Below, one piece after another: positions 1-63,881 of a stretch of DNA of 63,881 nt. Source of the stretch: Pseudomonadota bacterium (lineage in GTDB: Bacteria; Pseudomonadota; Gammaproteobacteria; Burkholderiales; Burkholderiaceae_C); assembly GCA_031119395.1 (NCBI GenBank), contig JAVHYA010000022.1, positions 1 to 63,881 on the forward strand. Reading direction: 5' to 3'. The translations under genes were made by a program, and so were the position numbers. The first letter of the stretch is position 1; each line of letters opens with the position of its first letter. The notes below the pieces were generated by a model. That model was given only the letters and a program-made list of their open reading frames with translations. It searched no databases and was not told where the DNA came from.

Positions 1-509
1 TCGGTGCCGCGCGCGGGCTCGCGCTGGCGCGGCGTGGTGGCAGGCGCCGAATCCGCGGCAGGAGGCGCAACGGCCGACGGCGCGGGCGGCGCCGGGAGGG
101 CAGGCGCGGGTGCGGGCGCCGGTGCCGGTGTCGGCACCGGTGCGACGGGCGAAGCAGCGGGCGCCTCGGCGTCGAGCCGCGCATCGGGCACCGGCTCGCG
201 GTGCCACAGCACGGTCACGAACAGGGCCACCAACACCGTGGCGAACGCCGCGTTCCACGGCATGCGCGAGCCCGGCGTGCCGCCCCACAGGCGCTTCCAC
301 CAGGGCCGTGCCGCTTCGCGCGTCCCGCTGGCCGTGAGCGGCGAGGGCGCGACGGCGTTGTGCGCCGTCCGCAGGATCGCCTCGCGCGTGGCCGGATGCG
401 GGGCGGCGTCCCGGTCCGGCGCAGCGTCGAGCATCCGGCGCAGCACCGGGTCGGCGGGCGGCGTGCCGTCGGCGGCGCCGCCGGGCAGATCGTGCGGGTC
501 CTGCGTCAT
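1..509 (-). CDS. putative membrane-anchored anti-sigma factor (3' end outside window)
   Basis: The gene starts at the ATG at 509 and overlaps the stop of the upstream sigma factor gene by four bases (ATGA), so the two are translationally coupled. It stays open to the window edge, so the C-terminus is missing. About 170 residues are visible: a polar N-terminal part of roughly 80 residues, one hydrophobic segment (MPWNAAFATVLVALFVTVLW, near residues 83-102), then a Pro/Ala-rich stretch as in periplasmic linkers. I see no HxxxCxxC zinc anti-sigma motif. The role is inferred from the coupling to an ECF sigma factor and the single membrane segment: such partners normally hold the sigma factor at the membrane until a signal releases it. 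Confidence 0.6.
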   Translation of the reverse strand, partial: MTQDPHDLPGGAADGTPPADPVLRRMLDAAPDRDAAPHPATREAILRTAHNAVAPSPLTASGTREAARPWWKRLWGGTPGSRMPWNAAFATVLVALFVTVLWHREPVPDARLDAEAPAASPVAPVPTPAPAPAPAPALPAPPAPSAVAPPAADSAPATTPRQREPARGT

Positions 510-1177
510 GCGCCCTGCCCCTCCAGCGCCACGAGGTAGCGCGCCATGCAGGCGCGCAGCTTCTGCAGGCCGTAGCGCAGGCGGCTCTTCACGGTCTCGA
601 AGCCGAGCGCGAGCTGCGCCGCCATCGCGTCGACGGTCAGCCCGTCTTCGTGGTGCAGCAGGAAGGCGGCGCGCTGCTCGGGCGGCAGTTCGTCCAGGCA
701 GGCCAGCAGCCGGCGCCCGGCGGCACGCCAGAACGCGAGTTCCTCCGCCGAGGGATGCGCCGCGTCGGCCGCACCGTCGGCAGCCTGCACGCCGCGCTCG
801 AGCGAGGGCGGGCGTGGCATGTCGTCGTCATCGTCGCCATGGCCGCCGGCGTCGAGGGCGACCTCGCGGCCACTCACGCGCAACCGGTCCATCGCCAGGT
901 TGTGCGCGATGGTGAAGGCCCAGGTGCGCCACGTGGCACCCTGCGGCGAGAAGGAGTCGCGCGCCGTCACGATGCGCAGCCAGGTGTCCTGGAACACCTC
1001 GTCCGCCTGTGCCGCCAACCGCGTGCCCAGCAGGCGACGCACGAAGCGGAACAGCGCGCCTTCGTGGCGCGCATAGAGGATGTCGAAGGCGGCCGCATCG
1101 CCGCTGGCATAGGCGAGCATCAGCTGGTCGTCGGCCATCGCATGGCGTTGCGCGTCGACGGGCGAAGGGGCGAGCAT
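506..1177 (-). CDS. RNA polymerase ECF-type sigma factor
   Basis: A sigma-70 family protein of 223 residues. The sigma-2 region is visible in the first half (FDILYARHEGALFRFVRR, then DEVFQDTWLRI and WRTWAFTIAHNLAMDRLR). A sigma-4 helix-turn-helix follows near the C-terminus (LPPEQRAAFLLHHEDGLT, then FETVKSRLRYGLQKLR). The two are joined by an acidic, Ala/Pro-rich linker of about 40 residues with a run of five Asp. An alternative start at Met14 (position 1138) would begin with a typical ECF N-terminus; the first ATG was kept because GGGGGTGA lies upstream of it. It is coupled to the putative anti-sigma gene. The inducing signal cannot be read from the sequence, and it does not look like a FecI-type iron-starvation sigma factor. 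Confidence 0.85.
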   Translation of the reverse strand: MLAPSPVDAQRHAMADDQLMLAYASGDAAAFDILYARHEGALFRFVRRLLGTRLAAQADEVFQDTWLRIVTARDSFSPQGATWRTWAFTIAHNLAMDRLRVSGREVALDAGGHGDDDDDMPRPPSLERGVQAADGAADAAHPSAEELAFWRAAGRRLLACLDELPPEQRAAFLLHHEDGLTVDAMAAQLALGFETVKSRLRYGLQKLRACMARYLVALEGQGA

Positions 1178-1315
1178 CGGAAGATTGTCACCCCCGTTGT
1201 ACGGGCGGGGCGGCGGGACGGGGTCGAGGCGCTGGCGCGCAACGCAGCGCGTGGTCGATCGAGCCCGGAGGACGGGGCCCGAACTCGCAGTGCTGGCGGC
1301 GCTGCGGAGTCTGGC

Positions 1316-1321
1316 TATAAT
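1316..1321 (+). promoter_or_regulatory. -10 box of the tRNA promoter
   Basis: A perfect TATAAT lies ten bases before the mature tRNA 5' end, as expected for a strong stable-RNA promoter with a start site near 1328. No good -35 hexamer is evident 17 bases upstream (CTGGCG there). Confidence 0.6.
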
Positions 1322-1330
1322 GGCGGGCTC

Positions 1331-1407
1331 GGCGCTTTAGCTCAGTCGGTTAGAGCGATGGAATCATAATCCACAGGTCCGCGGTTCGAGTCCGTGAAGC
1401 GCCACCA
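1331..1407 (+). tRNA. tRNA-Met (CAT anticodon), CCA encoded
   Basis: The 77-nt sequence folds as a cloverleaf: 7-bp acceptor GGCGCTT/AAGCGCC, D-stem GCTC/GAGC, anticodon loop ATCATAA with CAT at positions 34-36, T-stem CGCGG/CCGTG with loop TTCGAGT, and an encoded CCA. The outermost anticodon-stem pair (27-43) is an A/C mismatch. CAT can be elongator Met or, after lysidine modification, Ile2. The acceptor stem is unlike the GGCCC start usual for Ile2, and an unpaired first base (formyl-Met type) is absent, so elongator Met is preferred. Confidence 0.9.
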
Positions 1408-1429
1408 CTCAAGACCTTCGTGGTTGTTG

Positions 1430-1466
1430 AAAAGCCTGCTATCGAATCGATAGCGGGCTTTTCTCT
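1430..1466 (+). terminator. rho-independent terminator of the tRNA gene
   Basis: A nearly perfect 16-bp inverted repeat (AAAAGCCTGCTATCGA against TCGATAGCGGGCTTTT) sits 22 bases after the tRNA and runs into a T-rich end. Its GCTATCGA/TCGATAGC core resembles the first hairpin of the dispersed repeat found elsewhere in the window. Confidence 0.7.
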
Positions 1467-1516
1467 TTGGCGCCGTGCGTCCGACGGCGAACGCCCGCCA
1501 TACCACCCTTCCGAGC

Positions 1517-1813
1517 ATGAGCACCAGCGCCTTTCGCATCCACATCGGCCCCCGCTGGGCCGCCTTCGCCCAAGCGCGCCCCGACGCGATGATGCTCGGC
1601 ACGGTGCAGCGGGGCATGCAGATCGGTGCCCTGGCCCTGTTGTCCGACGGCCGCTATGCGCAAGTGAACGGCGACATCGTCGAGGTCCTCAACGCCAGCC
1701 GCGTGCGACACGCCATGCGCGGCCAGCATGGCGTTGCGCCGGCTGCGCCGCCGGCTTCGGCCGCTCCCGTGGTGGTGACCATCAAGAAGCGCCGGCGCCT
1801 GGCACCCTCCTGA
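1517..1813 (+). CDS. small conserved-looking hypothetical protein
   Basis: A 98-residue protein starting at the ATG at 1517; an in-frame upstream start at 1475 would add 14 residues that look like non-coding translation. The first 70 residues have the composition of a small folded domain (FRIHIGPRWAAFAQ, then LLSDGRYAQVNGDIVEVLN). An Ala/Pro linker follows, and the tail is basic (IKKRRRL). No known domain was recognised. It lies between the tRNA terminator and the TonB receptor with no partner gene on its strand, so the context gives no function. Confidence 0.6.
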   Translation: MSTSAFRIHIGPRWAAFAQARPDAMMLGTVQRGMQIGALALLSDGRYAQVNGDIVEVLNASRVRHAMRGQHGVAPAAPPASAAPVVVTIKKRRRLAPS

Positions 1814-1919
1814 GACGCCCCACCGAAGGGTCGGGCACGCCCCGTCGACGCGGGCCGCGCGTGGCGCGGGCGCGACACGCCCGGTCGCACGACTGCAGGA
1901 CGCGGCCCACAAAGTTAGT

Positions 1920-1938
1920 AAGAGTGATTATCATTTGT
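1920..1938 (+). promoter_or_regulatory. putative Fur box upstream of the siderophore receptor
   Basis: AAGAGTGATTATCATTTGT matches the classical 19-bp Fur consensus (GATAATGATAATCATTATC) at 12 of 19 positions, including the GTGAT-ATCATT core. It lies in a locally AT-rich patch 140 bases before the TonB-dependent receptor, where iron-responsive repression is expected. Promoter hexamers were not assigned. Confidence 0.5.
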
Positions 1939-2078
1939 CGCGTTCACGTTGCCGTGACGCCGCATTTCGTCTATCGCTGACCAGCCAGCCCCTCCCCCGT
2001 CACGCCACGTGATCCGCGGGGATCCCGAGCAAGCCATGTCAGGTCCTCGACCGATGCCCTCAAGGAGGAGGGATTTCC

Positions 2079-4496
2079 ATGGCTTACATCAAGACCCGCA
2101 AGCACGCCGTCGCGCGCGCCGTTCCGCCGCTGACCGCGGCCGCCACGCTGATGGCCCTGTCGCTGCCGAGCCTGGCGCAGACGGGCGCCGGCACGCTGCC
2201 CTCGGTGCAGGTGCAGGACTCCGCGCCCGCCGCCGACTACAAGGCCGAGACCTCGGCCAACCCGAAGTTCACCGCGCCGCTGGTCGACACGCCCCAGACC
2301 GTGCAGGTGATCCGTGAACAGGTGCTGCGTGAGCAGGGCGCGACCACGCTGACCGAGGCGCTTCGCAACACCCCCGGCGCCGGCGCCTTCTACCTGGGCG
2401 AGAACGGCAACACCTCGACGGGCGACGCGGTCTACATGCGCGGCTTCGATTCCTCGAGCAGCATCTTCGTCGACGGCATCCGCGACACCGGCTCGATCGC
2501 CCGCGACACCTTCAACATCGACCAGGTCGAGGTCGTGAAGGGCCCGGCGGGCACCGACACCGGCCGCACCTCGCCCACGGGCTACATCAACCTCATCACC
2601 AAGAAGCCGAGCCTGTCGGACAGCTTCTTCGGCTCGGTCGGTGCCGGCAGCGACAGCTTCAAGCGCGCCTCCATCGACTGGAACAAGGCGCTGAGCGGGC
2701 CCGACGGCATCGGGGCCGCCTTCCGCCTGAATGCCGTGGCCGAGGACGCCGACGTGTCGGGCCGCGACGTGGTCAAGAACAAGCGCTGGGGCATCGCGCC
2801 CTCCTTCGCCTTCGGTCTGAACAGCCCGACGCGCTTCTACTTCGACTTCGTCCACATCAAGCAGAACAACATTCCCGACGGCGGCGTGCCGACCATCGGC
2901 CTGCCGGGCTACTCCAACCCGGACCCGAAGACCATCAACGCCGGCATCCTGCGCCGCGGCTACCTGGACTTCGCGCCGCGCGTGAACTCCAGCAACTTCT
3001 ATGGCACGAGCTCGGACTTCGAGAACGTGACGCAGAACATGTTCACGGCCCGCGTCGAGCACGACATCACGCCCGACATCACGCTGCGCAACACCTTCCG
3101 CTACGGCAAGACCGAGCAGGACTACATGCTCACGGCCTTCATGGGCGCGGGCCTGAGCTCGACACGCGTCGGCACGAGCAGCACCTACCGAGGCGCGTTG
3201 CCGGCCGCCACGTCGGGCTTCATCAACACCTTCGTGCCCGGCACGACCACGGTGGCCAACCCCCTGGCCTGGACGATCACCCGCAACCTGCCGACCAACA
3301 AGACGCAGGAAAACACGATCCTCACCAACCAGACCAACCTCAGCGCCAAGTTCAACACCGGCAGCGTGGGCCACACGCTCAACGCCGGCGTGGAGCTGAT
3401 CCGCGAGGAGCAGGAGTCCATCGGCTACTACGGCCAGGGCGCCACGGTCTACGGCGTGCCGGGCATCCGCACCGCCGGCTTCTGGCCCGCCGCCAACCTC
3501 TATGCGCCCAACCCCAACGTGGCGGGCTACCTGCGCCTGCCCAACGGCACCAGCACCGACGGCACGACGACCACCGTCGGCGCCTACGTGTTCGACACGC
3601 TGAAGTTCAACGAGCAATGGTCGCTGACCGGCGGCCTGCGCTACGACCACTACTCGACCGACTACGACGCGACGACCCTCGCCACGACGGGCGCCACGGC
3701 CGGCCTGCTGACGCCGGCCTCGTTCAGCAAGTCGGGCGGCCTGTGGACCGGCAAGCTCGGCGTGGTCTACAAGCCCACCGACTACAGCAGCGTCTACCTG
3801 GCCTACGGCACGGCCGCGCAGCCGCCGGGCGGCAACAACTTCACGCTCGCCGCCGCCACGGGGACGACCAACAACGCCAACCGCACCGACTTCGACCCGC
3901 AGAAGACCAAGACCTGGGAACTGGGCACCAAGTGGGACGTGCTGAACAAGAAGCTGGCGTTGACGGCCGCCCTCTTCCGCACCGACGTGAGCAACGAGGT
4001 GGTGCAGGACGCCGTGAGCGGCAACTACTACCAGACCGGCAAGAAGCGCGTGCAGGGCATCGAGCTCGGCGCAGCCGGCGCCATCACCGAGAACTGGGGC
4101 GTGAGCGCGGGCTTCACGCACCAGGACACCAAGGTGCTCAGCGGCCCCTCGGTGCTGGCCGATGGCAGCTCGGCGCTGGCCTACACGCCCAAGAACGCCT
4201 TCACCGCCTGGACCACCTACCGCCTGCCGGTCGGCCTGACGGTGGGCTTCGGCGCGCGCTACAACGGCAAGCTCAACCGCGGCTCCGACGGCGCCGTGGG
4301 CACGCCGGCGTATGTGGATTCGTACTGGGTGTTCGATGCGATGGCCGCCTACCGCATCAACAAGAACGTCGACCTGCAGTTCAACGTCTACAACCTCGCG
4401 GACAAGGAGTACGTGGCCGCCATCAACAAGAGCGGCTACCGCTACACGCCCGGTGCGCCGCGCACCTTCCGCCTGACGGCCAACTTCGCGTTCTGA
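2079..4496 (+). CDS. TonB-dependent siderophore receptor
   Basis: An 805-residue outer-membrane receptor preceded by a strong ribosome-binding site (AAGGAGG, about 10 bases before the ATG). Residues 1-34 look like a signal peptide ending SLPSLAQ. The plug domain follows (VDTPQTVQVIREQVL, VYMRGFDSSSSIFVDGIRDTGS, VEVVKGPAGTDTGRTSPTGYI), then a 22-strand-type barrel rich in aromatic and Gly residues, ending in Phe (RLTANFAF) as outer-membrane barrels do. The plug motifs suit catecholate-type receptors of the Fiu/CirA kind, but the ligand cannot be determined. There is no N-terminal signalling extension, so it is not the trigger of the nearby ECF sigma factor. A Fur-like site lies upstream and a terminator downstream, so it is probably a single-gene unit. 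Confidence 0.93.
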   Translation: MAYIKTRKHAVARAVPPLTAAATLMALSLPSLAQTGAGTLPSVQVQDSAPAADYKAETSANPKFTAPLVDTPQTVQVIREQVLREQGATTLTEALRNTPGAGAFYLGENGNTSTGDAVYMRGFDSSSSIFVDGIRDTGSIARDTFNIDQVEVVKGPAGTDTGRTSPTGYINLITKKPSLSDSFFGSVGAGSDSFKRASIDWNKALSGPDGIGAAFRLNAVAEDADVSGRDVVKNKRWGIAPSFAFGLNSPTRFYFDFVHIKQNNIPDGGVPTIGLPGYSNPDPKTINAGILRRGYLDFAPRVNSSNFYGTSSDFENVTQNMFTARVEHDITPDITLRNTFRYGKTEQDYMLTAFMGAGLSSTRVGTSSTYRGALPAATSGFINTFVPGTTTVANPLAWTITRNLPTNKTQENTILTNQTNLSAKFNTGSVGHTLNAGVELIREEQESIGYYGQGATVYGVPGIRTAGFWPAANLYAPNPNVAGYLRLPNGTSTDGTTTTVGAYVFDTLKFNEQWSLTGGLRYDHYSTDYDATTLATTGATAGLLTPASFSKSGGLWTGKLGVVYKPTDYSSVYLAYGTAAQPPGGNNFTLAAATGTTNNANRTDFDPQKTKTWELGTKWDVLNKKLALTAALFRTDVSNEVVQDAVSGNYYQTGKKRVQGIELGAAGAITENWGVSAGFTHQDTKVLSGPSVLADGSSALAYTPKNAFTAWTTYRLPVGLTVGFGARYNGKLNRGSDGAVGTPAYVDSYWVFDAMAAYRINKNVDLQFNVYNLADKEYVAAINKSGYRYTPGAPRTFRLTANFAF

Positions 4497-4538
4497 CCGG
4501 CGGCGGGCGCTGCGCCCGCCTCGCTCGACGTGTCACGG

Positions 4539-4575
4539 CGCCGGTGCCCGCCTCGTGCGGCACCGGCGTTTTTTT
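4539..4575 (+). terminator. rho-independent terminator after the TonB receptor
   Basis: A 10-bp GC stem (CGCCGGTGCC against GGCACCGGCG) with a 10-base loop is followed directly by seven T. It lies 43 bases after the receptor stop codon. Confidence 0.85.
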
Positions 4576-4593
4576 GCTCTTTCGTGCGCGAAC

Positions 4594-4647
4594 AAGCAAA
4601 GTGCAATCGGCCTGCGGCGCCCGCCAGACGGGCGTTGCGGCCGAATT
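4594..4647 (-). repeat. dispersed GCTAT-type repeat, truncated copy
   Basis: On the minus strand this carries the second half of the repeat: a CGCCCG...CGGGCG hairpin, then GCAGGCCGATT and a GCTT-like end. The first GCTAT...ATAGC hairpin is missing. It lies between the receptor terminator and the phosphoesterase gene. Confidence 0.6.
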
Positions 4648-4664
4648 CGTCACGAACGTGACGA

Positions 4665-5543
4665 TCAGGCGCCGGCCACGGCGACCGGCGTGGCGGGCAT
4701 GCCGCCGCGGGCCGCCGCGCGCATCTGCTCGGACCAGTCCAGGATCTCCAGCGTGCCGTCGGCATGCTCGGCCAGCGCGGTGAGGCTCTCGACCCAGTCG
4801 CCGTCGTTGCAATAGAGGATGCCGTCGATCTCCCGCATCTCGGCATGGTGGATGTGGCCACAGACCACGCCCTGCACGCCGCGCTTGTGCGCCTCGCGCG
4901 CGACGGCGTGCTCGAAGTCGCCGACGTAGCTCACGGCCCGCTTCACCTTCCCCTTGAGGTACTTCGACAGCGACCAGTACGGCAGCCCCATGCGCGCGCG
5001 CAGGCTGTTGAGGTGCCGGTTGAGCTTGAGCGTGAACTCGTAGAGCGAGTCGCCCACGTAGGCCAGCCACTTGGCGCACTGGATCACGCCGTCGAACAGG
5101 TCGCCGTGCATCACCCACAGCTTGCGGCCGTCGGCCGTCTCGTGGATCCATTCCTCGGCCACGTCGATGCCGCCGAAATTGTGGTGCAGGTACTTGCGCG
5201 CGAACTCGTCGTGGTTGCCCGGGATGAAGATCACCCGCGTGCCCTTGCGCGCCTTGCGCAGCAGCTTCTGGATCACGTCGTTGTGCGCCTGCGGCCAGTA
5301 CCAGTGCCGCCGCAGCTGCCAGCCGTCGATGATGTCGCCGACCAGGAAGAGCGTGTCGCACTCGGTGTGCTTGAGGAAGTCGAGCAGCGCCCGCGCCTGG
5401 CAGCCGGGCGTGCCCAGGTGCAGGTCCGAGATCCACAGCGTGCGGTAGCGCTGCGGCGCGCGGCCGGGCTCGTCGTCTTCCGGCATCAGGGCCCGGGCCG
5501 CGGTGTCGCGCCATGCGCGCAGGAAAGCGTCGTCGCGTTGCAT
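4665..5543 (-). CDS. metallophosphoesterase, UDP-2,3-diacylglucosamine diphosphatase (LpxH)-like
   Basis: A 292-residue calcineurin-fold phosphoesterase. Metal-binding motifs are in order: SDLHLG (Asp40, His42), GDIIDGW (Asp70, Asp73), GNHDE (Asn110, His111), MHGDLFDG, and VVCGHIHHAEM near the C-terminus. By family this cleaves the pyrophosphate of UDP-2,3-diacylglucosamine in lipid A synthesis on the cytoplasmic face. It is longer than E. coli LpxH (about 240 residues), with an N-terminal lead and a central block typical of the larger COG2908 subfamily, so the exact substrate is less certain. The start at 5543 was chosen because the longer frame runs into the promoter space of the divergent gene at 5659. 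Confidence 0.8.
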   Translation of the reverse strand: MQRDDAFLRAWRDTAARALMPEDDEPGRAPQRYRTLWISDLHLGTPGCQARALLDFLKHTECDTLFLVGDIIDGWQLRRHWYWPQAHNDVIQKLLRKARKGTRVIFIPGNHDEFARKYLHHNFGGIDVAEEWIHETADGRKLWVMHGDLFDGVIQCAKWLAYVGDSLYEFTLKLNRHLNSLRARMGLPYWSLSKYLKGKVKRAVSYVGDFEHAVAREAHKRGVQGVVCGHIHHAEMREIDGILYCNDGDWVESLTALAEHADGTLEILDWSEQMRAAARGGMPATPVAVAGA

Positions 5544-5658
5544 GGCCTCGCAGCATCCCGCCCGCGCATGACCACGGCATGTCCATGGGGTGACAACCGG
5601 ATGACGCGGCGCGTGCGCCACACCAGAATCGCCGCGTGCCCACACACTGCCGCCCCTG

Positions 5659-7395
5659 ATGCGTCCCGGCCAGGTCATCGTCCTCGCCACCCCCGTGTTC
5701 CTGGGGCTGATCGCGCTGGAGTTCGCGGTCGGCCGCGCACGCGCGCGCCGTGGCACCGGGGCCGACACCTACCGACTGGCCGACACCGTCAACAGCATCG
5801 GGCTGGGCATGCTGAGCCAGATCAGCGCCGTGCTCACCGGGCTGCTGCGCATCGGCATCTACACCGCCGTGTACGCCAGCCTGGCGCTGGTGCCGCACGA
5901 GGCGGCCCAAACTTTCTGGACCACCTGGTACGGCTGGCTGCTGGCGCTCGTCTTCTACGACTTCTGCTACTACTGGCTGCACCGCATGGGCCACGAGGTG
6001 GCGGTGCTGTGGGCCGCGCACGTGGTGCACCACCAGAGCCAGCACTACAACCTCTCCACCGCGCTGCGACAGACCTCCAGCGGCGCACTGCTGGGCTGGG
6101 TCTTCTACCTGCCGATGGCGCTGGCCGGCGTGCCGCCGCTGGTCTTCGGCGTGGTGGCGCTGATCGACCTGCTCTACCAGTTCTGGGTGCACACCGAGCA
6201 GGTCGGCAAGCTGGGGTGGTTCGACCGCTGGTTCTGCTCGCCGTCGAACCACCGCGTGCACCACGCCGTGAACGACCGCTACCTGGACCGCAACTACGGC
6301 GGCATCCTGGTCGTGTGGGACCGGCTCTTCGGCACCTTTCGCGAGGAGGACGAGCGCTGCGTCTACGGCACGCGCAGCCCGCTCGCGAGCTGGGACCCGC
6401 TGTGGGCCAACGCCGAGGTCTACGCCGGCCTGGCGCGCGATGCCTGGCATGCGCGGCGCTGGGCCGACAAGGTGCGCGTGTGGTTCAAGCCGCCGGGCTG
6501 GCGTCCGGCCGACGTGGCCGAGCGCTTTCCCAAGCCGGCCTTCGACATCGCCGCGGTCACGCGCTACGAGCCGGCCGTGGGGCGCGGCGTGCAGATCGTC
6601 GCGGCGCTGCAGTTCCTGGTGCTGCTCGGCGGCGTGGCGCTCTTCCTGTGGACCGCCGACGGCCTGCCGCGTGCGACGGCGATCGTGTGGCTCGCGGTGC
6701 TGACCACGGCGCTGTGGGCCATCGGCGCCGTGCTGCAGGGGCGGCTGGGCCTGGGCGAGGCGCTGATGGTCGAGTCGGCCGCCCTCGCCACGGCCAGCGC
6801 GGCGCTCGGGCTCACGGCGCTGCACCAGGTGTTCAAACCCGCCACCTTGGCGGTTGCTATCGTTTTGGTAGCTGCTCGCGCCCGCCGGACGGGCGCTGGA
6901 GGCCGATTCGGCTTGTATTTCCTGCTGGCGCTGGCGGGCTCGCTCGCCGGGGATGTGCTGCTGATGCTGCCGGGCCTGTTCGTGCCCGGGCTGGTGGCCT
7001 TCCTGCTGGCGCACCTGGCGTACATCGCGCTCTTTCGCCAGGGTGTCGGGCTCTTTCCGCGCCGCGGGCCGCTGCTGGCCACGCTGGCCGTCGGTGCCGG
7101 CATGTACGCCTTTCTCTGGTGGGGCGGCCTGCCGCCGGCGCTGCGCGCACCGGTGGCGGCCTACGTGGTCGTGATCGCCTGCATTGCGGCGCAGGCCATG
7201 GGCCGCTCGACGGTCGTCGGCGATGCCGCCTCGCGCTGGGTGGCGGTGGGCGCCGGCTTCTTCATGCTGAGCGACGCCCTGCTGGCGACGAACCGCTTCG
7301 TCATGCCGCTGCCGATGGCGCCGCTGTGGGTGCTGGGCACCTACTACGCCGCACAGGTGCTCATCGTGCGCCACGCGCGGCCGTCGCCGGCCTGA
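5659..7395 (+). CDS. sterol desaturase / YhhN (lysoplasmalogenase-like) fusion protein
   Basis: A 578-residue membrane protein with two fused domains. Residues 1-300 are a fatty-acid-hydroxylase/sterol-desaturase domain with the di-iron His clusters HRMGH (108-112), HVVHH (121-125), a His near 178, and HRVHH (198-202). Its length and order recall alkylglycerol monooxygenase-type members. After a hydrophobic linker, residues about 383-570 form a YhhN/TMEM86-like domain of about eight membrane segments with the KP, SLAGD and AFLLAHLAYI signatures. TMEM86B is a lysoplasmalogenase and alkylglycerol monooxygenase cleaves ether lipids, so a joint ether- or vinyl-ether-lipid role is an inference. 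A dispersed repeat copy encodes residues 400-419. Divergent from the LpxH-like gene. Confidence 0.85.
   Translation: MRPGQVIVLATPVFLGLIALEFAVGRARARRGTGADTYRLADTVNSIGLGMLSQISAVLTGLLRIGIYTAVYASLALVPHEAAQTFWTTWYGWLLALVFYDFCYYWLHRMGHEVAVLWAAHVVHHQSQHYNLSTALRQTSSGALLGWVFYLPMALAGVPPLVFGVVALIDLLYQFWVHTEQVGKLGWFDRWFCSPSNHRVHHAVNDRYLDRNYGGILVVWDRLFGTFREEDERCVYGTRSPLASWDPLWANAEVYAGLARDAWHARRWADKVRVWFKPPGWRPADVAERFPKPAFDIAAVTRYEPAVGRGVQIVAALQFLVLLGGVALFLWTADGLPRATAIVWLAVLTTALWAIGAVLQGRLGLGEALMVESAALATASAALGLTALHQVFKPATLAVAIVLVAARARRTGAGGRFGLYFLLALAGSLAGDVLLMLPGLFVPGLVAFLLAHLAYIALFRQGVGLFPRRGPLLATLAVGAGMYAFLWWGGLPPALRAPVAAYVVVIACIAAQAMGRSTVVGDAASRWVAVGAGFFMLSDALLATNRFVMPLPMAPLWVLGTYYAAQVLIVRHARPSPA
6856..6915 (+). 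repeat. dispersed GCTAT-type repeat inside the sterol-desaturase/YhhN gene
   Basis: A full 60-bp copy: GCTATCGTTTTGGTAGC hairpin, then a CGCGCCCG...CGGGCGC hairpin, ending AGGCCGATTCGGCTT. It is in frame and encodes residues 400-419, spanning the end of the first YhhN membrane segment and the loop before the second. Confidence 0.8.
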
Positions 7396-7401
7396 GCGGG
7401 C

Positions 7402-8364
7402 TCAGTCGCAACGCTGGACCTCCACCGTCGAGTGGCGGATCTCCTCGTGCATCGCGAAGGTGGCCCGCACCTGGTCGGCCGTGAGCGTGGGCGAATGCGT
7501 GACCACCGTGACGGCGCAGGCGTACGCGGCCCGGCCCACGCGCCACACGTGGAGGTCGGCCACACGGGTCTCGGAATCGGCCAGCGCGGCTTCGATGCCC
7601 TCCCGGATCTCCTCGGTCACCGGGTGGTCCATCTCGCGGTCGAGCAGCACCTTGCCGGTTTCCTTGAGCAGGCCCTTGGCCCACAGCGCCACGAGCACCG
7701 CGCCCACCAGGCCCATCACCGGGTCGAGCCAGGCCCAGCCGAAGAACCAGCCGCCGAGCAGCGCGCCGATCGCCAGCACCGAGGTGGCCGCATCGGCCAC
7801 GACGTGCAGGTAGGCCGAGCGCAGGTTGAGGTCGTGGTGGTGGGCGTCGTGCGCGTCGCCGTGCGCATGGCCGTGCGCATGGCCGTGCCCATGGCCGTGC
7901 CCGTGCCCGTGCCCCGCATGCAGCAGGCGTGCGCAGACGAGGTTGACCACCAGCCCCAGCACCGCGATCACCACCGCCTCGCGGTAGTGGATCGGCGAGG
8001 GCGACCACAGCCGCTCCAGCGAGCCGAAGACCATGAGTGCCGCCACGCCCAGCAGGAACAGGGCGCTGGCGAAGCCGCCCAGGACCTCGATCTTCCAGGT
8101 CCCGAACGCGAAGCGCGGGTCGCGCGCGTAGCGCCGCGCGGCCGCATACGCGAAGGCGCTCAGGCCGATCGCCACCGCGTGCGAACTCATGTGCCAGCCG
8201 TCGGCCAGCAGCGCCATCGAGTTGAACCACCAGCCGGCGCCGATCTCGACCACCATCGCCACCGCGGTGATCCACATCACCAGGCGCGTGCTGCGCTGCG
8301 CCGCGGTGTTGCCGGTGTCGAACTCGTGGCTGTGCTGCCAGGGACTGAGGTCGTGGGTGTGCAT
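7402..8364 (-). CDS. dmeF: cation diffusion facilitator, probable Co(II)/Ni(II) exporter DmeF-type
   Basis: A 320-residue inner-membrane CDF transporter with six predicted membrane segments. The family metal site is visible in TM2 (ALLADGWHMSSH: Asp and His) and TM5 (HVVADAATSV). A cytoplasmic His-rich loop (HGHGHGHGHG...HAHGHAHG) sits between TM4 and TM5, and a C-terminal CDF domain ends the protein. The N-terminal HTHDLSPWQHSHEF lead and the FAFGTWKIEVLGGFASA block resemble the DmeF subgroup, which exports cobalt and nickel using proton antiport; zinc or cadmium specificity cannot be excluded. The start at 8364 leaves a 23-base gap to the ruvB stop, so it may be read from ruvB transcripts. 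The His-loop DNA is a tandem of GTGCCCAT-like units. Confidence 0.85.
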   Translation of the reverse strand: MHTHDLSPWQHSHEFDTGNTAAQRSTRLVMWITAVAMVVEIGAGWWFNSMALLADGWHMSSHAVAIGLSAFAYAAARRYARDPRFAFGTWKIEVLGGFASALFLLGVAALMVFGSLERLWSPSPIHYREAVVIAVLGLVVNLVCARLLHAGHGHGHGHGHGHAHGHAHGDAHDAHHHDLNLRSAYLHVVADAATSVLAIGALLGGWFFGWAWLDPVMGLVGAVLVALWAKGLLKETGKVLLDREMDHPVTEEIREGIEAALADSETRVADLHVWRVGRAAYACAVTVVTHSPTLTADQVRATFAMHEEIRHSTVEVQRCD

Positions 8365-8387
8365 GCGGCCATTGTCGGCCGCCCGCC

Positions 8388-9452
<1,065 letters not shown>

Positions 9453-9654
9453 GCGGCAGGGTGGGTCGGGACGGACCGAGTCTAGGGCAGTTGCCCAGCC
9501 TGGGACACGATGCGTCTTCACCGGAAAGTGGCGCTCGCCGATACCGTCGAGCCGCAAGCCCGATACCAGTACACGCACACGCCCCGCCGGCATCACCCCG
9601 CACTGTCACAATCCGCCGCCACCCGAGAACAAAGAGAACGAGGAGCGTCCCGCT

Positions 9655-10260
9655 GTGTCCATCTACGAACTGAAGCCGCGATTCCAGGCCCTGCTGCGGC
9701 CGCTGGTCGGACGCCTCGCCCGGGCCGGCCTCACGGCCAATCAGGTGACGGTGGCGGCCTGCGCGGTGTCGGTGGCGCTCGGCGTGTGGCTGTTCTTCGC
9801 CGCGCCCGGCCGCTGGGCCTCTGCGCTGATTCCTCTGTGGATGTTCCTGCGCATGGCATTGAACGCCATCGACGGCATGCTGGCCCGCGAGCATGGCCAG
9901 AAGAGCGCGCTGGGCGCCTTCCTCAACGAACTGACGGACGTGATCTCCGACGCGGCGCTGTACGCGCCCTTCGCGCTCGTCGCGCCCTTCGGCGGCTTCT
10001 GGGTGGGCGCCGTGATCGTGCTGGCGGGCCTGTCGGAATTCGCGGGCGCGCTGGGCCCCACGGTCGGTGCCTCGCGCCGCTACGACGGGCCGATGGGCAA
10101 GAGCGACCGCGCCTTCGTCTTCGGGGCGCTGGGGCTGTATGTGGCGCTGGGCTGGCCTTTGCCCGGCTGGGCCGCCTGGCTCATGCCGCTGCTGGCCGCG
10201 CTCGTCGCCTGGACCATCGTCAACCGCATCCGCCGCGCGCTGGCCGAAGCGGGACACTGA
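9655..10260 (+). CDS. CDP-alcohol phosphatidyltransferase, YnbA-like
   Basis: A 201-residue polytopic membrane protein with a GTG start preceded by AACGAGGAGCG. It has the N-terminal SIYELKPRFQ lead and the catalytic block NAIDGMLARE...LGAFLNELTDVISD. In the family motif (D-x2-D-G-x2-A-R-x8-9-G-x3-D-x3-D) the first and third Asp are Asn here. As recalled, the E. coli YnbA group shares this pattern. Canonical members join a CDP-activated lipid to an alcohol with release of CMP; the alcohol is unknown. It begins a run of same-strand genes whose domains match E. coli ynbA, ynbC, ynbD and ynbB, which argues for one pathway. Confidence 0.85.
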   Translation: MSIYELKPRFQALLRPLVGRLARAGLTANQVTVAACAVSVALGVWLFFAAPGRWASALIPLWMFLRMALNAIDGMLAREHGQKSALGAFLNELTDVISDAALYAPFALVAPFGGFWVGAVIVLAGLSEFAGALGPTVGASRRYDGPMGKSDRAFVFGALGLYVALGWPLPGWAAWLMPLLAALVAWTIVNRIRRALAEAGH

Positions 10261-10265
10261 TCCGG

Positions 10266-10330
10266 AATTCGAGCGAAATATGCCCACAACGCCCGTGGAT
10301 CGGGCGCCAGCAGCTATCTTTTTCATAGCA
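10266..10330 (-). repeat. dispersed GCTAT-type repeat in the ynbA-ynbC spacer
   Basis: On the minus strand: TGCTATGAAAAAGATAGCTGCT, then a CGCCCG...CGGGCG hairpin and a diverged tail. It fills most of the 97-base gap between the two genes. Confidence 0.7.
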
Positions 10331-10357
10331 AAATAAGACCCCGTCTTCTGGAGCTCT

Positions 10358-12121
10358 ATGACCCCCTCGTCCCGCACCGCGCAGGAACTGCACTTCGACA
10401 CGCACGACGGCGAGTCGCTGTTCTACCGCCACTGGCCCGCCACCGGCGGCGTCCGTCGCGGCGCCGTCGTGCTGTTCCACCGCGGCCACGAGCACGGCGC
10501 GCGCATGGCGCACCTGGTCGACGAACTCGACCTGCCCGATTTCGACTTCTTCGCCTGGGACGCCCGCGGTCACGGCCGCTCGCCGGGCCAGCGCGGCCAC
10601 AGCCCCAGCTTCGCGCACTCGGTGCGCGACGTGCAGACCTTCATCGAGCACATCGGCACGCAGCACGGCGTGGCGGAGCACGACATCCACGTCATCGCGC
10701 AGAGCGTGGGCGCGGTGCTGGTGTCGACCTGGGCGCACGACTACGCCCCCAAGGTGCGCGGCCTCACGCTCGCCTCGCCGGCCTTCAAGGTCAAGCTCTA
10801 CGTGCCCTTCGCGCGGCCGGGGCTGGCGCTGATGCACAGGCTGCGTGGCCTCTTCTTCGTCAACAGCTACGTGAAGGCGAAGTTCCTCACGCACGACCCC
10901 GAGCGCATCGCCAGCTTCGAGGCCGACCCGCTCATCACGCGGCCGATCGCCGTCAACATCCTGCTCGACCTGTACGCCGCGGCCGAGCGCGTCGTGCAGG
11001 ACGCCAACGCGATCGTCGTGCCGACGCAGCTGCTCATCTCGGGGGCCGACTGGGTGGTGCACCACAAGCCGCAGCACGAATTCTTCGAGCGCCTGGGCAG
11101 CGCGGTGAAGGAGAAGATCGAGCTGCCGGGCTTCTTCCACGACACGCTGGGCGAGAAGGACCGCGCCCCGGCCGTGGCCGCGGTGCGCGACTTCATCCTG
11201 CGCCTGTTCGACCACCCGCCGCCGCCGGTCGACCTGCGCCAGGCCGACCAGGCGGGCGCCACGGCCGACGAGTCGCGCGCGCTGGCCGAGCCGCTGTCGC
11301 CCCTGTCGCCGCGCGGCGCCTACTGGGCCATGACGCGCGCCGGACTGAAGCTGGGCGGCAAGCTCTCGCGCGGCATCGCCCTGGGCCACGCGACCGGCTT
11401 CGACTCGGGCAGCACGCTCGACTACGTCTACCGCAACGAGGCCGCCGGCGCGCCGCTCGTGGGCCGGACGATCGACCGCACCTACCTCGACTCGATCGGC
11501 TGGCGCGGCATCCGGCAGCGCAAGCTGCACGTCGAGGAGCTCATCCGCGACGCGATGGAGCGCCTGGCCCACATGCACCGCGAGGTGCGGGTGATGGACA
11601 TCGCCGCCGGCCACGGCCGCTACGTGCTCGATGCGGTGGCCGCCAGCCCGGTGAAGGCGCACTCCATCCTGCTGCGCGACTACAGCGACATCAACGTGCG
11701 CGACGGGCGCGCGCTCATCGCCCAGCGCGAGCTGCAGGACCGTGCCGAATTCGTGCAGGCCGACGCCTTCGACCGCATGAGCCTGGCCACCGTGACGCCG
11801 CGACCCACGCTGGCGGTCGTCTCGGGCCTGTACGAGCTCTTCCCCGACAACGAGATGGTGCGGCGCTCGCTCGCCGGCGTGGGCGACGCGGTGGAAGATG
11901 GCGGCTACCTGGTCTACACCGGGCAGCCCTGGCACCCGCAGCTGGAGATGATCGCCCGCGCCCTGACCAGCCACCGCCAGGGCCAGGCCTGGGTGATGCG
12001 GCGGCGCACGCAGGCCGAGATGGACCAGCTCGTCGAGGAGGCGGGCTTTCGCAAGATCGCCCAGCGCGTCGACGCGTGGGGCATCTTCACCGTCTCCCTG
12101 GCGCAGCGCGTGGAGCGATGA
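10358..12121 (+). CDS. bifunctional alpha/beta hydrolase / class I SAM methyltransferase, YnbC-like
   Basis: A 587-residue two-domain protein. Residues 1-285 are an alpha/beta hydrolase of the lysophospholipase type: oxyanion region FHRGHEHGAR, WDARGHGRS, nucleophile elbow IAQSVGA (Ser116), probable acid Asp231 (ISGADWVV) and catalytic His261 (FFHDTLG). From about residue 320 a class I methyltransferase follows, with the SAM-binding motif MDIAAGHG (413-420), LLRDYSDINV and EFVQADAFD. The same fusion defines E. coli YnbC. The substrate is unknown; context with phosphatidyl- and acyltransferases suggests a lipid or lipid-derived acid. GGAG lies five bases before the ATG. The next gene overlaps by four bases. 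Confidence 0.87.
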   Translation: MTPSSRTAQELHFDTHDGESLFYRHWPATGGVRRGAVVLFHRGHEHGARMAHLVDELDLPDFDFFAWDARGHGRSPGQRGHSPSFAHSVRDVQTFIEHIGTQHGVAEHDIHVIAQSVGAVLVSTWAHDYAPKVRGLTLASPAFKVKLYVPFARPGLALMHRLRGLFFVNSYVKAKFLTHDPERIASFEADPLITRPIAVNILLDLYAAAERVVQDANAIVVPTQLLISGADWVVHHKPQHEFFERLGSAVKEKIELPGFFHDTLGEKDRAPAVAAVRDFILRLFDHPPPPVDLRQADQAGATADESRALAEPLSPLSPRGAYWAMTRAGLKLGGKLSRGIALGHATGFDSGSTLDYVYRNEAAGAPLVGRTIDRTYLDSIGWRGIRQRKLHVEELIRDAMERLAHMHREVRVMDIAAGHGRYVLDAVAASPVKAHSILLRDYSDINVRDGRALIAQRELQDRAEFVQADAFDRMSLATVTPRPTLAVVSGLYELFPDNEMVRRSLAGVGDAVEDGGYLVYTGQPWHPQLEMIARALTSHRQGQAWVMRRRTQAEMDQLVEEAGFRKIAQRVDAWGIFTVSLAQRVER

Positions 12122-13515
12122 AGGCCGCGCGTGCGCGAAGGCCCTGGCCCTGGAAGCGCGCCGCCGCCTGGCTGGCGCTGCTCGGGCCGCTCTTCTACCT
12201 GAGCTATGGCCTCGCCAACTGGTGGGCCGGCACGCGGGCGCAGGTGCCCTCGGTGGTGTTCGACTGGGAACGCGGCATGCCTTTCTGGGCCTGGACGATC
12301 TTTCCCTACTGGTCGATCAACGCCTTCTACGCGCTCTCGCTCTTCCTCGGCCGCACGAAGCACCTCGTCGACCGGCATGCCTTGCGGCTGCTCACGGCCA
12401 CGGGGATCGCCTGCACCTGCTTCGTGCTGTGGCCACTGCACTTCAGCTTCGGCCAGCCGGCGGTGGAAGGTGCGCCGGCCTTCCTCTTCGACGCGCTGCG
12501 CGGCTTCGACCAGCCGTACAACCAGGCGCCCTCGCTGCATATCGCGCTGGCCGTGATCCTGTGGGACTGGTACCGCCGCCTCGTCACGCCGCGCTGGGGC
12601 CGGTGGGTGCTGCACCTGTGGACGCTGGCGATCTGCGGCTCGGTGCTCACCACCTGGCAGCACCACTTCATCGACATCCCCACCGGCGCCCTGCTGGGGC
12701 TGGTGTGCGTGTGGCTCTGGCCGCTGGAGCGCACGGTGGCGCTGCCGCGCGCCTGGCGCCTGGCGCGCGACCCGCAGCGCTGCAAGCTCGCCGGCTTCTA
12801 CGCCGTCGGCGCCGCGCTGTGCCTGATGCTGGCGATCGGGCTGCACGGCGCGGCCTTGTGGCTGGCCTGGCCGGCCGCCGCGCTGGCGGTCGTCGCGCTC
12901 AATTACATCGGCTTCGGTGCGCGCGGGTTCGGCATGGGCCGCGACGGGCGCATGCGCTGGAGCGCGCGCTGGCTGCTGGCGCCCTATCGTCTCGGCGCCT
13001 GGGTCAACGCGCGCCTGTGGACGCGACGCCTGCCCGCCAGCGTCGAGGTCGCGCCCGGCCTGCGCCTGGGGCGCGTGCCCACCACGAACGAATGGCAGGC
13101 GGCCGGCCGGCCGCGCCTGGTCGGCCTGAGTGCGGAACTGCAGCTGCCTGCCGAGGCCGCCGCTGCGGGCCGCACGCGCTGTGCGCCCCTGCTCGACCTG
13201 GTGGTGCCGAGCGCCACGCAACTGCGGCGCGCGGTGCTTCTGGTCGATGCGCAGCGACGGGCAGGCGGCGGGCGCGATGCGGTCTGGGTCTGCTGCGCGC
13301 TGGGCTTCTCGCGCAGCGCGGGCACGGTGGTGGGCTGGCTGAACCTGCATGGCGGCGCGGCCGACGCGGAAGCTGCCGAAGCCCTGGTGCGCGTCGCTCG
13401 CCCGCAGGTCGTGCTCAAGCCGGCCTGGCGCGCCTTGCTCGGCTCGGCGGCCACCGCGCCGGCCGCTGCACTAAGCTCCACCCCCGGGAACGAGAAGGAG
13501 CAGGGCACCGCATGA
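12118..13515 (+). CDS. PAP2 phosphatase / dual-specificity phosphatase fusion, YnbD-like
   Basis: A 465-residue protein starting at the ATG that overlaps the previous stop (ATGA). The N-terminal half is a membrane PAP2 domain with APSLH (Pro138-His141) and the HHFID block (His183, Asp186), the C2 and C3 motifs of type 2 phosphatidate phosphatases. After further membrane segments (about 225-270), the C-terminal part holds a cysteine-phosphatase loop CALGFSR (Cys393, Arg399; CX5R). This arrangement matches E. coli YnbD. The PAP2 part could dephosphorylate a lipid phosphate on the periplasmic side; the cytosolic CX5R domain could act on a phospho-alcohol head group. Both substrates are inference. 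Confidence 0.87.
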   Translation: MKAARARRPWPWKRAAAWLALLGPLFYLSYGLANWWAGTRAQVPSVVFDWERGMPFWAWTIFPYWSINAFYALSLFLGRTKHLVDRHALRLLTATGIACTCFVLWPLHFSFGQPAVEGAPAFLFDALRGFDQPYNQAPSLHIALAVILWDWYRRLVTPRWGRWVLHLWTLAICGSVLTTWQHHFIDIPTGALLGLVCVWLWPLERTVALPRAWRLARDPQRCKLAGFYAVGAALCLMLAIGLHGAALWLAWPAAALAVVALNYIGFGARGFGMGRDGRMRWSARWLLAPYRLGAWVNARLWTRRLPASVEVAPGLRLGRVPTTNEWQAAGRPRLVGLSAELQLPAEAAAAGRTRCAPLLDLVVPSATQLRRAVLLVDAQRRAGGGRDAVWVCCALGFSRSAGTVVGWLNLHGGAADAEAAEALVRVARPQVVLKPAWRALLGSAATAPAAALSSTPGNEKEQGTA

Positions 13516-13946
13516 ACGAGAACGAACGCGCGCAGTGCGCAACCCTGGCCGCGCTGCTGCGTGCCGAGCAATTGGCCGGAGGGTGGGGCTTCGCGCTCGG
13601 CGTGATCGCCGCTGCGGTGCTCGCGTTGACGGTGCGCGCCCTCTCGATGACGGCCACCATGGGCTTCGGCGCGGTCGCGGTGCTCGGCGTGCTGGAGCGC
13701 TACTTCGCCTTCCGCCTGCGCTTGGACCAGCGGCTGTTCGAGTCGCTCGCGGCAGGCGCCGTGCCCTCCCTGCGCGCACTCGATGGCGCGCTCGCCGCAC
13801 TGGGCCTGCGCGCCGTGCCCGAATCGCAGCGCACCCTCGCCGACCGCATCGCAGGCACACGCCAGCTCATGCAGCGCCATCTGGTCGTGGTCGCCTGCCA
13901 GAGCGCGATGTTCCTGCTCGCCGTGATGACCGAGGACTTGAGATGA
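13512..13946 (+). CDS. small membrane protein in the ynb-like operon, unknown function
   Basis: A 144-residue protein whose ATG overlaps the stop of the PAP2/DSP gene by four bases, so it is coupled to it. It has two adjacent hydrophobic segments (about residues 22-42 and 48-64) and a third near the C-terminus (VVVACQSAMFLLAV, about 125-138). The intervening part is amphipathic and Leu/Ala/Arg rich (VLERYFAFRLRLDQRLFESLA). No known domain was recognised. Its place inside the operon suggests an accessory membrane component for the lipid enzymes. Confidence 0.65.
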   Translation: MNENERAQCATLAALLRAEQLAGGWGFALGVIAAAVLALTVRALSMTATMGFGAVAVLGVLERYFAFRLRLDQRLFESLAAGAVPSLRALDGALAALGLRAVPESQRTLADRIAGTRQLMQRHLVVVACQSAMFLLAVMTEDLR

Positions 13947-14030
13947 AGCTCCCCCAAGCCCCTTCGCTGCGCCGGGCGCCTGGTCCGGGTTGCGCCACGC
14001 GGGTGGCGCGCAAGCCCTTGGAAGACTGAA

Positions 14031-14792
14031 ATGAACGACGTCCTGGACTCCGACGCCCCGCCGCCGCGCGTGATCGTGCGCCGCGTGCTGGCCTTCATCG
14101 CCGGCCGGCTGATCATCGGCATCGCGGCGCTGCTGACCGGCGTGCGCGCCATCTGGTCGGGCACCGCGCCGAGGGCCGAGCAGACGCTGTACTTCGCCAA
14201 CCACACCAGCCACGGCGACTTCGTGCTGCTGTGGGCCACGCTGCCGCCGGACCTGCGCGCCATCACGCGGCCGGTCGCCGGGCAGGACTACTGGATGGCC
14301 TCGAAGCTGCGCCGCTTCATCGGCGAGGACGTGTTCAACGCCCTCATGATCCGCCGCGACGGCGGCAGCGACGGCCCGAACCCGGTGCAGCAGATGACCG
14401 ATGCGCTGAAGGCCGGCGACTCGCTCATCATGTTTCCCGAAGGGACGCGCAACACGGGCGAGGACATCCTGCTGCCGCTCAAGAGCGGGCTGTTCCACAT
14501 CGCCCGCTACCTGCAGCAGGAGGGCCTGCCGGTGCGGCTGGTGCCGGTGTGGATCGAGAACCTCAAGCGCGTGCTGCCCAAGGGCCAGCTGGTGCCGGTG
14601 CCGCTGGCCTGCTCGGTGCGCTTCGGGGCGCCGCTCGCGCTGGGCGACGGCGAGGACAAGGCGGCTTTCCTGGCCCGCGCACGGCAGGCGATGCTGGACC
14701 TGCGGCCCGAGTACGACCGCGCGGACGACACCGACGCGCCGCAGCCGGCCGTGGCCGTGCAGCCGGCCGCCGGCACGGAGGGCGCGCCATGA
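14031..14792 (+). CDS. 1-acyl-sn-glycerol-3-phosphate acyltransferase family protein
   Basis: A 253-residue PlsC-type acyltransferase. The catalytic HX4D block is NHTSHGD (His58-Asp63), the acceptor-phosphate motif is FPEGTR (135-140), and later blocks include VPVWIENLKRVLPKG and CSVRFGAPL. An N-terminal hydrophobic segment (LAFIAGRLIIGIAALL) would anchor it to the inner membrane. Family members move an acyl chain from acyl-ACP or acyl-CoA to lysophosphatidate or a related lysolipid. It is separated from the small membrane gene by 84 bases with a GC hairpin, and overlaps the CdsA-like gene by four bases. A paralogue with the same CdsA-like neighbour lies at 50848. Confidence 0.9.
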   Translation: MNDVLDSDAPPPRVIVRRVLAFIAGRLIIGIAALLTGVRAIWSGTAPRAEQTLYFANHTSHGDFVLLWATLPPDLRAITRPVAGQDYWMASKLRRFIGEDVFNALMIRRDGGSDGPNPVQQMTDALKAGDSLIMFPEGTRNTGEDILLPLKSGLFHIARYLQQEGLPVRLVPVWIENLKRVLPKGQLVPVPLACSVRFGAPLALGDGEDKAAFLARARQAMLDLRPEYDRADDTDAPQPAVAVQPAAGTEGAP

Positions 14793-15736
14793 ACGCCTCG
14801 ACCCAGACCACGCTGCAGCTCTTCGGCGGCGTGGCCGGCGTGCTGATCCTCGCCTCGGTCATCGGGGCGCTGCTCAAGTGGCGCGTGGCGCACGGGGCGC
14901 CGCACTCCGTCATCGACAACCTCAACGCCCGCGTCAACGCCTGGTGGGTGATGGTGGCGGTCATCGGCATCGCCTTCGCGCTCGGCAAGGGCGGCGTGAT
15001 CGTGCTGTTCTACCTGATCTCGTTCTATGCGCTGCGCGAGTTCATGAGCCTGAGCTACACCCGGCGCGGCGACCACCTGGCGATCGCGGCGGCCTTCTAC
15101 ATCGCGCTGCCGGTGCAGTACTTCCTCGTGTGGATCGAGTGGTATGGCATGTTCGCGATCTTCATCCCGGTCGAGGTGTTCCTGATCCTGCCCATCCTCT
15201 CGGCCGTGGGCGGCGACACCAAGCGCTTCCTCGAACGCACGGCCAAGGTTCAGTGGGGGCTGATGGTGTGCGTGTTCTGCATCAGCCACGTGCCGGCGCT
15301 GCTCACGCTGAAGATCCCGGGCTTCGAGGGCCGCAACCTGCTGCTGATCGCCTTCCTGGTGATCGTGGTGCAGGGCAGCGACGTGCTGCAGTACGTGTGG
15401 GGCAAGCTCTTCGGCCGGCGCAAGGTGGCGCCGGAGCTGTCGCCATCGAAGACCTGGGAAGGGCTGGTCGGCGGCGTTGCCAGCGCCACGGCGCTGGGCG
15501 CGGCGCTCTACTGGGCCACGCCCTTCACGCCCTGGCAGGCGGCGCTCATGGCCTTCATGATCTGCGTGATGGGCTTCTTCGGCGGGCTGGTGATGTCGGC
15601 CATCAAGCGCGACCGCGGCGTGAAGGACTGGGGCACCATGATCGAGGGCCATGGCGGCATGCTCGACCGGCTCGATTCGGTGATCTTCGCGGCGCCGCTG
15701 TACTTCCACGCGCTGCACCACTGGTGGGTGCCCTGA
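14789..15736 (+). CDS. phosphatidate cytidylyltransferase (CdsA family), YnbB-like
   Basis: A 315-residue polytopic membrane protein starting inside the acyltransferase stop codon (ATGA). The CdsA signatures are intact: GSDVLQY (Asp199), LSPSKTWEGLVGG (217-229), KRDRGVKDW (273-281) and GHGGMLDRLD (287-296). Members make CDP-diacylglycerol from phosphatidate and CTP with magnesium. In this operon it would feed the YnbA-like transferase. It closes the run of lipid genes. Whether it is the housekeeping CdsA or a dedicated enzyme is not decided; essential CdsA normally sits beside uppS, dxr and bamA, which are not here, so a dedicated role is more likely. Confidence 0.9.
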   Translation: MNASTQTTLQLFGGVAGVLILASVIGALLKWRVAHGAPHSVIDNLNARVNAWWVMVAVIGIAFALGKGGVIVLFYLISFYALREFMSLSYTRRGDHLAIAAAFYIALPVQYFLVWIEWYGMFAIFIPVEVFLILPILSAVGGDTKRFLERTAKVQWGLMVCVFCISHVPALLTLKIPGFEGRNLLLIAFLVIVVQGSDVLQYVWGKLFGRRKVAPELSPSKTWEGLVGGVASATALGAALYWATPFTPWQAALMAFMICVMGFFGGLVMSAIKRDRGVKDWGTMIEGHGGMLDRLDSVIFAAPLYFHALHHWWVP

Positions 15737-15754
15737 TGAGCCGAACCCGCAGTT

Positions 15755-15812
15755 TGCTACAAAAACGATAGCTTACTGCGCAGGCGCAGCGGGCGCTGCG
15801 GCCCTTTTTGGC
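15755..15812 (+). repeat. dispersed GCTAT-type repeat between the CdsA-like gene and ffh
   Basis: TGCTAC...GATAGC hairpin, CGCAGCGGGCGCTGCGG block, and a CCCTTTTTGGC end that abuts the stop codon of ffh (convergent). Its last part can fold and may help end transcription of both convergent units. Confidence 0.7.
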
Positions 15813-17195
15813 TCAGAACTTCGGCATGCCGCCGGGGCCGCCCATGCCGGGCAGGCCCTTCATGCCGCCCATGCGCTTCATCATCTTCATGAGGCCGCCG
15901 CCCTTCATCTTCTTCATCATCCCCTGCATCTGCTCGAACTCGTTGAGCAGGCGGTTCACTTCCTGCACCTGGACGCCGGCACCGGCGGCGATGCGCTTCT
16001 TGCGCGTGGCCTTGATGAGCTCGGGCTTGCGTCGCTCCAGCGGGGTCATGCTGTGGATGATGCCTTCCTTGCGGCGGATGTCGCGCTCGGCGCGCGTCAT
16101 GTCGGCCTCGGTGGCCTTGGCGGCCAGTTGGGCCGGCAGCTTGTCCATCAGGCCCGAGAGGCCGCCCATCTGCTTCATCTGCTGCAGCTGGGCCAGGAAG
16201 TCGTCGAGGTCGAAATGCCCGCTCTTGACCTTGGAGGCGAGCTTCTTCGCCGCCTCGACGTCGACCCCGGCCGTGACCTGCTCGACCAGCGCGACGATGT
16301 CGCCCATGCCGAGGATGCGGCCGGCGTGGCGCTCGGCGTCGAACACTTCCAGGCCGTCGATCTTCTCGCTGGTGCCGGCGAACTTGATCGGCACGCCGGT
16401 GATCTGCCGCACCGACAGCGCCGCGCCGCCGCGCGAGTCGCCGTCCATCTTGGTCAGGATGATGCCGGTGAGCGGCAGCGCCTCCTTGAAGGCCTTGGCG
16501 GTGTTGACCGCGTCCTGGCCCTGCATGGCGTCGACCACGAACAGGGTCTCGACCGGGTTCAGCGCCGCGTGGAGGGTCTTGATCTCCTCCATCAGCACCT
16601 CGTCGATCGCGAGGCGACCGGCCGTGTCGACCAGCAGCACGTCGAAGTAGTGGCGTCGGGCGTGGTCGAGCGCGGCGCGCGCGATGTCCAGCGGCTTCTG
16701 GTCGGGCGTGCTGGGAAACCACTCGGCGCCCGCCTGCTTCGTCACGGTCTTGAGCTGCTCGATGGCGGCCGGCCGGTACACGTCGCCCGACACGGTGAGC
16801 ACCTTCTTCTTGCGCTTCTCGATGAGGTGCTTGGCCAGCTTGGCGGTGGTGGTGGTCTTGCCGGCGCCCTGCAGGCCCGCCATGAGCACCACCGCGGGCG
16901 GCTGCGCAACGAGGTTGATGTCCGACACGCCCTCGCCCATCGTGGCCGCCAGCTCGCGGTTGACGATGCCCACCAGCGCCTGGCCCGGCTTGAGCGAACC
17001 CAGCACCTCCTCGCCCATCGCCTTTTCCTTGACGCGGTTGACGAAGTCGCGCACCACGGGCAGCGCCACGTCGGCCTCGAGCAGCGCCATGCGGACCTCG
17101 CGCATCATGTCCTGCACGTTGGCGTCGGTGATGCGCGCCTGGCCGCTCATCTGCTTGACGAGGCGGGAGAACTTGTCGGTGAGGGCGGTGGCCAT
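15813..17195 (-). CDS. ffh: signal recognition particle protein Ffh
   Basis: A 460-residue SRP54 GTPase that binds 4.5S RNA and signal sequences for co-translational membrane targeting. The N domain (ALLEADVALPVVRDFVNRVKEKA) is followed by the G domain with GLQGAGKTT (P-loop), DVYRPAAIEQL, VDTAGR, TKMDGDSRGG and GTSEKIDGLEVFD. The M domain ends the protein: a Met-rich tail with MQGMMKKMKGGG and GGMKGLPGMGG. Length and domain order are standard. The divergent neighbour is a YpjD-like gene, an arrangement common in proteobacteria. Confidence 0.97.
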   Translation of the reverse strand: MATALTDKFSRLVKQMSGQARITDANVQDMMREVRMALLEADVALPVVRDFVNRVKEKAMGEEVLGSLKPGQALVGIVNRELAATMGEGVSDINLVAQPPAVVLMAGLQGAGKTTTTAKLAKHLIEKRKKKVLTVSGDVYRPAAIEQLKTVTKQAGAEWFPSTPDQKPLDIARAALDHARRHYFDVLLVDTAGRLAIDEVLMEEIKTLHAALNPVETLFVVDAMQGQDAVNTAKAFKEALPLTGIILTKMDGDSRGGAALSVRQITGVPIKFAGTSEKIDGLEVFDAERHAGRILGMGDIVALVEQVTAGVDVEAAKKLASKVKSGHFDLDDFLAQLQQMKQMGGLSGLMDKLPAQLAAKATEADMTRAERDIRRKEGIIHSMTPLERRKPELIKATRKKRIAAGAGVQVQEVNRLLNEFEQMQGMMKKMKGGGLMKMMKRMGGMKGLPGMGGPGGMPKF

Positions 17196-17287
17196 GGGGG
17201 ATTGCTGCTCGGGAGGGGGAAAGCGGAAGGGCGGAGACGGCGTTGCGCCATCCGAAAAGGTGGGGGCGAGCCGCTAAACTCGCCCCG

Positions 17288-18097
17288 ATGATTTTAGCGA
17301 GCCCCTCCCCGCTCAGCGTGGCACTGGGCATCGCCACTGCGGCCGCCTACGGCATGACCGCCGCCTCCGCCTCCCGGCTCGGCCGCCCGGCCACCCAGGC
17401 GCTGCTCGGCCTGGCCTGGCTGCTGCACGCCCTCGCACTCGCCTGGGGCCTCGGCGGCGGGCAGCCCCGCTTCGGCTTCGCACCCGCCCTGTCCGTCACG
17501 GCCTGGCTGGTGCTGACGGTGTACGCGGTCGAAAGCCGGCTCTATCCGCAACTGAGCGTGCGGCGCGTGCTCGCGGCGCTGGGCGCGCTGGCGGTGCTGC
17601 TGGCGGTGGCCTTCCCCGGCACCCCGCTGCATGTGTCGGCATCGCCCTGGCTGCCGCTGCACCTCGCGCTGGGCATCGCGTCCTATGGACTCTTCGGCGC
17701 GGCCGTCGTGCACGCCTGGCTCATGACCCGCGCCGAGAAGCAGATGCGGCAGGCGACGCAGGCCCACGCCGGGGTGCCGCTGCTCACGCTCGAACGCCTG
17801 ACCTTCCGTTTCGTGACGGCCGGCTTCGTGCTGCTGTCGGCCACGCTGCTGGCCGGCCTGTTGTTCAGCGAGACGCTGTACGGCTCCACCATGCGGGCCT
17901 GGAAGTGGGACCACAAGACGGTGTTCTCGATCCTGGCATGGCTCAGTTTCGCCGTGCTTCTGGTCGGGCGCGCCCGCTTCGGCTGGCGCGGCCGCACCGC
18001 CAAGCGCGTGCTGTACGCGGGCGCGGCGCTGCTGCTGCTGGCGTACGTGGGCTCGCGCTTCGTGCTCGAGGTGATCCTGGGGCGCGGCGGCGCATGA
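17288..18097 (+). CDS. ypjD: cytochrome c assembly (CcsA) family inner-membrane protein, YpjD-like
   Basis: A 269-residue polytopic membrane protein of about eight segments. CcsA-family features are SPWLPLHLALGIASYGLFGAAVVHAWLM and FSETLYGSTMRAWKWDHKTVFSILAWLSF; the latter holds the His that in heme-handling relatives binds heme. YpjD proteins are encoded next to ffh in many proteobacteria, as here (92 bases, divergent). In E. coli and Salmonella relatives have been linked to metal homeostasis and membrane-stress regulation rather than proven cytochrome maturation, so the exact role is open. The start at 17288 was chosen over a start 45 bases earlier that would add sequence unlike a membrane protein N-terminus. 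Confidence 0.85.
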   Translation: MILASPSPLSVALGIATAAAYGMTAASASRLGRPATQALLGLAWLLHALALAWGLGGGQPRFGFAPALSVTAWLVLTVYAVESRLYPQLSVRRVLAALGALAVLLAVAFPGTPLHVSASPWLPLHLALGIASYGLFGAAVVHAWLMTRAEKQMRQATQAHAGVPLLTLERLTFRFVTAGFVLLSATLLAGLLFSETLYGSTMRAWKWDHKTVFSILAWLSFAVLLVGRARFGWRGRTAKRVLYAGAALLLLAYVGSRFVLEVILGRGGA

Positions 18098-18333
18098 AGT
18101 ACCTCCTCGTCCTGGCCGTGGTCGCCGTGGCGATCTGGATCTGGCGCAACAACCGGCGCGAGGAGATCCGCGCCGCCGCGCCGCCGCCGAAGCGCTCGCC
18201 GCGGGTCGCGGGGCCGGAGGCGATGGTGCGCTGCGCCCATTGCGGCCTGCACCTGCCCGCGGCGGACGCGGTGTCCGGACGCAGCGGCAGCCACTACTGC
18301 ACGCCGGCCCACCGCCAGGCGGCGGAAGCCTGA
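18094..18333 (+). CDS. PP0621-like small membrane-anchored zinc-ribbon-type protein
   Basis: A 79-residue protein whose ATG overlaps the ypjD stop by four bases. It has one N-terminal membrane helix (YLLVLAVVAVAIWIW), a basic Pro-rich linker, and a C-terminal Cys motif: MVRCAHCGLHLP with a later HYCTPAHRQ. The spacing suggests a small metal-binding ribbon facing the cytoplasm. Similar small proteins sit directly before pilS-pilR in related bacteria. Function unknown. Confidence 0.8.
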   Translation: MKYLLVLAVVAVAIWIWRNNRREEIRAAAPPPKRSPRVAGPEAMVRCAHCGLHLPAADAVSGRSGSHYCTPAHRQAAEA

Positions 18334-18347
18334 GGCCGAGGCCCCCC

Positions 18348-20042
18348 ATGGCGCTGCTCTGGTCGCGCGGCGCCCCGGCCACCGACTGGGCCGGCCTCGA
18401 CATCCCGCCGCCGCCGCGCAGCACCGGCCTGTCGCGGCTGTGGCGCGGCTTCATGACGGCGCGCGTGTTCGTGGGCGTGGTGCTGCTGCTGCTGCTGGGG
18501 GTCACCTACGGCCTGGGGCAGCCCTTCCAGCCGGTGACGACGGCCATCTCGGTGACCTACTTCGCGCTCGCCCTGCTCGGCGCGCGCGTGCTCAATCCCG
18601 AGCCGCCGATCCGGACCCTGGGCCTGGCATGGATCGGCTCGATCGGCGTCGACCTGGCGGCCTTCGCACTGCTGCAGCTGCTGCAGTCGGGCAGCATCAA
18701 TTTCACGCCGCTGTTTGCCCTGCCGGTGCTGATGGGCGCGGTGGTGGGCTCGCTGCCCGTGGGCCTGGCCACGACGGCCGCGGTCACGCTGCTGCTGCTG
18801 GCCGATGCGCTGCACTACTCGCTGGGTTCCGGCGCCGACGCGCCGGCCCGCTACCTGCAGGCCGCGCTCACCGGCACCGGCCTGTTCGTGGTGGCGCTGC
18901 TCGCACACCAGTTGGCCCTGCGCCTGGCCCGCGAGGAGGTGCTGGCCTCGCGCAGCCGCACCTCGGCACAGATGCACGCCCAGGTCAACGAACTGGTGAT
19001 CGAGACGCTGGGCGAAGGCGTGCTGGTGGTGGACGTCGACGGCCGCGTGCATGCCGTCAATCCGGCGGCGGACCTGATCCTGGGCCACGGCCTCGCCGCC
19101 ATGGCGGTGCCCTTCGCGCTCGACAGCTACCCGGCCTGGCGCCCCCTGGCGCAGCTGGCGACACAGACCTTCAAGCGGCGCGAGGGCAAGTCGGCCGAAT
19201 TGCCCATCGCGCAGGCGCGCGGTGCGGCACGCGAGGTGCGCATCCGCACCCGCCTGACGCCGGCGATGGACCAGCGCTCGGAAGGCTTCTGCGTGATGTT
19301 CCTGCAGGACCTGCGCGAACTCGAGGCCCGCATCCGCACCGAGAAGCTGGCGGCCATGGGGCGCATGTCGGCCGCCGTCGCGCACGAGATCCGCAACCCG
19401 CTGGCGGCCATCGCGCAGGCCAGCGCCCTGCTGGCGGAGGACCTGTCCGACGAAGGCCAGCGCCAGCTCAACGGGATGGTGCAGCAGAACGCCCAGCGGC
19501 TGGCGCGCATCGTCGACGATGTGCTGGATGTGTCGCGTGCCCGCCAGCAGCGGGCCCTGCCGCTGGGCGGCGAGACCTTGCCCCTGGACATCGCGGTGCG
19601 CAGCCTGGTCGAGGAATGGGTCCGCCAGAGCCGTCGTCGCGGCGTACTGATGCTCCTGGGCGCGGACACGCAGGTGCGTTTCGAGGAAGAGCACCTGCGC
19701 CGCATCCTGGTGAACCTGCTCGACAACGCGGCCCGCTATGCCAGCCAGGACGAAGGGGCGATCCAGGTGAGCACGGCGGTGGGCGCCAACCGCCGCGCCC
19801 AGCTCGTCGTGTGGAGCGACGGCGCGCCCCTGGACCCGGCGGTGCAGCGGCACCTGTTCGAGCCCTTCTTCTCGTCCGAGAGCCGCTCCAGCGGGCTGGG
19901 CCTGTACATCTGCCGCGAGTTGTGCGAGCGCCATGGCGGCACGATCGGCTACGAGCGGCGCGCCATCGGCGGGGAAGGGCGCGAAGGCAACAGCTTCTTC
20001 GTGCAGTTCGCGCCGGCGCAGGCGCCTTTGCCACCACAATAG
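18348..20042 (+). CDS. pilS: two-component sensor histidine kinase PilS
   Basis: A 564-residue sensor kinase. About six membrane helices occupy residues 30-200. A PAS-like domain follows (VNELVIETLGEGVLVVDVDGRVHAVNPAAD). The H-box is AVAHEIRNPLAAIAQAS, the N-box NLLDNAARYA, and G-boxes include SGLGLYICRELCERHGG. PilS senses at the membrane (pilin itself in Pseudomonas) and phosphorylates PilR to control type IV pilus genes. pilR follows after six bases. No pilin gene is in the window, so the pilus link rests on the gene pair and family resemblance. The ATG at 18348 was preferred; the longer frame overlaps the upstream gene. Confidence 0.88.
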   Translation: MALLWSRGAPATDWAGLDIPPPPRSTGLSRLWRGFMTARVFVGVVLLLLLGVTYGLGQPFQPVTTAISVTYFALALLGARVLNPEPPIRTLGLAWIGSIGVDLAAFALLQLLQSGSINFTPLFALPVLMGAVVGSLPVGLATTAAVTLLLLADALHYSLGSGADAPARYLQAALTGTGLFVVALLAHQLALRLAREEVLASRSRTSAQMHAQVNELVIETLGEGVLVVDVDGRVHAVNPAADLILGHGLAAMAVPFALDSYPAWRPLAQLATQTFKRREGKSAELPIAQARGAAREVRIRTRLTPAMDQRSEGFCVMFLQDLRELEARIRTEKLAAMGRMSAAVAHEIRNPLAAIAQASALLAEDLSDEGQRQLNGMVQQNAQRLARIVDDVLDVSRARQQRALPLGGETLPLDIAVRSLVEEWVRQSRRRGVLMLLGADTQVRFEEEHLRRILVNLLDNAARYASQDEGAIQVSTAVGANRRAQLVVWSDGAPLDPAVQRHLFEPFFSSESRSSGLGLYICRELCERHGGTIGYERRAIGGEGREGNSFFVQFAPAQAPLPPQ

Positions 20043-20048
20043 CGCCCC

Positions 20049-21540
<1,492 letters not shown>

Positions 21541-21548
<8 letters not shown>

Positions 21549-22152
21549 TTCGCCCGGCACCTCGTCCGGCGGCGACGCCGCGCTGTGGGACGGCGGCTGG
21601 TACCGCCCGGCCCACCGTCTCGACTCGCCGAACTTCGGACCCCGCCCCGACGGAACCGCGATCGACCTGATCGTGCTGCACTCGATCAGCCTTCCGCCCG
21701 GCCGCTACGGCGGCGACGAGGTGCAGGCGCTGTTCACGAACCGCCTCGACGGGTCGGCCCACCCCTACTTCGGGCAGATCCGCGGCCTGCAGGTCTCGGC
21801 GCACTTCTACGTGCGCCGCACCGGCGCGCTGTGGCAGTTCGTGAGCTGCGACGACCGGGCCTGGCACGCCGGCGCATCGAGCTGGCGCGGACGCGCCAAC
21901 TGCAACGACTATTCCATCGGCATCGAGCTCGAGGGCCTGGAGGGCGAGCGCTTCGAGGCGGCACAGTACGACGCCCTGGCGACGCTGTGCCCCGCCTTGG
22001 CGCGGCGCTATCCCATCGACGCCGTGGCGGGGCACGAGCACGTCGCGCCGGGCCGCAAGCTCGACCCCGGGCCCGGCTTCGACTGGGCGCGCCTGCAGCG
22101 CGCGCTCGGCTGGTCCGATGCGGCCTTTGCGCCACGCGTGCGGCAGTCCTGA
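21541..22152 (+). CDS. ampD: 1,6-anhydro-N-acetylmuramyl-L-alanine amidase AmpD
   Basis: A 203-residue cytosolic zinc amidase of peptidoglycan recycling that removes the stem peptide from anhydro-muropeptides. Family landmarks are LIVLHSISLPPGRYGG (zinc His), VSAHFYVRRTGALWQFVSCDDRAWHAG, NDYSIGIELEG, and GHEHVAPGRKLDPGPGFDW, which holds the second zinc His, the catalytic Lys and the zinc Asp. The length is typical. The start overlaps the end of pilR, so expression is probably coupled. Together with mpl at 34347, which re-uses the released tripeptide, it gives this window both steps of cytosolic muropeptide recycling. Confidence 0.94.
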
Positions 22153-22164
22153 AATTTTTCTATC

Positions 22165-22186
22165 GGCCAGCCCGTCAGACGGGATG
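22165..22186. other. GC-rich hairpin after ampD
   Basis: GGCCAGCCCGT CAG ACGGGATGGCC folds into a 10-bp stem with one G/A mismatch, 12 bases after the ampD stop. It has no T-tract on the plus strand, though a T-rich run precedes it. It may be a degenerate member of the dispersed repeat or a processing site. Confidence 0.35.
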
Positions 22187-22246
22187 GCCTTGCCGGTCGC
22201 CGCCCCTGTCGCCGCGCGAGGCCAACGCAGCAACCATGCGGCCTTC

Positions 22247-22291
22247 AAGCCCAAAAAGGCCCGCAAGGCCCGTGGGGCGGGGCTCGCGCTA
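22247..22291 (-). repeat. possible degenerate copy of the dispersed repeat upstream of nrdA
   Basis: AAGCCCAAAAAGGCCCGCAAGG closely resembles the end of the copy inside the RNase II-like gene (AAGCCAAAAAGGCCCGGAGG at 42357). The GCTAT half is not recognisable. The rest of the 363-base ampD-nrdA spacer holds the NrdR boxes and promoter listed separately. Confidence 0.4.
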
Positions 22292-22371
22292 AGGTGGAGC
22301 AACCCCGATGCGCCTTGCGCAGGCACCGAGGGCGCGACGGCTTTTCGCAACACAGCGGCCTACCGCAAAAA

Positions 22372-22387
22372 ACACTACAGGTAGTGG
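22372..22387 (+). promoter_or_regulatory. NrdR box 1 upstream of nrdA
   Basis: ACACTACAGGTAGTGG is a near-palindrome agreeing with the NrdR consensus acaCwAtATaTwGtgt at the outer ACACTA and TAGTG positions. It lies just upstream of the predicted -35 element. Confidence 0.7.
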
Positions 22388-22388
22388 C

Positions 22389-22417
22389 TTGAAGCCCACT
22401 TGCACCCTAGATATAGT
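22389..22417 (+). promoter_or_regulatory. predicted nrdA promoter
   Basis: TTGAAG (22389-22394) and TATAGT (22412-22417) are separated by exactly 17 bases, a good sigma-70 promoter. The -10 element lies inside NrdR box 2 and the -35 element directly follows box 1, so a repressor bound to both boxes would cover the promoter. The start site would be near 22424, about 90 bases before the nrdA ATG. Confidence 0.6.
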
Positions 22418-22419
22418 GT
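22404..22419 (+). promoter_or_regulatory. NrdR box 2 upstream of nrdA
   Basis: ACCCTAGATATAGTGT matches the NrdR consensus at nearly all conserved positions. Its centre is 32 bases from that of box 1, about three helical turns, which is the spacing usual for tandem NrdR boxes. Confidence 0.75.
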
Positions 22420-22515
22420 GCGCCTGCCCCCAACTACTCGGCCCCCGCGAGACGCTCGCACCCCGGCCGGGACGGCCCGGCACACAACAACCACAGACGT
22501 CAACGAAGGACCCGA

Positions 22516-25452
22516 ATGCAAGCTGCCCTGACCTCCCCCTCGACCCCTCGCGCCGTGCCCGCGGCGACGTCCCAGGGCCGTGACGTGGCGAGCGCCGCCA
22601 GCCCGGCCCTCGCGCATTACCAGATCATCCGGCGCAACGGCGCCGTCGTGCCCTTCGAGCCGAACAAGATCGCCGTGGCGATGATGAAGGCCTTCCTGGC
22701 CGTGCACGGCACCCAGGGCGCGGCCTCGGCCAGCGTGCGCGAGACCGTCGACGGCCTGACCCAGGCGGTGGTGCGCGCGATGGTGCGCTCGCGCCCCGGC
22801 GGCGGCACCTTCCACATCGAAGACGTGCAGGACCAGGTCGAACTGGGCCTGATGCGCGGCGGCCACCACGAGGTGGCACGTGCCTACGTGCTGTACCGCG
22901 AACGCCGCACCCAGGAACGCCAGAAGCAGGGCGAGCAGAGCGCCAAGCCCGTCCTGCCGACGCTGCACGTGCTGGACCGCGGCGAGCGCGTCGCCCTGGA
23001 CATGGCGGCCCTGCAAGGCCTGCTCGAGTCGGCCTGCGCGAACCTGGGCGAAGGCGTCAAGGCCGATCCGATCGTCGCCGAGACGATGCGCAACCTGTAC
23101 GACGGCGTGCCCCTGGACGAGGTCTACAAGGCATCGATCCTGGCGGCCCGCACGCTCATCGAGAAGGATCCCGACTACACCTTCGCCACCGCGCGCCTGC
23201 TGCTGCACACGATCTTCAAGGAAGTGCTCGGCCGCGAAGTGACCCACGCCGAGATGGCGCAGGGCTATGCCGACTACTTCCCCCACTTCATCAAGAAGGG
23301 CGTCGACAACGAGCTGCTGGACGAGAAGCTGCTGCAGTACGACCTGGCCCGCCTGGGCGCCGCACTGAAGGCCGAGCGCGACCTGAAGTTCGACTACCTC
23401 GGCCTGCAGACGCTGTACGACCGCTACTTCCTGCACGTGCGCAAGCAGCGCATCGAACTGCCGCAGGCCTTCTTCATGCGCGTGGCCATGGGCCTGGCGC
23501 TCAACGAGATCGACCGCGAGGCGCGCGCCATCGAGTTCTACGAGGTGCTGTCGTCCTTCGACTTCATGTCGTCCACCCCCACGCTGTTCAACAGCGGCAC
23601 GCTGCGCTCGCAGCTGTCGTCGTGCTACCTGACGACCGTGCCCGACGACCTGGACGGCATCTACGAGTCGATCAAGGAAAACGCGCTGCTGTCGAAGTTC
23701 GCCGGCGGCCTGGGCAACGACTGGACCCGCGTGCGGGCGCTCGGCAGCCACATCAAGGGCACCAACGGCGAATCGCAGGGCGTCGTGCCCTTCCTGAAGG
23801 TGGTCAACGACACGGCCGTGGCCGTGAACCAGGGCGGCAAGCGCAAGGGCGCGGTCTGCACCTACCTGGAAACCTGGCACCTGGACATCGAGGAGTTCCT
23901 GGAGCTGCGCAAGAACACGGGTGACGACCGCCGCCGCACCCACGACATGAACACGGCGAACTGGATTCCCGACCTGTTCATGCGCCGCGTGATGGAAAAG
24001 GGCAGCTGGACCCTGTTCTCGCCCTCTTCCGTGCCCGACCTGCACGACCTGTTCGGCGCCGACTTCGAGAAGGCCTACGTCGCCTACGAAGAGAAGGCCG
24101 CCCGCGGCGAAATCAAGCCGGCCAAGACGGTGCCGGCCACCGACCTGTGGCGCAAGATGCTCTCGATGCTGTTCGAGACCGGCCACCCCTGGATCACCTT
24201 CAAGGACGCCTGCAACGTGCGCTCGCCGCAGCAGCACGCCGGTGTGGTGCACTCGTCCAACCTGTGCACCGAGATCACGCTGAACACCAGCGACACCGAG
24301 ACCGCGGTCTGCAACCTGGGTTCGGTGAACCTGCTGCAGCACCTGAAGGACGGGGCGGTCGACCAGGAGAAGCTCAAGAAGACCATCTCCACCGCCATGC
24401 GGATGCTCGACAACGTGATCGACATCAACTACTACGCGGTGAAGAAGGCGCGCGACTCCAACCTGCGCCACCGCCCGGTGGGCCTGGGCCTGATGGGCTT
24501 CCAGGACGCGCTGTACGAGCTGCGCATCCCCTACGGCAGCGAGCAGGCGGTGGAATTCGCCGACCGTTCGATGGAAGCGATCTGCTACCACGCCTACTGG
24601 GCCTCGACCGAGCTGGCCCGCGAGCGCGGCAAGTACTCCAGCTTCCGCGGCTCGCTGTGGGACAAGGGCATCCTGCCGATCGACTCGCTGGACCTGCTCG
24701 AGAAGGCGCGCGGCGGCTACGTCGAGGTGGACCGCTCGGCCTCGCTCGACTGGGATGCCCTGCGCGCCAAGATCGCGCAGGACGGCATGCGCAACTCCAA
24801 CTGCGTGGCGATCGCGCCCACGGCCACGATCTCCAACATCATCGGCGTCGACGCGTCGATCGAACCCTGCTTCGGCAACCTGTCGGTGAAGTCCAACCTG
24901 TCGGGCGAGTTCACCGTCATCAACCACTACCTGGTGCGCGACCTCAAGCGCCTGGGCCTGTGGGACGACGTGATGGTCATGGACCTCAAGCACTTCGACG
25001 GTTCGCTGCGCCCCATCGACCGCGTGCCGCAGGACATCAAGGCCCTGTACGCGACCGCCTTCGAGGTCGAGCCGACCTGGCTGGTGGAGGCGGCTGCGCG
25101 TCGCCAGAAGTGGATCGACCAGGCCCAGTCGCTGAACATCTACATGGCCGGCGCCTCGGGCAAGAAGCTCGACGACACCTACAAGCTCGCGTGGCTGCGC
25201 GGCCTGAAGACCACCTACTACCTGCGCACCATCAGCGCCACGCACGCCGAGAAGTCGACGGTGCAGTCGGGCCGCCTCAACGCCGTGTCCTCGGGCGGCA
25301 GCCACGAGATGTCGGCCGCTGCCGCAAAGCCCGCGGCACCGAGCGCGCTCGAACTCGCGGCCGCTGCCGCACAGGCGCAGATGGCTGCGGTGCCCGCGAC
25401 CGACATCAAGTTCTGCGCGATCGACGACCCGGGCTGCGAAGCCTGCCAGTGA
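22516..25452 (+). CDS. nrdA: ribonucleoside-diphosphate reductase alpha subunit (class I)
   Basis: A 978-residue catalytic subunit converting ribonucleoside diphosphates to deoxy forms. An ATP-cone near residues 30-120 (IIRRNGAVVPFEPNKIAVAMMKAF) implies dATP feedback control. The barrel contains SSTPTLFNSGT, SCYLTTV, the NLCTEI active-site block and the radical-path Tyr region; RTISATHAEKSTVQSG is near the end. The last residues form the redox CxxC pair (CEAC), re-reduced by thioredoxin or glutaredoxin. An Ala-rich linker precedes that tail. Two NrdR boxes flank the promoter. nrdB follows after 158 bases containing a terminator, so nrdB may also have its own promoter. Confidence 0.97.
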   Translation: MQAALTSPSTPRAVPAATSQGRDVASAASPALAHYQIIRRNGAVVPFEPNKIAVAMMKAFLAVHGTQGAASASVRETVDGLTQAVVRAMVRSRPGGGTFHIEDVQDQVELGLMRGGHHEVARAYVLYRERRTQERQKQGEQSAKPVLPTLHVLDRGERVALDMAALQGLLESACANLGEGVKADPIVAETMRNLYDGVPLDEVYKASILAARTLIEKDPDYTFATARLLLHTIFKEVLGREVTHAEMAQGYADYFPHFIKKGVDNELLDEKLLQYDLARLGAALKAERDLKFDYLGLQTLYDRYFLHVRKQRIELPQAFFMRVAMGLALNEIDREARAIEFYEVLSSFDFMSSTPTLFNSGTLRSQLSSCYLTTVPDDLDGIYESIKENALLSKFAGGLGNDWTRVRALGSHIKGTNGESQGVVPFLKVVNDTAVAVNQGGKRKGAVCTYLETWHLDIEEFLELRKNTGDDRRRTHDMNTANWIPDLFMRRVMEKGSWTLFSPSSVPDLHDLFGADFEKAYVAYEEKAARGEIKPAKTVPATDLWRKMLSMLFETGHPWITFKDACNVRSPQQHAGVVHSSNLCTEITLNTSDTETAVCNLGSVNLLQHLKDGAVDQEKLKKTISTAMRMLDNVIDINYYAVKKARDSNLRHRPVGLGLMGFQDALYELRIPYGSEQAVEFADRSMEAICYHAYWASTELARERGKYSSFRGSLWDKGILPIDSLDLLEKARGGYVEVDRSASLDWDALRAKIAQDGMRNSNCVAIAPTATISNIIGVDASIEPCFGNLSVKSNLSGEFTVINHYLVRDLKRLGLWDDVMVMDLKHFDGSLRPIDRVPQDIKALYATAFEVEPTWLVEAAARRQKWIDQAQSLNIYMAGASGKKLDDTYKLAWLRGLKTTYYLRTISATHAEKSTVQSGRLNAVSSGGSHEMSAAAAKPAAPSALELAAAAAQAQMAAVPATDIKFCAIDDPGCEACQ

Positions 25453-25460
25453 TGGCGATG

Positions 25461-25495
25461 AAGAGCGGTCCGCGACGGACCGCTCTTCTCTTTTC
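25461..25495 (+). terminator. terminator between nrdA and nrdB
   Basis: A perfect 12-bp stem (AAGAGCGGTCCG, loop CGA, CGGACCGCTCTT) followed by CTCTTTT. It lies eight bases after the nrdA stop and could limit read-through into nrdB. Confidence 0.8.
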
Positions 25496-25563
25496 GCGCG
25501 GCTTCGGACGACATGCACGACGCCTGCGCACAACATAATTTGGGCAGCTGCGTGGCGGATAAC

Positions 25564-25592
25564 TTCTCAACACGCATCGTTGCTCTGATAAT
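25564..25592 (+). promoter_or_regulatory. possible nrdB promoter
   Basis: TTCTCA and GATAAT are separated by 17 bases in an AT-rich patch just upstream of nrdB and after the nrdA terminator. The -35 match is weak. No convincing NrdR box is seen here. Confidence 0.35.
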
Positions 25593-25610
25593 TGAGCATT
25601 GGATTTTTCT

Positions 25611-26825
25611 ATGTTGACCTGGGACGAAGAAGTCAAGCCCTCTGCACCGAGGAGCCAGCCGCAAACTTCATCGAGCAACGCCGCAGCAGCGGGAGCCTCG
25701 ATGGCGGCAGCGACTTCCCTTCCTGCTGCTTCGCTCGCCACGCACTCGTTCGCGTCGCCCGCCGCAGCTCCTGCTCCCGCCGCCTCGCACGCTGCACCGG
25801 CGAGCGCACGCCGCGTCAACGCGGCAGACAAGCGCATCATCAACGGCCAGACCGACGTCAACCAGCTGGTGCCGTTCAAGTACAAGTGGGCGTGGGAGAA
25901 GTACCTCGCCACCTGCGCCAACCACTGGATGCCGCAGGAAGTGAACATGAACCGCGACATCGCCCTGTGGAAGGACCCGAACGGTCTGACCGAGGACGAG
26001 CGGCGCATCGTCAAGCGCAACCTCGGCTTCTTCGTGACCGCCGATTCGCTGGCGGCCAACAACATCGTGCTGGGCACCTATCGCCACATCACGGCGCCCG
26101 AATGCCGGCAGTTCCTGCTGCGCCAGGCCTTCGAGGAAGCGATCCACACGCACGCCTACCAGTACATCGTCGAGTCGCTCGGCCTGGACGAGGCCGAGAT
26201 CTTCAACGCCTACAACGAAGTCCAGTCCATCCGCGACAAGGACGAGTTCCTGATCCCGTTCATCGGCGCGATCATGGACCCCAACTTCCACACCGGCACG
26301 CCCGAGAACGACCAGACGCTGCTCAAGAGCCTGATCGTCTTCGCCTGCCTGATGGAGGGCCTGTTCTTCTACGTCGGCTTCACGCAGATCCTGGCGCTGG
26401 GCCGCCAGAACAAGATGACCGGCGCGGCCGAGCAGTACCAGTACATCCTGCGCGACGAATCGATGCACTGCAATTTCGGCATCGACCTGATCAACCAGCT
26501 CAAGCTCGAGAACCCGCACCTGTGGACGCCCGAGTTCAAGGCCGAGATCAAGGGCCTGTTCCAGAAGGCCGTCGAGCTCGAATACCGCTATGCCGAAGAC
26601 ACCATGCCGCGCGGCGTGCTCGGCATGAACGCCTCCATGTTCAAGGGCTACCTGCGCTACATCGCCAACCGGCGTGCGACGCAGATCGGCCTCGAAGCGC
26701 TCTTCCCGAACGAGGAAAACCCGTTCCCCTGGATGAGCGAAATGATCGACCTGAAGAAAGAGCGCAACTTCTTCGAAACCCGCGTGATCGAGTACCAGTC
26801 GGGTGGTGCGCTCTCCTGGGATTGA
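25611..26825 (+). CDS. nrdB: ribonucleoside-diphosphate reductase beta subunit (class I)
   Basis: A 404-residue radical-generating subunit. Metal-site motifs are in order: [39 protein letters not shown] (with the radical Tyr region), [16 protein letters not shown] and [13 protein letters not shown]. The C-terminus ([10 protein letters not shown]) is the tail that docks on the alpha subunit. The protein begins [11 protein letters not shown], then has an Ala/Ser/Pro-rich insert of about 60 residues before the conserved core ([20 protein letters not shown]). An alternative TTG start 12 bases earlier is unlikely. Confidence 0.96.
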
Positions 26826-26905
26826 GTTTCCAAATAATCGAATGGATCCAAGAATCACCCCGATCGCTTCATGCACCGCAGAGTGCAGCGGCCGGGGTTC
26901 CCGTG

Positions 26906-26939
26906 TTCATGGCGCTGGAGTCTGCTCCAACGCCATGAA
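26906..26939 (+). other. strong stem-loop between nrdB and the histone-like gene
   Basis: TTCATGGCG-C-TGGAG, loop TCTG, CTCCA-A-CGCCATGAA: fourteen paired bases with one C/A mismatch and no following T-run. It lies 80 bases after nrdB and 75 before the histone gene. It could protect the 3' end of nrdB RNA or act in the histone leader. Confidence 0.5.
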
Positions 26940-27013
26940 TCGCTTCTCGCTCGCAGACGAGTGGAGGAGTGCTTCCAAAGGTTGATGTTTTCAACTTGAT
27001 CAAGGAGAAAGAA

Positions 27014-27517
27014 ATGGCAACTGCAAAGAAAGCGCCGGCGAAGAAAGCGGCCGCGAAGAAGGCTCCGGCCAAGAAGGTCGCAGCAGCGAAGAAGGCACCG
27101 GCCAAGAAGGTCGTCGCCAAGAAGGCACCGGCGAAGAAGGTTGCGGCCAAGAAGGTCGCCGCCAAGAAGGCGCCGGCGAAGAAGGTCGCGGCCAAGAAGG
27201 TCGCAGCGAAGAAGGCCCCCGCCAAGAAGGTTGCGGCCAAGAAGGTCGTCGCCAAGAAGGCACCGGCGAAGAAGGCTGCAGCCAAGAAGGCGCCGGCGAA
27301 GAAGGCCGCTGCCAAGAAGGCGCCTGCCAAGAAGGCTGCTGCGAAAAAGGCCCCTGCCAAGAAGCCTGCTGCCAAGAAGGCCGCCAAGAAGCCCGCTGCG
27401 AAGAAGGCCGCCAAGCCTGCGCCTGCTGCCAAGGCAGCCGCTGCGCCTGCGCCTGCCGCACAGACCACGCTGAACCCGCAGGCAGCCTGGCCGTTCCCGA
27501 CGGCCAGCAAGCCCTGA
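27014..27517 (+). CDS. histone H1-like Lys/Ala/Pro-rich DNA-binding protein
   Basis: A 167-residue protein built almost wholly of AKKAPAKK- and AKKVAAKK-type repeats up to about residue 130, followed by a Pro/Ala linker and the distinct end TTLNPQAAWPFP. AAGGAG sits seven bases before the ATG at 27014. Such proteins resemble the eukaryotic histone H1 tail and bind DNA non-specifically through lysines, affecting nucleoid compaction. The underlying DNA is a tandem of GCCAAGAAGG-like units, so repeat number should vary between strains. A terminator follows, so it is a single-gene unit. Confidence 0.92.
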   Translation: MATAKKAPAKKAAAKKAPAKKVAAAKKAPAKKVVAKKAPAKKVAAKKVAAKKAPAKKVAAKKVAAKKAPAKKVAAKKVVAKKAPAKKAAAKKAPAKKAAAKKAPAKKAAAKKAPAKKPAAKKAAKKPAAKKAAKPAPAAKAAAAPAPAAQTTLNPQAAWPFPTASKP

Positions 27518-27543
27518 GTCGCTTCAGCAGCGCCTGTCAGGCC

Positions 27544-27576
27544 AAGCCCGGCACCGCAAGGTGCCGGGCTTTTTTC
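27544..27576 (+). terminator. terminator after the histone-like gene
   Basis: An 11-bp stem (AAGCCCGGCAC, loop CGCAAG, GTGCCGGGCTT) continued by five T. It lies 26 bases after the stop codon. Confidence 0.9.
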
Positions 27577-27608
27577 ATGCCATCGCCGCTTCTCGGCGGC
27601 GAACGATC

Positions 27609-27668
27609 TGCTACGTTTTTAATAGCATCTCGCGCCCGCCCGCCGGGCGTTACAGGCCGATCTGGCTT
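27609..27668 (+). repeat. dispersed GCTAT-type repeat overlapping the 3' end of the kinase gene
   Basis: A full copy: TGCTACGTTTTTAATAGC, CGCGCCCG...CGGGCG and AGGCCGATCTGGCTT. Its right third forms the last codons and the TAA stop (27650-27652) of the minus-strand kinase gene. Confidence 0.8.
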
Positions 27669-28552
27669 CGATCGATGCTGTAGTTCTGCGGACCGCGGCA
27701 CGCAATCTTGAGCGCACCGACACGGTTGCCCAGTTCGGCGCAGCGGCGCAGGTCCCAGCCCTGCTCCAGGCCATACAGCAGGCCGCCACGCCACGCATCG
27801 CCGCAGCCCGTGGGATCGACGATGGCGGTCGGCGTGACGGCGGGCACGTGCACCGACGCCCCCTCGGTCCAGACCTCGCAGCCGTCGGCCCCGAGCGTCA
27901 CGACCAGGCCCTTCACGCGGCGCGAGATGGCGGCGCTGTCCCAGCCCGTGCGGTCCGACAGCATCTTGCCTTCGTAGTCGTTCACCACCACCCAGTCGGC
28001 CTGGTCGACGAACTGGGCGAGTTCCTTGCCGTCGAACATCGGCAGGCCCTGGCCCGGGTCGAAGACGAAGGGAATGCCGGCCGCCTTGAACTGCGCCGCA
28101 TGCTGCACCATCGCCTCCCGCCCATCGGGCGCGACGATGCCCAGGCGGATGTCGCTGCGCGCCTCGATGCGCGTGATGTGCGCCTGCTGCATCGCACCCG
28201 GGTGGAAGGCCGTGATCTGGTTGTTGTCGCGGTCGGTCATGATCATGGCCTGCGCGGTGTAGCTGTCGGCCACCTCGCGGATGAATTCGGTGCCGACGCC
28301 CAGCGTGCGCAGGCGTTCGACGTAGTCGGCGCCGTCACTGCCCACGGTGGCCATGGGCAGCGCCTGCCCACCCAGCGCGTTCAGGCTGTAGGCGATGTTG
28401 CCGGCACACCCCCCGAAGTCCCGCCGCAGCCCGGGCACCAGGAAGGACACATTGAGGATGTGCAGCTGGTCCGGCAGGATCTGGTCGGCGAAGCGCCCCT
28501 CGAAATTCATGATCGTGTCGAAGGCGAGGGAACCGCAAATCACTGCTGCCAT
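27650..28552 (-). CDS. PfkB-family carbohydrate kinase (adenosine kinase-like)
   Basis: A 300-residue ribokinase-fold sugar or nucleoside kinase. The N-terminal substrate region is ICGSLAFDTIMNFEGRF, with RDFGGCAGNIAYSL (the GG hinge). The C-terminal signature is VDPTGCGDAWRGGLLYGL, containing the anion hole and catalytic Asp (DPTGCGD in place of the more common DTTGAGD). The substrate could be adenosine, ribose or a related sugar; sequence alone does not decide. It is the last gene of the accB-accC-prmA-DUF3426 line. The last residues (QIGL and stop) come from a dispersed repeat copy. The start lies 45 bases after the upstream gene's stop. Confidence 0.88.
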   Translation of the reverse strand: MAAVICGSLAFDTIMNFEGRFADQILPDQLHILNVSFLVPGLRRDFGGCAGNIAYSLNALGGQALPMATVGSDGADYVERLRTLGVGTEFIREVADSYTAQAMIMTDRDNNQITAFHPGAMQQAHITRIEARSDIRLGIVAPDGREAMVQHAAQFKAAGIPFVFDPGQGLPMFDGKELAQFVDQADWVVVNDYEGKMLSDRTGWDSAAISRRVKGLVVTLGADGCEVWTEGASVHVPAVTPTAIVDPTGCGDAWRGGLLYGLEQGWDLRRCAELGNRVGALKIACRGPQNYSIDRSQIGL

Positions 28553-28597
28553 GGAAGGTCCTGCAAAGGTGGGGGAAGAAAAGAAAAAGGATCGCGC

Positions 28598-29995
28598 TCA
28601 GGGATAGAAGGCCAGCAGGCTGTAGCCCACCACCGGTGGCACGCCGCCGCCCTCGGGCTGCTTCAGCGCGAGCGCGAGCGTGGCCGCCTGTTCGGCCCGG
28701 GGACCGAGCACGGCCGGCGCGGCGAATTCGCCGGGCTGGAACACGCGTCGAACCACGGGCCGCTCGTTGCCGTCGAGCAGCGACAGCTCGATCGCCGGCA
28801 TGGCCAGCGCGGTCGGCGACGCATTGCGCAGGCTGAAGAGCAGGCGGTAGCCCCCACCCTCGCGTTCGGGCGTGAAGGACGAACCATCGATGCGGATCGC
28901 GTCGATACGCCGCACCGGCGACAGCTCGCAACCGCTCAACTGGCACAGCGCGGCAAGCACCGGCCGCAGGCCCGGCTGCGTGGCGGCAAGCGCATCGCGC
29001 TCGTGCCGCAGCACCTGGAGCATCAACAGCAAGGCCGCGAGCAAGGCCAAGGTCAACAGCGCCGCTCGGTGGGGAGGCGGCTTCGGCGCTTCGACGGGTG
29101 CTTGCCCGATGTCGAGAAAGCTCGGCAGCGCCGGGGCCGGCGCGGCGGCCTCGGGCGCGGCCGGCTCTTCGGATGCCTGGCGCAAGGTCGCGGCCTCGTG
29201 GATGGAGGCAGACTTGTCCGCGACCGGCACGGTCGGCACCGTCGGTGCATCGGCATCGACCGCGGGGGATGCGTCAGCAGCAGCCTGTGCCTCGGCGCGT
29301 GCACGCGCGCGCGACTCGCGCAGCGCCTGGATGCGCGCGCGCCGCAGCGCCTTCTGCAGCTGCGCATTGACCGCCTCGTCCACCGGGGACGGCGGCATCA
29401 CGCCCTCGCCGGACGCGGCCCGGTCCCCCGACGGCCGGCTCGCGGCGCCCAGGGGCCAGGGCTCATCGGCCACGATGGCGGGCAGGTCGGCGGGAAGAGG
29501 CAGCCAGCCAGCATTGGACGCCGGCGCGGTCGGCTCCGTGGTCGAGGTGCTCGACAGCGAACTGGACATCTCCGGCGCCTGCGCAGCGTCGGACTCGGCC
29601 AGGAGGAGACCAGAGGGCGACGCGACGCGTGCCGACGAGGACCCCAGATCCAGGAGGTCACGCGCAGGCCAGCCTGCATCCGGCGCCGCGGGCATGGGCA
29701 GACCATCGGGCTCGACGAAGTCGTCCTCGTCGAGCGACGCAGGCGCCGTGCCGACGGCGTCGTTCAGGTCGGGCGAGGCGGAATCGGATGCGGCAAAGTG
29801 CGCATCGGACGAAGGGGCAGATGATGGCGCCGCCGGTGCGCTCGGCACGCCATCTTCCGAGTCCTGCAGGTCCAGCGTGGCATCGAAGACCTGGCTGCAC
29901 CGGCCGCAGCGCACCCAGCCTTCGGAGATGCGGAGCTGGTCACGCACCACCTTGAATGCAGTCGAGCATGCAGGGCAGCGGGTGACAAGGCTCAT
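28598..29995 (-). CDS. zinc-ribbon and DUF3426 domain membrane protein
   Basis: A 465-residue protein. The N-terminus is a four-Cys zinc ribbon of the MJ0042 type (TRCPACSTAFKV, then WVRCGRCSQVFDA). A long, low-complexity Ala/Pro/Ser/Asp-rich linker fills about residues 50-290. One membrane helix (ALLTLALLAALLLMLQVL) follows, then a DUF3426 domain of about 150 residues with CQLSGCEL and RNASPTALAMPAIELSLLDG. Such proteins are found directly after prmA in Burkholderiales, as here (53 bases). Function unknown; the layout suggests a cytosolic metal-binding head and an exported beta-rich domain. Confidence 0.88.
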   Translation of the reverse strand: MSLVTRCPACSTAFKVVRDQLRISEGWVRCGRCSQVFDATLDLQDSEDGVPSAPAAPSSAPSSDAHFAASDSASPDLNDAVGTAPASLDEDDFVEPDGLPMPAAPDAGWPARDLLDLGSSSARVASPSGLLLAESDAAQAPEMSSSLSSTSTTEPTAPASNAGWLPLPADLPAIVADEPWPLGAASRPSGDRAASGEGVMPPSPVDEAVNAQLQKALRRARIQALRESRARARAEAQAAADASPAVDADAPTVPTVPVADKSASIHEAATLRQASEEPAAPEAAAPAPALPSFLDIGQAPVEAPKPPPHRAALLTLALLAALLLMLQVLRHERDALAATQPGLRPVLAALCQLSGCELSPVRRIDAIRIDGSSFTPEREGGGYRLLFSLRNASPTALAMPAIELSLLDGNERPVVRRVFQPGEFAAPAVLGPRAEQAATLALALKQPEGGGVPPVVGYSLLAFYP

Positions 29996-30048
29996 GGGTG
30001 AGGGATTGTAGGGGCGCCCCTGACTGCGCCACCGCTGCAGGCCGGGCG

Positions 30049-30936
30049 TCAGCGCCGCGCGGTCATGAGGATCCAGCCGTCCTCGGTGTCGCTGACTTCC
30101 AGCGCCAGATACGGCGCATAGGCCGCCTTCAATTCGTCGGCCTGGCGCTCCAGGATGCCTGCCAGCACCAGCGCGCCACCCGGGCGCACATGTGCGCACA
30201 GCAGCGGGGCCAGCACCTTCAGCGGCGTGGCAAGAATGTTCGCGAGCACCGTGTCGTAGTCGCCCCGGGCGAGCTCGGGCAGGCCGGCGTGGAGCCGCAC
30301 GCCATTGGCCTCGGCATTCAGTTCGGTCGATTGCACCGCCGCCGGGTCGATGTCGACCGCGTCGATCTCGCCTGCACCGAACTTGGCCGCACCGATGGCC
30401 AGGATGCCCGAGCCGCAGCCGTAGTCGAGCACCCGGGCACCGGCACCGCCCTGCCCGCGCGTGGCGATCCAGCGCAAGCACATGCGGGTGGTCGGGTGCG
30501 TGCCGGTTCCGAAGGCGAGCCCCGGGTCGAGCCGGATGACCTGCCGCGCCGCGGCCGGCGGCTCGTGCCAGGTCGGCACGATCCAGAAGGTGGGCGTGAT
30601 CTCCACCGGCGCGAACTGGGACTGGGTCAGCCGCACCCAGTCCTGCTCGGCGACCTCGGCGGTGCCGATGATTTCGCAACCTTCGAAGAAGTCCTGGGCC
30701 ACGAGCACATCGGCCGCATGGCGCGCCGCGCCTTCCTCGGCGAACAGGGCGACCACGCGCGAGCGCTGCCAGCCCTCGCGCGGCGGAGGCATGCCCGGCT
30801 CGCCGAAGAGCGCCTGCTCGGCATCGGTCTGTGCGTCGGCGTCCTCGACCGAGATGCTCAGGGCGTCGAGCGCCTCGAGCGCCTCGCCCAGCACCTCGAC
30901 GCGCTCCTCGGGTGCCAGCAGGCGCAGTTCAAACAT
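30049..30936 (-). CDS. prmA: ribosomal protein L11 methyltransferase
   Basis: A 295-residue SAM-dependent enzyme that trimethylates amino groups of ribosomal protein L11. The N-terminal substrate-recruiting domain (FELRLLAPEERVEVLGEALEAL) precedes the methyltransferase core: FGTGTHPTTRMCL, SAM-binding LDYGCGSGILAIGAAKFG, DIDPAAVQST and the catalytic-loop block VLANILATPL. The length matches the family. The start at 30936 was chosen over one 48 bases upstream, whose extra residues are unlike the family. It follows accC after a 168-base spacer that contains hairpins. Confidence 0.96.
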   Translation of the reverse strand: MFELRLLAPEERVEVLGEALEALDALSISVEDADAQTDAEQALFGEPGMPPPREGWQRSRVVALFAEEGAARHAADVLVAQDFFEGCEIIGTAEVAEQDWVRLTQSQFAPVEITPTFWIVPTWHEPPAAARQVIRLDPGLAFGTGTHPTTRMCLRWIATRGQGGAGARVLDYGCGSGILAIGAAKFGAGEIDAVDIDPAAVQSTELNAEANGVRLHAGLPELARGDYDTVLANILATPLKVLAPLLCAHVRPGGALVLAGILERQADELKAAYAPYLALEVSDTEDGWILMTARR

Positions 30937-30982
30937 GGTCCGTCGCCCCTTTCGATGCTTCGCGATCCCCGCTCGCCTCGCC

Positions 30983-31090
30983 ACTCAGCGGCTCAAGCCG
31001 AGGACATGCGCGCAACCGGCCTTGGCCCGTCCTGAGCATGCCGAAGGGCCGGGCCGCTGCATGTGCTCCCTCGCAGGGGGAGCACCGCAG
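30983..31090. other. GC-rich spacer with hairpins between accC and prmA
   Basis: The spacer holds a perfect 8-bp stem GTGCTCCC (31063-31070) against GGGAGCAC (31078-31085), and a GGCCCG/CGGGCC-type pairing near 31024-31055. There is no T-tract and no plausible gene. It looks like a family-specific intergenic element of a different type from the GCTAT repeat. Confidence 0.4.
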
Positions 31091-31104
31091 GCGCATGGGG
31101 GTGG

Positions 31105-32454
31105 TCAACGTTTGTGCGCCGCCATCCACTCCTCGAGGTAGTGGATGTTGGTGCCGCCGGCCATGAATTTCGAATCGACCATCAACTCGCGGTGCAGCGG
31201 GATGTTGGTCAGGATGCCCTCGACCACCGTCTCGTTGAGCGCCGTGCGCATGCGCGCCATCGCCTGCTCGCGCGTGTCGCCGTAGACGATGATCTTGCCG
31301 ATCATCGAGTCGTAGTTCGGCGGCACGAAGTAGTTCGTGTACGCATGCGAATCCACACGCACGCCGGGACCGCCCGGCGAGTGCCACATCGTGATGCGGC
31401 CCGGAGAAGGCGTGAACTTGTACGGGTCTTCGGCGTTGATGCGGCACTCGATCGCGTGGCCGCGCATCTCGATCTGGCGCTGGGTGAAGGGCAGGCGCTC
31501 GCCGGCCGCCACCATGATCTGCGTCTTCACGATGTCGATGCCGGTGGTGAACTCCGTGACCGGATGCTCCACCTGCACGCGCGTGTTCATCTCGATGAAA
31601 TAGAACTCGCCGTTCTCGTACAGGAACTCGAACGTCCCCGCGCCCCGGTAGCCGATCTTCTTGCAGGCCGCCGCGCAGCGCTCGCCGATCTTCTCGATCA
31701 GCTTGCGCGGGATGCCCGGCGCCGGCGATTCCTCGATCACCTTCTGGTGGCGCCGCTGCATGGAGCAGTCGCGCTCACCCAGGTAGACCGCGTTCTTGTG
31801 CTTGTCGGCGAGGACCTGGATCTCGATGTGGCGCGGGTTCTGGAGGAACTTCTCCATGTACACGGCCGGATTGTTGAAGGCCGCAGCCGCTTCGGCCTTC
31901 GTCATCTGGATCGCATTGATCAGTGCCGCCTCGGTGTGCACCACGCGCATGCCGCGGCCACCGCCACCGCCCGCGGCCTTGATGATGACCGGGTAGCCGA
32001 TGGCCTTGGCGATGCGCTTGTTCGCCGCCGGATCGTCGGACAGCTCGCCGTCCGAACCGGGCACGCAGGGCACGCCGGCCTTGAGCATGGTCTGCTTGGC
32101 CGACACCTTGTCGCCCATGATGCGGATCGACTCCGGCGTCGGGCCGATGAACTGGAAGCCGCTCTGCTCCACGCGCTCGGCGAAGTTGGCGTTCTCGCTG
32201 AGGAAGCCATAGCCGGGGTGGATGGCTTCGGCATCGGTCACCTCGGCCGCCGAGATGATGGCCGGCATGTTCAGGTAACTCTGGCCGGAGGGCGCCGGGC
32301 CGATGCAGACCGCCTCGTCGGCCAGTTTCACGTACTTGGCTTCGCGGTCGGCCTCGGAATAGACCATCACGGCCTTGACGCCCAGCTCGGCGCAGGCTCG
32401 CTGAATTCGCAGGGCAATCTCGCCTCGGTTGGCGACCAGGATCTTCTTAAACAT
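31105..32454 (-). CDS. accC: acetyl-CoA carboxylase biotin carboxylase subunit
   Basis: A 449-residue ATP-grasp enzyme that carboxylates the biotin on AccB, the first half-reaction of malonyl-CoA synthesis. Visible are [16 protein letters not shown] at the N-terminus, the glycine-rich ATP lid [12 protein letters not shown], the catalytic [14 protein letters not shown] and the conserved Arg region. Length is typical. The real start is the ATG at 32454, because only that frame continues into the full protein. A near-copy of its first 34 bases lies 118 bases upstream and starts a 41-codon micro-ORF that ends eight bases into accC (listed separately). Confidence 0.97.
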
Positions 32455-32572
32455 TGCACTCTCCGCGGCTCGACTGCCCGCACGCTGCGCGTGCCCGTGC
32501 AATGTGCCGGCCTTCGGCCGTCCGCGCAGAGGCGCGAGCGCCGCGGTTGGCGACCAGGATCTTCTTGAACAT
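32447..32572 (-). CDS. micro-ORF made by duplication of the accC start
   Basis: A 41-codon frame begins seven bases after the accB stop. Its first ten residues ([10 protein letters not shown]) equal those of AccC; the rest is Arg/Ala-rich and unlike any protein. The stop TAA overlaps the accC start region (accC ATG 32454-32452, stop 32449-32447). The 34 bases at 32539-32572 and 32421-32454 differ at two positions. Translation of this frame could couple accC to accB or reduce it; whether it is translated is unknown. Confidence 0.45.
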
Positions 32573-32579
32573 CAAGAAC

Positions 32580-33041
32580 TCACTCGATGATGAACAGCGG
32601 CTGGCCGTACTCGACGGCCTGGCCGTTCTCGCCGAGGATCTTGGTCACGGTGCCGGATTTGTCGGCCTCGATCTCGTTGAGGATCTTCATGGCCTCGATG
32701 ATGCAGAGCGTGTCGCCCTCCTTCACCTGGGCGCCGACTTCGACGAAAGCCGGGGCGCCGGGGCTGGCCGAGCGGTAGAAGGTACCGACCATCGGCGACT
32801 TCACGACGTGACCTGCGGGCTCGGCGGCCGGGGCGGCGGCCGCGGGCGCCGCGGGAGCCGCAGCCGGCGCCGCCGCCGGAGCGCCTGCGGGCGCAGCAGC
32901 TAACGCCTGCACGTACTGCACGGGCGCGGCTTCGCCGCCCTTGACGATGCGGACCTTGCCTTCGGCTTCGGTGATCTCGAGTTCGGAAATATTGGATTCA
33001 GACACCAGGTCGATCAGTGTCTTGAGTTTGCGCAGATCCAT
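32580..33041 (-). CDS. accB: acetyl-CoA carboxylase biotin carboxyl carrier protein
   Basis: A 153-residue carrier. The N-terminal part ([22 protein letters not shown]) is the AccB dimerisation region. An Ala/Pro linker follows, and a biotinyl domain ends the protein with the biotin attachment motif EAMKIL and the thumb region [18 protein letters not shown]. It carries CO2 from AccC to the transcarboxylase. The accB-accC order is standard, though the spacer is unusually long because of the accC start duplication. Confidence 0.96.
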
Positions 33042-33143
33042 GGTCCTCCAGCGCGCCGGCTTTGCCGGTCAATCGGTTTCAACTCACCTGAAAATCGGCT
33101 TACTGCAGCGTTCTAACGCCATCGCCGATAAGAGCGCCGGATT

Positions 33144-33686
33144 CTATCCGTGAACTTGTCCACGCCGCCAAGCGTCGAGGTCGGCGGGCTCGAGCTTGCC
33201 CATTTTACGTGCAAGCACCGCACCCTCCCGGTCCAGGACCAGCGTGAACGGCAGCCCTCCGCTGGTGTTTCCCAGGCGCTTGACGAGGTCGGTGCCCTGC
33301 AGACCCGCCATGCCGTTGGGGAAGCTGACCGGCGTTCGTTCCAGGAACTTGCGCACCGCACTGGGTTGATCGATGGCCAATCCCGCCACTTGCCAGCCGT
33401 TGGCGGCCTGATCGCGAAAGAAGCGGTCGAGCATGGGCAATTCTTCCACGCACGGCGGGCACCAGGTGGCCCAGAAGTTGAGGAGCAGCGGCTTCCCCTT
33501 GAGGCTGGCCATCGCGAGTTGGCCGCCCTCGGGACGATCGAAGGTCTGGCCCCAGAACGTGGCATCGAGCGCCTCGCCGCTCGCGCCACCCGCCAGCCCG
33601 TGGCGCCACCAGGCGCCCGCGGCACCGGCCGCCGCCGCCGCAACGGCCACACCGCCGAACAGCCAGTTTCGTCGCGAAGGATTCAT
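33144..33686 (-). CDS. TlpA-type thioredoxin-like disulfide reductase
   Basis: A 180-residue membrane-anchored or exported thioredoxin-fold protein. Residues 6-28 are a hydrophobic signal anchor with a positive N-terminus (MNPSRRNWLFGGVAVAAAA). The redox motif is WATWCPPC, preceded by SLKGKPLLLNF; the cis-Pro region is GGLPFTLVLDREG. Family members keep periplasmic thiols reduced, often for cytochrome c or specific client proteins; no cytochrome maturation gene other than the YpjD-like gene is in the window. It starts seven bases after the upstream hypothetical gene's stop, so they form one unit. Confidence 0.88.
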   Translation of the reverse strand: MNPSRRNWLFGGVAVAAAAAGAAGAWWRHGLAGGASGEALDATFWGQTFDRPEGGQLAMASLKGKPLLLNFWATWCPPCVEELPMLDRFFRDQAANGWQVAGLAIDQPSAVRKFLERTPVSFPNGMAGLQGTDLVKRLGNTSGGLPFTLVLDREGAVLARKMGKLEPADLDAWRRGQVHG

Positions 33687-33693
33687 GGTCGTC

Positions 33694-34278
33694 TCAACTT
33701 GCCAAGAGGCGCCGGACTGCGGCGAGGTCGCCTCGCGGCACGCGGCCCTGCGTGTCCGGACGCAGCGCACCGCGCAGATCGTCCAGGTCGTAGATCAGCA
33801 GGTGCACGCCCACCTCGGTGCCCAGCGCCCGACTGCGCGCATGCACGCTCAGCGCCTCGACCTGCTCGCCGTGGAAGCCCGTGACCATGCGCGGCTCGTA
33901 GTCCACGTGATGGTCGATCAGGGCGATCTCGGCGGACTTGGGGTCGTCGCAGAAGAGCTGGATGTAGATATCGGACAGCCGCGTCGCCGTGCCGTGCCAC
34001 ACCGCGCCGGCCAGGTACGGACGGAAGGCAGCCATGTGCTCCATCCATTCGAGCGCCAGCGCCCGCAGCGCCTGCAGCTCGACCGGCTGGGTGTCCGCAC
34101 AGAACAACTGGATGTAGTCGCGCACCTCGGCTTCGATCTCGTCGTTGTTCGGCAGCGCCGTGCGCGCGGGCAGCCCGAGATCGCGCACCGCGCGCCGCTT
34201 GGCGGCGCCGTACTCCAGCCCTTCCTCGACGATGAGGCGGGCGGCCGTTGCGGCGATGTCGCGCTTGCCGGTGTCCAT
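33694..34278 (-). CDS. conserved-looking hypothetical protein next to mpl
   Basis: A 194-residue soluble protein. The N-terminal helical part (KRDIAATAARLIVEEGLEYGAAKRRAVRDL) is followed by an acidic stretch (NNDEIEAEVRDYIQLF) and a mixed alpha/beta C-terminal half (GTATRLSDIYIQLFCDDP, EVGVHLLIYDLDDLRGAL). The second half hints at a nucleotidyltransferase-like fold, but no catalytic motif is clear enough to name. It is divergent from mpl (68 bases) and seven bases upstream of the thioredoxin-like gene. Function unknown. Confidence 0.75.
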   Translation of the reverse strand: MDTGKRDIAATAARLIVEEGLEYGAAKRRAVRDLGLPARTALPNNDEIEAEVRDYIQLFCADTQPVELQALRALALEWMEHMAAFRPYLAGAVWHGTATRLSDIYIQLFCDDPKSAEIALIDHHVDYEPRMVTGFHGEQVEALSVHARSRALGTEVGVHLLIYDLDDLRGALRPDTQGRVPRGDLAAVRRLLAS

Positions 34279-34346
34279 CGGGCCATTGTGCCCGCAGTGC
34301 AGTTTTCCGCGCCGATCGCCCTGCGCCCCGTCCCTAGAATCGGCCG

Positions 34347-35756
34347 ATGCACATTCACATCCTCGGCATTTGCGGCACCTTCATGGGCGGACTGGCCGCC
34401 CTGGCGCGCGAGGCCGGGCACCGCGTGACCGGCTGCGACGCAGGGGTCTACCCGCCGATGAGCGACCAGTTGCGCGCCCTCGGCATCGAGCTGATCGAAG
34501 GCTATGGCGCCGACCAGATCGCCCTGGAGCCCGACATGTATGTGATCGGCAACGTGGTCTCCCGCGCGCGCCTGCCCGACGGCAGCCCCAAGTTCCCCTT
34601 GATGGAAGCGATCCTCGACGCCGGGGCGCCCTACACCAGCGGCCCGCAGTGGCTGGCCGAGCATGTGCTGCAGGGCCGCCACGTGCTGGCGGTTGCCGGC
34701 ACGCACGGCAAGACCACGACGACCTCGATGCTGGCCTGGGTGCTGGAGCAGGCCGGCCTGCAGCCAGGGTTCCTCGTTGGCGGCGTGCCGCTGGATTTCG
34801 GCGTTTCGGCCCGCCTCGGTCGAGGCCGTGCCTTCGTGATTGAAGCGGACGAATACGACACCGCCTTCTTCGACAAGCGCAGCAAGTTCGTGCACTACCG
34901 CCCGCGCACGGCGATCCTGAACAACCTGGAGTTCGACCACGCGGACATCTTCGACGACCTGGCCGCGATCGAGCGGCAGTTCCACCACCTCGTGCGCACC
35001 GTGCCTGCCAGCGGCCGGCTGGTCGTCAATGCGGCCGAGGACAGCCTCGCGCGCGTGCTGGCCAAGGGCTGCTGGAGCCCCGTGGCCGGCTTCGGGGCCA
35101 CCGGCAGCGATGCGCAATGGCAGGTCGAGGGTGCGCAACATGCCTTCGACGTGCTGTGCGACGGCCGCGTGCTGGGTCGCGTCGAGTGGGCGCTGACCGG
35201 CGAGCACAACCAGCTCAACGCGCTGGCCGCCATCGCCGCGGCCGAGCATGTGGGTGTCGCCCCCGCCGACGCGGCGCGTGCGCTGAGCGCGTTCCGCAAC
35301 GTGCGCCGGCGCATGGAGGTGCGCGGCGAGGTGGCGCGCGGCGACGGCCCGGCCCTCACGGTGTATGACGATTTCGCGCACCACCCGACCGCCATCCGCA
35401 CCACGCTCGACGGCCTGCGCCGCCGCCTGGATGCCCAGGGCCGCCAGGCCGAGCGCATCCTGGCCGTGTTCGAGCCACGCAGCAACACCATGAAGCTCGG
35501 CACCATGGCCGCCCAGCTGCCCGGCAGCCTCGACGATGCCGAACTGGCCTTCTGCCACACGGCCGGGCTGGACTGGGATGCCGCCGCCGCACTCGCGCCC
35601 ATGGGCGAGCGCGCGCGCACCGCCGGCGACATCGACACGCTGGTGGCCCAGGTGGCCGCGGCGGCCCAGCCCGGCGACCACATCGTGTGCATGAGCAACG
35701 GCGGCTTCGGTGGCGTGCACGACCGCCTGCTGGCCGCCCTGCGTGCGGGCCGCTGA
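34347..35756 (+). CDS. mpl: UDP-N-acetylmuramate:L-alanyl-gamma-D-glutamyl-meso-diaminopimelate ligase
   Basis: A 469-residue Mur ligase for peptidoglycan recycling: it attaches the recovered tripeptide directly to UDP-MurNAc. The start MHIHILGICGTFMGGLA is characteristic of Mpl. ATP-binding [28 protein letters not shown] and NNLEFDHADIF follow, and the C-terminal domain has YDDFAHHPTAI. The last three blocks distinguish it from MurC, which is also in the window (62406). With AmpD (21541) it completes cytosolic muropeptide re-use. It is followed by the cupin gene after 13 bases. Confidence 0.95.
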   Translation: MHIHILGICGTFMGGLAALAREAGHRVTGCDAGVYPPMSDQLRALGIELIEGYGADQIALEPDMYVIGNVVSRARLPDGSPKFPLMEAILDAGAPYTSGPQWLAEHVLQGRHVLAVAGTHGKTTTTSMLAWVLEQAGLQPGFLVGGVPLDFGVSARLGRGRAFVIEADEYDTAFFDKRSKFVHYRPRTAILNNLEFDHADIFDDLAAIERQFHHLVRTVPASGRLVVNAAEDSLARVLAKGCWSPVAGFGATGSDAQWQVEGAQHAFDVLCDGRVLGRVEWALTGEHNQLNALAAIAAAEHVGVAPADAARALSAFRNVRRRMEVRGEVARGDGPALTVYDDFAHHPTAIRTTLDGLRRRLDAQGRQAERILAVFEPRSNTMKLGTMAAQLPGSLDDAELAFCHTAGLDWDAAAALAPMGERARTAGDIDTLVAQVAAAAQPGDHIVCMSNGGFGGVHDRLLAALRAGR

Positions 35757-35769
35757 GGGAAGCTGCACC

Positions 35770-36270
35770 ATGCGCGCGCGCCAGCTCATCGACACCCTCG
35801 GCCTGCAGCCTCATCCCGAAGGCGGCTGGTTCCGCGAAGTGTTCCGCTCCGGTGCCCAGGTGGGCTGTGGCGATGGCCGACCGCCCCGCGCCGCCCTGAC
35901 CAGCATCTACTTCCTGCTCGAGGCCGGCCAGCACTCCCGCTGGCACCGCGTGCGCTCCGACGAGCTGTGGGTGCACGTCGAAGGCGTGCCGCTCACACTG
36001 TGGGCCTGCGACGCCGCCCTGCGCACCGCCCCCTCCCACGTGCGCCTGGGGCCGGTCGATGCACACGGCACGCGGCCGCAACACGTGATCCCGGCCGGCC
36101 AATGGCAGGCGGCGCAACCGGTCACGGCGCATGCGAGCGGCGACTACAGCCTGGTCGCCTGCGCCGTGGCCCCGGGCTTCGACTTCGCCGACTTCACCCT
36201 CATGGCGCCCGAGGGCGACGAGGCCGCCGCGCTGCGCCACCACTGGCCGGAGCTGGCCCGTTTCATCTGA
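35770..36270 (+). CDS. cupin-fold protein of the DUF985 family
   Basis: A 166-residue single-domain cupin. Family motifs: LQPHPEGGWFREVFRS at the start, TSIYFLLEAGQHSRWHRVRSDELWVHVEG with the His/Glu metal-type positions, and ACAVAPGFDFADFTLMAP near the end. Ligand and reaction are unknown; relatives bind small sugars or nucleotides in crystal structures, as I recall. It probably shares a transcript with mpl. The start at 35770 follows mpl closely; the longer upstream frame would overlap mpl and lacks family sequence. Confidence 0.85.
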   Translation: MRARQLIDTLGLQPHPEGGWFREVFRSGAQVGCGDGRPPRAALTSIYFLLEAGQHSRWHRVRSDELWVHVEGVPLTLWACDAALRTAPSHVRLGPVDAHGTRPQHVIPAGQWQAAQPVTAHASGDYSLVACAVAPGFDFADFTLMAPEGDEAAALRHHWPELARFI

Positions 36271-36286
36271 CGACGCGCGCCAGGGC

Positions 36287-36344
36287 GCTATTCATTTCGT
36301 AGCTGCTCGCGCCCACGGGATGGGCGCTGCAGCCACTTTTTGCT
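36287..36344 (+). repeat. dispersed GCTAT-type repeat between the cupin gene and aroG
   Basis: GCTATTCATTTCGTAGC hairpin, TGCTCGCGCCCA...TGGGCGC hairpin and GCAGCCACTTTTTGCTC end. It occupies the gap between two convergent genes and may serve as a bidirectional stop. Confidence 0.75.
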
Positions 36345-36350
36345 CGAGAC

Positions 36351-37475
36351 TCAGCCGCGGCGCTGCTTGATCGCCTGCGACAGCGTCTCCAGCACCCCGA
36401 CGGAATCGTCCCAGCCCAGGCAGGCGTCGGTGATGCTCTGCCCGTAGGCCAGCGCGTCGATGCGGTCCTTGCCGGGCGTGAACTTCTGGGCGCCGGCCTG
36501 CAGGTGGCTCTCGACCATCACGCCGAAGACGCGGCGGCTGCCCCCGGCGATCTGGCCCGCGATGTCCTTGGCGACCTCGATCTGCCTCTGGTGCTGCTTG
36601 CTGCTGTTGGCATGGCTGCAGTCGATCATCAGCGTGGGCGGCAGCTTGGCGGCCTCCAGGTCGGCGCAGGCCGCGGCGACGCTGGCCGCGTCGTAGTTCG
36701 GCGCCTTGCCGCCGCGCAGGATCACGTGGCAGTCCTTGTTGCCCTTGGTCTGCACGATGGCGACCTGGCCGTTCTTGTGCACCGACAGGAAGTGGTGGCC
36801 GCGCGCCGCCGCTTGGATGGCATCGGTGGCGATGCGGATGTTGCCGTCGGTCCCGTTCTTGAAGCCGATGGGCGCGGACAGGCCCGAGGCCAGCTCGCGG
36901 TGCACCTGGCTCTCCGTCGTGCGCGCGCCGATGGCGCCCCAGGCGATCAGGTCGCCGATGTACTGCGGCGAGATCACGTCCAGGAACTCGCTGCCCGCCG
37001 GCAGGCCCAGGCGGTTGATGTCGATGAGCAGCTGGCGCGCGATGCGCAGGCCCTCGTCGATGCGGTAGCTCTCGTCCAGGTAGGGGTCGTTGATCAGGCC
37101 CTTCCAGCCGACCGTCGTGCGCGGTTTCTCGAAATACACGCGCATCACGATCTCCAGCGTGTCGGCGTACTTCTCGCGCTCGGCCTTCAGGCGCCGCGCG
37201 TACTCCAGCGCCGCGGCCGGGTCGTGGATGGAGCACGGCCCCATCACCACCAGCAGCCGGTCGTCCTTGCCCGCCATGATGTTGTGGATGGCATGGCGGG
37301 TCTGGCCGATCAGCCGTTCCACCGGCGTGCCGCCGATGGGGAAGAAGCGGATGAGGTGTTCGGGCGGAGGAAGCACGTTGATGTCCTTGATGCGCTGGTC
37401 GTCGGTCTGGCTGGTTTTCTCGACGGGTTGCGCGTACCAGGATTCGCTGGTGCCGGGGGTGGCTTTGGGACTCAT
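36351..37475 (-). CDS. aroG: 3-deoxy-7-phosphoheptulonate (DAHP) synthase, AroG type
   Basis: A 374-residue class I-alpha DAHP synthase, the entry step of the shikimate pathway (phosphoenolpyruvate plus erythrose 4-phosphate). Motifs: VVMGPCSIHDPAAALEYA, MRVYFEKPRTTVGWKG, SPQYIGDLIAWGAIGARTTESQVHRELASGLSAPIGFKNGTDG (read here in parts), and DCSHANSSK with a metal His. The start at 37475 was chosen because the longer frame reads through a terminator-like hairpin. The 5' leader holds an aromatic-rich peptide and a hairpin set typical of transcription attenuation. aroE at 44177 serves the same pathway. Confidence 0.95.
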   Translation of the reverse strand: MSPKATPGTSESWYAQPVEKTSQTDDQRIKDINVLPPPEHLIRFFPIGGTPVERLIGQTRHAIHNIMAGKDDRLLVVMGPCSIHDPAAALEYARRLKAEREKYADTLEIVMRVYFEKPRTTVGWKGLINDPYLDESYRIDEGLRIARQLLIDINRLGLPAGSEFLDVISPQYIGDLIAWGAIGARTTESQVHRELASGLSAPIGFKNGTDGNIRIATDAIQAAARGHHFLSVHKNGQVAIVQTKGNKDCHVILRGGKAPNYDAASVAAACADLEAAKLPPTLMIDCSHANSSKQHQRQIEVAKDIAGQIAGGSRRVFGVMVESHLQAGAQKFTPGKDRIDALAYGQSITDACLGWDDSVGVLETLSQAIKQRRG

Positions 37476-37523
37476 GCTCGTTCTTCCTCGGGTTGCTGTG
37501 ATGGGTGTGTTTTCGTGGCGGCC

Positions 37524-37558
37524 AAGAAAAAACCGCCGGGGCTTTCGCACCGGCGGTT
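37524..37558 (-). terminator. attenuator terminator in the aroG leader
   Basis: On the minus strand AACCGCCGG (37558-37550) pairs with CCGGCGGTT (37539-37531), with extra GC pairs in the loop, followed by a T-run. It lies between the leader-peptide gene and aroG, 49 bases before the aroG start codon, so it would stop transcription before aroG. Confidence 0.8.
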
Positions 37559-37610
37559 CTCGAGGGGTTCGGCTTGTCTGCTGTCTACGCGCGCGCCACT
37601 CGTCCGCCGG
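37531..37610 (-). promoter_or_regulatory. antiterminator pairing region of the aroG leader
   Basis: On the minus strand CCGGCGG-A-CGAG (37610-37599) inside the leader-peptide gene can pair with CTCG-AGAA-CCGCCGG (37564-37550 region), giving 11 base pairs with a small internal loop. This uses the 5' arm of the terminator, so the two structures exclude each other. Confidence 0.65.
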
Positions 37611-37659
37611 AGTCCGGGAACCAAAAGTAGGCAAAGTAGAAAGCGCGCGAGGCAGGCAT
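37585..37659 (-). CDS. aromatic-rich leader peptide of the aroG attenuator
   Basis: A 24-codon frame ending in TAG. Codons 7-14 (37641-37618) read FYFAYFWF: four Phe, two Tyr and one Trp within eight codons, a density rarely seen by chance. The next codons contain CCGGCGG (minus strand, 37610-37604), complementary to the 5' arm of the downstream terminator. There is no Shine-Dalgarno sequence; a TAGAGT -10-like element ends eight bases before the ATG, so the transcript may be leaderless. This follows the layout of known amino-acid leader peptides such as PheL and TrpL. Confidence 0.75.
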   Translation of the reverse strand: MPASRAFYFAYFWFPDSGGRVARA

Positions 37660-37723
37660 GGGGGCAGACTCTAGCACAGGGTCTTCGAAGCGCATGTCGC
37701 CAATTCGCATCAGGCGTCGCGGC

Positions 37724-39184
37724 TCAGGCCGTGCCGCCGACCGTCAGGCCGTCGATGCGCAGCGTGGGCTGGCCCACGCCCACGGGCACGCTCTGGCCTT
37801 CCTTGCCACAGGTGCCGACGCCCGAGTCCAGCGCCATGTCGTTGCCGATCATGGTCACGCGCGTGAGCGCATCCGGGCCGTTGCCCACGATGGTCGCGCC
37901 CTTCACGGGGTACTGGATCTTGCCGTTCTCGACCCAGTAGGCCTCGCTGGCCGAGAACACGAACTTGCCGCTGGTGATGTCGACCTGGCCACCGCCGAAG
38001 TTGGTGGCGTACAGGCCCTTCTTGATGCTGGCGACGATCTCGTCGGGATGCTTGTCGCCGCCGAGCATGTAGGTGTTGGTCATGCGCGGCATGGGCACGT
38101 GGGCGTAGCTCTCGCGGCGGCCGTTGCCGGTGGGCTTGACCTTCATGAGGCGCGCATTGAGCGCATCCTGGATGTAGCCCTTGAGGATGCCGTCCTCGAT
38201 CAGCACGTTGCGCTGGCTGGCGTTGCCCTCGTCGTCGACGTTGAGCGAACCGCGGCGGTCGGCGATGGTGCCGTCGTCCAGCACCGTGACGCCCTTGGCC
38301 GCCACGCGCTGGCCGATGCGGCCGCTGAAGGCCGAGGAGCCCTTGCGGTTGAAGTCGCCCTCCAGCCCGTGGCCGATGGCCTCGTGCAGGAGGATGCCGG
38401 GCCAGCCGGGGCCGAGCACGACGGTCATCTCGCCGGCGGGCGCGGGACGCGATTCGAGGTTGGTCAGCGCCGAGCTCACCGCGTGGTCGACGTACTCGGC
38501 GATCTGCTCGTCGCCGAAGTAGGCCAGGCCGAAGCGTCCGCCGCCGCCGCCGGAGCCGATCTCGCGGCGGCCGTTCTGCTCGGCGATCACCGTCACCGAC
38601 AGGCGCACCAGCGGGCGCACGTCGGCCGCCAGGGTGCCGTCGGCACGCGCCACCAGCACCACGTCGTACTCGCTGGCCAGGCCCGCCATGACCTGGGCGA
38701 TGCGCGGGTCGCGGCCGCGCGCGAGCTTTTCCACCTTCTCGAGCAGCTTCACCTTGGCGGTGCTGTCCAGCGTGGAGATGGGATCGATGCCCGGGTACAG
38801 CGAGCGGCTCGATGCTATCTTTTTGGTAGCGGCCTTCGCCCGCCCCGCGCCGCCTGCAGCCGAAATCGCCCGCACGGTGCGGGCGGCGTCGAGCAGCGAG
38901 GCCTCGGAGATGTCGTCCGAATAGGCGAAGGCCGTCTTCTCGCCGCTCACGGCCCGCACGCCGACGCCCTGGTCGATGCTGAAGCTGCCGGTCTTGACGA
39001 TGCCCTCTTCCAGGCTCCAGCCCTCGCTGCGGGTGTACTGGAAGTACAGGTCGGCGTCGTCGACCCGGTGCGCCTTGATCTCCGCCAGCGCCTTGGCGAG
39101 GTGCGTCTCGTCCAGGCCGAAGGGCGTGAGAAGCAGTTGCTGCGCCGTGGCCAGGCGCTCGATGGTGGGTTCGCGGGAGATCAT
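37724..39184 (-). CDS. tldD: metalloprotease TldD
   Basis: A 486-residue subunit of the TldD/TldE(PmbA) metalloprotease, which degrades unfolded peptides and matures certain peptide products. The zinc motif is HEAIGH (267-272) in LLHEAIGHGLEGDFNRKGSSAF. Other conserved blocks are GSGGGGGRFGLAYF, MPRMTNTYMLGGD, ATNFGGGQVDITSGKF and GNDMALDSGVGTCGK near the C-terminus with the third zinc ligand Cys. The pmbA/tldE partner is not in the window. A dispersed repeat copy lies in frame at residues about 106-124, a region replaced by a short loop in E. coli TldD as I recall. Confidence 0.95.
   Translation of the reverse strand: MISREPTIERLATAQQLLLTPFGLDETHLAKALAEIKAHRVDDADLYFQYTRSEGWSLEEGIVKTGSFSIDQGVGVRAVSGEKTAFAYSDDISEASLLDAARTVRAISAAGGAGRAKAATKKIASSRSLYPGIDPISTLDSTAKVKLLEKVEKLARGRDPRIAQVMAGLASEYDVVLVARADGTLAADVRPLVRLSVTVIAEQNGRREIGSGGGGGRFGLAYFGDEQIAEYVDHAVSSALTNLESRPAPAGEMTVVLGPGWPGILLHEAIGHGLEGDFNRKGSSAFSGRIGQRVAAKGVTVLDDGTIADRRGSLNVDDEGNASQRNVLIEDGILKGYIQDALNARLMKVKPTGNGRRESYAHVPMPRMTNTYMLGGDKHPDEIVASIKKGLYATNFGGGQVDITSGKFVFSASEAYWVENGKIQYPVKGATIVGNGPDALTRVTMIGNDMALDSGVGTCGKEGQSVPVGVGQPTLRIDGLTVGGTA
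38813..38868 (+). repeat. dispersed GCTAT-type repeat inside tldD
   Basis: TGCTATCTTTTTGGTAGC hairpin, CGCCCGCCCCGCGCC block, GCAGCCGAAAT end. It is antisense to tldD and encodes residues about 106-124 (an Ala/Gly/Lys-rich stretch). Confidence 0.7.
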
Positions 39185-39322
39185 GGAAAAAGATTATGAG
39201 CCTCGCGGCTTTTCACTTCGCTGCGCTACGTGTAATTGGCCACCTCCCGGGGAGGGGACGCTGCCTGCGGCCCAGCCACGCCGGTTCCGCGGCACGTGGC
39301 CGGCCAGGGTGGCGAGTTGCCC

Positions 39323-40477
39323 TCAGGTCTGGGCGAGACGCCGTGCGCGCGAGATCGACATCAGGATGCCCAGCCCCAGCCCCAGCGTGACCATGGCCGT
39401 GCCGCCGTAGCTGACGAAGGGCAGCGGCACGCCCACCACGGGCAGGATGCCGCTGACCATGCCCATGTTCACGAAGGCGTAGGTGAAGAAGATCATCGAC
39501 ACCGCCCCGGCCAGCAGGCGCGAGAACAGCGTCGGCGCGTCGAGCGCGATCATCAGCCCGCGGAACACGAGGAAGAGGAAGGAGAAGATCAGGAACAGGT
39601 TGCCCGCCAGCCCGAATTCCTCGGAGTAGGCCGCGAAGATGAAGTCGGTCGTGCGCTCGGGGATGAACTCCAGGTGCGTCTGCGTGCCCTGCATGAAGCC
39701 CTTGCCGCCGACGCCGCCGGAGCCGATGGCGATCATCCCCTGGATGATGTGGAAACCCTTGCCCAGGGGGTCCTTGGTCGGGTCGAGCAGCGTGCACACG
39801 CGCTGCTTCTGGTAGTCGTGCAACACGCGCCAGTCCACCCCGTCGGCGCAGAGCCTCGACTCGAAACCCACGATCAGCGACACCGCCACCACGCCGAGGA
39901 TCACCGGCGGCACGATCAGCTTCCAGGGCAGCCCGGCGAAGAAGATCACCGCCAGCCCCGCGGCCAGCACCAGCAGCGAGGTGCCCAGGTCGGGCTGCTT
40001 CATGATCAGCCCCACCGGCACGGCCAGCAGGATGAAGGAAACGACGAAATCCAGCGGGCGCAGCTGGCCCTCGCGGCGCTGGAACCACCAGGCCAGCATC
40101 AGCGGCATGGCGATCTTCAGGATCTCGCTGGGTTGGATCACCATGCCGACGTTGATCCAGCGCTTGGCCCCCTTCTTGGTGATGCCGAAGAGCAGCACGG
40201 CGATCAACAGCCCCACACCGAACAGGTACAGCGGCACCGCCAGGCTCATGAGCCGCTGCGGCGGAATCTGCGCCACCACGAACATGATGAAACCCGCCAG
40301 CAGCATGTTGCGTCCGTGGTCGAGGAAGCGGGTGCCATGGTCGTAGCCGGACGAGTACATCGTCACCAGCCCGGCGCAGCACAGCAGGAAGACGGCGAAG
40401 GCCAGGAAGCCGTCGAAGCCCTGGAAGACGGGCAGGATGCGCCGCGCGAGGGAGGGCTGCTGGAAGACCGCTGACAT
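39323..40477 (-). CDS. rodA: rod-shape-determining peptidoglycan glycosyltransferase RodA
   Basis: A 384-residue SEDS-family membrane protein of about ten segments that polymerises glycan strands for cell elongation with PBP2. Landmarks: FGITKKGAKRWINVG, QPSEILKIAMPLMLAWW, LIMKQPDLGTSLLV (the catalytic Asp region in SEDS proteins), GFMQGTQTHLEFIPERTTDFIFAAYSEE (in parts) and VVGVPLPFVSYGGTAMVTL. The usual upstream partner mrdA (PBP2) is not adjacent: a divergent esterase gene begins 106 bases away. The 138-base spacer to tldD is GC-rich and holds no gene. Confidence 0.95.
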   Translation of the reverse strand: MSAVFQQPSLARRILPVFQGFDGFLAFAVFLLCCAGLVTMYSSGYDHGTRFLDHGRNMLLAGFIMFVVAQIPPQRLMSLAVPLYLFGVGLLIAVLLFGITKKGAKRWINVGMVIQPSEILKIAMPLMLAWWFQRREGQLRPLDFVVSFILLAVPVGLIMKQPDLGTSLLVLAAGLAVIFFAGLPWKLIVPPVILGVVAVSLIVGFESRLCADGVDWRVLHDYQKQRVCTLLDPTKDPLGKGFHIIQGMIAIGSGGVGGKGFMQGTQTHLEFIPERTTDFIFAAYSEEFGLAGNLFLIFSFLFLVFRGLMIALDAPTLFSRLLAGAVSMIFFTYAFVNMGMVSGILPVVGVPLPFVSYGGTAMVTLGLGLGILMSISRARRLAQT

Positions 40478-40583
40478 GATGGGCCGGGATTATCGGCGCC
40501 CGGCGCACGCGCCGCTGGCCCGGCCGGGTTCGTCGCAGGACAATCGACCTTCCGAGCCGCGCTGCCCGCCGCCCGGACGCCCC

Positions 40584-41180
40584 ATGCCCCTGCCGCCCAT
40601 CACCCACCTGCTCTACCTGCACGGCTTCCGGTCCTCGCCGCGCTCCGCCAAGGCCCAGGCCACCGCCGCCTACATGGCCGTGCACCACGCCGACGTGGAA
40701 TGGTGGTGCCCGCAGCTGCCCCCCTCGCCGCGCGAAGCGATGGACCTGGTGCTGGCCGGCATCGCCGACTGGCCGCGGGAGAGCCTGGGCGTGATCGGAT
40801 CCTCGCTGGGCGGCTACTACGCCACCTACGTCGCCGCGATGACCGGCGCCCGTGCGGTGCTGCTGAACCCGGCGGTCGATCCGGCGCGCGACCTGGCGAA
40901 GCACATCGGCGAACAGCGCGCCTGGCACAGCCCGCAGGAGCGCTTCTTCTTCCGGCCCGAGTTCATCGGCGAACTGGCCGCGCTCGAAGTGGGCGCGCTG
41001 GACCACCCGGAACGCGTGTTCGTCGTGATCGCCAAGGGCGACGAGGTGCTGGACTGGCGCGAGATGTCGGCCCGCTACCCCGGCAGCCGGGTCCGGCTGC
41101 TCGAGGGCGGCGACCACGCCCTGTCGGACTTCGAACGCGCCCACCTGGCCGACGTGGTGGCCTTTCTCTCGCCCGCCTGA
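40584..41180 (+). CDS. YqiA-type alpha/beta hydrolase (esterase)
   Basis: A 198-residue small serine esterase. The N-terminal LLYLHGFRSSPRSAKAQ block, nucleophile elbow GSSLGGYYATYVA, and C-terminal GGDHALSDFE with the catalytic His match the YqiA/UPF0227 group; the acid is probably the Asp of IAKGDEVLDWREM. The physiological ester is unknown. The start at 40584 was chosen because the upstream frame reads through the rodA promoter region. It is followed by the RNase II-type gene after 46 bases. Confidence 0.87.
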   Translation: MPLPPITHLLYLHGFRSSPRSAKAQATAAYMAVHHADVEWWCPQLPPSPREAMDLVLAGIADWPRESLGVIGSSLGGYYATYVAAMTGARAVLLNPAVDPARDLAKHIGEQRAWHSPQERFFFRPEFIGELAALEVGALDHPERVFVVIAKGDEVLDWREMSARYPGSRVRLLEGGDHALSDFERAHLADVVAFLSPA

Positions 41181-41226
41181 ACGCCTGCCCGGCGGGCATC
41201 GGCGGCCTGCGTGTGAAAATCACCCG

Positions 41227-43302
41227 ATGTTTGTGTTGTTCGAAGAAGCCGGCAAGTACCTCGGCGGCCGCGTGCTGTCCGAGGCCGAATCCTCCGCCCA
41301 GGTGGAACTGGAGACCGGCAAGCGCGTCAAGGTCAAGGGCGCGAACATCGTGCTGCGTTTCGACAAGCCCGCGCCCGCGGAGCTGATCGCCGAGGCGCGC
41401 ACGCTCGCCGGCACGGTCGACCTCGACCTGGCCTGGGAATTCGCGCCGGCCGAGGAATTCGGCTTCGCCGACCTGGCGGCCGACTACTTCACCGCCAAGC
41501 CCTCGCTGGTGCAGCAGGCCGCGGCGCTGTTCGCGCTCTTCGAGGCGCCGCACTACTTCCGCCGGGCCGGCAAGGGGCGTTTCCGCAAGGCGCCGGCCGA
41601 GATCGTGCAGCAGGCGCTCGCCGCGATCGAGAAGAAGAAGGCCATCCAGGCGCAGATCGCCGAGTGGGCCACCGAGCTGGCCGCGGGCCGCTGCCCGGCG
41701 CCGATCCGCGAGCAGCTCTACAAGATCCTGTTCAAGCCCGACAAGAACGCGCCCGAATACAAGGCGGTGGTCGAGGCCGCGCGCGCCAGCCAGCGTGCGC
41801 CGCTCGAGCTGCTCGAGGCCTCGGGTGCCATCGACTCGCCCTACCAGTTCCACTGGCGGCGCTTCCTGTTCGAGAACTTCCCCAAGGGCACCGGCTTCCC
41901 CGCGCTCGCGGCGCCGGCGATCGCCGACGAGCTGCCGCGCGCCGAGGGCGTGCAGGCCTTCTCGATCGACGACTCGCAGACCACCGAGATCGACGACGCA
42001 CTCTCGGTGCAGGGCCTGGGCTCGGGCACCGTCACCGTGGGCATCCACATCGCCGCGCCGGGCCTGGCCATCGCGCCCGACAGCGCGCTCGACCAGGTGG
42101 CCCGCCACCGCATGTCGACCGTCTACATGCCGGGCCACAAGATCACGATGCTGCCCGACGACATCGTGCAGACCTACACCTTGCTCGATGGCGGCGACCG
42201 GCCCGCGGTTTCGCTCTACGCCCGTTTCGACGAGGCGACGCTGGACCTGCTGGGCACCGAGACGAAGCTCGAGCGGGTGCCGATCGTGGCCAACCTGCGG
42301 CATGACCAGCTCGACGGCGTCATCGACGAGACCTGGCTCGACAGCGCCGCCATTCCAAGCCAAAAAGGCCCGGAGGCCGCATGGCGCCTGCGTGAGCCGC
42401 TATCGTTTTTGTATCGCCTCGCCCGCCACCTGAAGCTCGGCCGGGAGGCGGTGCGCGGCAAGCCCGAGACCTTCAACCGGCCCGACTACAACTTCCGGCT
42501 CGTCGGCAACGACGGCGCCGAGCCCACGGGCAACGAGCAGGTCCAGATCGGCACCCGCCGCCGCGGCGCGCCGCTGGACCTGATCGTCTCCGAGGCCATG
42601 ATCCTGGCCAACAGCAGCTGGGGCGTCTGGCTCGGCGAACTGGGCGTGCCGGCGCTCTACCGCAGCCAGGCCAGCCTGGCACCCGGCATCAAGGTGCGCA
42701 TGGGCACCAAGCCGCTGCCGCACGCGGGCCTGGGCGTGAAGAGCTACGCCTGGAGCACCTCCCCGCTGCGCCGCTATACCGACCTGGTGAACCAGTGGCA
42801 GATCATCGCCGCGGCCCGCCACGGCAAGACCGCCGCCCTCGCGGCGCCCTTCAAGCCCAAGGACGCGAGCCTGTTCTCCATCCTCTCGGGCTTCGATGCC
42901 GCCTACAGCACGTACAACGCCTACCAGGCCGGCATGGAGCGTTTCTGGACGCTCAAGTACCTGCAGCAGCAGGGCATCCAGGAACTGGACGCCACGCTCA
43001 TCAAGGACGGCGGCGCCGGCGAGACGCTGGTGCGCGCCGACACGCTGCCGCTGGTGCTGCCGGTGCTCGGCGCGCAGGGCCTGCCGCGCGGCAGCCGCGT
43101 GCGCGTGCGCCTGGGCGACATCGACGAGATCGCGCTGGCCGTCAACGGCACCGTCACCGATCGTCTCGGTGCCGCCGCGACCCCCGAAGCCACCGACGAG
43201 GGCGACGACGAGGAGCCGGCCGCCGGCCCGCTGGCCATTGCCGTCGACCTGGCCGATGGCGACGCCGCCGACACACCCACCGCCGAACCCAGCGCGGCAT
43301 GA
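41227..43302 (+). CDS. RNase II/VacB-family exoribonuclease
   Basis: A 691-residue RNB-domain protein for 3'-to-5' RNA degradation. The catalytic acidic block is IDDSQTTEIDDALS, followed by GIHIAAPGLAIAPDSALDQVA, MLPDDIV and the Arg-containing STSPLRRYTDLVNQWQ. The N-terminal part (about 1-170) is an OB-type cold-shock region with divergent sequence, and the C-terminal S1-like part is followed by an acidic tail. The degree of similarity does not tell RNase II from RNase R-like subgroups. A dispersed repeat copy encodes residues about 377-397, in the RNB domain. The next gene overlaps by four bases. Confidence 0.9.
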   Translation: MFVLFEEAGKYLGGRVLSEAESSAQVELETGKRVKVKGANIVLRFDKPAPAELIAEARTLAGTVDLDLAWEFAPAEEFGFADLAADYFTAKPSLVQQAAALFALFEAPHYFRRAGKGRFRKAPAEIVQQALAAIEKKKAIQAQIAEWATELAAGRCPAPIREQLYKILFKPDKNAPEYKAVVEAARASQRAPLELLEASGAIDSPYQFHWRRFLFENFPKGTGFPALAAPAIADELPRAEGVQAFSIDDSQTTEIDDALSVQGLGSGTVTVGIHIAAPGLAIAPDSALDQVARHRMSTVYMPGHKITMLPDDIVQTYTLLDGGDRPAVSLYARFDEATLDLLGTETKLERVPIVANLRHDQLDGVIDETWLDSAAIPSQKGPEAAWRLREPLSFLYRLARHLKLGREAVRGKPETFNRPDYNFRLVGNDGAEPTGNEQVQIGTRRRGAPLDLIVSEAMILANSSWGVWLGELGVPALYRSQASLAPGIKVRMGTKPLPHAGLGVKSYAWSTSPLRRYTDLVNQWQIIAAARHGKTAALAAPFKPKDASLFSILSGFDAAYSTYNAYQAGMERFWTLKYLQQQGIQELDATLIKDGGAGETLVRADTLPLVLPVLGAQGLPRGSRVRVRLGDIDEIALAVNGTVTDRLGAAATPEATDEGDDEEPAAGPLAIAVDLADGDAADTPTAEPSAA
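42357..42417 (-). repeat. dispersed GCTAT-type repeat inside the RNase II-like gene
   Basis: On the minus strand: GATACAAAAACGATAGC hairpin, GCAGGCGCC...GCCTCCGGGCC block and a TTTTTGGCTT end, closest to the copy at 15755. It stays in frame and encodes residues about 377-397. Confidence 0.7.
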
Positions 43303-44165
43303 ACCTCAAGGACTTCAGCACGCTGCAGATCGCGCTGGGCCTGTCGGTCCTGGCCCACGCTGCGCTGCTGGCGGTCCGTTTCGCCGATCCCGAGGCCTTC
43401 AACCGCGTCTTCCAGGAAACCCCGCTGGAGATCATCCTGGTCAATGCCAAGGCCAGGGGCGAAGCGCCCGACAAGGCGCAGGCGCTGGCCCAGGCTTCGC
43501 TGGCCGGCGGCGGCGACCTCGACAAGGGCCGCGCCACCAGTCCGCTGCCGCCCTCGGCCTTCACCGCCGTGGGCGACTCCGCCGAGGAGGCGCAGAAGCA
43601 GATCGAGGCCATGCAGGCGCAGCAGATGATGCTGCTGGCGCAGGTGCGCGCCCAGCTCGCCGCCATGCCGATGCCGGATCCGCGCCAGGCCGGCCAGCCG
43701 AACGACAACGCGGCGCAGGAAGACAAGCGCCGCCAGCTGCTGGAACTGCTGGCCGAGATCGAGCGCCGGGTGAACGAGGAGAACGCGCGGCCCAAGCGGC
43801 GCTTCGTGAGCCCCGCCACCAAGGAGGCGACCTACGCCGTGTATGTCGACGCGCTGCGCCGCAAGATCGAGGCGCGCGGCACCGAGCGCTTTCCGCAGGC
43901 CGGCGGCAAGAAGCTCTATGGCGAACTCACCATGATCGTCAGCGTCAACTTCGACGGCTCGCTGCTGGGCACCGAGATCGTCCAGAGCTCGGGCAACAGG
44001 GAGCTGGACCGCCGCGCGCAGGCCATCGTCGCGAGCATCGGCAACTTCGGCCGCTTCACCGACGCCATGCGCCGCCAGACCGACCAGCTGCTCATGCCCT
44101 CCCGTTTCAAGTTCACGCGCGACGAGACGCTGGAAACGCAGGTCTCCACGCAGCCCATCAACTGA
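43299..44165 (+). CDS. TonB-family energy-transducer-like protein
   Basis: A 288-residue protein. The ATG overlaps the RNase gene stop by four bases. An N-terminal membrane helix (LQIALGLSVLAHAALLAVRF) is followed by a Gln/Ala-rich coiled region (about 85-165: EEAQKQIEAMQAQQMMLLAQ) and a TonB-C-like domain at the end (YGELTMIVSVNFDGSLLGTEIVQSSGNRELDRRA, in parts). It could transmit proton-motive energy to outer-membrane receptors such as that at 2079, but no ExbB/ExbD genes are nearby, and the coiled region is more TolA-like. Function is inferred from layout only. Confidence 0.8.
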   Translation: MNLKDFSTLQIALGLSVLAHAALLAVRFADPEAFNRVFQETPLEIILVNAKARGEAPDKAQALAQASLAGGGDLDKGRATSPLPPSAFTAVGDSAEEAQKQIEAMQAQQMMLLAQVRAQLAAMPMPDPRQAGQPNDNAAQEDKRRQLLELLAEIERRVNEENARPKRRFVSPATKEATYAVYVDALRRKIEARGTERFPQAGGKKLYGELTMIVSVNFDGSLLGTEIVQSSGNRELDRRAQAIVASIGNFGRFTDAMRRQTDQLLMPSRFKFTRDETLETQVSTQPIN

Positions 44166-44176
44166 CGTCCCCGGAC

Positions 44177-45031
44177 ATGGACCGCTACTGCGTCATCGGC
44201 AACCCGGTCGAGCACAGCCGCTCGCCCTGGATCCACGCGCGTTTCGCCGCACTCACCGGCCAGGCGCTGGACTACGGCCGGCGGCTGGCGCCCATCGATG
44301 GCTTCGCCGCCGCCGTGGACGCCTTCCGCGCGGAAGCCGCGGCCGCGGGCGACCGCGCGGGCGGTTGCAACGTGACCGTGCCCTTCAAATTCGAGGCGGC
44401 GGCACTGGCCCAGTCGCTCAGCGATCGGGCGCGTCTGGCGCAGGCCGTGAACACCCTGCGCTTCGAGCCCGACGGGCGCCTGCACGGCGACAACACCGAC
44501 GGCGTGGGCCTGGTCAACGACATCGAGCGCCATGCGGGCGTGGCGCTCGCGGGGCGCGACCTGCTGCTCATCGGCGCGGGCGGCGCGGCGGCCGGCGTGC
44601 TCGGCCCCCTGCTCGACACCGGACTGCGCCGCCTCGTGGTGGCCAACCGAACGGTGGACAAGGCCGTCGCCCTGGTGCGCCGGCATTCGGCGCAGGCCCT
44701 GGGCCATTCGACGGCGCTGGAAGCCTGGGCGCTCGACGACGTGCCCGGCAGCTTCGACGTGGTGGTCAACGCCACGGCCTCCAGCCTGGCCGGCGGTGCG
44801 GTGCCGGTGGCCGCCGCTGTGCTGCGACCTGGCGCGCTCGCGGTCGACATGATGTACGGGCGGGCGGCGGCCGGCTTCATGGACTGGGCACGCGCGCACG
44901 GCGCCGTGCCGCGCGACGGACTGGGCATGCTCGTCGAGCAGGCGGCCGAGGCCTTCGCGCTGTGGCGCGGCGTGCGCCCGCCCTCGGCCGAGGTGCTGGC
45001 CGAACTGCGTGCCGTCGTCGACGCCGCCTGA
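44177..45031 (+). CDS. aroE: shikimate dehydrogenase
   Basis: A 284-residue NADP-dependent enzyme reducing 3-dehydroshikimate. The substrate motif is IGNPVEHSRSPWIH, then GCNVTVPFKFEAA (catalytic Lys), NTDGVGLVNDI, the dinucleotide fold LLIGAGGAAAGVLGPL with NRT, and DMMYGRAAAGFMDWA and DGLGMLVEQAAEAF near the C-terminus. Length and motifs are standard. It starts 11 bases after the TonB-like gene and precedes mtgA by eight bases, so the three share a transcript. It acts in the pathway begun by the DAHP synthase at 36351. Confidence 0.96.
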   Translation: MDRYCVIGNPVEHSRSPWIHARFAALTGQALDYGRRLAPIDGFAAAVDAFRAEAAAAGDRAGGCNVTVPFKFEAAALAQSLSDRARLAQAVNTLRFEPDGRLHGDNTDGVGLVNDIERHAGVALAGRDLLLIGAGGAAAGVLGPLLDTGLRRLVVANRTVDKAVALVRRHSAQALGHSTALEAWALDDVPGSFDVVVNATASSLAGGAVPVAAAVLRPGALAVDMMYGRAAAGFMDWARAHGAVPRDGLGMLVEQAAEAFALWRGVRPPSAEVLAELRAVVDAA

Positions 45032-45039
45032 CCCTCGCG

Positions 45040-45792
45040 ATGCGTCCCCTCGTCCGCTGGATCGGCTGCCTGTTGCTGGCCGGACTCGCACTCGAAGTCT
45101 TCTTCGTGCTGCGCATCGCGGCGATGGCGGCGATCGACCCGCAATCCACCGCCTTCCAGCGCTCGGAGATGTGGCAGATCGTGCTGCGCGACGGCGCCCG
45201 GGCCCAGTGGCGCCAGCAGTGGCTGCCCTATGCGCAGATCCACGACAACCTCAAGCGCGCGGTGCTGGCCAGCGAGGACGCCGACTTCGTCAACCACGAC
45301 GGCGTGGAGTGGGAAGCGATCGAGCGCGCCCGCCAGCGCAATGCCCGCGCCGAAGAGCTCGCGGCCAAGCGTGCCGCCCGTGCGGCCGCGCGCGGCAAGC
45401 CCGCGCCGCCGCCGGTGCAGGCGCGCCTGCGCGGCGGCTCCACGGTCACGCAGCAGTTGGCGAAGAACCTGCTGCTGTCCGGCGAGCGCACCCTGGCGCG
45501 CAAGGGCCAGGAGCTGGTGCTGACGATGGCGCTGGAGCTCTTCCTGAGCAAGCAGCGCATCCTGGAGATCTACCTCAACAGCGTCGAATGGGGCAACGGG
45601 GTGTTCGGCGCCGAGGCCGCGGCGCAGCGCTATTTCGGCAAGAGTGCGGCGCGGCTGTCGCCGTCCGAGGCCGCGCGACTGGCCGTGATGCTGCCGAGTC
45701 CGCAGTTCTACGAGATGCGCCCCAACTCGGCCTACCTCAACGGACGCACCGCGACCATCGTGGCGCGCATGGGCGCCGTCGAACTGCCGTAG
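45040..45792 (+). CDS. mtgA: monofunctional biosynthetic peptidoglycan transglycosylase
   Basis: A 250-residue GT51 glycosyltransferase that polymerises lipid II. A membrane anchor occupies residues 8-30. The catalytic Glu lies in ASEDADFVNHDGV (Glu79), followed by RGGSTVTQQLAKNLLLSGERT, ELVLTMALELFLSKQRILEIYLN and EWGNGVFGAEAAAQRYFGKSA (read in parts). Between the first and second blocks is an Ala/Arg-rich insert (about residues 100-128) that is longer than usual. The gene ends nine bases from the convergent IclR gene. Confidence 0.95.
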   Translation: MRPLVRWIGCLLLAGLALEVFFVLRIAAMAAIDPQSTAFQRSEMWQIVLRDGARAQWRQQWLPYAQIHDNLKRAVLASEDADFVNHDGVEWEAIERARQRNARAEELAAKRAARAAARGKPAPPPVQARLRGGSTVTQQLAKNLLLSGERTLARKGQELVLTMALELFLSKQRILEIYLNSVEWGNGVFGAEAAAQRYFGKSAARLSPSEAARLAVMLPSPQFYEMRPNSAYLNGRTATIVARMGAVELP

Positions 45793-45801
45793 CCGCCCGC
45801 G

Positions 45802-46605
45802 CTAGAGCCCCCGCGGATCGCGCCTGTCCAGCTCGCGCCGCACCCGCTCGACCAGCGCGAGCAGCGAAGGCCCCAGTTCCCGCGAGATCGCCGCCGGCGA
45901 CTCGACCGTCGACAGGCTCAGGTTGAAGACATAGATGGCGTCGTCGGTCACCAGCGGCGCCGCGACGGCCACCACCTCCGGCTGCCAGGATGCGGCGCAA
46001 TGGCCGCGGCTGCGCACGTCGGCGCACGCCTCGTCGATCTCCTTCTTCAACACCGGCCACTGGCGCCCGCGCCGCCGCGCGAGGATGCCCATCAGCGCCT
46101 GGCGCTGCCTGCCCGGCGCCACCGCCAGGTAGGCCCGGCCCAGGGAGGTGAGCTCCATCGGCACGCGCTGCCCCGACACGACGTGCCGTAGCGCCACCCG
46201 CCGGGCGTACCGGATCGATTCGAGGTAGACCATCTCGTCGCGGTCGGGCGCCGCCAGGCCGACGTTGATGCGCAACCGTTCCGCCAGCGCGCGCATGTGC
46301 GGCGCGGCGACCGCGAGCACGCGCGAGCCCGAGCGCATGGCATGCGCCAGGCTCAGCACCGCCGGCGCCAGGCGGTAGGTGCGCGTGGCGGCGTCCAGCT
46401 GCAGCAGGCCGCTGCCGACCAGGGTCTGGGCGAGCCGGCTCACCGTGGCCTTGGGCAGGCCCGTGCGCTCGGCGAGCTCGCCGTTGCCCAGCAGCTCCGA
46501 TCCGGGACGGAAGGCGCGCAGGATCTCGATGCCGCGCTCCAGCGAACGATTGGCGGGGGATCGCCCCGGTTTCTCCGTCAGTGCGTCAGTGGCTGGGGTG
46601 GTCAT
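45802..46605 (-). CDS. IclR-family transcriptional regulator
   Basis: A 267-residue regulator. A winged helix-turn-helix occupies residues about 25-90 (GNGELAERTGLPKATVSRLAQTL). The effector-binding domain follows (LSLAHAMRSGSRVLAVAAPHMRAL, ASWQPEVVAVAAPLV). IclR proteins bind small metabolites and control nearby catabolic genes. It is divergent from the Bug/enoyl-CoA hydratase/acyl-CoA synthetase run, with 146 bases between, which makes that operon the likely target. Confidence 0.9.
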   Translation of the reverse strand: MTTPATDALTEKPGRSPANRSLERGIEILRAFRPGSELLGNGELAERTGLPKATVSRLAQTLVGSGLLQLDAATRTYRLAPAVLSLAHAMRSGSRVLAVAAPHMRALAERLRINVGLAAPDRDEMVYLESIRYARRVALRHVVSGQRVPMELTSLGRAYLAVAPGRQRQALMGILARRRGRQWPVLKKEIDEACADVRSRGHCAASWQPEVVAVAAPLVTDDAIYVFNLSLSTVESPAAISRELGPSLLALVERVRRELDRRDPRGL

Positions 46606-46751
46606 GGGCGGCGCGATGGGGTCGGCAAGTGAAGTTCCACTGATTGGAACAGGACGGTGCCTCTTCCACGCCCCTTTGCCTAGAGTCTCCCCCAGCGGTC
46701 AAGACGCGCGGCGGTCTTTGCCCTTCTCGCCGAACCACGGAGACAAGACCC

Positions 46752-47726
46752 ATGATCGACAGTCCACGGCGCGCGATGCGCGCCCTCCTCCTGGCCGGGC
46801 TGGCTGCCCTGTCCGGCCTGTGCGCGGCCTCGGCCTATCCGGACAAGCCCGTGCGCCTCGTCGTGCCCTTCGCCCCTGGCGGCGGCACCGACCTCATCGC
46901 CCGCACGCTGGGCCTGGAGATGTCCAAGGATCTCGGCCAACCCGTCATCGTGGACAACAGGCCGGGGGCCGGCACGATGATCGGCACCGACAACGTGGCC
47001 AAGAGCGCCGCCGACGGCTATTCCGTCGTCGTCGCGTCCTTCGCCCATGCCGTCAATCCTTCCCTGCAGCCCAGGCTGCCGTACGGCAGCAACGCCGCCT
47101 TCGCGCCGGTGCTCCTGATCGGCCGCGGCCCCAACGTGCTGGTGGTGCGCGCGGACAGCCCGTACAAGTCCGTCGCAGACGTCATCGCCGCCGCCAGGGC
47201 GAAGCCGGACACGCTGACGTATGCCTCGCAGGGCAACGGCACTTCCGCGCACCTGGCGGGCGAGATGCTGGCGAACCTGGCCAGGGTTCGCCTCGTCCAC
47301 GTCCCCTACAAGGGCGCCGGTCCGGCGCTGACCGACCTGCTCGGCGGCCAGGTCGACATGATGTTCGCGACCGCGGCGGCGGCGTCGAACTTCGTCGACA
47401 CCGGCAAGCTGCGGGCGCTGGGCGTGACCTCGCAGGCGCCGTCGGCGGCCTTCAGGGGCGTGCCCACCATCGCGTCCACGGTGCCCGGCTACCAGGTCGA
47501 GAGCTGGTACGGGCTGTACGTGCCCGCAGGCACGCCACAACCGGTCATCGACCGGCTCAATGCGGCAGGCCGCAAGGCGCTTCGCGCCCCCGAGTTCGTG
47601 CGCAAGATCGAGCACGAGGGTCTCGCCGTGAGCGGCGGAGCGCCGGGCGAACTGGGCACCTACGTCCAGGCCGAAGAAGCCCGCTGGGCCCCCATCGTCA
47701 AGGAAAACGGCATCAAGCCGGAGTGA
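46752..47726 (+). CDS. tripartite tricarboxylate transporter substrate-binding protein (Bug family)
   Basis: A 324-residue periplasmic binding protein. Residues 1-30 are a signal peptide ending near AASA. The mature start is YPDKPVRLVVPFAPGGGTDLIAR, and later blocks (VDNRPGAGTMIG, LVHVPYKGAGPALTDLLGGQVDMMFAT in parts) are diagnostic for Bug proteins. They bind carboxylates for uptake; no TctA/TctB membrane genes are nearby, as is common in Burkholderiales. The neighbours suggest an organic acid broken down as a CoA thioester. Confidence 0.92.
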   Translation: MIDSPRRAMRALLLAGLAALSGLCAASAYPDKPVRLVVPFAPGGGTDLIARTLGLEMSKDLGQPVIVDNRPGAGTMIGTDNVAKSAADGYSVVVASFAHAVNPSLQPRLPYGSNAAFAPVLLIGRGPNVLVVRADSPYKSVADVIAAARAKPDTLTYASQGNGTSAHLAGEMLANLARVRLVHVPYKGAGPALTDLLGGQVDMMFATAAAASNFVDTGKLRALGVTSQAPSAAFRGVPTIASTVPGYQVESWYGLYVPAGTPQPVIDRLNAAGRKALRAPEFVRKIEHEGLAVSGGAPGELGTYVQAEEARWAPIVKENGIKPE

Positions 47727-47767
47727 GCTTTCAAACCGCGGCCACAGGTCCGCACCGGAGATTCCCC

Positions 47768-48559
47768 ATGAGCGACACCCTGATCCAACTCGACGTGCAG
47801 GACGCCATCGCGACCCTGACCCTGAACCGCCCCGACAAGCGCAATGCGATGAGCGACGACATGCGCACCGAGTTCATCCACGCGCTGGAGCAGGTGGCGG
47901 CCGACAAGTCCATCCGCGCCCTGGTGCTGACCGGCGCCGGCAAGGGCTTCTGTGCCGGCGGCGACATCAGCGGCATGCAAAGGCGCATGAATGCCCCCGT
48001 GGGCGAGGTCGGCTTCAACGGCTGGCACCGCCAGCAGCGGGTGCACCACACCCAGGCGCTGCTGCACACCATGCCCAAGCCCGTGATCGCCGCCGTGAAC
48101 GGCGCGGCCTCGGGCCTCGGAGCCGACACCGCGCTGGCCTGCGACTTCATCATCGCCAGCGAATGGGCGAGCTTCACCTGGTCGTACATCCACCGCGGCA
48201 TCGTGCCCGACGGTGGCGGCATGTACTTCCTGCCGCGCCGGGTCGGCCTGGCCAAGGCCAAGGAACTGATCTTCACCGGTCGCCAGGTCAAGGTGGACGA
48301 AGCGGCGAAGCTGGGCATCGTCGACCGGCAGACCGGCGCCGACACCCTGCTCGCCGACGCCCGGCAATGGGCGCGCGAACTGTCGGCCGCCTCGTCGACC
48401 GCCCTGGCGCTGACGAAGACCATCGTCAACCAGAGCTTCGAGCTGTCGTCGCACGACGTGTTCGCGCAGGGCAGCCAGGCGCAGGGCATCTGCTACACCA
48501 GCGCCGAGCACCGCGCCTCGGTCGAGGCCTTCCTGGCCAGGTCGTCCGGCAAGGAGTGA
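47768..48559 (+). CDS. enoyl-CoA hydratase/isomerase family protein
   Basis: A 263-residue crotonase-fold enzyme. CoA and oxyanion-hole motifs are LNRPDKRNAMSDDM, GKGFCAGGDISGM and NGAASGLGADTALACDFIIAS; the catalytic-site region is IHRGIVPDGGGMYFLPRRVGLAKA. One usual catalytic Glu of hydratases is not obvious (Asp in PDGGG), so hydratase versus isomerase or another crotonase reaction is undecided. It lies 41 bases after the Bug gene and 4 bases before the acyl-CoA synthetase. Confidence 0.9.
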   Translation: MSDTLIQLDVQDAIATLTLNRPDKRNAMSDDMRTEFIHALEQVAADKSIRALVLTGAGKGFCAGGDISGMQRRMNAPVGEVGFNGWHRQQRVHHTQALLHTMPKPVIAAVNGAASGLGADTALACDFIIASEWASFTWSYIHRGIVPDGGGMYFLPRRVGLAKAKELIFTGRQVKVDEAAKLGIVDRQTGADTLLADARQWARELSAASSTALALTKTIVNQSFELSSHDVFAQGSQAQGICYTSAEHRASVEAFLARSSGKE

Positions 48560-48563
48560 TGCC

Positions 48564-50666
48564 ATGCGCACCGCCATTGCCCGGATGCTGTCGCCGCGCA
48601 GCGTCGCCGTGATCGGCGCCTCGGCCGACCCGAAGAAGACCTCCGGCCGGCCGGTCGCCTACCTGCACAAGCACGGGTTCTCCGGCCGCATCCTGCCGGT
48701 CAACCCCAAGGTGGACCGCGTGGGCGACCTGCCCTGCTATGCGGACGTGGCCTCGCTGCCCGAGGTGCCCGATGTCGCCGTGGTGCTGCTCGGCGCGGAG
48801 CGTGCCCACGTGGCGGTGAAGGAACTCGCGGCACGCGGCTGCCCCGCGGCCATCGTGCTGGCGAGCGGCTACACCGAAACGGGCGAGGACGGCGCGCGCC
48901 GCCAACGCCAGCTGGTCGAGGCCGCCGGGCCGATGCGCCTGCTCGGGCCCAACACCATCGGCCTGGTGAACCTCACCGACGGCATCGTGCTCTCGCCCTC
49001 CGGCGCGCTGGAGATGGACGCGTTCCCGGTCGGCCACATCGGCGTGGTGTCGCAAAGCGGCGGCATCCTCGGTTCCCTGCTGTCGCGTGCCGCGGCGCGC
49101 GGCATCGGCCTGTCCAAGCTCATCGCCACCAGCAACGAGGCCGACCTGGAACTCGCCGACTTCATCGATCACCTGGCCGACGACCCGGCCACCCAGGTGA
49201 TCGCGCTGTACGTGGAAACGGTGCGCAACCCGGCGCGCTTTCGCGCCGCGTGCCTGAAGGCCGCACGCGCCGGCAAGCCGGTCGTGGCGTTCAAGATCGG
49301 CCGCTCCGAAGCGGGGGCGCAGGCGGCCGTGTCGCACACCGGCGCGATGGCCGGCGCCGACCGCATGTACGACGCGCTGTTCAGGCAGGTCGGCGTGATT
49401 CGCGCGCAGAGTTTCTCCGACCTGCTGGACGTGCCGGCCGCCCTGGTCACCGGCCGCCGGCTGCGCGGCCCTCGCGTGGCCGTCCTCACCTCCACCGGCG
49501 GCGCGGGCACGCTGGTGTCGGACGACCTGGGCGTGGCCGGCTTCGAGACGCCGCCGCCGGATGCCGCCACGGCCGAGGCGCTGCGTGCCCTGCAGAGCGG
49601 CAGCGAGGCGGTGCTCGACCGCAATCCCATCGACGTCACGCTGGCGGGCCTGCGCCCGGACCTGCTGCGTGGCGCCATCACGACCCTGCTGGCCAGCCCG
49701 TCCTACGACGCGCTGGTCGTCATCGTCGGCTCCTCCAGCCTGGCGATGCCCGAACTGATGGCGAGCGCCATCCAGGACTGCCTGCCCGGTTCCGACAAGC
49801 CGGTGCTGGCCTACGTCAGCCCGCACGCGCCCGCGATCGGCGCGCTGCTCACGCGCCGCGGCGTGCCGGCCTTCGCGGCCGCCGAGAGCTGCACCGCCGC
49901 GCTCGCGGGCATGTTGCGTGCCCGGGGCTTCACGGCGCCCGGCAGCGACGCCGTGGCCAGCCCGGTGACTGCATCGATCGAGGACCTGCCCCGCGGCTCG
50001 CTCGACGAGGCACAGGCCAAGCAGTGCTTCGCCCGCTTCGGCGTGCCCTGCGCCGCGGAACGGGTCGTGGCGACGCCGGTCGAGGCCGAGGCCGCCGCGC
50101 AGGCACTGGGCGGCCGCGTGGTGCTGAAGATCCTTTCGGCGCAGATCACGCACAAGAGCGACGTCGGCGGCGTCGCCGTCGGCCAGACCGCAGAGTCCAT
50201 CGGCGCGCGCCTGCTGCAAATGGCCGGCGATGTCGAGGCGCGCACCGGTGTGCAGCCCACGCGCTTCCTGGTGCAGCAGATGGTGGGCGGCGGCACCGAG
50301 CTCATCCTCGGCCTGCACCGCGACGCGCTCGGCACCGCGGTGCTGCTGGGCATGGGCGGCGTGACGGCCGAGCTGTTCCAGGACACCACGCTGCGCCTGC
50401 TGCCCCGCGACGGCGACACGCTGGGTGCGCTCAGCCGCACGGACGCCCTGTCGATGGCGCAGGAACTCAAGACCTGGCCGCTCCTGAACGGCTTCCGCGG
50501 CCGCCCCAAGGCCGACGTCGATGCGCTGGTCGATGCGATCGTGGCGTTCTCCGCCATGGCGGCCCGGCTGGGCGATCGCCTGGTGGAGGCCGAGATCAAC
50601 CCGCTCTTCGTGCTGCCCGAAGGCGACGGGGTGCGTGCCGCCGACGGCGTGCTGGTGCTGGCCTGA
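48564..50666 (+). CDS. NDP-forming acyl-CoA synthetase (acetate-CoA ligase family)
   Basis: A 700-residue protein with the fused domain order of ADP-forming acyl-CoA synthetases: a CoA-binding Rossmann domain (SVAVIGASADPKKTSGRPV), succinyl-CoA-ligase-like domains (GVVSQSGGILGSLLSRAAARG; phospho-His region AAVSHTGAMAGADRM), and an ATP-grasp domain at the C-terminus (VVLKILSAQITHKSDVGGVAVG, EINPLFVLPEGDG). It would activate a carboxylic acid to its CoA ester or run in reverse. With the hydratase and Bug protein it forms a catabolic operon under the IclR regulator; the substrate is unknown. Confidence 0.9.
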   Translation: MRTAIARMLSPRSVAVIGASADPKKTSGRPVAYLHKHGFSGRILPVNPKVDRVGDLPCYADVASLPEVPDVAVVLLGAERAHVAVKELAARGCPAAIVLASGYTETGEDGARRQRQLVEAAGPMRLLGPNTIGLVNLTDGIVLSPSGALEMDAFPVGHIGVVSQSGGILGSLLSRAAARGIGLSKLIATSNEADLELADFIDHLADDPATQVIALYVETVRNPARFRAACLKAARAGKPVVAFKIGRSEAGAQAAVSHTGAMAGADRMYDALFRQVGVIRAQSFSDLLDVPAALVTGRRLRGPRVAVLTSTGGAGTLVSDDLGVAGFETPPPDAATAEALRALQSGSEAVLDRNPIDVTLAGLRPDLLRGAITTLLASPSYDALVVIVGSSSLAMPELMASAIQDCLPGSDKPVLAYVSPHAPAIGALLTRRGVPAFAAAESCTAALAGMLRARGFTAPGSDAVASPVTASIEDLPRGSLDEAQAKQCFARFGVPCAAERVVATPVEAEAAAQALGGRVVLKILSAQITHKSDVGGVAVGQTAESIGARLLQMAGDVEARTGVQPTRFLVQQMVGGGTELILGLHRDALGTAVLLGMGGVTAELFQDTTLRLLPRDGDTLGALSRTDALSMAQELKTWPLLNGFRGRPKADVDALVDAIVAFSAMAARLGDRLVEAEINPLFVLPEGDGVRAADGVLVLA

Positions 50667-50847
50667 AGCGGCGCGGCCCGCCGCGGCGGACCGCGCTTCA
50701 GCGCCGGGCGTCGCGCGGCGGCGCGCGCTTCTCCGCCGAAATCGCCCGCACGACGAACAGGCCCGGCGCCCACGCGGCCGCGCGGGGATCGAAGCGCCGG
50801 CGCAGCGGCGGGAAATCGGCAGCAGGCATGGCCCGTATCATCGCCGC

Positions 50848-51807
50848 ATGCTTGCCAAGCTGACCGGATGGATGCTGCTCGGGCTGGTGCGGCTGCTCAC
50901 CGGCGCGCAGGCGCGCTGGTTCGGCTGCCCGCCCAAGGCCGAGCAGCGCATCTACTTCGCCAACCACCAGAGCCACGTCGACCTGGTCATGATCTGGGCC
51001 GCGCTGCCCGAGGAGCTGCGCAGCATCACGCGCCCCATCGCGGCGCGCGACTACTGGGCCAACACGCCGCTCAAGCGCTGGATCACGACCGAGGTGTTCA
51101 ACGCCGTGTACGTGGAGCGTGCAGGCGGCCCGACACCGCCCGCCCCTGCGATGCCGGCACCGCCCGTCGCCGCGGCCCCAGCCGGCGGCGAGCGCATCGA
51201 GCCCACCTTCGACCTGCCCGGCTCCATGACGACCCCAGCGGCCACCCTGCCCACCGCCGTCAGCGCCGAGGCGTCGACAGCGCCGCCGGCGCTGGCCGTG
51301 GCGGCAGGCGCCGAGGCGGACACGCCGCCGCCGCCGCTGCCACCGGCCTCGCGCAGCGACGCGCAGGGCGAGCTGGACCTGCCGACACCCCTGCCCTCGA
51401 CGCCCGCGGCCTCGCCGGCAAGCGCGGCGGCCGATGCCGCCGATGCCTCGGCGGGCGCCATGCCGCTGCCCGAGCTGCGTCCCGACGACCCGCTGCTGCC
51501 GCTGGTCGACGCGCTCAGGAGCGGCGACTCGATCATCATCTTTCCGGAGGGCACGCGCGGCCACACCGGCACGCCGCAGAAATTCAAGTCGGGGCTGTAC
51601 ATGCTGGCCAGGCTCTTCCCGGAGGTGGTGCTGGTGCCGGCGTGGATCGACAACGTGCAGCGCGTGATGCCCAAGGGCGAGGTCGTGCCGGTGCCCATCC
51701 TCTGCTCGGTCACCTTCGGCGCGCCCCTCAAGCTCGGCGCGGGCGAGGAGCGCCGCGCTTTCCTCGACCGCGCCCGCGAGGCGGTCGTCGCCCTGCGCGA
51801 CGTGTAG
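50848..51807 (+). CDS. lysophospholipid acyltransferase with Pro/Ala-rich insertion (paralogue 2)
   Basis: A 319-residue PlsC-type acyltransferase. The catalytic block is NHQSHVD (His40-Asp45), the substrate block FPEGTR (232-237), and the end CSVTFGAPLKLG. It is closely similar to the enzyme at 14031 in ordering (ITRPIAARDYW, VPAWIDNVQRVMPKGEVVPVP). Between the EVFNAVYVER and LRSGDSIIIFPEGTR blocks sits a low-complexity stretch of about 110 residues (roughly 93-210), rich in Pro, Ala, Ser and Thr. It interrupts the acyltransferase fold at the point where the first copy has only about 15 residues. It precedes the CdsA-like paralogue by 15 bases. Confidence 0.87.
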   Translation: MLAKLTGWMLLGLVRLLTGAQARWFGCPPKAEQRIYFANHQSHVDLVMIWAALPEELRSITRPIAARDYWANTPLKRWITTEVFNAVYVERAGGPTPPAPAMPAPPVAAAPAGGERIEPTFDLPGSMTTPAATLPTAVSAEASTAPPALAVAAGAEADTPPPPLPPASRSDAQGELDLPTPLPSTPAASPASAAADAADASAGAMPLPELRPDDPLLPLVDALRSGDSIIIFPEGTRGHTGTPQKFKSGLYMLARLFPEVVLVPAWIDNVQRVMPKGEVVPVPILCSVTFGAPLKLGAGEERRAFLDRAREAVVALRDV

Positions 51808-51822
51808 GGCTTCGACAACGAC

Positions 51823-52890
51823 ATGGAAAGCTTCCTGCGCAACCTGAGCGCGACCCAGCAGGTCGCGGCGCTGTTCGTCCTCGTCTTCGGCCTGCTGGCG
51901 ATCGTGAGCACCGCGGCCTTCCTGCTCACGCTGCGCGAGCGGCGCCATCCCGTGCACGGCGAGGCCTGGCAGGAGGAGCTGCGCCACTTCCGCGGCCTGC
52001 TGGGCACGACGTGGTTCATGGTGGTGATCTTCTGGATCGGCTGGGCCCTGGGCGACGCGGTGGCCACGGTGCTCTTCGCGCTGATCGCCTTCCTGGCGCT
52101 GCGCGAGTTCATCACGCTCTCGCCCACGCGGCGCGGCGACCACCGCAGCCTGCTGCTGGCCTTCTTCGTCGTGCTGCCGGTCCAGTTCATGCTGGTCGCG
52201 ACGGCGCGCTTCAACTTCTTCACCGTGTTCATCCCGGTGTACGTGTTCTTCGCCATCCCGGTGGCCAGTGCACTGGCCGACGACCCGAACCACTTCCTCG
52301 AACGCAACGCCAAGCTCCAGTGGGGCATCATGGTCTGCGTGTACGGCCTGTCGCACGTGCCGGCGCTGCTGCTGTTGTCATTTCCCGGCTACGAGGGCAA
52401 GAACGCCTTCCTCGTCTTCTTCCTCGTCGCCACGGTGCAGACCTGCATGCTGGTGCAGCACCTGATCAACCGGCGCCTGTCGGCCACCGCACCGCCGGCC
52501 GACGCCGGCCCCGAGGCGCCGCCCGCCAAAGGCGGCCTGCTGCGCCAGCTGCTGCGGCCGCGTGCGCCGATCGCGCCGCACATCAGCCGCAGCTTCAACT
52601 GGGCGAGCTGGGGCGTGGGCATGGGGGTGGCGAGCTTCGTGGGCGCGCTGCTGTCCTTCATCACGCCCTTCCGTTTCTGGCAGGCCTTCACCGCGGCGCT
52701 CGTGGCCTGCGTCGCGGGCTCGATGGGCCACCTGGTGATGAAGGCGCTCAAGCGCGACCGCGGGATTCCCAACTGGGGCCGCAAGGGCGTGGGCGTGACC
52801 GGCGCGAACGGCCTGCTCGACCGCGTCGACGCGCTGTGCTTCGCGGCGCCGATCTTCTTCCACTCCGTGCGCTGGTACTTCGACGCATGA
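51823..52890 (+). CDS. divergent CdsA-family membrane protein (paralogue 2), signature residues lost
   Basis: A 355-residue polytopic protein clearly related to the CdsA-like protein at 14789 (ALREFITLSPTRRGDH, HFLERNAKLQWGIMVCVYGLSHVPALL, MKALKRDRGI, LDRVDALCFAAPIFFHS). The catalytic blocks differ: GSDVLQY becomes TCMLVQH, SPSKTWEG becomes SRSFNWAS, VKDW becomes IPNW, and GHGG becomes GANG. A Pro/Ala-rich linker of about 40 residues precedes the third block. The residues expected to bind CTP, magnesium and potassium are mostly absent, so cytidylyltransferase activity is doubtful. It could be a non-catalytic partner or have a new reaction. Confidence 0.8.
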   Translation: MESFLRNLSATQQVAALFVLVFGLLAIVSTAAFLLTLRERRHPVHGEAWQEELRHFRGLLGTTWFMVVIFWIGWALGDAVATVLFALIAFLALREFITLSPTRRGDHRSLLLAFFVVLPVQFMLVATARFNFFTVFIPVYVFFAIPVASALADDPNHFLERNAKLQWGIMVCVYGLSHVPALLLLSFPGYEGKNAFLVFFLVATVQTCMLVQHLINRRLSATAPPADAGPEAPPAKGGLLRQLLRPRAPIAPHISRSFNWASWGVGMGVASFVGALLSFITPFRFWQAFTAALVACVAGSMGHLVMKALKRDRGIPNWGRKGVGVTGANGLLDRVDALCFAAPIFFHSVRWYFDA

Positions 52891-52911
52891 AGGCCCCCCG
52901 GTCGTCCTCTC

Positions 52912-52971
52912 AAGCTAAATCGGCCTGCAGCGCCCGCCACACCTGCGCAAGCAGCTATTGATTTCATAGCA
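52912..52971 (-). repeat. dispersed GCTAT-type repeat abutting the ruvC start codon
   Basis: On the minus strand: TGCTATGAAATCAATAGC hairpin, TGCTTGCGCAGG, GGCGGGCGCTGCAGGCCGATTTAGCTT. Its edge meets the ATG of ruvC (52971), so the whole upstream region of ruvC is repeat sequence and has no Shine-Dalgarno motif. Confidence 0.85.
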
Positions 52972-53519
52972 TGCGCATCCTCGGCATCGACCCCGGACTG
53001 CAGACCACCGGCTTCGGCGTGGTGGACGTGGACGGCCACGCGCTGCGCTACGTGGCCAGCGGGACCATCAGCACCCGGCACATGGCCAAGGGCGAGCTGG
53101 CGTTGCGGCTGAAGGTGCTGTTCGACGGCATCGGCGAGCTGGCGCAGCGCTACCGGCCCGACGCGGCGGCGGTGGAGATCGTGTTCGTCAACGTGAACCC
53201 GCAGTCGACGCTGCTGCTGGGCCAGGCACGCGGCGCCTGCCTCACGGCCCTGGTGGTCAACCAGCTGGCGGTGTCGGAATACACCGCCCTGCAGATGAAG
53301 CAGGCCGTGGCCGGACACGGCAGCGCCGCCAAGGCGCAGGTGCAGGAGATGGTCCGCCGCCTGCTGGACCTGCCGGGGGTTCCCGGGGCCGACGCGGCCG
53401 ACGCGCTGGGGCTGGCGATCACGCATGCACAGGTCGGGCGCACGCTTGCGCGGCTCGGCCAGGCCGCCACGCTCGAGCGCCGCACGACGGGCGCCTACCG
53501 CCAGGGCCGCATGCGCTGA
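52971..53519 (+). CDS. ruvC: Holliday junction resolvase RuvC
   Basis: A 182-residue endonuclease that cuts Holliday junctions. The acidic metal site is intact: Asp7 in RILGIDPGL, Glu in [24 protein letters not shown], and the pair of Asp in [15 protein letters not shown]. The start codon follows a dispersed repeat with no ribosome-binding site; other in-frame starts would cut into the conserved DPG block, so this start is firm. RuvB is encoded 43 kb away at 8388 and ruvA is not in the window. Confidence 0.96.
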
Positions 53520-53538
53520 GCGCGCGCGCCCGGCCGCG

Positions 53539-54471
53539 CTACTGCAGCGCGGTGGCCGCGTCGCTGACCCAGCTGGCCGACCGGCCGATGCTGTCCAGCA
53601 GGTGCTGGCTGAAGGCACGCACCTTGACGCTCGCATGCGGCGCCGCCCGCAGCATGAAGATGCCGGTGGCGGGCTGCTTCGGCGCGCCTTCGAGCGTCAG
53701 CTCGACGATGCGGCCTGCCGCGAGGTCCTCGCCGATGGCCCAGTTGGGCATCAGCGCGATGCCCAGGCCCTGCGCCGCACACATGCGGCGCGAGTCGCAG
53801 TCGTCGCTCTCCAGCGCGAAGTGCGGCGGCTGGCTCCAGTCGAAGCCGTCGAGTTCGCGCCAGCCGCGTGCGTTGGTGCTGTGCTGGCGGTCGATGAGGT
53901 GGTGCTTGGCCAGGTCCTCGAAGTGCGTGGGCCGGCCGTGGCGCGCCAAGTACGAGGGCGCGGCCCCCATGATGTAGCGCTGGCTGCCGATGCGCTGGCC
54001 GACGAGGCTGCTGTCGGGTTGCGGGCCGATGCGGATGACGATGTCGAATCGCTCGAGCACCGGGTCGACCAGGCGCTCGGTGAGTTCCAGCTCGACGCTC
54101 AGCTCGGGATGCTTCTCGAGCAGCGACGCCAGGTGCGGCACCACATGCCGCCGCCCGAAGGCCGGCACGCAGCTCACGCGCAGCAGGCCCTGCACGCGCT
54201 GGTCGAGCGAAACCACCTCGCTGCGCGCGTCGGTCATGTCGCGCAGGATCTTCTGCGCCCGCTCGAGCAGCAGTTCGCCGGCGTCGGTCATCACCAGTGC
54301 GCGGGTGGACCGCGTGAACAGCGGCACCTTCAGGTCCTGCTCCAGCGCATCGATCTGCCGCGCGACGGAGGAGGCGACCATGCCGCGCCGGCGCGCCACG
54401 GCCGAGAAGCTGCGGGCCTGCGCGACGTCGACGAAGACGGCCAGCGATTCGGCAAAGCGGATGGATTCCAT
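53539..54471 (-). CDS. LysR-family transcriptional regulator
   Basis: A 310-residue regulator with an N-terminal helix-turn-helix (RSFSAVARRRGMVASSVARQIDALEQDL) and a periplasmic-binding-fold effector domain (RVSCVPAFGRRHVVPHLASLLEKHPELSVEL, in parts). The sequence is of the PA/aromatic-type subgroup with SRMCAAQGLGIALMP-like block near residue 230. It is divergent from the Bug/maleylacetate reductase operon (99 bases between starts), its likely target. It ends 19 bases from the convergent ruvC. Confidence 0.92.
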   Translation of the reverse strand: MESIRFAESLAVFVDVAQARSFSAVARRRGMVASSVARQIDALEQDLKVPLFTRSTRALVMTDAGELLLERAQKILRDMTDARSEVVSLDQRVQGLLRVSCVPAFGRRHVVPHLASLLEKHPELSVELELTERLVDPVLERFDIVIRIGPQPDSSLVGQRIGSQRYIMGAAPSYLARHGRPTHFEDLAKHHLIDRQHSTNARGWRELDGFDWSQPPHFALESDDCDSRRMCAAQGLGIALMPNWAIGEDLAAGRIVELTLEGAPKQPATGIFMLRAAPHASVKVRAFSQHLLDSIGRSASWVSDAATALQ

Positions 54472-54570
54472 TTGTGCAGCTTCCGCAAAAGCGTTTGGCG
54501 CCAGGGACGAGTTCTTTTCGTTCGCCGCAAAGAATAGCATCCAGGCCACACCGAGACACGAGGATTTTTC

Positions 54571-55569
54571 ATGCCCCAACAAGAGACGACATCGGCCGGG
54601 ATGCCCCGCCGGCACACCCTGCACTGCGCGCTGGCCTTCGGCCTGGCGCTGCTCGGCCCCGGATCGGCCGCGGCCCAGGCCTACCCTTCGCGGCTCGTGA
54701 CGATGGTGGTGCCTTTCGCGGCGGGCGGCACGGTCGACAAGGTGGCCCGCCAGATCCAGGAACCGCTCGCCGCCCGGTTGGGCCAGCAGGTCATCGTCGA
54801 CAACCGCGGCGGCGCGGGCGGCACCATCGGCATGGCGCTGGTGGCCAAGAGTCCGCCCGACGGCCACACCGTGGCGCTGGTGTTCGACTCCTACGCCACC
54901 GAGCAGCACATCTACCCCAGGCTGCCCTACGTCACCGAACGCGACTTCACCGGCGTGTCGTACGTGGCCCGCTCGCCGATGGTGCTGGTGGTGCCCGCGG
55001 CGTCGCCGTACAAGACGCTGCAGGACTACGTGACGGCCGCCAAGGGCAAGGGCGCCGTGTCGTACGCATCGGTGGGCGCGGGCAGTTCCAACCACCTGGC
55101 GGCCGAACTGTTCCACGAGACGGCCGGCACGAGCGGCGTGCACGTGCCCTTCAAGGGCGGCGGCCCGGCGCTCACCGACCTGATGGGCGGGCACGTGGAT
55201 TCGATGATCGCCAGCCTGCCGCTGGTGCTGCAGCAGGTGCACAGCGGCAAGCTCCGTGCCCTGGCCGTCACCTCCCCCACCCGCAACGCGGCCCTGCCCG
55301 AGGTCCCGGCGGTGGCCGAGCGCTACAAGGGCTTCGAGGTCTATTCCTGGGTCGGCATGGTGGCGCCGGCCAAGGTGCCGGCCGCCGCGCTCGACCGGCT
55401 GGCGGCCGACATGGGCGCCGTGCTGCGCCAGCCCGAAGTCGCCAGGCGCCTGGGTGATGGCGGCTTCGAGGTCGTGGCCGGCGACCGCGAGGCGATGAAC
55501 CGCCTGATCAAGAGCGAGAGCGAGCGCTGGGGCCGCCTCATCAAGAGCCGCGGGATCGTCGCCGAATGA
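54571..55569 (+). CDS. Bug-family substrate-binding protein near maleylacetate reductase
   Basis: A 332-residue periplasmic binding protein. Signal peptide to about residue 36 (ending AAAQA), then YPSRLVTMVVPFAAGGTVDKVAR and VDNRGGAGGTIGMALVAKS, plus VHVPFKGGGPALTDLMGGHVDSM; these are standard Bug blocks. As with the gene at 46752, no membrane partners are adjacent. The neighbour suggests a carboxylate linked to aromatic breakdown. The stop overlaps the start of the next gene by four bases. Confidence 0.92.
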   Translation: MPQQETTSAGMPRRHTLHCALAFGLALLGPGSAAAQAYPSRLVTMVVPFAAGGTVDKVARQIQEPLAARLGQQVIVDNRGGAGGTIGMALVAKSPPDGHTVALVFDSYATEQHIYPRLPYVTERDFTGVSYVARSPMVLVVPAASPYKTLQDYVTAAKGKGAVSYASVGAGSSNHLAAELFHETAGTSGVHVPFKGGGPALTDLMGGHVDSMIASLPLVLQQVHSGKLRALAVTSPTRNAALPEVPAVAERYKGFEVYSWVGMVAPAKVPAAALDRLAADMGAVLRQPEVARRLGDGGFEVVAGDREAMNRLIKSESERWGRLIKSRGIVAE

Positions 55570-56627
55570 GCCCCTTCGTCTTCGAGAGCCGCGCGCAGCG
55601 GGTGATCTTCGGCGTCGGCGCCCTGGACCGCATCGCCGGCGAACTGGACGCCCTGGGCATGCGCCGGGCGCTGGTGCTGTGCACCCCGCCCCAGCGCGAA
55701 CAGGCCGAGCGCCTGGCCGCGCAACTGGGCGAGCGCGCCGCGGGCGTCTTCGCCGGCGCCGTGATGCACGTGCCGATGGAGGTCGCCCGCGAAGCGCGCG
55801 CCGAGGCGCTGCGGCTGGACGCCGATTGCGCGGTGGCCCTGGGCGGCGGGTCGACCATCGGCCTGGGCAAGGCGATCGCGCTCGATTCGGGCCTGCCCAT
55901 CCTCGCCGTGCCCACCACCTACGCGGGCTCGGAGATGACGCCCATCTACGGCGTGACGCACAACGGCCTGAAGCACACCGGCAAGGACACGCGCGTGATG
56001 CCGCGCACGGTGATCTACGACCCGGCACTGACCGTGGGCCTGCCCGTGGGCCTGTCGATCGTGAGCGGCATCAACGCCCTGGCCCACGCGGCCGAGGGCC
56101 TGTACGCGGTCGACGGCAACCCGGTCATGCAACTGCTGGCCGAGGAAGGCATCGCCGCGCTGGGCCGGGCGCTGCCGGCAATCCATGCCGACCCCGCCGA
56201 CGGCCAGGCACGCGCCGACGCGCTCTACGGCGCCTGGCTGTGCGGGCAGGTGCTGGGCGGCGTCGGCATGGCGCTGCACCACAAGCTGTGCCACACGCTG
56301 GGCGGCAGCTTCAACCTGCCGCATGCCGAGACCCACACCATCGTGCTGCCCCACGCGCTGGCCTACAACGCCGGCGCTGCGCCCGGCGCGATGCGGCGCA
56401 TCGCGCGCGCGCTCGGCGCCGACGATGCACCGCGCGCGGTCTACGACCTGGCGCGCGACAACGGCGCGCCGGTCGCACTCGAGGACATCGGGATGCGCGA
56501 GCAGGACCTGGACCGGGCCTGCGCGCTGGCGATGGAGAACCAGTACCCGAACCCGCGGCCGCTGGAGGCCCAGGCGCTCAGGCAGCTGCTGCAGGACGCG
56601 TTCGACGGCCGCCCGCCACGGGCATAG
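55566..56627 (+). CDS. maleylacetate reductase (iron-containing alcohol dehydrogenase fold)
   Basis: A 353-residue enzyme of the iron-type dehydrogenase superfamily. Motifs: VIFGVGALDRIAGELDALG, ALGGGSTIGLGKAIAL, VPTTYAGSEMTPIYGVT, the metal-site region INALAHAAEGLYAVDGNP, and HHKLCHTLGGSFNLPHAETHTIVLPHAL. These match maleylacetate reductases, which convert maleylacetate to 3-oxoadipate in breakdown of (chloro)aromatics and resorcinol-type compounds. A hydroxyquinol or chlorocatechol dioxygenase gene would normally be near but is not in this window, so the pathway is incomplete here. It overlaps the Bug gene by four bases. Confidence 0.9.
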   Translation: MSPFVFESRAQRVIFGVGALDRIAGELDALGMRRALVLCTPPQREQAERLAAQLGERAAGVFAGAVMHVPMEVAREARAEALRLDADCAVALGGGSTIGLGKAIALDSGLPILAVPTTYAGSEMTPIYGVTHNGLKHTGKDTRVMPRTVIYDPALTVGLPVGLSIVSGINALAHAAEGLYAVDGNPVMQLLAEEGIAALGRALPAIHADPADGQARADALYGAWLCGQVLGGVGMALHHKLCHTLGGSFNLPHAETHTIVLPHALAYNAGAAPGAMRRIARALGADDAPRAVYDLARDNGAPVALEDIGMREQDLDRACALAMENQYPNPRPLEAQALRQLLQDAFDGRPPRA

Positions 56628-56630
56628 GGG

Positions 56631-56807
56631 TCAGGCCACGCGCTCGGCGATCAGCACGGCGAAGAAGCCGAGCGCCGCCAGCAAGGTCCACTTGAGCACG
56701 ATCCAGCCGATGCGCCGGTACTTCACCTGGCCGGTGCCGGCATAGAAGGCGAAGCACACGCCGGCCACCAGCAGGAGCAGCAGGATGGCCCAGCGGAACA
56801 GCAGCAT
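56631..56807 (-). CDS. small two-helix membrane protein
   Basis: A 58-residue protein starting at the ATG at 56807. Two hydrophobic segments (about 5-22, WAILLLLLVAGVCFAFY, and 40-54) flank a short basic loop (VKYRRIGW). It sits between lpxC (26 bases upstream, same strand) and the convergent maleylacetate reductase gene. No known domain was recognised; a similar small gene after lpxC seems usual in related bacteria. Function unknown. Confidence 0.7.
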   Translation of the reverse strand: MLLFRWAILLLLLVAGVCFAFYAGTGQVKYRRIGWIVLKWTLLAALGFFAVLIAERVA

Positions 56808-56833
56808 GTGCGGGAAAGGCGGGTGCGCGTCGC

Positions 56834-57757
56834 CTACCAGGCGCGCGCCACCTCGTTGAAGCCCTGCGGCGCGGCACGCTCGTTCTCGAAGGTGACGAGC
56901 TGGTAGGCGTCAGGCTGCGCCAGCAGCGCGCGCAGCAGCTTGTTGTTGAGCGCGTGCCCCGAACGGAAGGCGCTGTAGGCCGCCAGCAAGGGATGGCCGA
57001 CGATGTACAGGTCGCCCATCGCGTCGAGGATCTTGTGCTTGACGAACTCGTCGTCGTAGCGCAAGCCGCCGGCATTGAGCACCTTGGTGTCGTCCATGAC
57101 GATCGCGTTGTCGAGCCCGCCGCCCAGCGCCAGGCCCCGGCTGCGCATGTACTCGACCTCCTTGGTGAAGCCGAAGGTGCGCGCCCGCGCGATGTCGCGG
57201 TTGTACTGGCCGCTGCCGAGGTCGAACTCGAAGCGCTGGCCGGTGGAATTGACGACGCGGTGGTCGAAGTCGATCTGGAAGCCCAGCTTGAAGCCGTGGT
57301 ACGGGTCGAGCCGCGCCCACTTCTCGTTGGCGCCCTCGCCCTCGCGCACCTCGACGGGCTTCGTCACCTTCAGGAAGCGGCGCGGCGCCTTCTGCAGCTC
57401 GACGCCCGCGCTCTGGAGCAGGAACACGAAGGAGGCGGCCGAACCGTCGAGGATCGGCACCTCGTCGGCCGTGATGTCGATGTACAGGTTGTCGATGCCG
57501 ATGCCGGCACAGGCCGACATGATGTGCTCGACCGTCTGCACCTTGGCGCCGCCCCTGGAGACCGTGGAGGCCAGGCGCGTGTCCGTCACCGCCTCGGCGT
57601 TCATCGGGATCTCGACCGGTTCGGGCAGGTCCACGCGCCGGAACACGATGCCCGTGTCCGCCGGCGCCGGCCGCAGGGTCAGCTCCACCCGCTGGCCGCT
57701 GTGCAGCCCCACGCCCACGGCGCGGCTGATCGACTTGAGGGTTCTCTGTTGCAGCAC
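56834..57757 (-). CDS. lpxC: UDP-3-O-acyl-N-acetylglucosamine deacetylase
   Basis: A 307-residue zinc amidase, the committed step of lipid A synthesis. Conserved blocks: [23 protein letters not shown] at the N-terminus (in parts), [18 protein letters not shown] with zinc His, [12 protein letters not shown] with the catalytic region, [21 protein letters not shown], and [19 protein letters not shown] with further zinc His and Asp. The GTG at 57757 is the best start because the family begins with that LQQRTLK block; an ATG 13 codons earlier is less likely. It follows ftsZ in the dcw cluster, separated by a 119-bp palindrome. Confidence 0.96.
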
Positions 57758-57846
57758 GCCGGCGATTTTAGTTTCGCCCGCCGTGCGGCGTCCCATCGCC
57801 CTGCCTATGGCCGTCATAGCCAGCATGGTCGTCGACTGATGAGGAT

Positions 57847-57965
57847 TGATGGTGCAGCAGGCGTAGCGAGCAGCCCGAGGTCGCTTCGAGCACCGCAGCC
57901 GTACTCACGTACGGCGAGGAGCGCAGATGCGAGATCGGGTTGCGCAGTAGCCTGATGCGCCATCA
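57847..57965. repeat. long imperfect palindrome between ftsZ and lpxC
   Basis: The left end (TGATGG, 57847-57852) and right end (CCATCA, 57960-57965) mirror each other, and about two thirds of the bases in between pair. The tip is a perfect 7-bp stem GCCGTAC/GTACGGC with loop TCAC (57898-57915). The right end includes the ftsZ stop codon. In RNA it would form a stem of nearly 55 pairs. Confidence 0.7.
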
Positions 57966-59180
57966 ATCGGCTTGGCGGCGCAGGAAGGCCGGAATCTCGA
58001 AATCGTCCATGCCCCCCGACGACAGCGCATTGACCTTGGCCGATGCGTTGACGCGGTTGGGGTGCGAGGACCACACGTCCGGCTTGCCCACGCGCTGGTA
58101 GGTCGGGATGGACGACGGGTCGACCATGTTCACGCCCACGCCGCCGATGTTCGGCACGTAGCCGTGCGTGCCCGTGGCCATCGCCGGCTCGTAGGTCGGC
58201 ACGACCGTGAGGTTGGACTTCGGGCGCGACAGGCCGGTGGCGACCACGGTCACGCGCATCTCGTCGCCCAGCGACTCGTCGTAGGCGGCGCCGTAGATCA
58301 CGTGCGCATCGGGCGAAGCGTAGGCGCGGATGGTGTTCATCGCCAGCTTCGACTCCGACAGCTTGAGCGAGCCCTTCGACGCGGTGACCAGGACCAGCAC
58401 GCCCTTGGCGCCCGACAGGTCGATGCCTTCGAGCAGCGGGCAAGCGACGGCCTGTTCCGAGGCGATGCGCGCGCGGTCGGGGCCGCTGGCCGAGGCCGTG
58501 CCCATCATGGCCTTGCCGGGCTCGCCCATCACGGTGCGCACGTCCTCGAAGTCGACGTTCACGTGGCCGTACTCGTTGATGATCTCGGCAATGCCGCCGA
58601 CGGCGTTCTTCAGCACGTCGTTGGCGTGGCCGAAGGCCTCTTCCTGCGTCACGTCGTCGCCGAGCACGTCGAGCAGCTTCTCGTTGAGGATGACGATCAG
58701 CGAGTCGACGTTCGCCTCGAGCTCGGACAGGCCCTGCTCGGCGTTGGTCATGCGCTTGCCGCCTTCCCAGTCGAAGGGCTTGGTCACCACGCCGACGGTC
58801 AGGATGCCCATTTCCTTCGCCACGCGCGCGATCACGGGGGCCGCGCCGGTGCCGGTGCCGCCGCCCATGCCGGCGGTGATGAAGAGCATGTGCGCGCCTT
58901 CGATCGCCTGGCGGATGTCGTCCACCGCCACCTCGGCCGATTCACGGCCGATCTGCGGCTTGCTGCCGGCGCCGCGGCCGGTGAGGCCGAGCTGGATCGT
59001 CTTGTGCGAGTGGCCGCGGTTGAGCGCCTGCGCGTCGGTGTTGGCGCAGATGAACTCCACGCCCTGCACGCCACGCTGCATCATGTGCGCGACGGCATTG
59101 CCGCCGCCGCCGCCGACACCGATCACCTTGATCTGCGTGCCCTGGTTGAATTCTTCGACTTCGATCATTTCGATGGCCAT
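57963..59180 (-). CDS. ftsZ: cell division protein FtsZ
   Basis: A 405-residue tubulin-like GTPase that forms the Z ring. The nucleotide-binding loop GMGGGTGTGAAPV, the N-terminal IKVIGVGGGGGNAVAHM, the T7-loop region NVDFEDVRTVMG and the C-terminal binding peptide DFEIPAFLRRQAD are all visible. Length and linker are standard. It lies 182 bases downstream of ftsA, so it may have its own promoter in addition to cluster transcription. Confidence 0.97.
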   Translation of the reverse strand: MAIEMIEVEEFNQGTQIKVIGVGGGGGNAVAHMMQRGVQGVEFICANTDAQALNRGHSHKTIQLGLTGRGAGSKPQIGRESAEVAVDDIRQAIEGAHMLFITAGMGGGTGTGAAPVIARVAKEMGILTVGVVTKPFDWEGGKRMTNAEQGLSELEANVDSLIVILNEKLLDVLGDDVTQEEAFGHANDVLKNAVGGIAEIINEYGHVNVDFEDVRTVMGEPGKAMMGTASASGPDRARIASEQAVACPLLEGIDLSGAKGVLVLVTASKGSLKLSESKLAMNTIRAYASPDAHVIYGAAYDESLGDEMRVTVVATGLSRPKSNLTVVPTYEPAMATGTHGYVPNIGGVGVNMVDPSSIPTYQRVGKPDVWSSHPNRVNASAKVNALSSGGMDDFEIPAFLRRQAD

Positions 59181-59362
59181 CTTTAACTCCTTGAATCCTT
59201 GCAGTTGCCGTGTTTGAGAGAGAACTGTTTTCTTGCTTTGCTGATGTCTGACCGGATGTGAACGCCGCGGGCGTCAGCGTGGTGGACCGGTTCGCCGCCA
59301 TCGCTCGTTGAAATGTCGGGGCGGGCCGGTGTGCAGGTGGGCATCGAACAGATGATTCATCG

Positions 59363-60592
59363 TCAGAAGTTCCCCACGATGAAGTCCTTGAAGCGGCCGA
59401 AGGCCGTCTTCACCGAGCCGTTCTTCTGCGCGACCTTGTAGCCGCGCATGCGTGCGAAACGCGCTTCCTCGAGCAGACCCATGACTGTCGCCGCACGGGG
59501 CTGGGCCACCATGTCGGACAAGGCGCTCGAATACTTCGGGATGCCCCGGCGCACGGGCTTGAGGAAGATGTCCTCGCCCAGTTCGACCATGCCCGGCATC
59601 ACCGCGCTGCCGCCGGTGAGCACCACGCCGGAGGAGAGCACTTCCTCGTAGCCCGACTCGCGCACGACCTGCTGCACCAGCGAGAAGATCTCCTCGATGC
59701 GCGGCTCGATCACGCCGGCCAGGGCCTGCTTGCTGAGCATGCGCGGGCCGCGGTCGCCCAGGCCCGGCACCTCGACCTGCGTCTCGGGATCGGCCAGCAG
59801 CTGCTTGGCGTAGCCGTTCTCGACCTTGATGTCCTCGGCGTCCTTGGTCGGCGTGCGCAGCGCCATGGCGATGTCGCTGGTGATCAGGTCGCCGGCGATC
59901 GGGATCACCGCGGTGTGGCGGATCGCGCCGTTGGTGAAGATGGCCACGTCGGTGGTGCCGGCGCCGATGTCCACCAGCACCACGCCCAGCTCGCGCTCGT
60001 CCTCGGTCAGCACCGCCTGGCTGGAGGCCAGCGGGTTGAGCATGAGCTGGTCCACTTCCAGGCCGCAGCGGCGCACGCACTTGATGATGTTCTCGGCCGC
60101 GCTCTGCGCGCCGGTGACGATGTGCACCTTGGCCTCCAGGCGCATGCCGCTCATGCCGATCGGCTCCTTGACGTCCTGGCCGTCGATCACGAACTCCTGC
60201 GGTTCCACCAGCAAGAGGCGCTGGTCGCTGGAGATGTTGATGGCGCGCGCCGTCTCCACCACGCGGGCCACGTCGGCGGTGGTGACTTCCTTGTCCTTCA
60301 CCGCCACCATGCCGCTGGAGTTGATGCCGCGGATGTGGCTGCCGGTGATGCCGGTGTAGACGCGGCCGATCTTGCAGTCGGCCATGAACTCGGCCTCCTT
60401 GAGGGCCTGCTGGATGCTCTGCACCGTGGCGTCGATGTTGACCACCACGCCGCGCTTGAGGCCGTTGGAGGGCGCCACGCCCAGGCCGGCCAGCTTGAGC
60501 TCGCCGTTGGGCAGCACCTCGGCCACCACGGCCATCACCTTGGCGGTGCCGATGTCGAGTCCGACAACCAGGTCTTTGTATTCTTTGGGCAT
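59363..60592 (-). CDS. ftsA: cell division protein FtsA
   Basis: A 409-residue actin-like protein that tethers FtsZ to the membrane. Motifs: LVVGLDIGTAKVMAVVAEV (phosphate 1), VVLVDIGAGTTDVAIFTNG (phosphate 2), VVLTGGSAVMPGMVELGE (adenosine region), and a C-terminal amphipathic helix (FGRFKDFIVGNF) for membrane binding. Standard dcw position between ftsQ (37 bases upstream) and ftsZ. Confidence 0.97.
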   Translation of the reverse strand: MPKEYKDLVVGLDIGTAKVMAVVAEVLPNGELKLAGLGVAPSNGLKRGVVVNIDATVQSIQQALKEAEFMADCKIGRVYTGITGSHIRGINSSGMVAVKDKEVTTADVARVVETARAINISSDQRLLLVEPQEFVIDGQDVKEPIGMSGMRLEAKVHIVTGAQSAAENIIKCVRRCGLEVDQLMLNPLASSQAVLTEDERELGVVLVDIGAGTTDVAIFTNGAIRHTAVIPIAGDLITSDIAMALRTPTKDAEDIKVENGYAKQLLADPETQVEVPGLGDRGPRMLSKQALAGVIEPRIEEIFSLVQQVVRESGYEEVLSSGVVLTGGSAVMPGMVELGEDIFLKPVRRGIPKYSSALSDMVAQPRAATVMGLLEEARFARMRGYKVAQKNGSVKTAFGRFKDFIVGNF

Positions 60593-60629
60593 CGATGTGT
60601 CCTCGGGGTGTTCTTCTCTTCGCTCTTCT

Positions 60630-61421
60630 CTATTTCTTCTTCGGGGTGGGCGCGCCCTCGGCCGCCACCGTCACCCCTCGAAGGCGCAGCGCATAGGCAT
60701 CGGCGTGGCGCAGGTCCGCGCTCTCGACCGATTCCACGCTGCGTCCGTACTGCGCCGCCACCTGGCGCACGCTGCGCAGGAAGCGCTCGGTGCGGGCCTT
60801 GACCTCGTCGCTGCTGCCGCGTCCCAGTTCGATCACGGCGCCGGTCGACAGCGTGGCCTGCCAGCTGCCGCGGCTGGACAGGTCCAGCTCGTCGAGTTCC
60901 AGGTCCTTGCCCTTGAAGACCGGTTCCAGCTCGCGGAACATGCCCAGCACATGGCCGGCCTGGTCGTCCGGGCCCGACAGGCGCGGCAGGGCGTCGTCGG
61001 CCTCGGCGGTGTTGGCCTCGAAGACCTCGCCGTAGCTGTTGACCATGCGCGACTCGGCCTCGGTGCCCCAGTGCGCCACCGGCACATGCTCCACCAGCGT
61101 CGCGCGCAGCTTGTTGGGGAACTCGCGCCGCACCACCGCCTTGCGCACCCACGGCACCGACTCGAAGGCGGCGCGCGCCTTGGCCAGGTCGACGGTGAAG
61201 AAGTTGCCGGCAAGCTGCGGTGCCACATTGGCACGCAGGGTGATCGCGTTGTTGTGCGTCACGTCGCCGTCCACCTTCAGGCCCGCGATGGGGAAGAAGG
61301 GCTGGCGCAGCACCCACCAGGCCGCCGCGGCCAGCAGCAGCACACCGCAGGCCGCGAACATGAGCGTGGCCAGGATGTTCATGAGCTTGACATCGAAGGG
61401 GGTGGGGATGGAATCGGCCAT
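60630..61421 (-). CDS. ftsQ: cell division protein FtsQ
   Basis: A 263-residue bitopic division protein. One membrane helix (ILATLMFAACGVLLLAAAAWWVL) near residues 14-36 is followed by a POTRA domain (FFPIAGLKVDGDVTHNNAITLRANV in parts) and a beta domain with VPWVRKAVVRREFPNKLRATLVEHVPVAHWG (in parts). It links early and late divisome proteins with FtsB and FtsL. It starts one base after the ddlB stop. Confidence 0.95.
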   Translation of the reverse strand: MADSIPTPFDVKLMNILATLMFAACGVLLLAAAAWWVLRQPFFPIAGLKVDGDVTHNNAITLRANVAPQLAGNFFTVDLAKARAAFESVPWVRKAVVRREFPNKLRATLVEHVPVAHWGTEAESRMVNSYGEVFEANTAEADDALPRLSGPDDQAGHVLGMFRELEPVFKGKDLELDELDLSSRGSWQATLSTGAVIELGRGSSDEVKARTERFLRSVRQVAAQYGRSVESVESADLRHADAYALRLRGVTVAAEGAPTPKKK

Positions 61422-61422
61422 G

Positions 61423-62405
61423 TCAGGCGGCGCGCTCCAATGGCGCGGGCGGCGCCGAATCGAGGGTGGCTGTCGCCAGCACGCGCAGGCACAGGTCCTC
61501 GTAGGCGATGCCCGCCGCGCGCGCCGACATGGGCACCAGCGAATGGCTGGTCATGCCGGGCGAGGTGTTCATCTCCAGCAGGAAGGGCTTGCGGTCGCTG
61601 GCGCGGATCATCAGGTCGGCCCGGCCCCAGCCGCGGCAGCCGAGCGTGCGGTAGGCGGCCAGCGCGAGGTGGCGGATCTCCTGTTCGAGCGCGTCGGGCA
61701 GGCCGGCCGGGCAGTGGTACTTCACGTCGTCGGTGAAGTACTTGTTCTGGTAGTCGTAGGCGCCCTCGGGCGCGGCGATGCGCACCACGGGCAGTGCGAC
61801 CGCGTCGAGACCGCTGCCGAGCACGGCGCAGGTGACCTCGTCGCCCTCGATGAACTCCTCGCACAGCACGTCGGGGTCGTACTTCGCCGACAGGGCGACG
61901 GCGTCCTGCATCTCGGAGTACCCGCGCACCTTGGTCACGCCGATGGACGAGCCCTCGCGCGGCGGCTTGACGATCAGCGGCAGGCCCAGCACGTCGGGCA
62001 CGGCGCGCACCTGCTCCCGGCTCTGCTGGTCGAAGGCCAGGCGCACGTACTTGGGCGTGGGCAGGCCGTCGGCCTGCCAGAGGCGCTTGGTCATGACCTT
62101 GTCCATCGCCACGCTGGAGGCCATGACGCCGGAGCCCGTGTAGGGCACGCCGAGCAGTTCCAGCGCGCCCTGCACCGTGCCGTCCTCGCCGTGCCGGCCG
62201 TGCAGTGCGATGAAGCAGCGCGCGAAGCCGTCGCGCTTGAGTTCGACGAGCTCGCGCTGCGCGGGGTCGAAGGCATGGGCGTCGACGCCGCGGCTCCTGA
62301 GCGCCTCCAGCACGCCGGAGCCGGACATGAGCGACACCTCGCGCTCGGCCGAGCTGCCGCCGAAGAGCACGGCCACCTTGCCGAAGGATTTGGGATCGAA
62401 TTGGC

Positions 62406-62409
<4 letters not shown>
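61423..62409 (-). CDS. ddlB: D-alanine--D-alanine ligase
   Basis: A 328-residue ATP-grasp ligase making D-Ala-D-Ala. Motifs: [45 protein letters not shown] (in parts), [18 protein letters not shown], and [16 protein letters not shown]. The start is GTG at 62409, overlapping the murC stop (GTGA), because the first family residues follow directly. That start and the first codons lie in a copy of the dispersed repeat. Standard dcw position. Confidence 0.96.
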
Positions 62410-63847
<1,438 letters not shown>

Positions 63848-63851
<4 letters not shown>

Positions 63852-63881
63852 CGGCGGCCTCCCGCGCAGCGCAGGTCGTCG
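63848..63881 (-). CDS. 3' end of the upstream dcw gene, probably murG (partial)
   Basis: A frame entering from the window edge reads [10 protein letters not shown] and stops at TGA (63850-63848), overlapping the murC start as ATGA. In the standard cluster the gene before murC is murG. Ten codons are too few to confirm it. Confidence 0.4.

Follow-up and report, generated by a model that had tools for sequence, protein, structure and literature searches.

Does the short reading frame, dense in aromatic codons, that lies ahead of the DAHP synthase gene aroG in a member of Burkholderiaceae_C (order Burkholderiales, GTDB) form part of a switch controlling that gene, and how far does such a switch extend among relatives? 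The DNA analyzed here, called the window, is a stretch of 63,881 nucleotides of contig JAVHYA010000022.1 in assembly GCA_031119395.1, and an earlier note, made from its letters alone, had proposed a ribosome-mediated attenuator. We consider it highly probable that a ribosome-mediated, trp-type transcription attenuator controls aroG and senses Phe, Tyr and, in this family, Trp. Since the arrangement recurs in many relatives, it very probably switches aroG on when these amino acids are scarce.

The aroG locus

In the window, aroG (36351..37475, minus strand) encodes a class I DAHP synthase of 374 amino acids, matching TIGR00034 (5.7e-162, above its cut-off) and PF00793 (4e-95), and is preceded by the Shine-Dalgarno-like sequence GAGGAAG (37483..37489, minus strand). 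Upstream and codirectional is tldD (37724..39184, minus strand), of the TldD/PmbA type (PF19289, PF19290, and PF01523). The leader open reading frame (ORF) and the putative switch occupy the minus-strand gap between the two genes, with 65 nt from the end of tldD to the leader ATG. The leader ORF (37585..37659, minus strand; ATG at 37659, TAG at 37585) has 24 sense codons and encodes MPASRAFYFAYFWFPDSGGRVARA. Its candidate regulatory codons, Phe-Tyr-Phe-Ala-Tyr-Phe-Trp-Phe (FYFAYFWF), span 37618..37641 on the same strand, and both frame and run are as the earlier note had read them. At an E threshold of 1e-60, the genome contains one AroG-type DAHP synthase, and no class II DAHP synthase was found in it. 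The closest named relative is Xenophilus aerolatus (Comamonadaceae), with an AroG that is 97% identical. Elsewhere in the window, a tRNA gene at 1331-1404 on the plus strand is the sole Rfam match at gathering score.

Predicted aromatic leader peptides across the family

A pattern search found the exact octapeptide FYFAYFWF in 22 of 399 family genomes, and at all 22 sites the DNA continues into an apparent aroG start, as judged by eye. For a motif-independent sample, AroG was searched in 180 family genomes and matched in 178, and the upstream DNA of 120 AroG loci from about 118 genera was taken among the matches listed, which stop short of the most distant AroG, giving 121 loci with the window. 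An aromatic-rich leader precedes aroG in all 121 of these loci from the AroG matches listed, 116 recognized by script and five by eye (three not orientable and two misassigned by the script). The conservation of the run in relatives, which the earlier note had named as a check, is thus borne out. When the ten consecutive codons richest in aromatics are taken upstream of aroG, they include five or more aromatic codons in 117 of the 118 scripted family loci (in two of the 117, L121 and L134, the script chose another frame), compared with 58 of 1180 dinucleotide shuffles and four of 118 reverse strands under the same criterion.

Phe, Tyr, and Trp are all present in 112 of the 121 family leaders, Phe and Tyr in seven, and Phe and Trp in two. 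The claim that a single peptide senses all three aromatic amino acids agrees with most of the family but loses ground beyond it, where the three occur together in only 25 of 58 leaders, and one of these 25 is probably a false match. A by-eye comparison saw no link between Trp-less leaders and the number of DAHP synthases.

In the 106 leaders that contain FW[FISH], Trp is invariant by construction, followed by F in 99 and S in 90. The Phe codon before Trp is TTT in 99 of the 106, and the one after Trp is TTC in 91. Over all positions, leader Phe codons are mostly TTT (316 TTT, 199 TTC), a choice that is position-specific; in five coding sequences of the window, Phe is encoded 77 times by TTC and never by TTT.

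The strong conservation of FWF in the family speaks for another way of working the same RNA switch, namely arrest inside the exit tunnel of the ribosome, brought about by the aromatic peptide itself in concert with a small molecule, for example a free aromatic amino acid. We consider such nascent-peptide arrest quite unlikely, because the run varies and yet stays aromatic (FYFAYFWF, FYFYFWF, YFYFYGF, FFFFFYFSY), ten family leaders are without the FW motif, and the kept sequence may partly reflect pairing of the RNA. A trp-type attenuator, in which the codons themselves are read, remains the preferred explanation.

Terminator and antiterminator

Between leader and aroG, an intrinsic terminator was placed by script in all 116 family loci tried. 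In the window, where all elements of the switch lie on the minus strand, the 5' arm of this terminator is segment 3, AACCGCCGG (37550..37558), its 3' arm is segment 4, CCGGCGGTT (37531..37539), and a T tract is found at 37524..37532. The hairpin from 37558 to 37531 has a predicted stability of -21.8 kcal/mol (z -5.1) that none of 200 shuffles equals, in keeping with the strong rho-independent terminator that the earlier note had placed before aroG. A simple minus-strand pattern scan with loops of 3 to 8 did not report it, probably because its loop is 10.

Segment 3 also serves as the 3' half of a predicted antiterminator. The 5' half has as its core segment 2, CCGGCGG (37604..37610), which is complementary at 7/7 positions to CCGCCGG at 37556-37550, the complementarity to the terminator 5' arm that the earlier note had described. 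In the fold, a lower antiterminator helix pairs CGAG (37599..37602) with CTCG (37561..37564), which makes the antiterminator longer than the earlier note had it. Folded without the last arm, the antiterminator reaches -24.8 kcal/mol (z -2.06), and 3 of 200 shuffles do as well. Segment 1 (37614..37621), which overlaps the Trp and last Phe codons, may be the 5' half of a further hairpin with segment 2; in the window, this 1:2 hairpin comes to -9.7 kcal/mol (z -1.17), with 26 of 200 shuffles as good.

Conservation and covariation of the proposed RNA switch

All segments were obtained from 116 family loci, and 110 were kept; L085, L088, L094, L099, L113, and L129 were left out because their best segment 2 match fell elsewhere. 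Over the seven pairs between segments 2 and 3, 93.2% of cells in these 110 loci are Watson-Crick, compared with at most 91.6% in 2000 deals of segment 2 among species. At position 3, nine family loci have T for C in segment 3, and eight of the nine carry the matching A in segment 2. Outside the family, 19 of 53 loci show a joint change of all three segments at position 5 (G/C/C to A/T/T). The pairing is thus kept with compensatory changes, the other result by which the earlier note had asked to be judged, although these covariation counts are of species and not of independent events. One locus, L136, forms a 13-pair antiterminator (G-T allowed) despite a quite different sequence. Segment 2 is read in differing frames from one species to another (PGG, PAV, PAD), so what is kept there is the RNA and not the peptide.

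The set from outside the family started from 63 loci, of which 58 were parsed (L273, L282, L301, L304, and L305 yielded none), and L274, L276, L285, and L259 were dropped for a misplaced segment. L306, a likely false match that is not before AroG, sat in this set for the first pairing, folding, 1:2, lower-helix, and Phe/Tyr/Trp tests, and L154 was left out of the first pairing, folding, 1:2, and lower-helix tests. Rerunning the pairing test without L306 and with L154 left its outcome unchanged.

The lower antiterminator helix is supported in the family, where the linker beats its shuffles (z < -1 in 57 of 110 loci and > 1 in one) and the pairing reaches 9.13, against at most 9.05 in 200 deals. 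Its support is confined to the family, the value outside being 8.37 and within the deals (up to 9.22). The 1:2 hairpin, which in most of the family pairs UUCUC with GAGAG, has z < -1 against shuffles in 64 of 110 family loci; its covariation there is 9.83, against a dealt mean of 9.98, with none beyond the control. If real, this hairpin would explain why Phe is TTC after Trp but TTT before it.

A long conserved leader that ends in a terminator would also suit a ligand-binding riboswitch, the short frame within it being fortuitous. This we find very improbable, given that the aromatic codons are kept in frame, that no conserved fold other than the switch helices was seen, and that the region has no Rfam match at gathering score, its five matches being at chance level (E 0.3 to 7).

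Ribosome position and the proposed switch

In 97 of the 103 family loci counted, a distance of 12-16 nt separates the first base of the Trp codon from segment 2 downstream. A ribosome covers about 12 nt past the first A-site base, so a stall at Trp or earlier would leave segment 2 free. We used a folding model in which bases covered by the ribosome are blocked and the antiterminator is scored before segment 4 exists. In this model, the antiterminator is predicted in 108 of 110 family loci with the ribosome stalled in the middle of the run and in 109 with the stall at Trp or the last codon, compared with 49 without a ribosome and, again, 49 with the ribosome at the stop codon. The corresponding values for the window are 1.000, 1.000, 0.000, and 0.000. 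Family-wide, a ribosome at the stop codon lowers the antiterminator no further than leaving the RNA empty, a result that does not favor a clean switch. Outside the family, the antiterminator is predicted in 50 of 53 loci (one of them a likely false match) for a mid-run stall, 35 for a stall at the last codon, 26 without a ribosome, and 18 when the ribosome sits at the stop codon. A second result that speaks against a clean switch is that the complete RNA at equilibrium prefers the terminator whichever bases are blocked (in 99 to 110 of the 110 family loci); thus, the switch would have to be kinetic.

We infer that the leader is translated, that ribosomes stall on it, where its transcript begins, and in which direction aroG responds, and the proposed sequence of events is as follows. 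Transcription would begin at the leader AUG or no more than a few bases from it, producing a leaderless end on which a ribosome would load. If charged tRNA-Phe, -Tyr, or -Trp were scarce, the ribosome would stall within FYFAYFWF, its front edge ending at or before segment 2, so that segment 2 could capture segment 3; with this antiterminator formed, RNA polymerase would read into aroG. If all three were plentiful, the ribosome would reach the stop codon and hinder segment 2, leaving segment 3 to pair with segment 4, and the resulting terminator would stop transcription before aroG. Such an attenuator could act as the general control of entry into the shikimate pathway that the earlier note envisaged.

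A probable leaderless start in the family

An extended -10-like promoter element, TGCTAGAGT (37668..37676, minus strand), ends 8 nt before the leader ATG and includes TAGAGT (37673-37668), the hexamer noted before at this very distance. Among 114 family loci (L109 and L128 not included in the promoter and Shine-Dalgarno counts), TGnTAnnnT occurs upstream of the leader in 108 and a -10-like box ends 6-8 nt 5' of the leader ATG in 105, with no conserved -35 element. A transcription start at or next to the ATG would place the -10 box at that spacing. A Shine-Dalgarno-like four-mer is present at the leader in one of the 114 loci and at aroG in 97. These patterns support a leader transcript that, in the family, would be leaderless and start at or near the leader ATG, and the earlier guess to this effect, made from the missing Shine-Dalgarno sequence of one locus, gains support from the kept spacing and the family-wide lack. 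Outside the family, the -10-like box was often not found, so support for the leaderless start extends no further than the family. That the terminator merely ends tldD and the leader frame is accidental is scarcely credible, for although tldD is codirectional and ends only 65 nt before the leader, a promoter-like element is kept between the two, the aromatic run is conserved, and the antiterminator covaries.

Relation to known attenuators

The mechanism as such is known. In Escherichia coli and its relatives, the leaders of the trp, pheA, his, and ilv attenuators carry a Shine-Dalgarno sequence and begin with an ordinary 5' end, the ilvGMEDA attenuator also reads several amino acids, and aroG of E. 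coli is under TyrR control. The aroR attenuator of aroF in Corynebacterium glutamicum, whose transcript is leaderless, was reportedly described by Neshat et al. in 2014.

Closest in function, likened here by description and not by sequence, is this aroR, likewise a short aromatic leader before a DAHP synthase gene. It has a Phe-Tyr-Phe leader at which stalling under Phe limitation raises aroF transcription, with Tyr availability described as having no effect (PMC11802643), and a leader peptide has been detected at aroF (PMC4046766). Unlike the present element, it belongs to another phylum and has no Trp in the motif as described. The predicted upstream ORF uORFC-13-1, described from only Acholeplasma and environmental sequences, similarly places Phe codon(s) together with a terminator ahead of aroF, a DAHP synthase gene (PMC8632094); its description includes a ribosome-binding site, whereas the family leaders, as counted above, almost always lack one. 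In Sinorhizobium meliloti, the first bases of the attenuated trpL RNA are the ATG of its leader ORF, and both RNA and peptide also act in trans (PMC7298713); by that account, trpL differs in sensing Trp and controlling trpE(G). E. coli-type attenuators (trp, pheA, his, and ilv) are described as using the same ribosome-driven choice between antiterminator and terminator for other target genes (PMC1183508). Putative attenuators have also been described before tyrA operons, with the Bordetella one before another gene cluster (PMC1173090).

No model in Rfam 15, Pfam, or NCBIfam matches the leader or attenuator, and no report of the element in Betaproteobacteria was recognized in the literature searched, which excludes most subscription journals. 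We therefore take it as a new and widespread element that uses a known mechanism. The features of its own would be Trp sensing in the family and, likely, the leaderless start. Well over a hundred species seem to control DAHP synthase by an RNA switch that is unnamed in the libraries searched, and from it one can predict how these bacteria set their synthesis of aromatic amino acids. The element would offer a single short RNA that naturally senses three amino acids, and it would be an easy test case for a ribosome that starts on a leaderless end to drive attenuation.

Distribution in Burkholderiales and beyond

A covariance model built from 55 family leaders matches 101 of 300 genomes of the order at E 0.01, 77 of them at full length. 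Of these full-length matches, 75 lie directly before AroG, in 14 family groups (30 of 30 in one check and 45 of 47 by position comparison); the two that do not are weak (E 4e-4 and 9.5e-3). The order as used here covers most Betaproteobacteria. In 271 further genomes of the class outside the window's own family, full-length matches occur in two, from one family group. The window's genome has six matches at E up to 10, of which only the one at aroG is full length; the other five are partial, at E 0.02 or worse, and a second element in this genome was therefore rejected.

Because the filters of the large scans are stricter and drop weak matches, a genome with no match does not necessarily lack the element. 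Twenty of the 199 model-negative order genomes were tried; five had no AroG match at E 1e-60, and the leader is missing at the best AroG locus of all 15 others. In L321, which belongs to these 15, a TTG-start frame contains six aromatic codons in ten; this frame spans the terminator of the preceding gene and was judged unrelated. The leader is present in 73 of the 79 named loci whose upstream DNA was long enough (70 by script and three by eye), and the six without it are four from Polynucleobacter and two from Cupriavidus (L247 and L252). Universal presence before aroG is ruled out by these six together with the 15 loci without a leader peptide.

A broader reading is that the attenuator is the main, old genetic control of shikimate entry across most of the order, a leaderless three-input gate fired by any one shortage, whose terminated RNA of about 130 nt is a small leaderless mRNA that would also work in trans, either by itself or through its peptide, in the manner of Sinorhizobium trpL. 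We regard this combination as possible but doubtful.

The four Polynucleobacter loci (L242 and L245 judged by reading, L244 and L246 by the script alone) have no part of the attenuator in the gap that separates aroG from tldD. The aroG ATG of L242 and L245 follows TAAAAT at a distance of 6 nt, and in these two aroG itself may thus be leaderless. Two further loci titled Polynucleobacter, L228 and L230, retain the leader. In another genome (G642, contig 1, 3050118-3052290), tandem AroG-type genes stand behind one attenuator, with no aromatic leader seen before the second. At class level, L258 and L259 (family group f63) have the same leader type before aroG, the AroG frame being recognized by eye; their leaders, outside the order's sample, perhaps reflect transfer or deep ancestry. 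Finally, two records, L201 (titled Solimonas) and L254 (Terrimicrobiaceae), carry a Comamonadaceae-like AroG and leader, with AroG identities of 84% and 77%, respectively, and are perhaps mislabeled or mixed bins.
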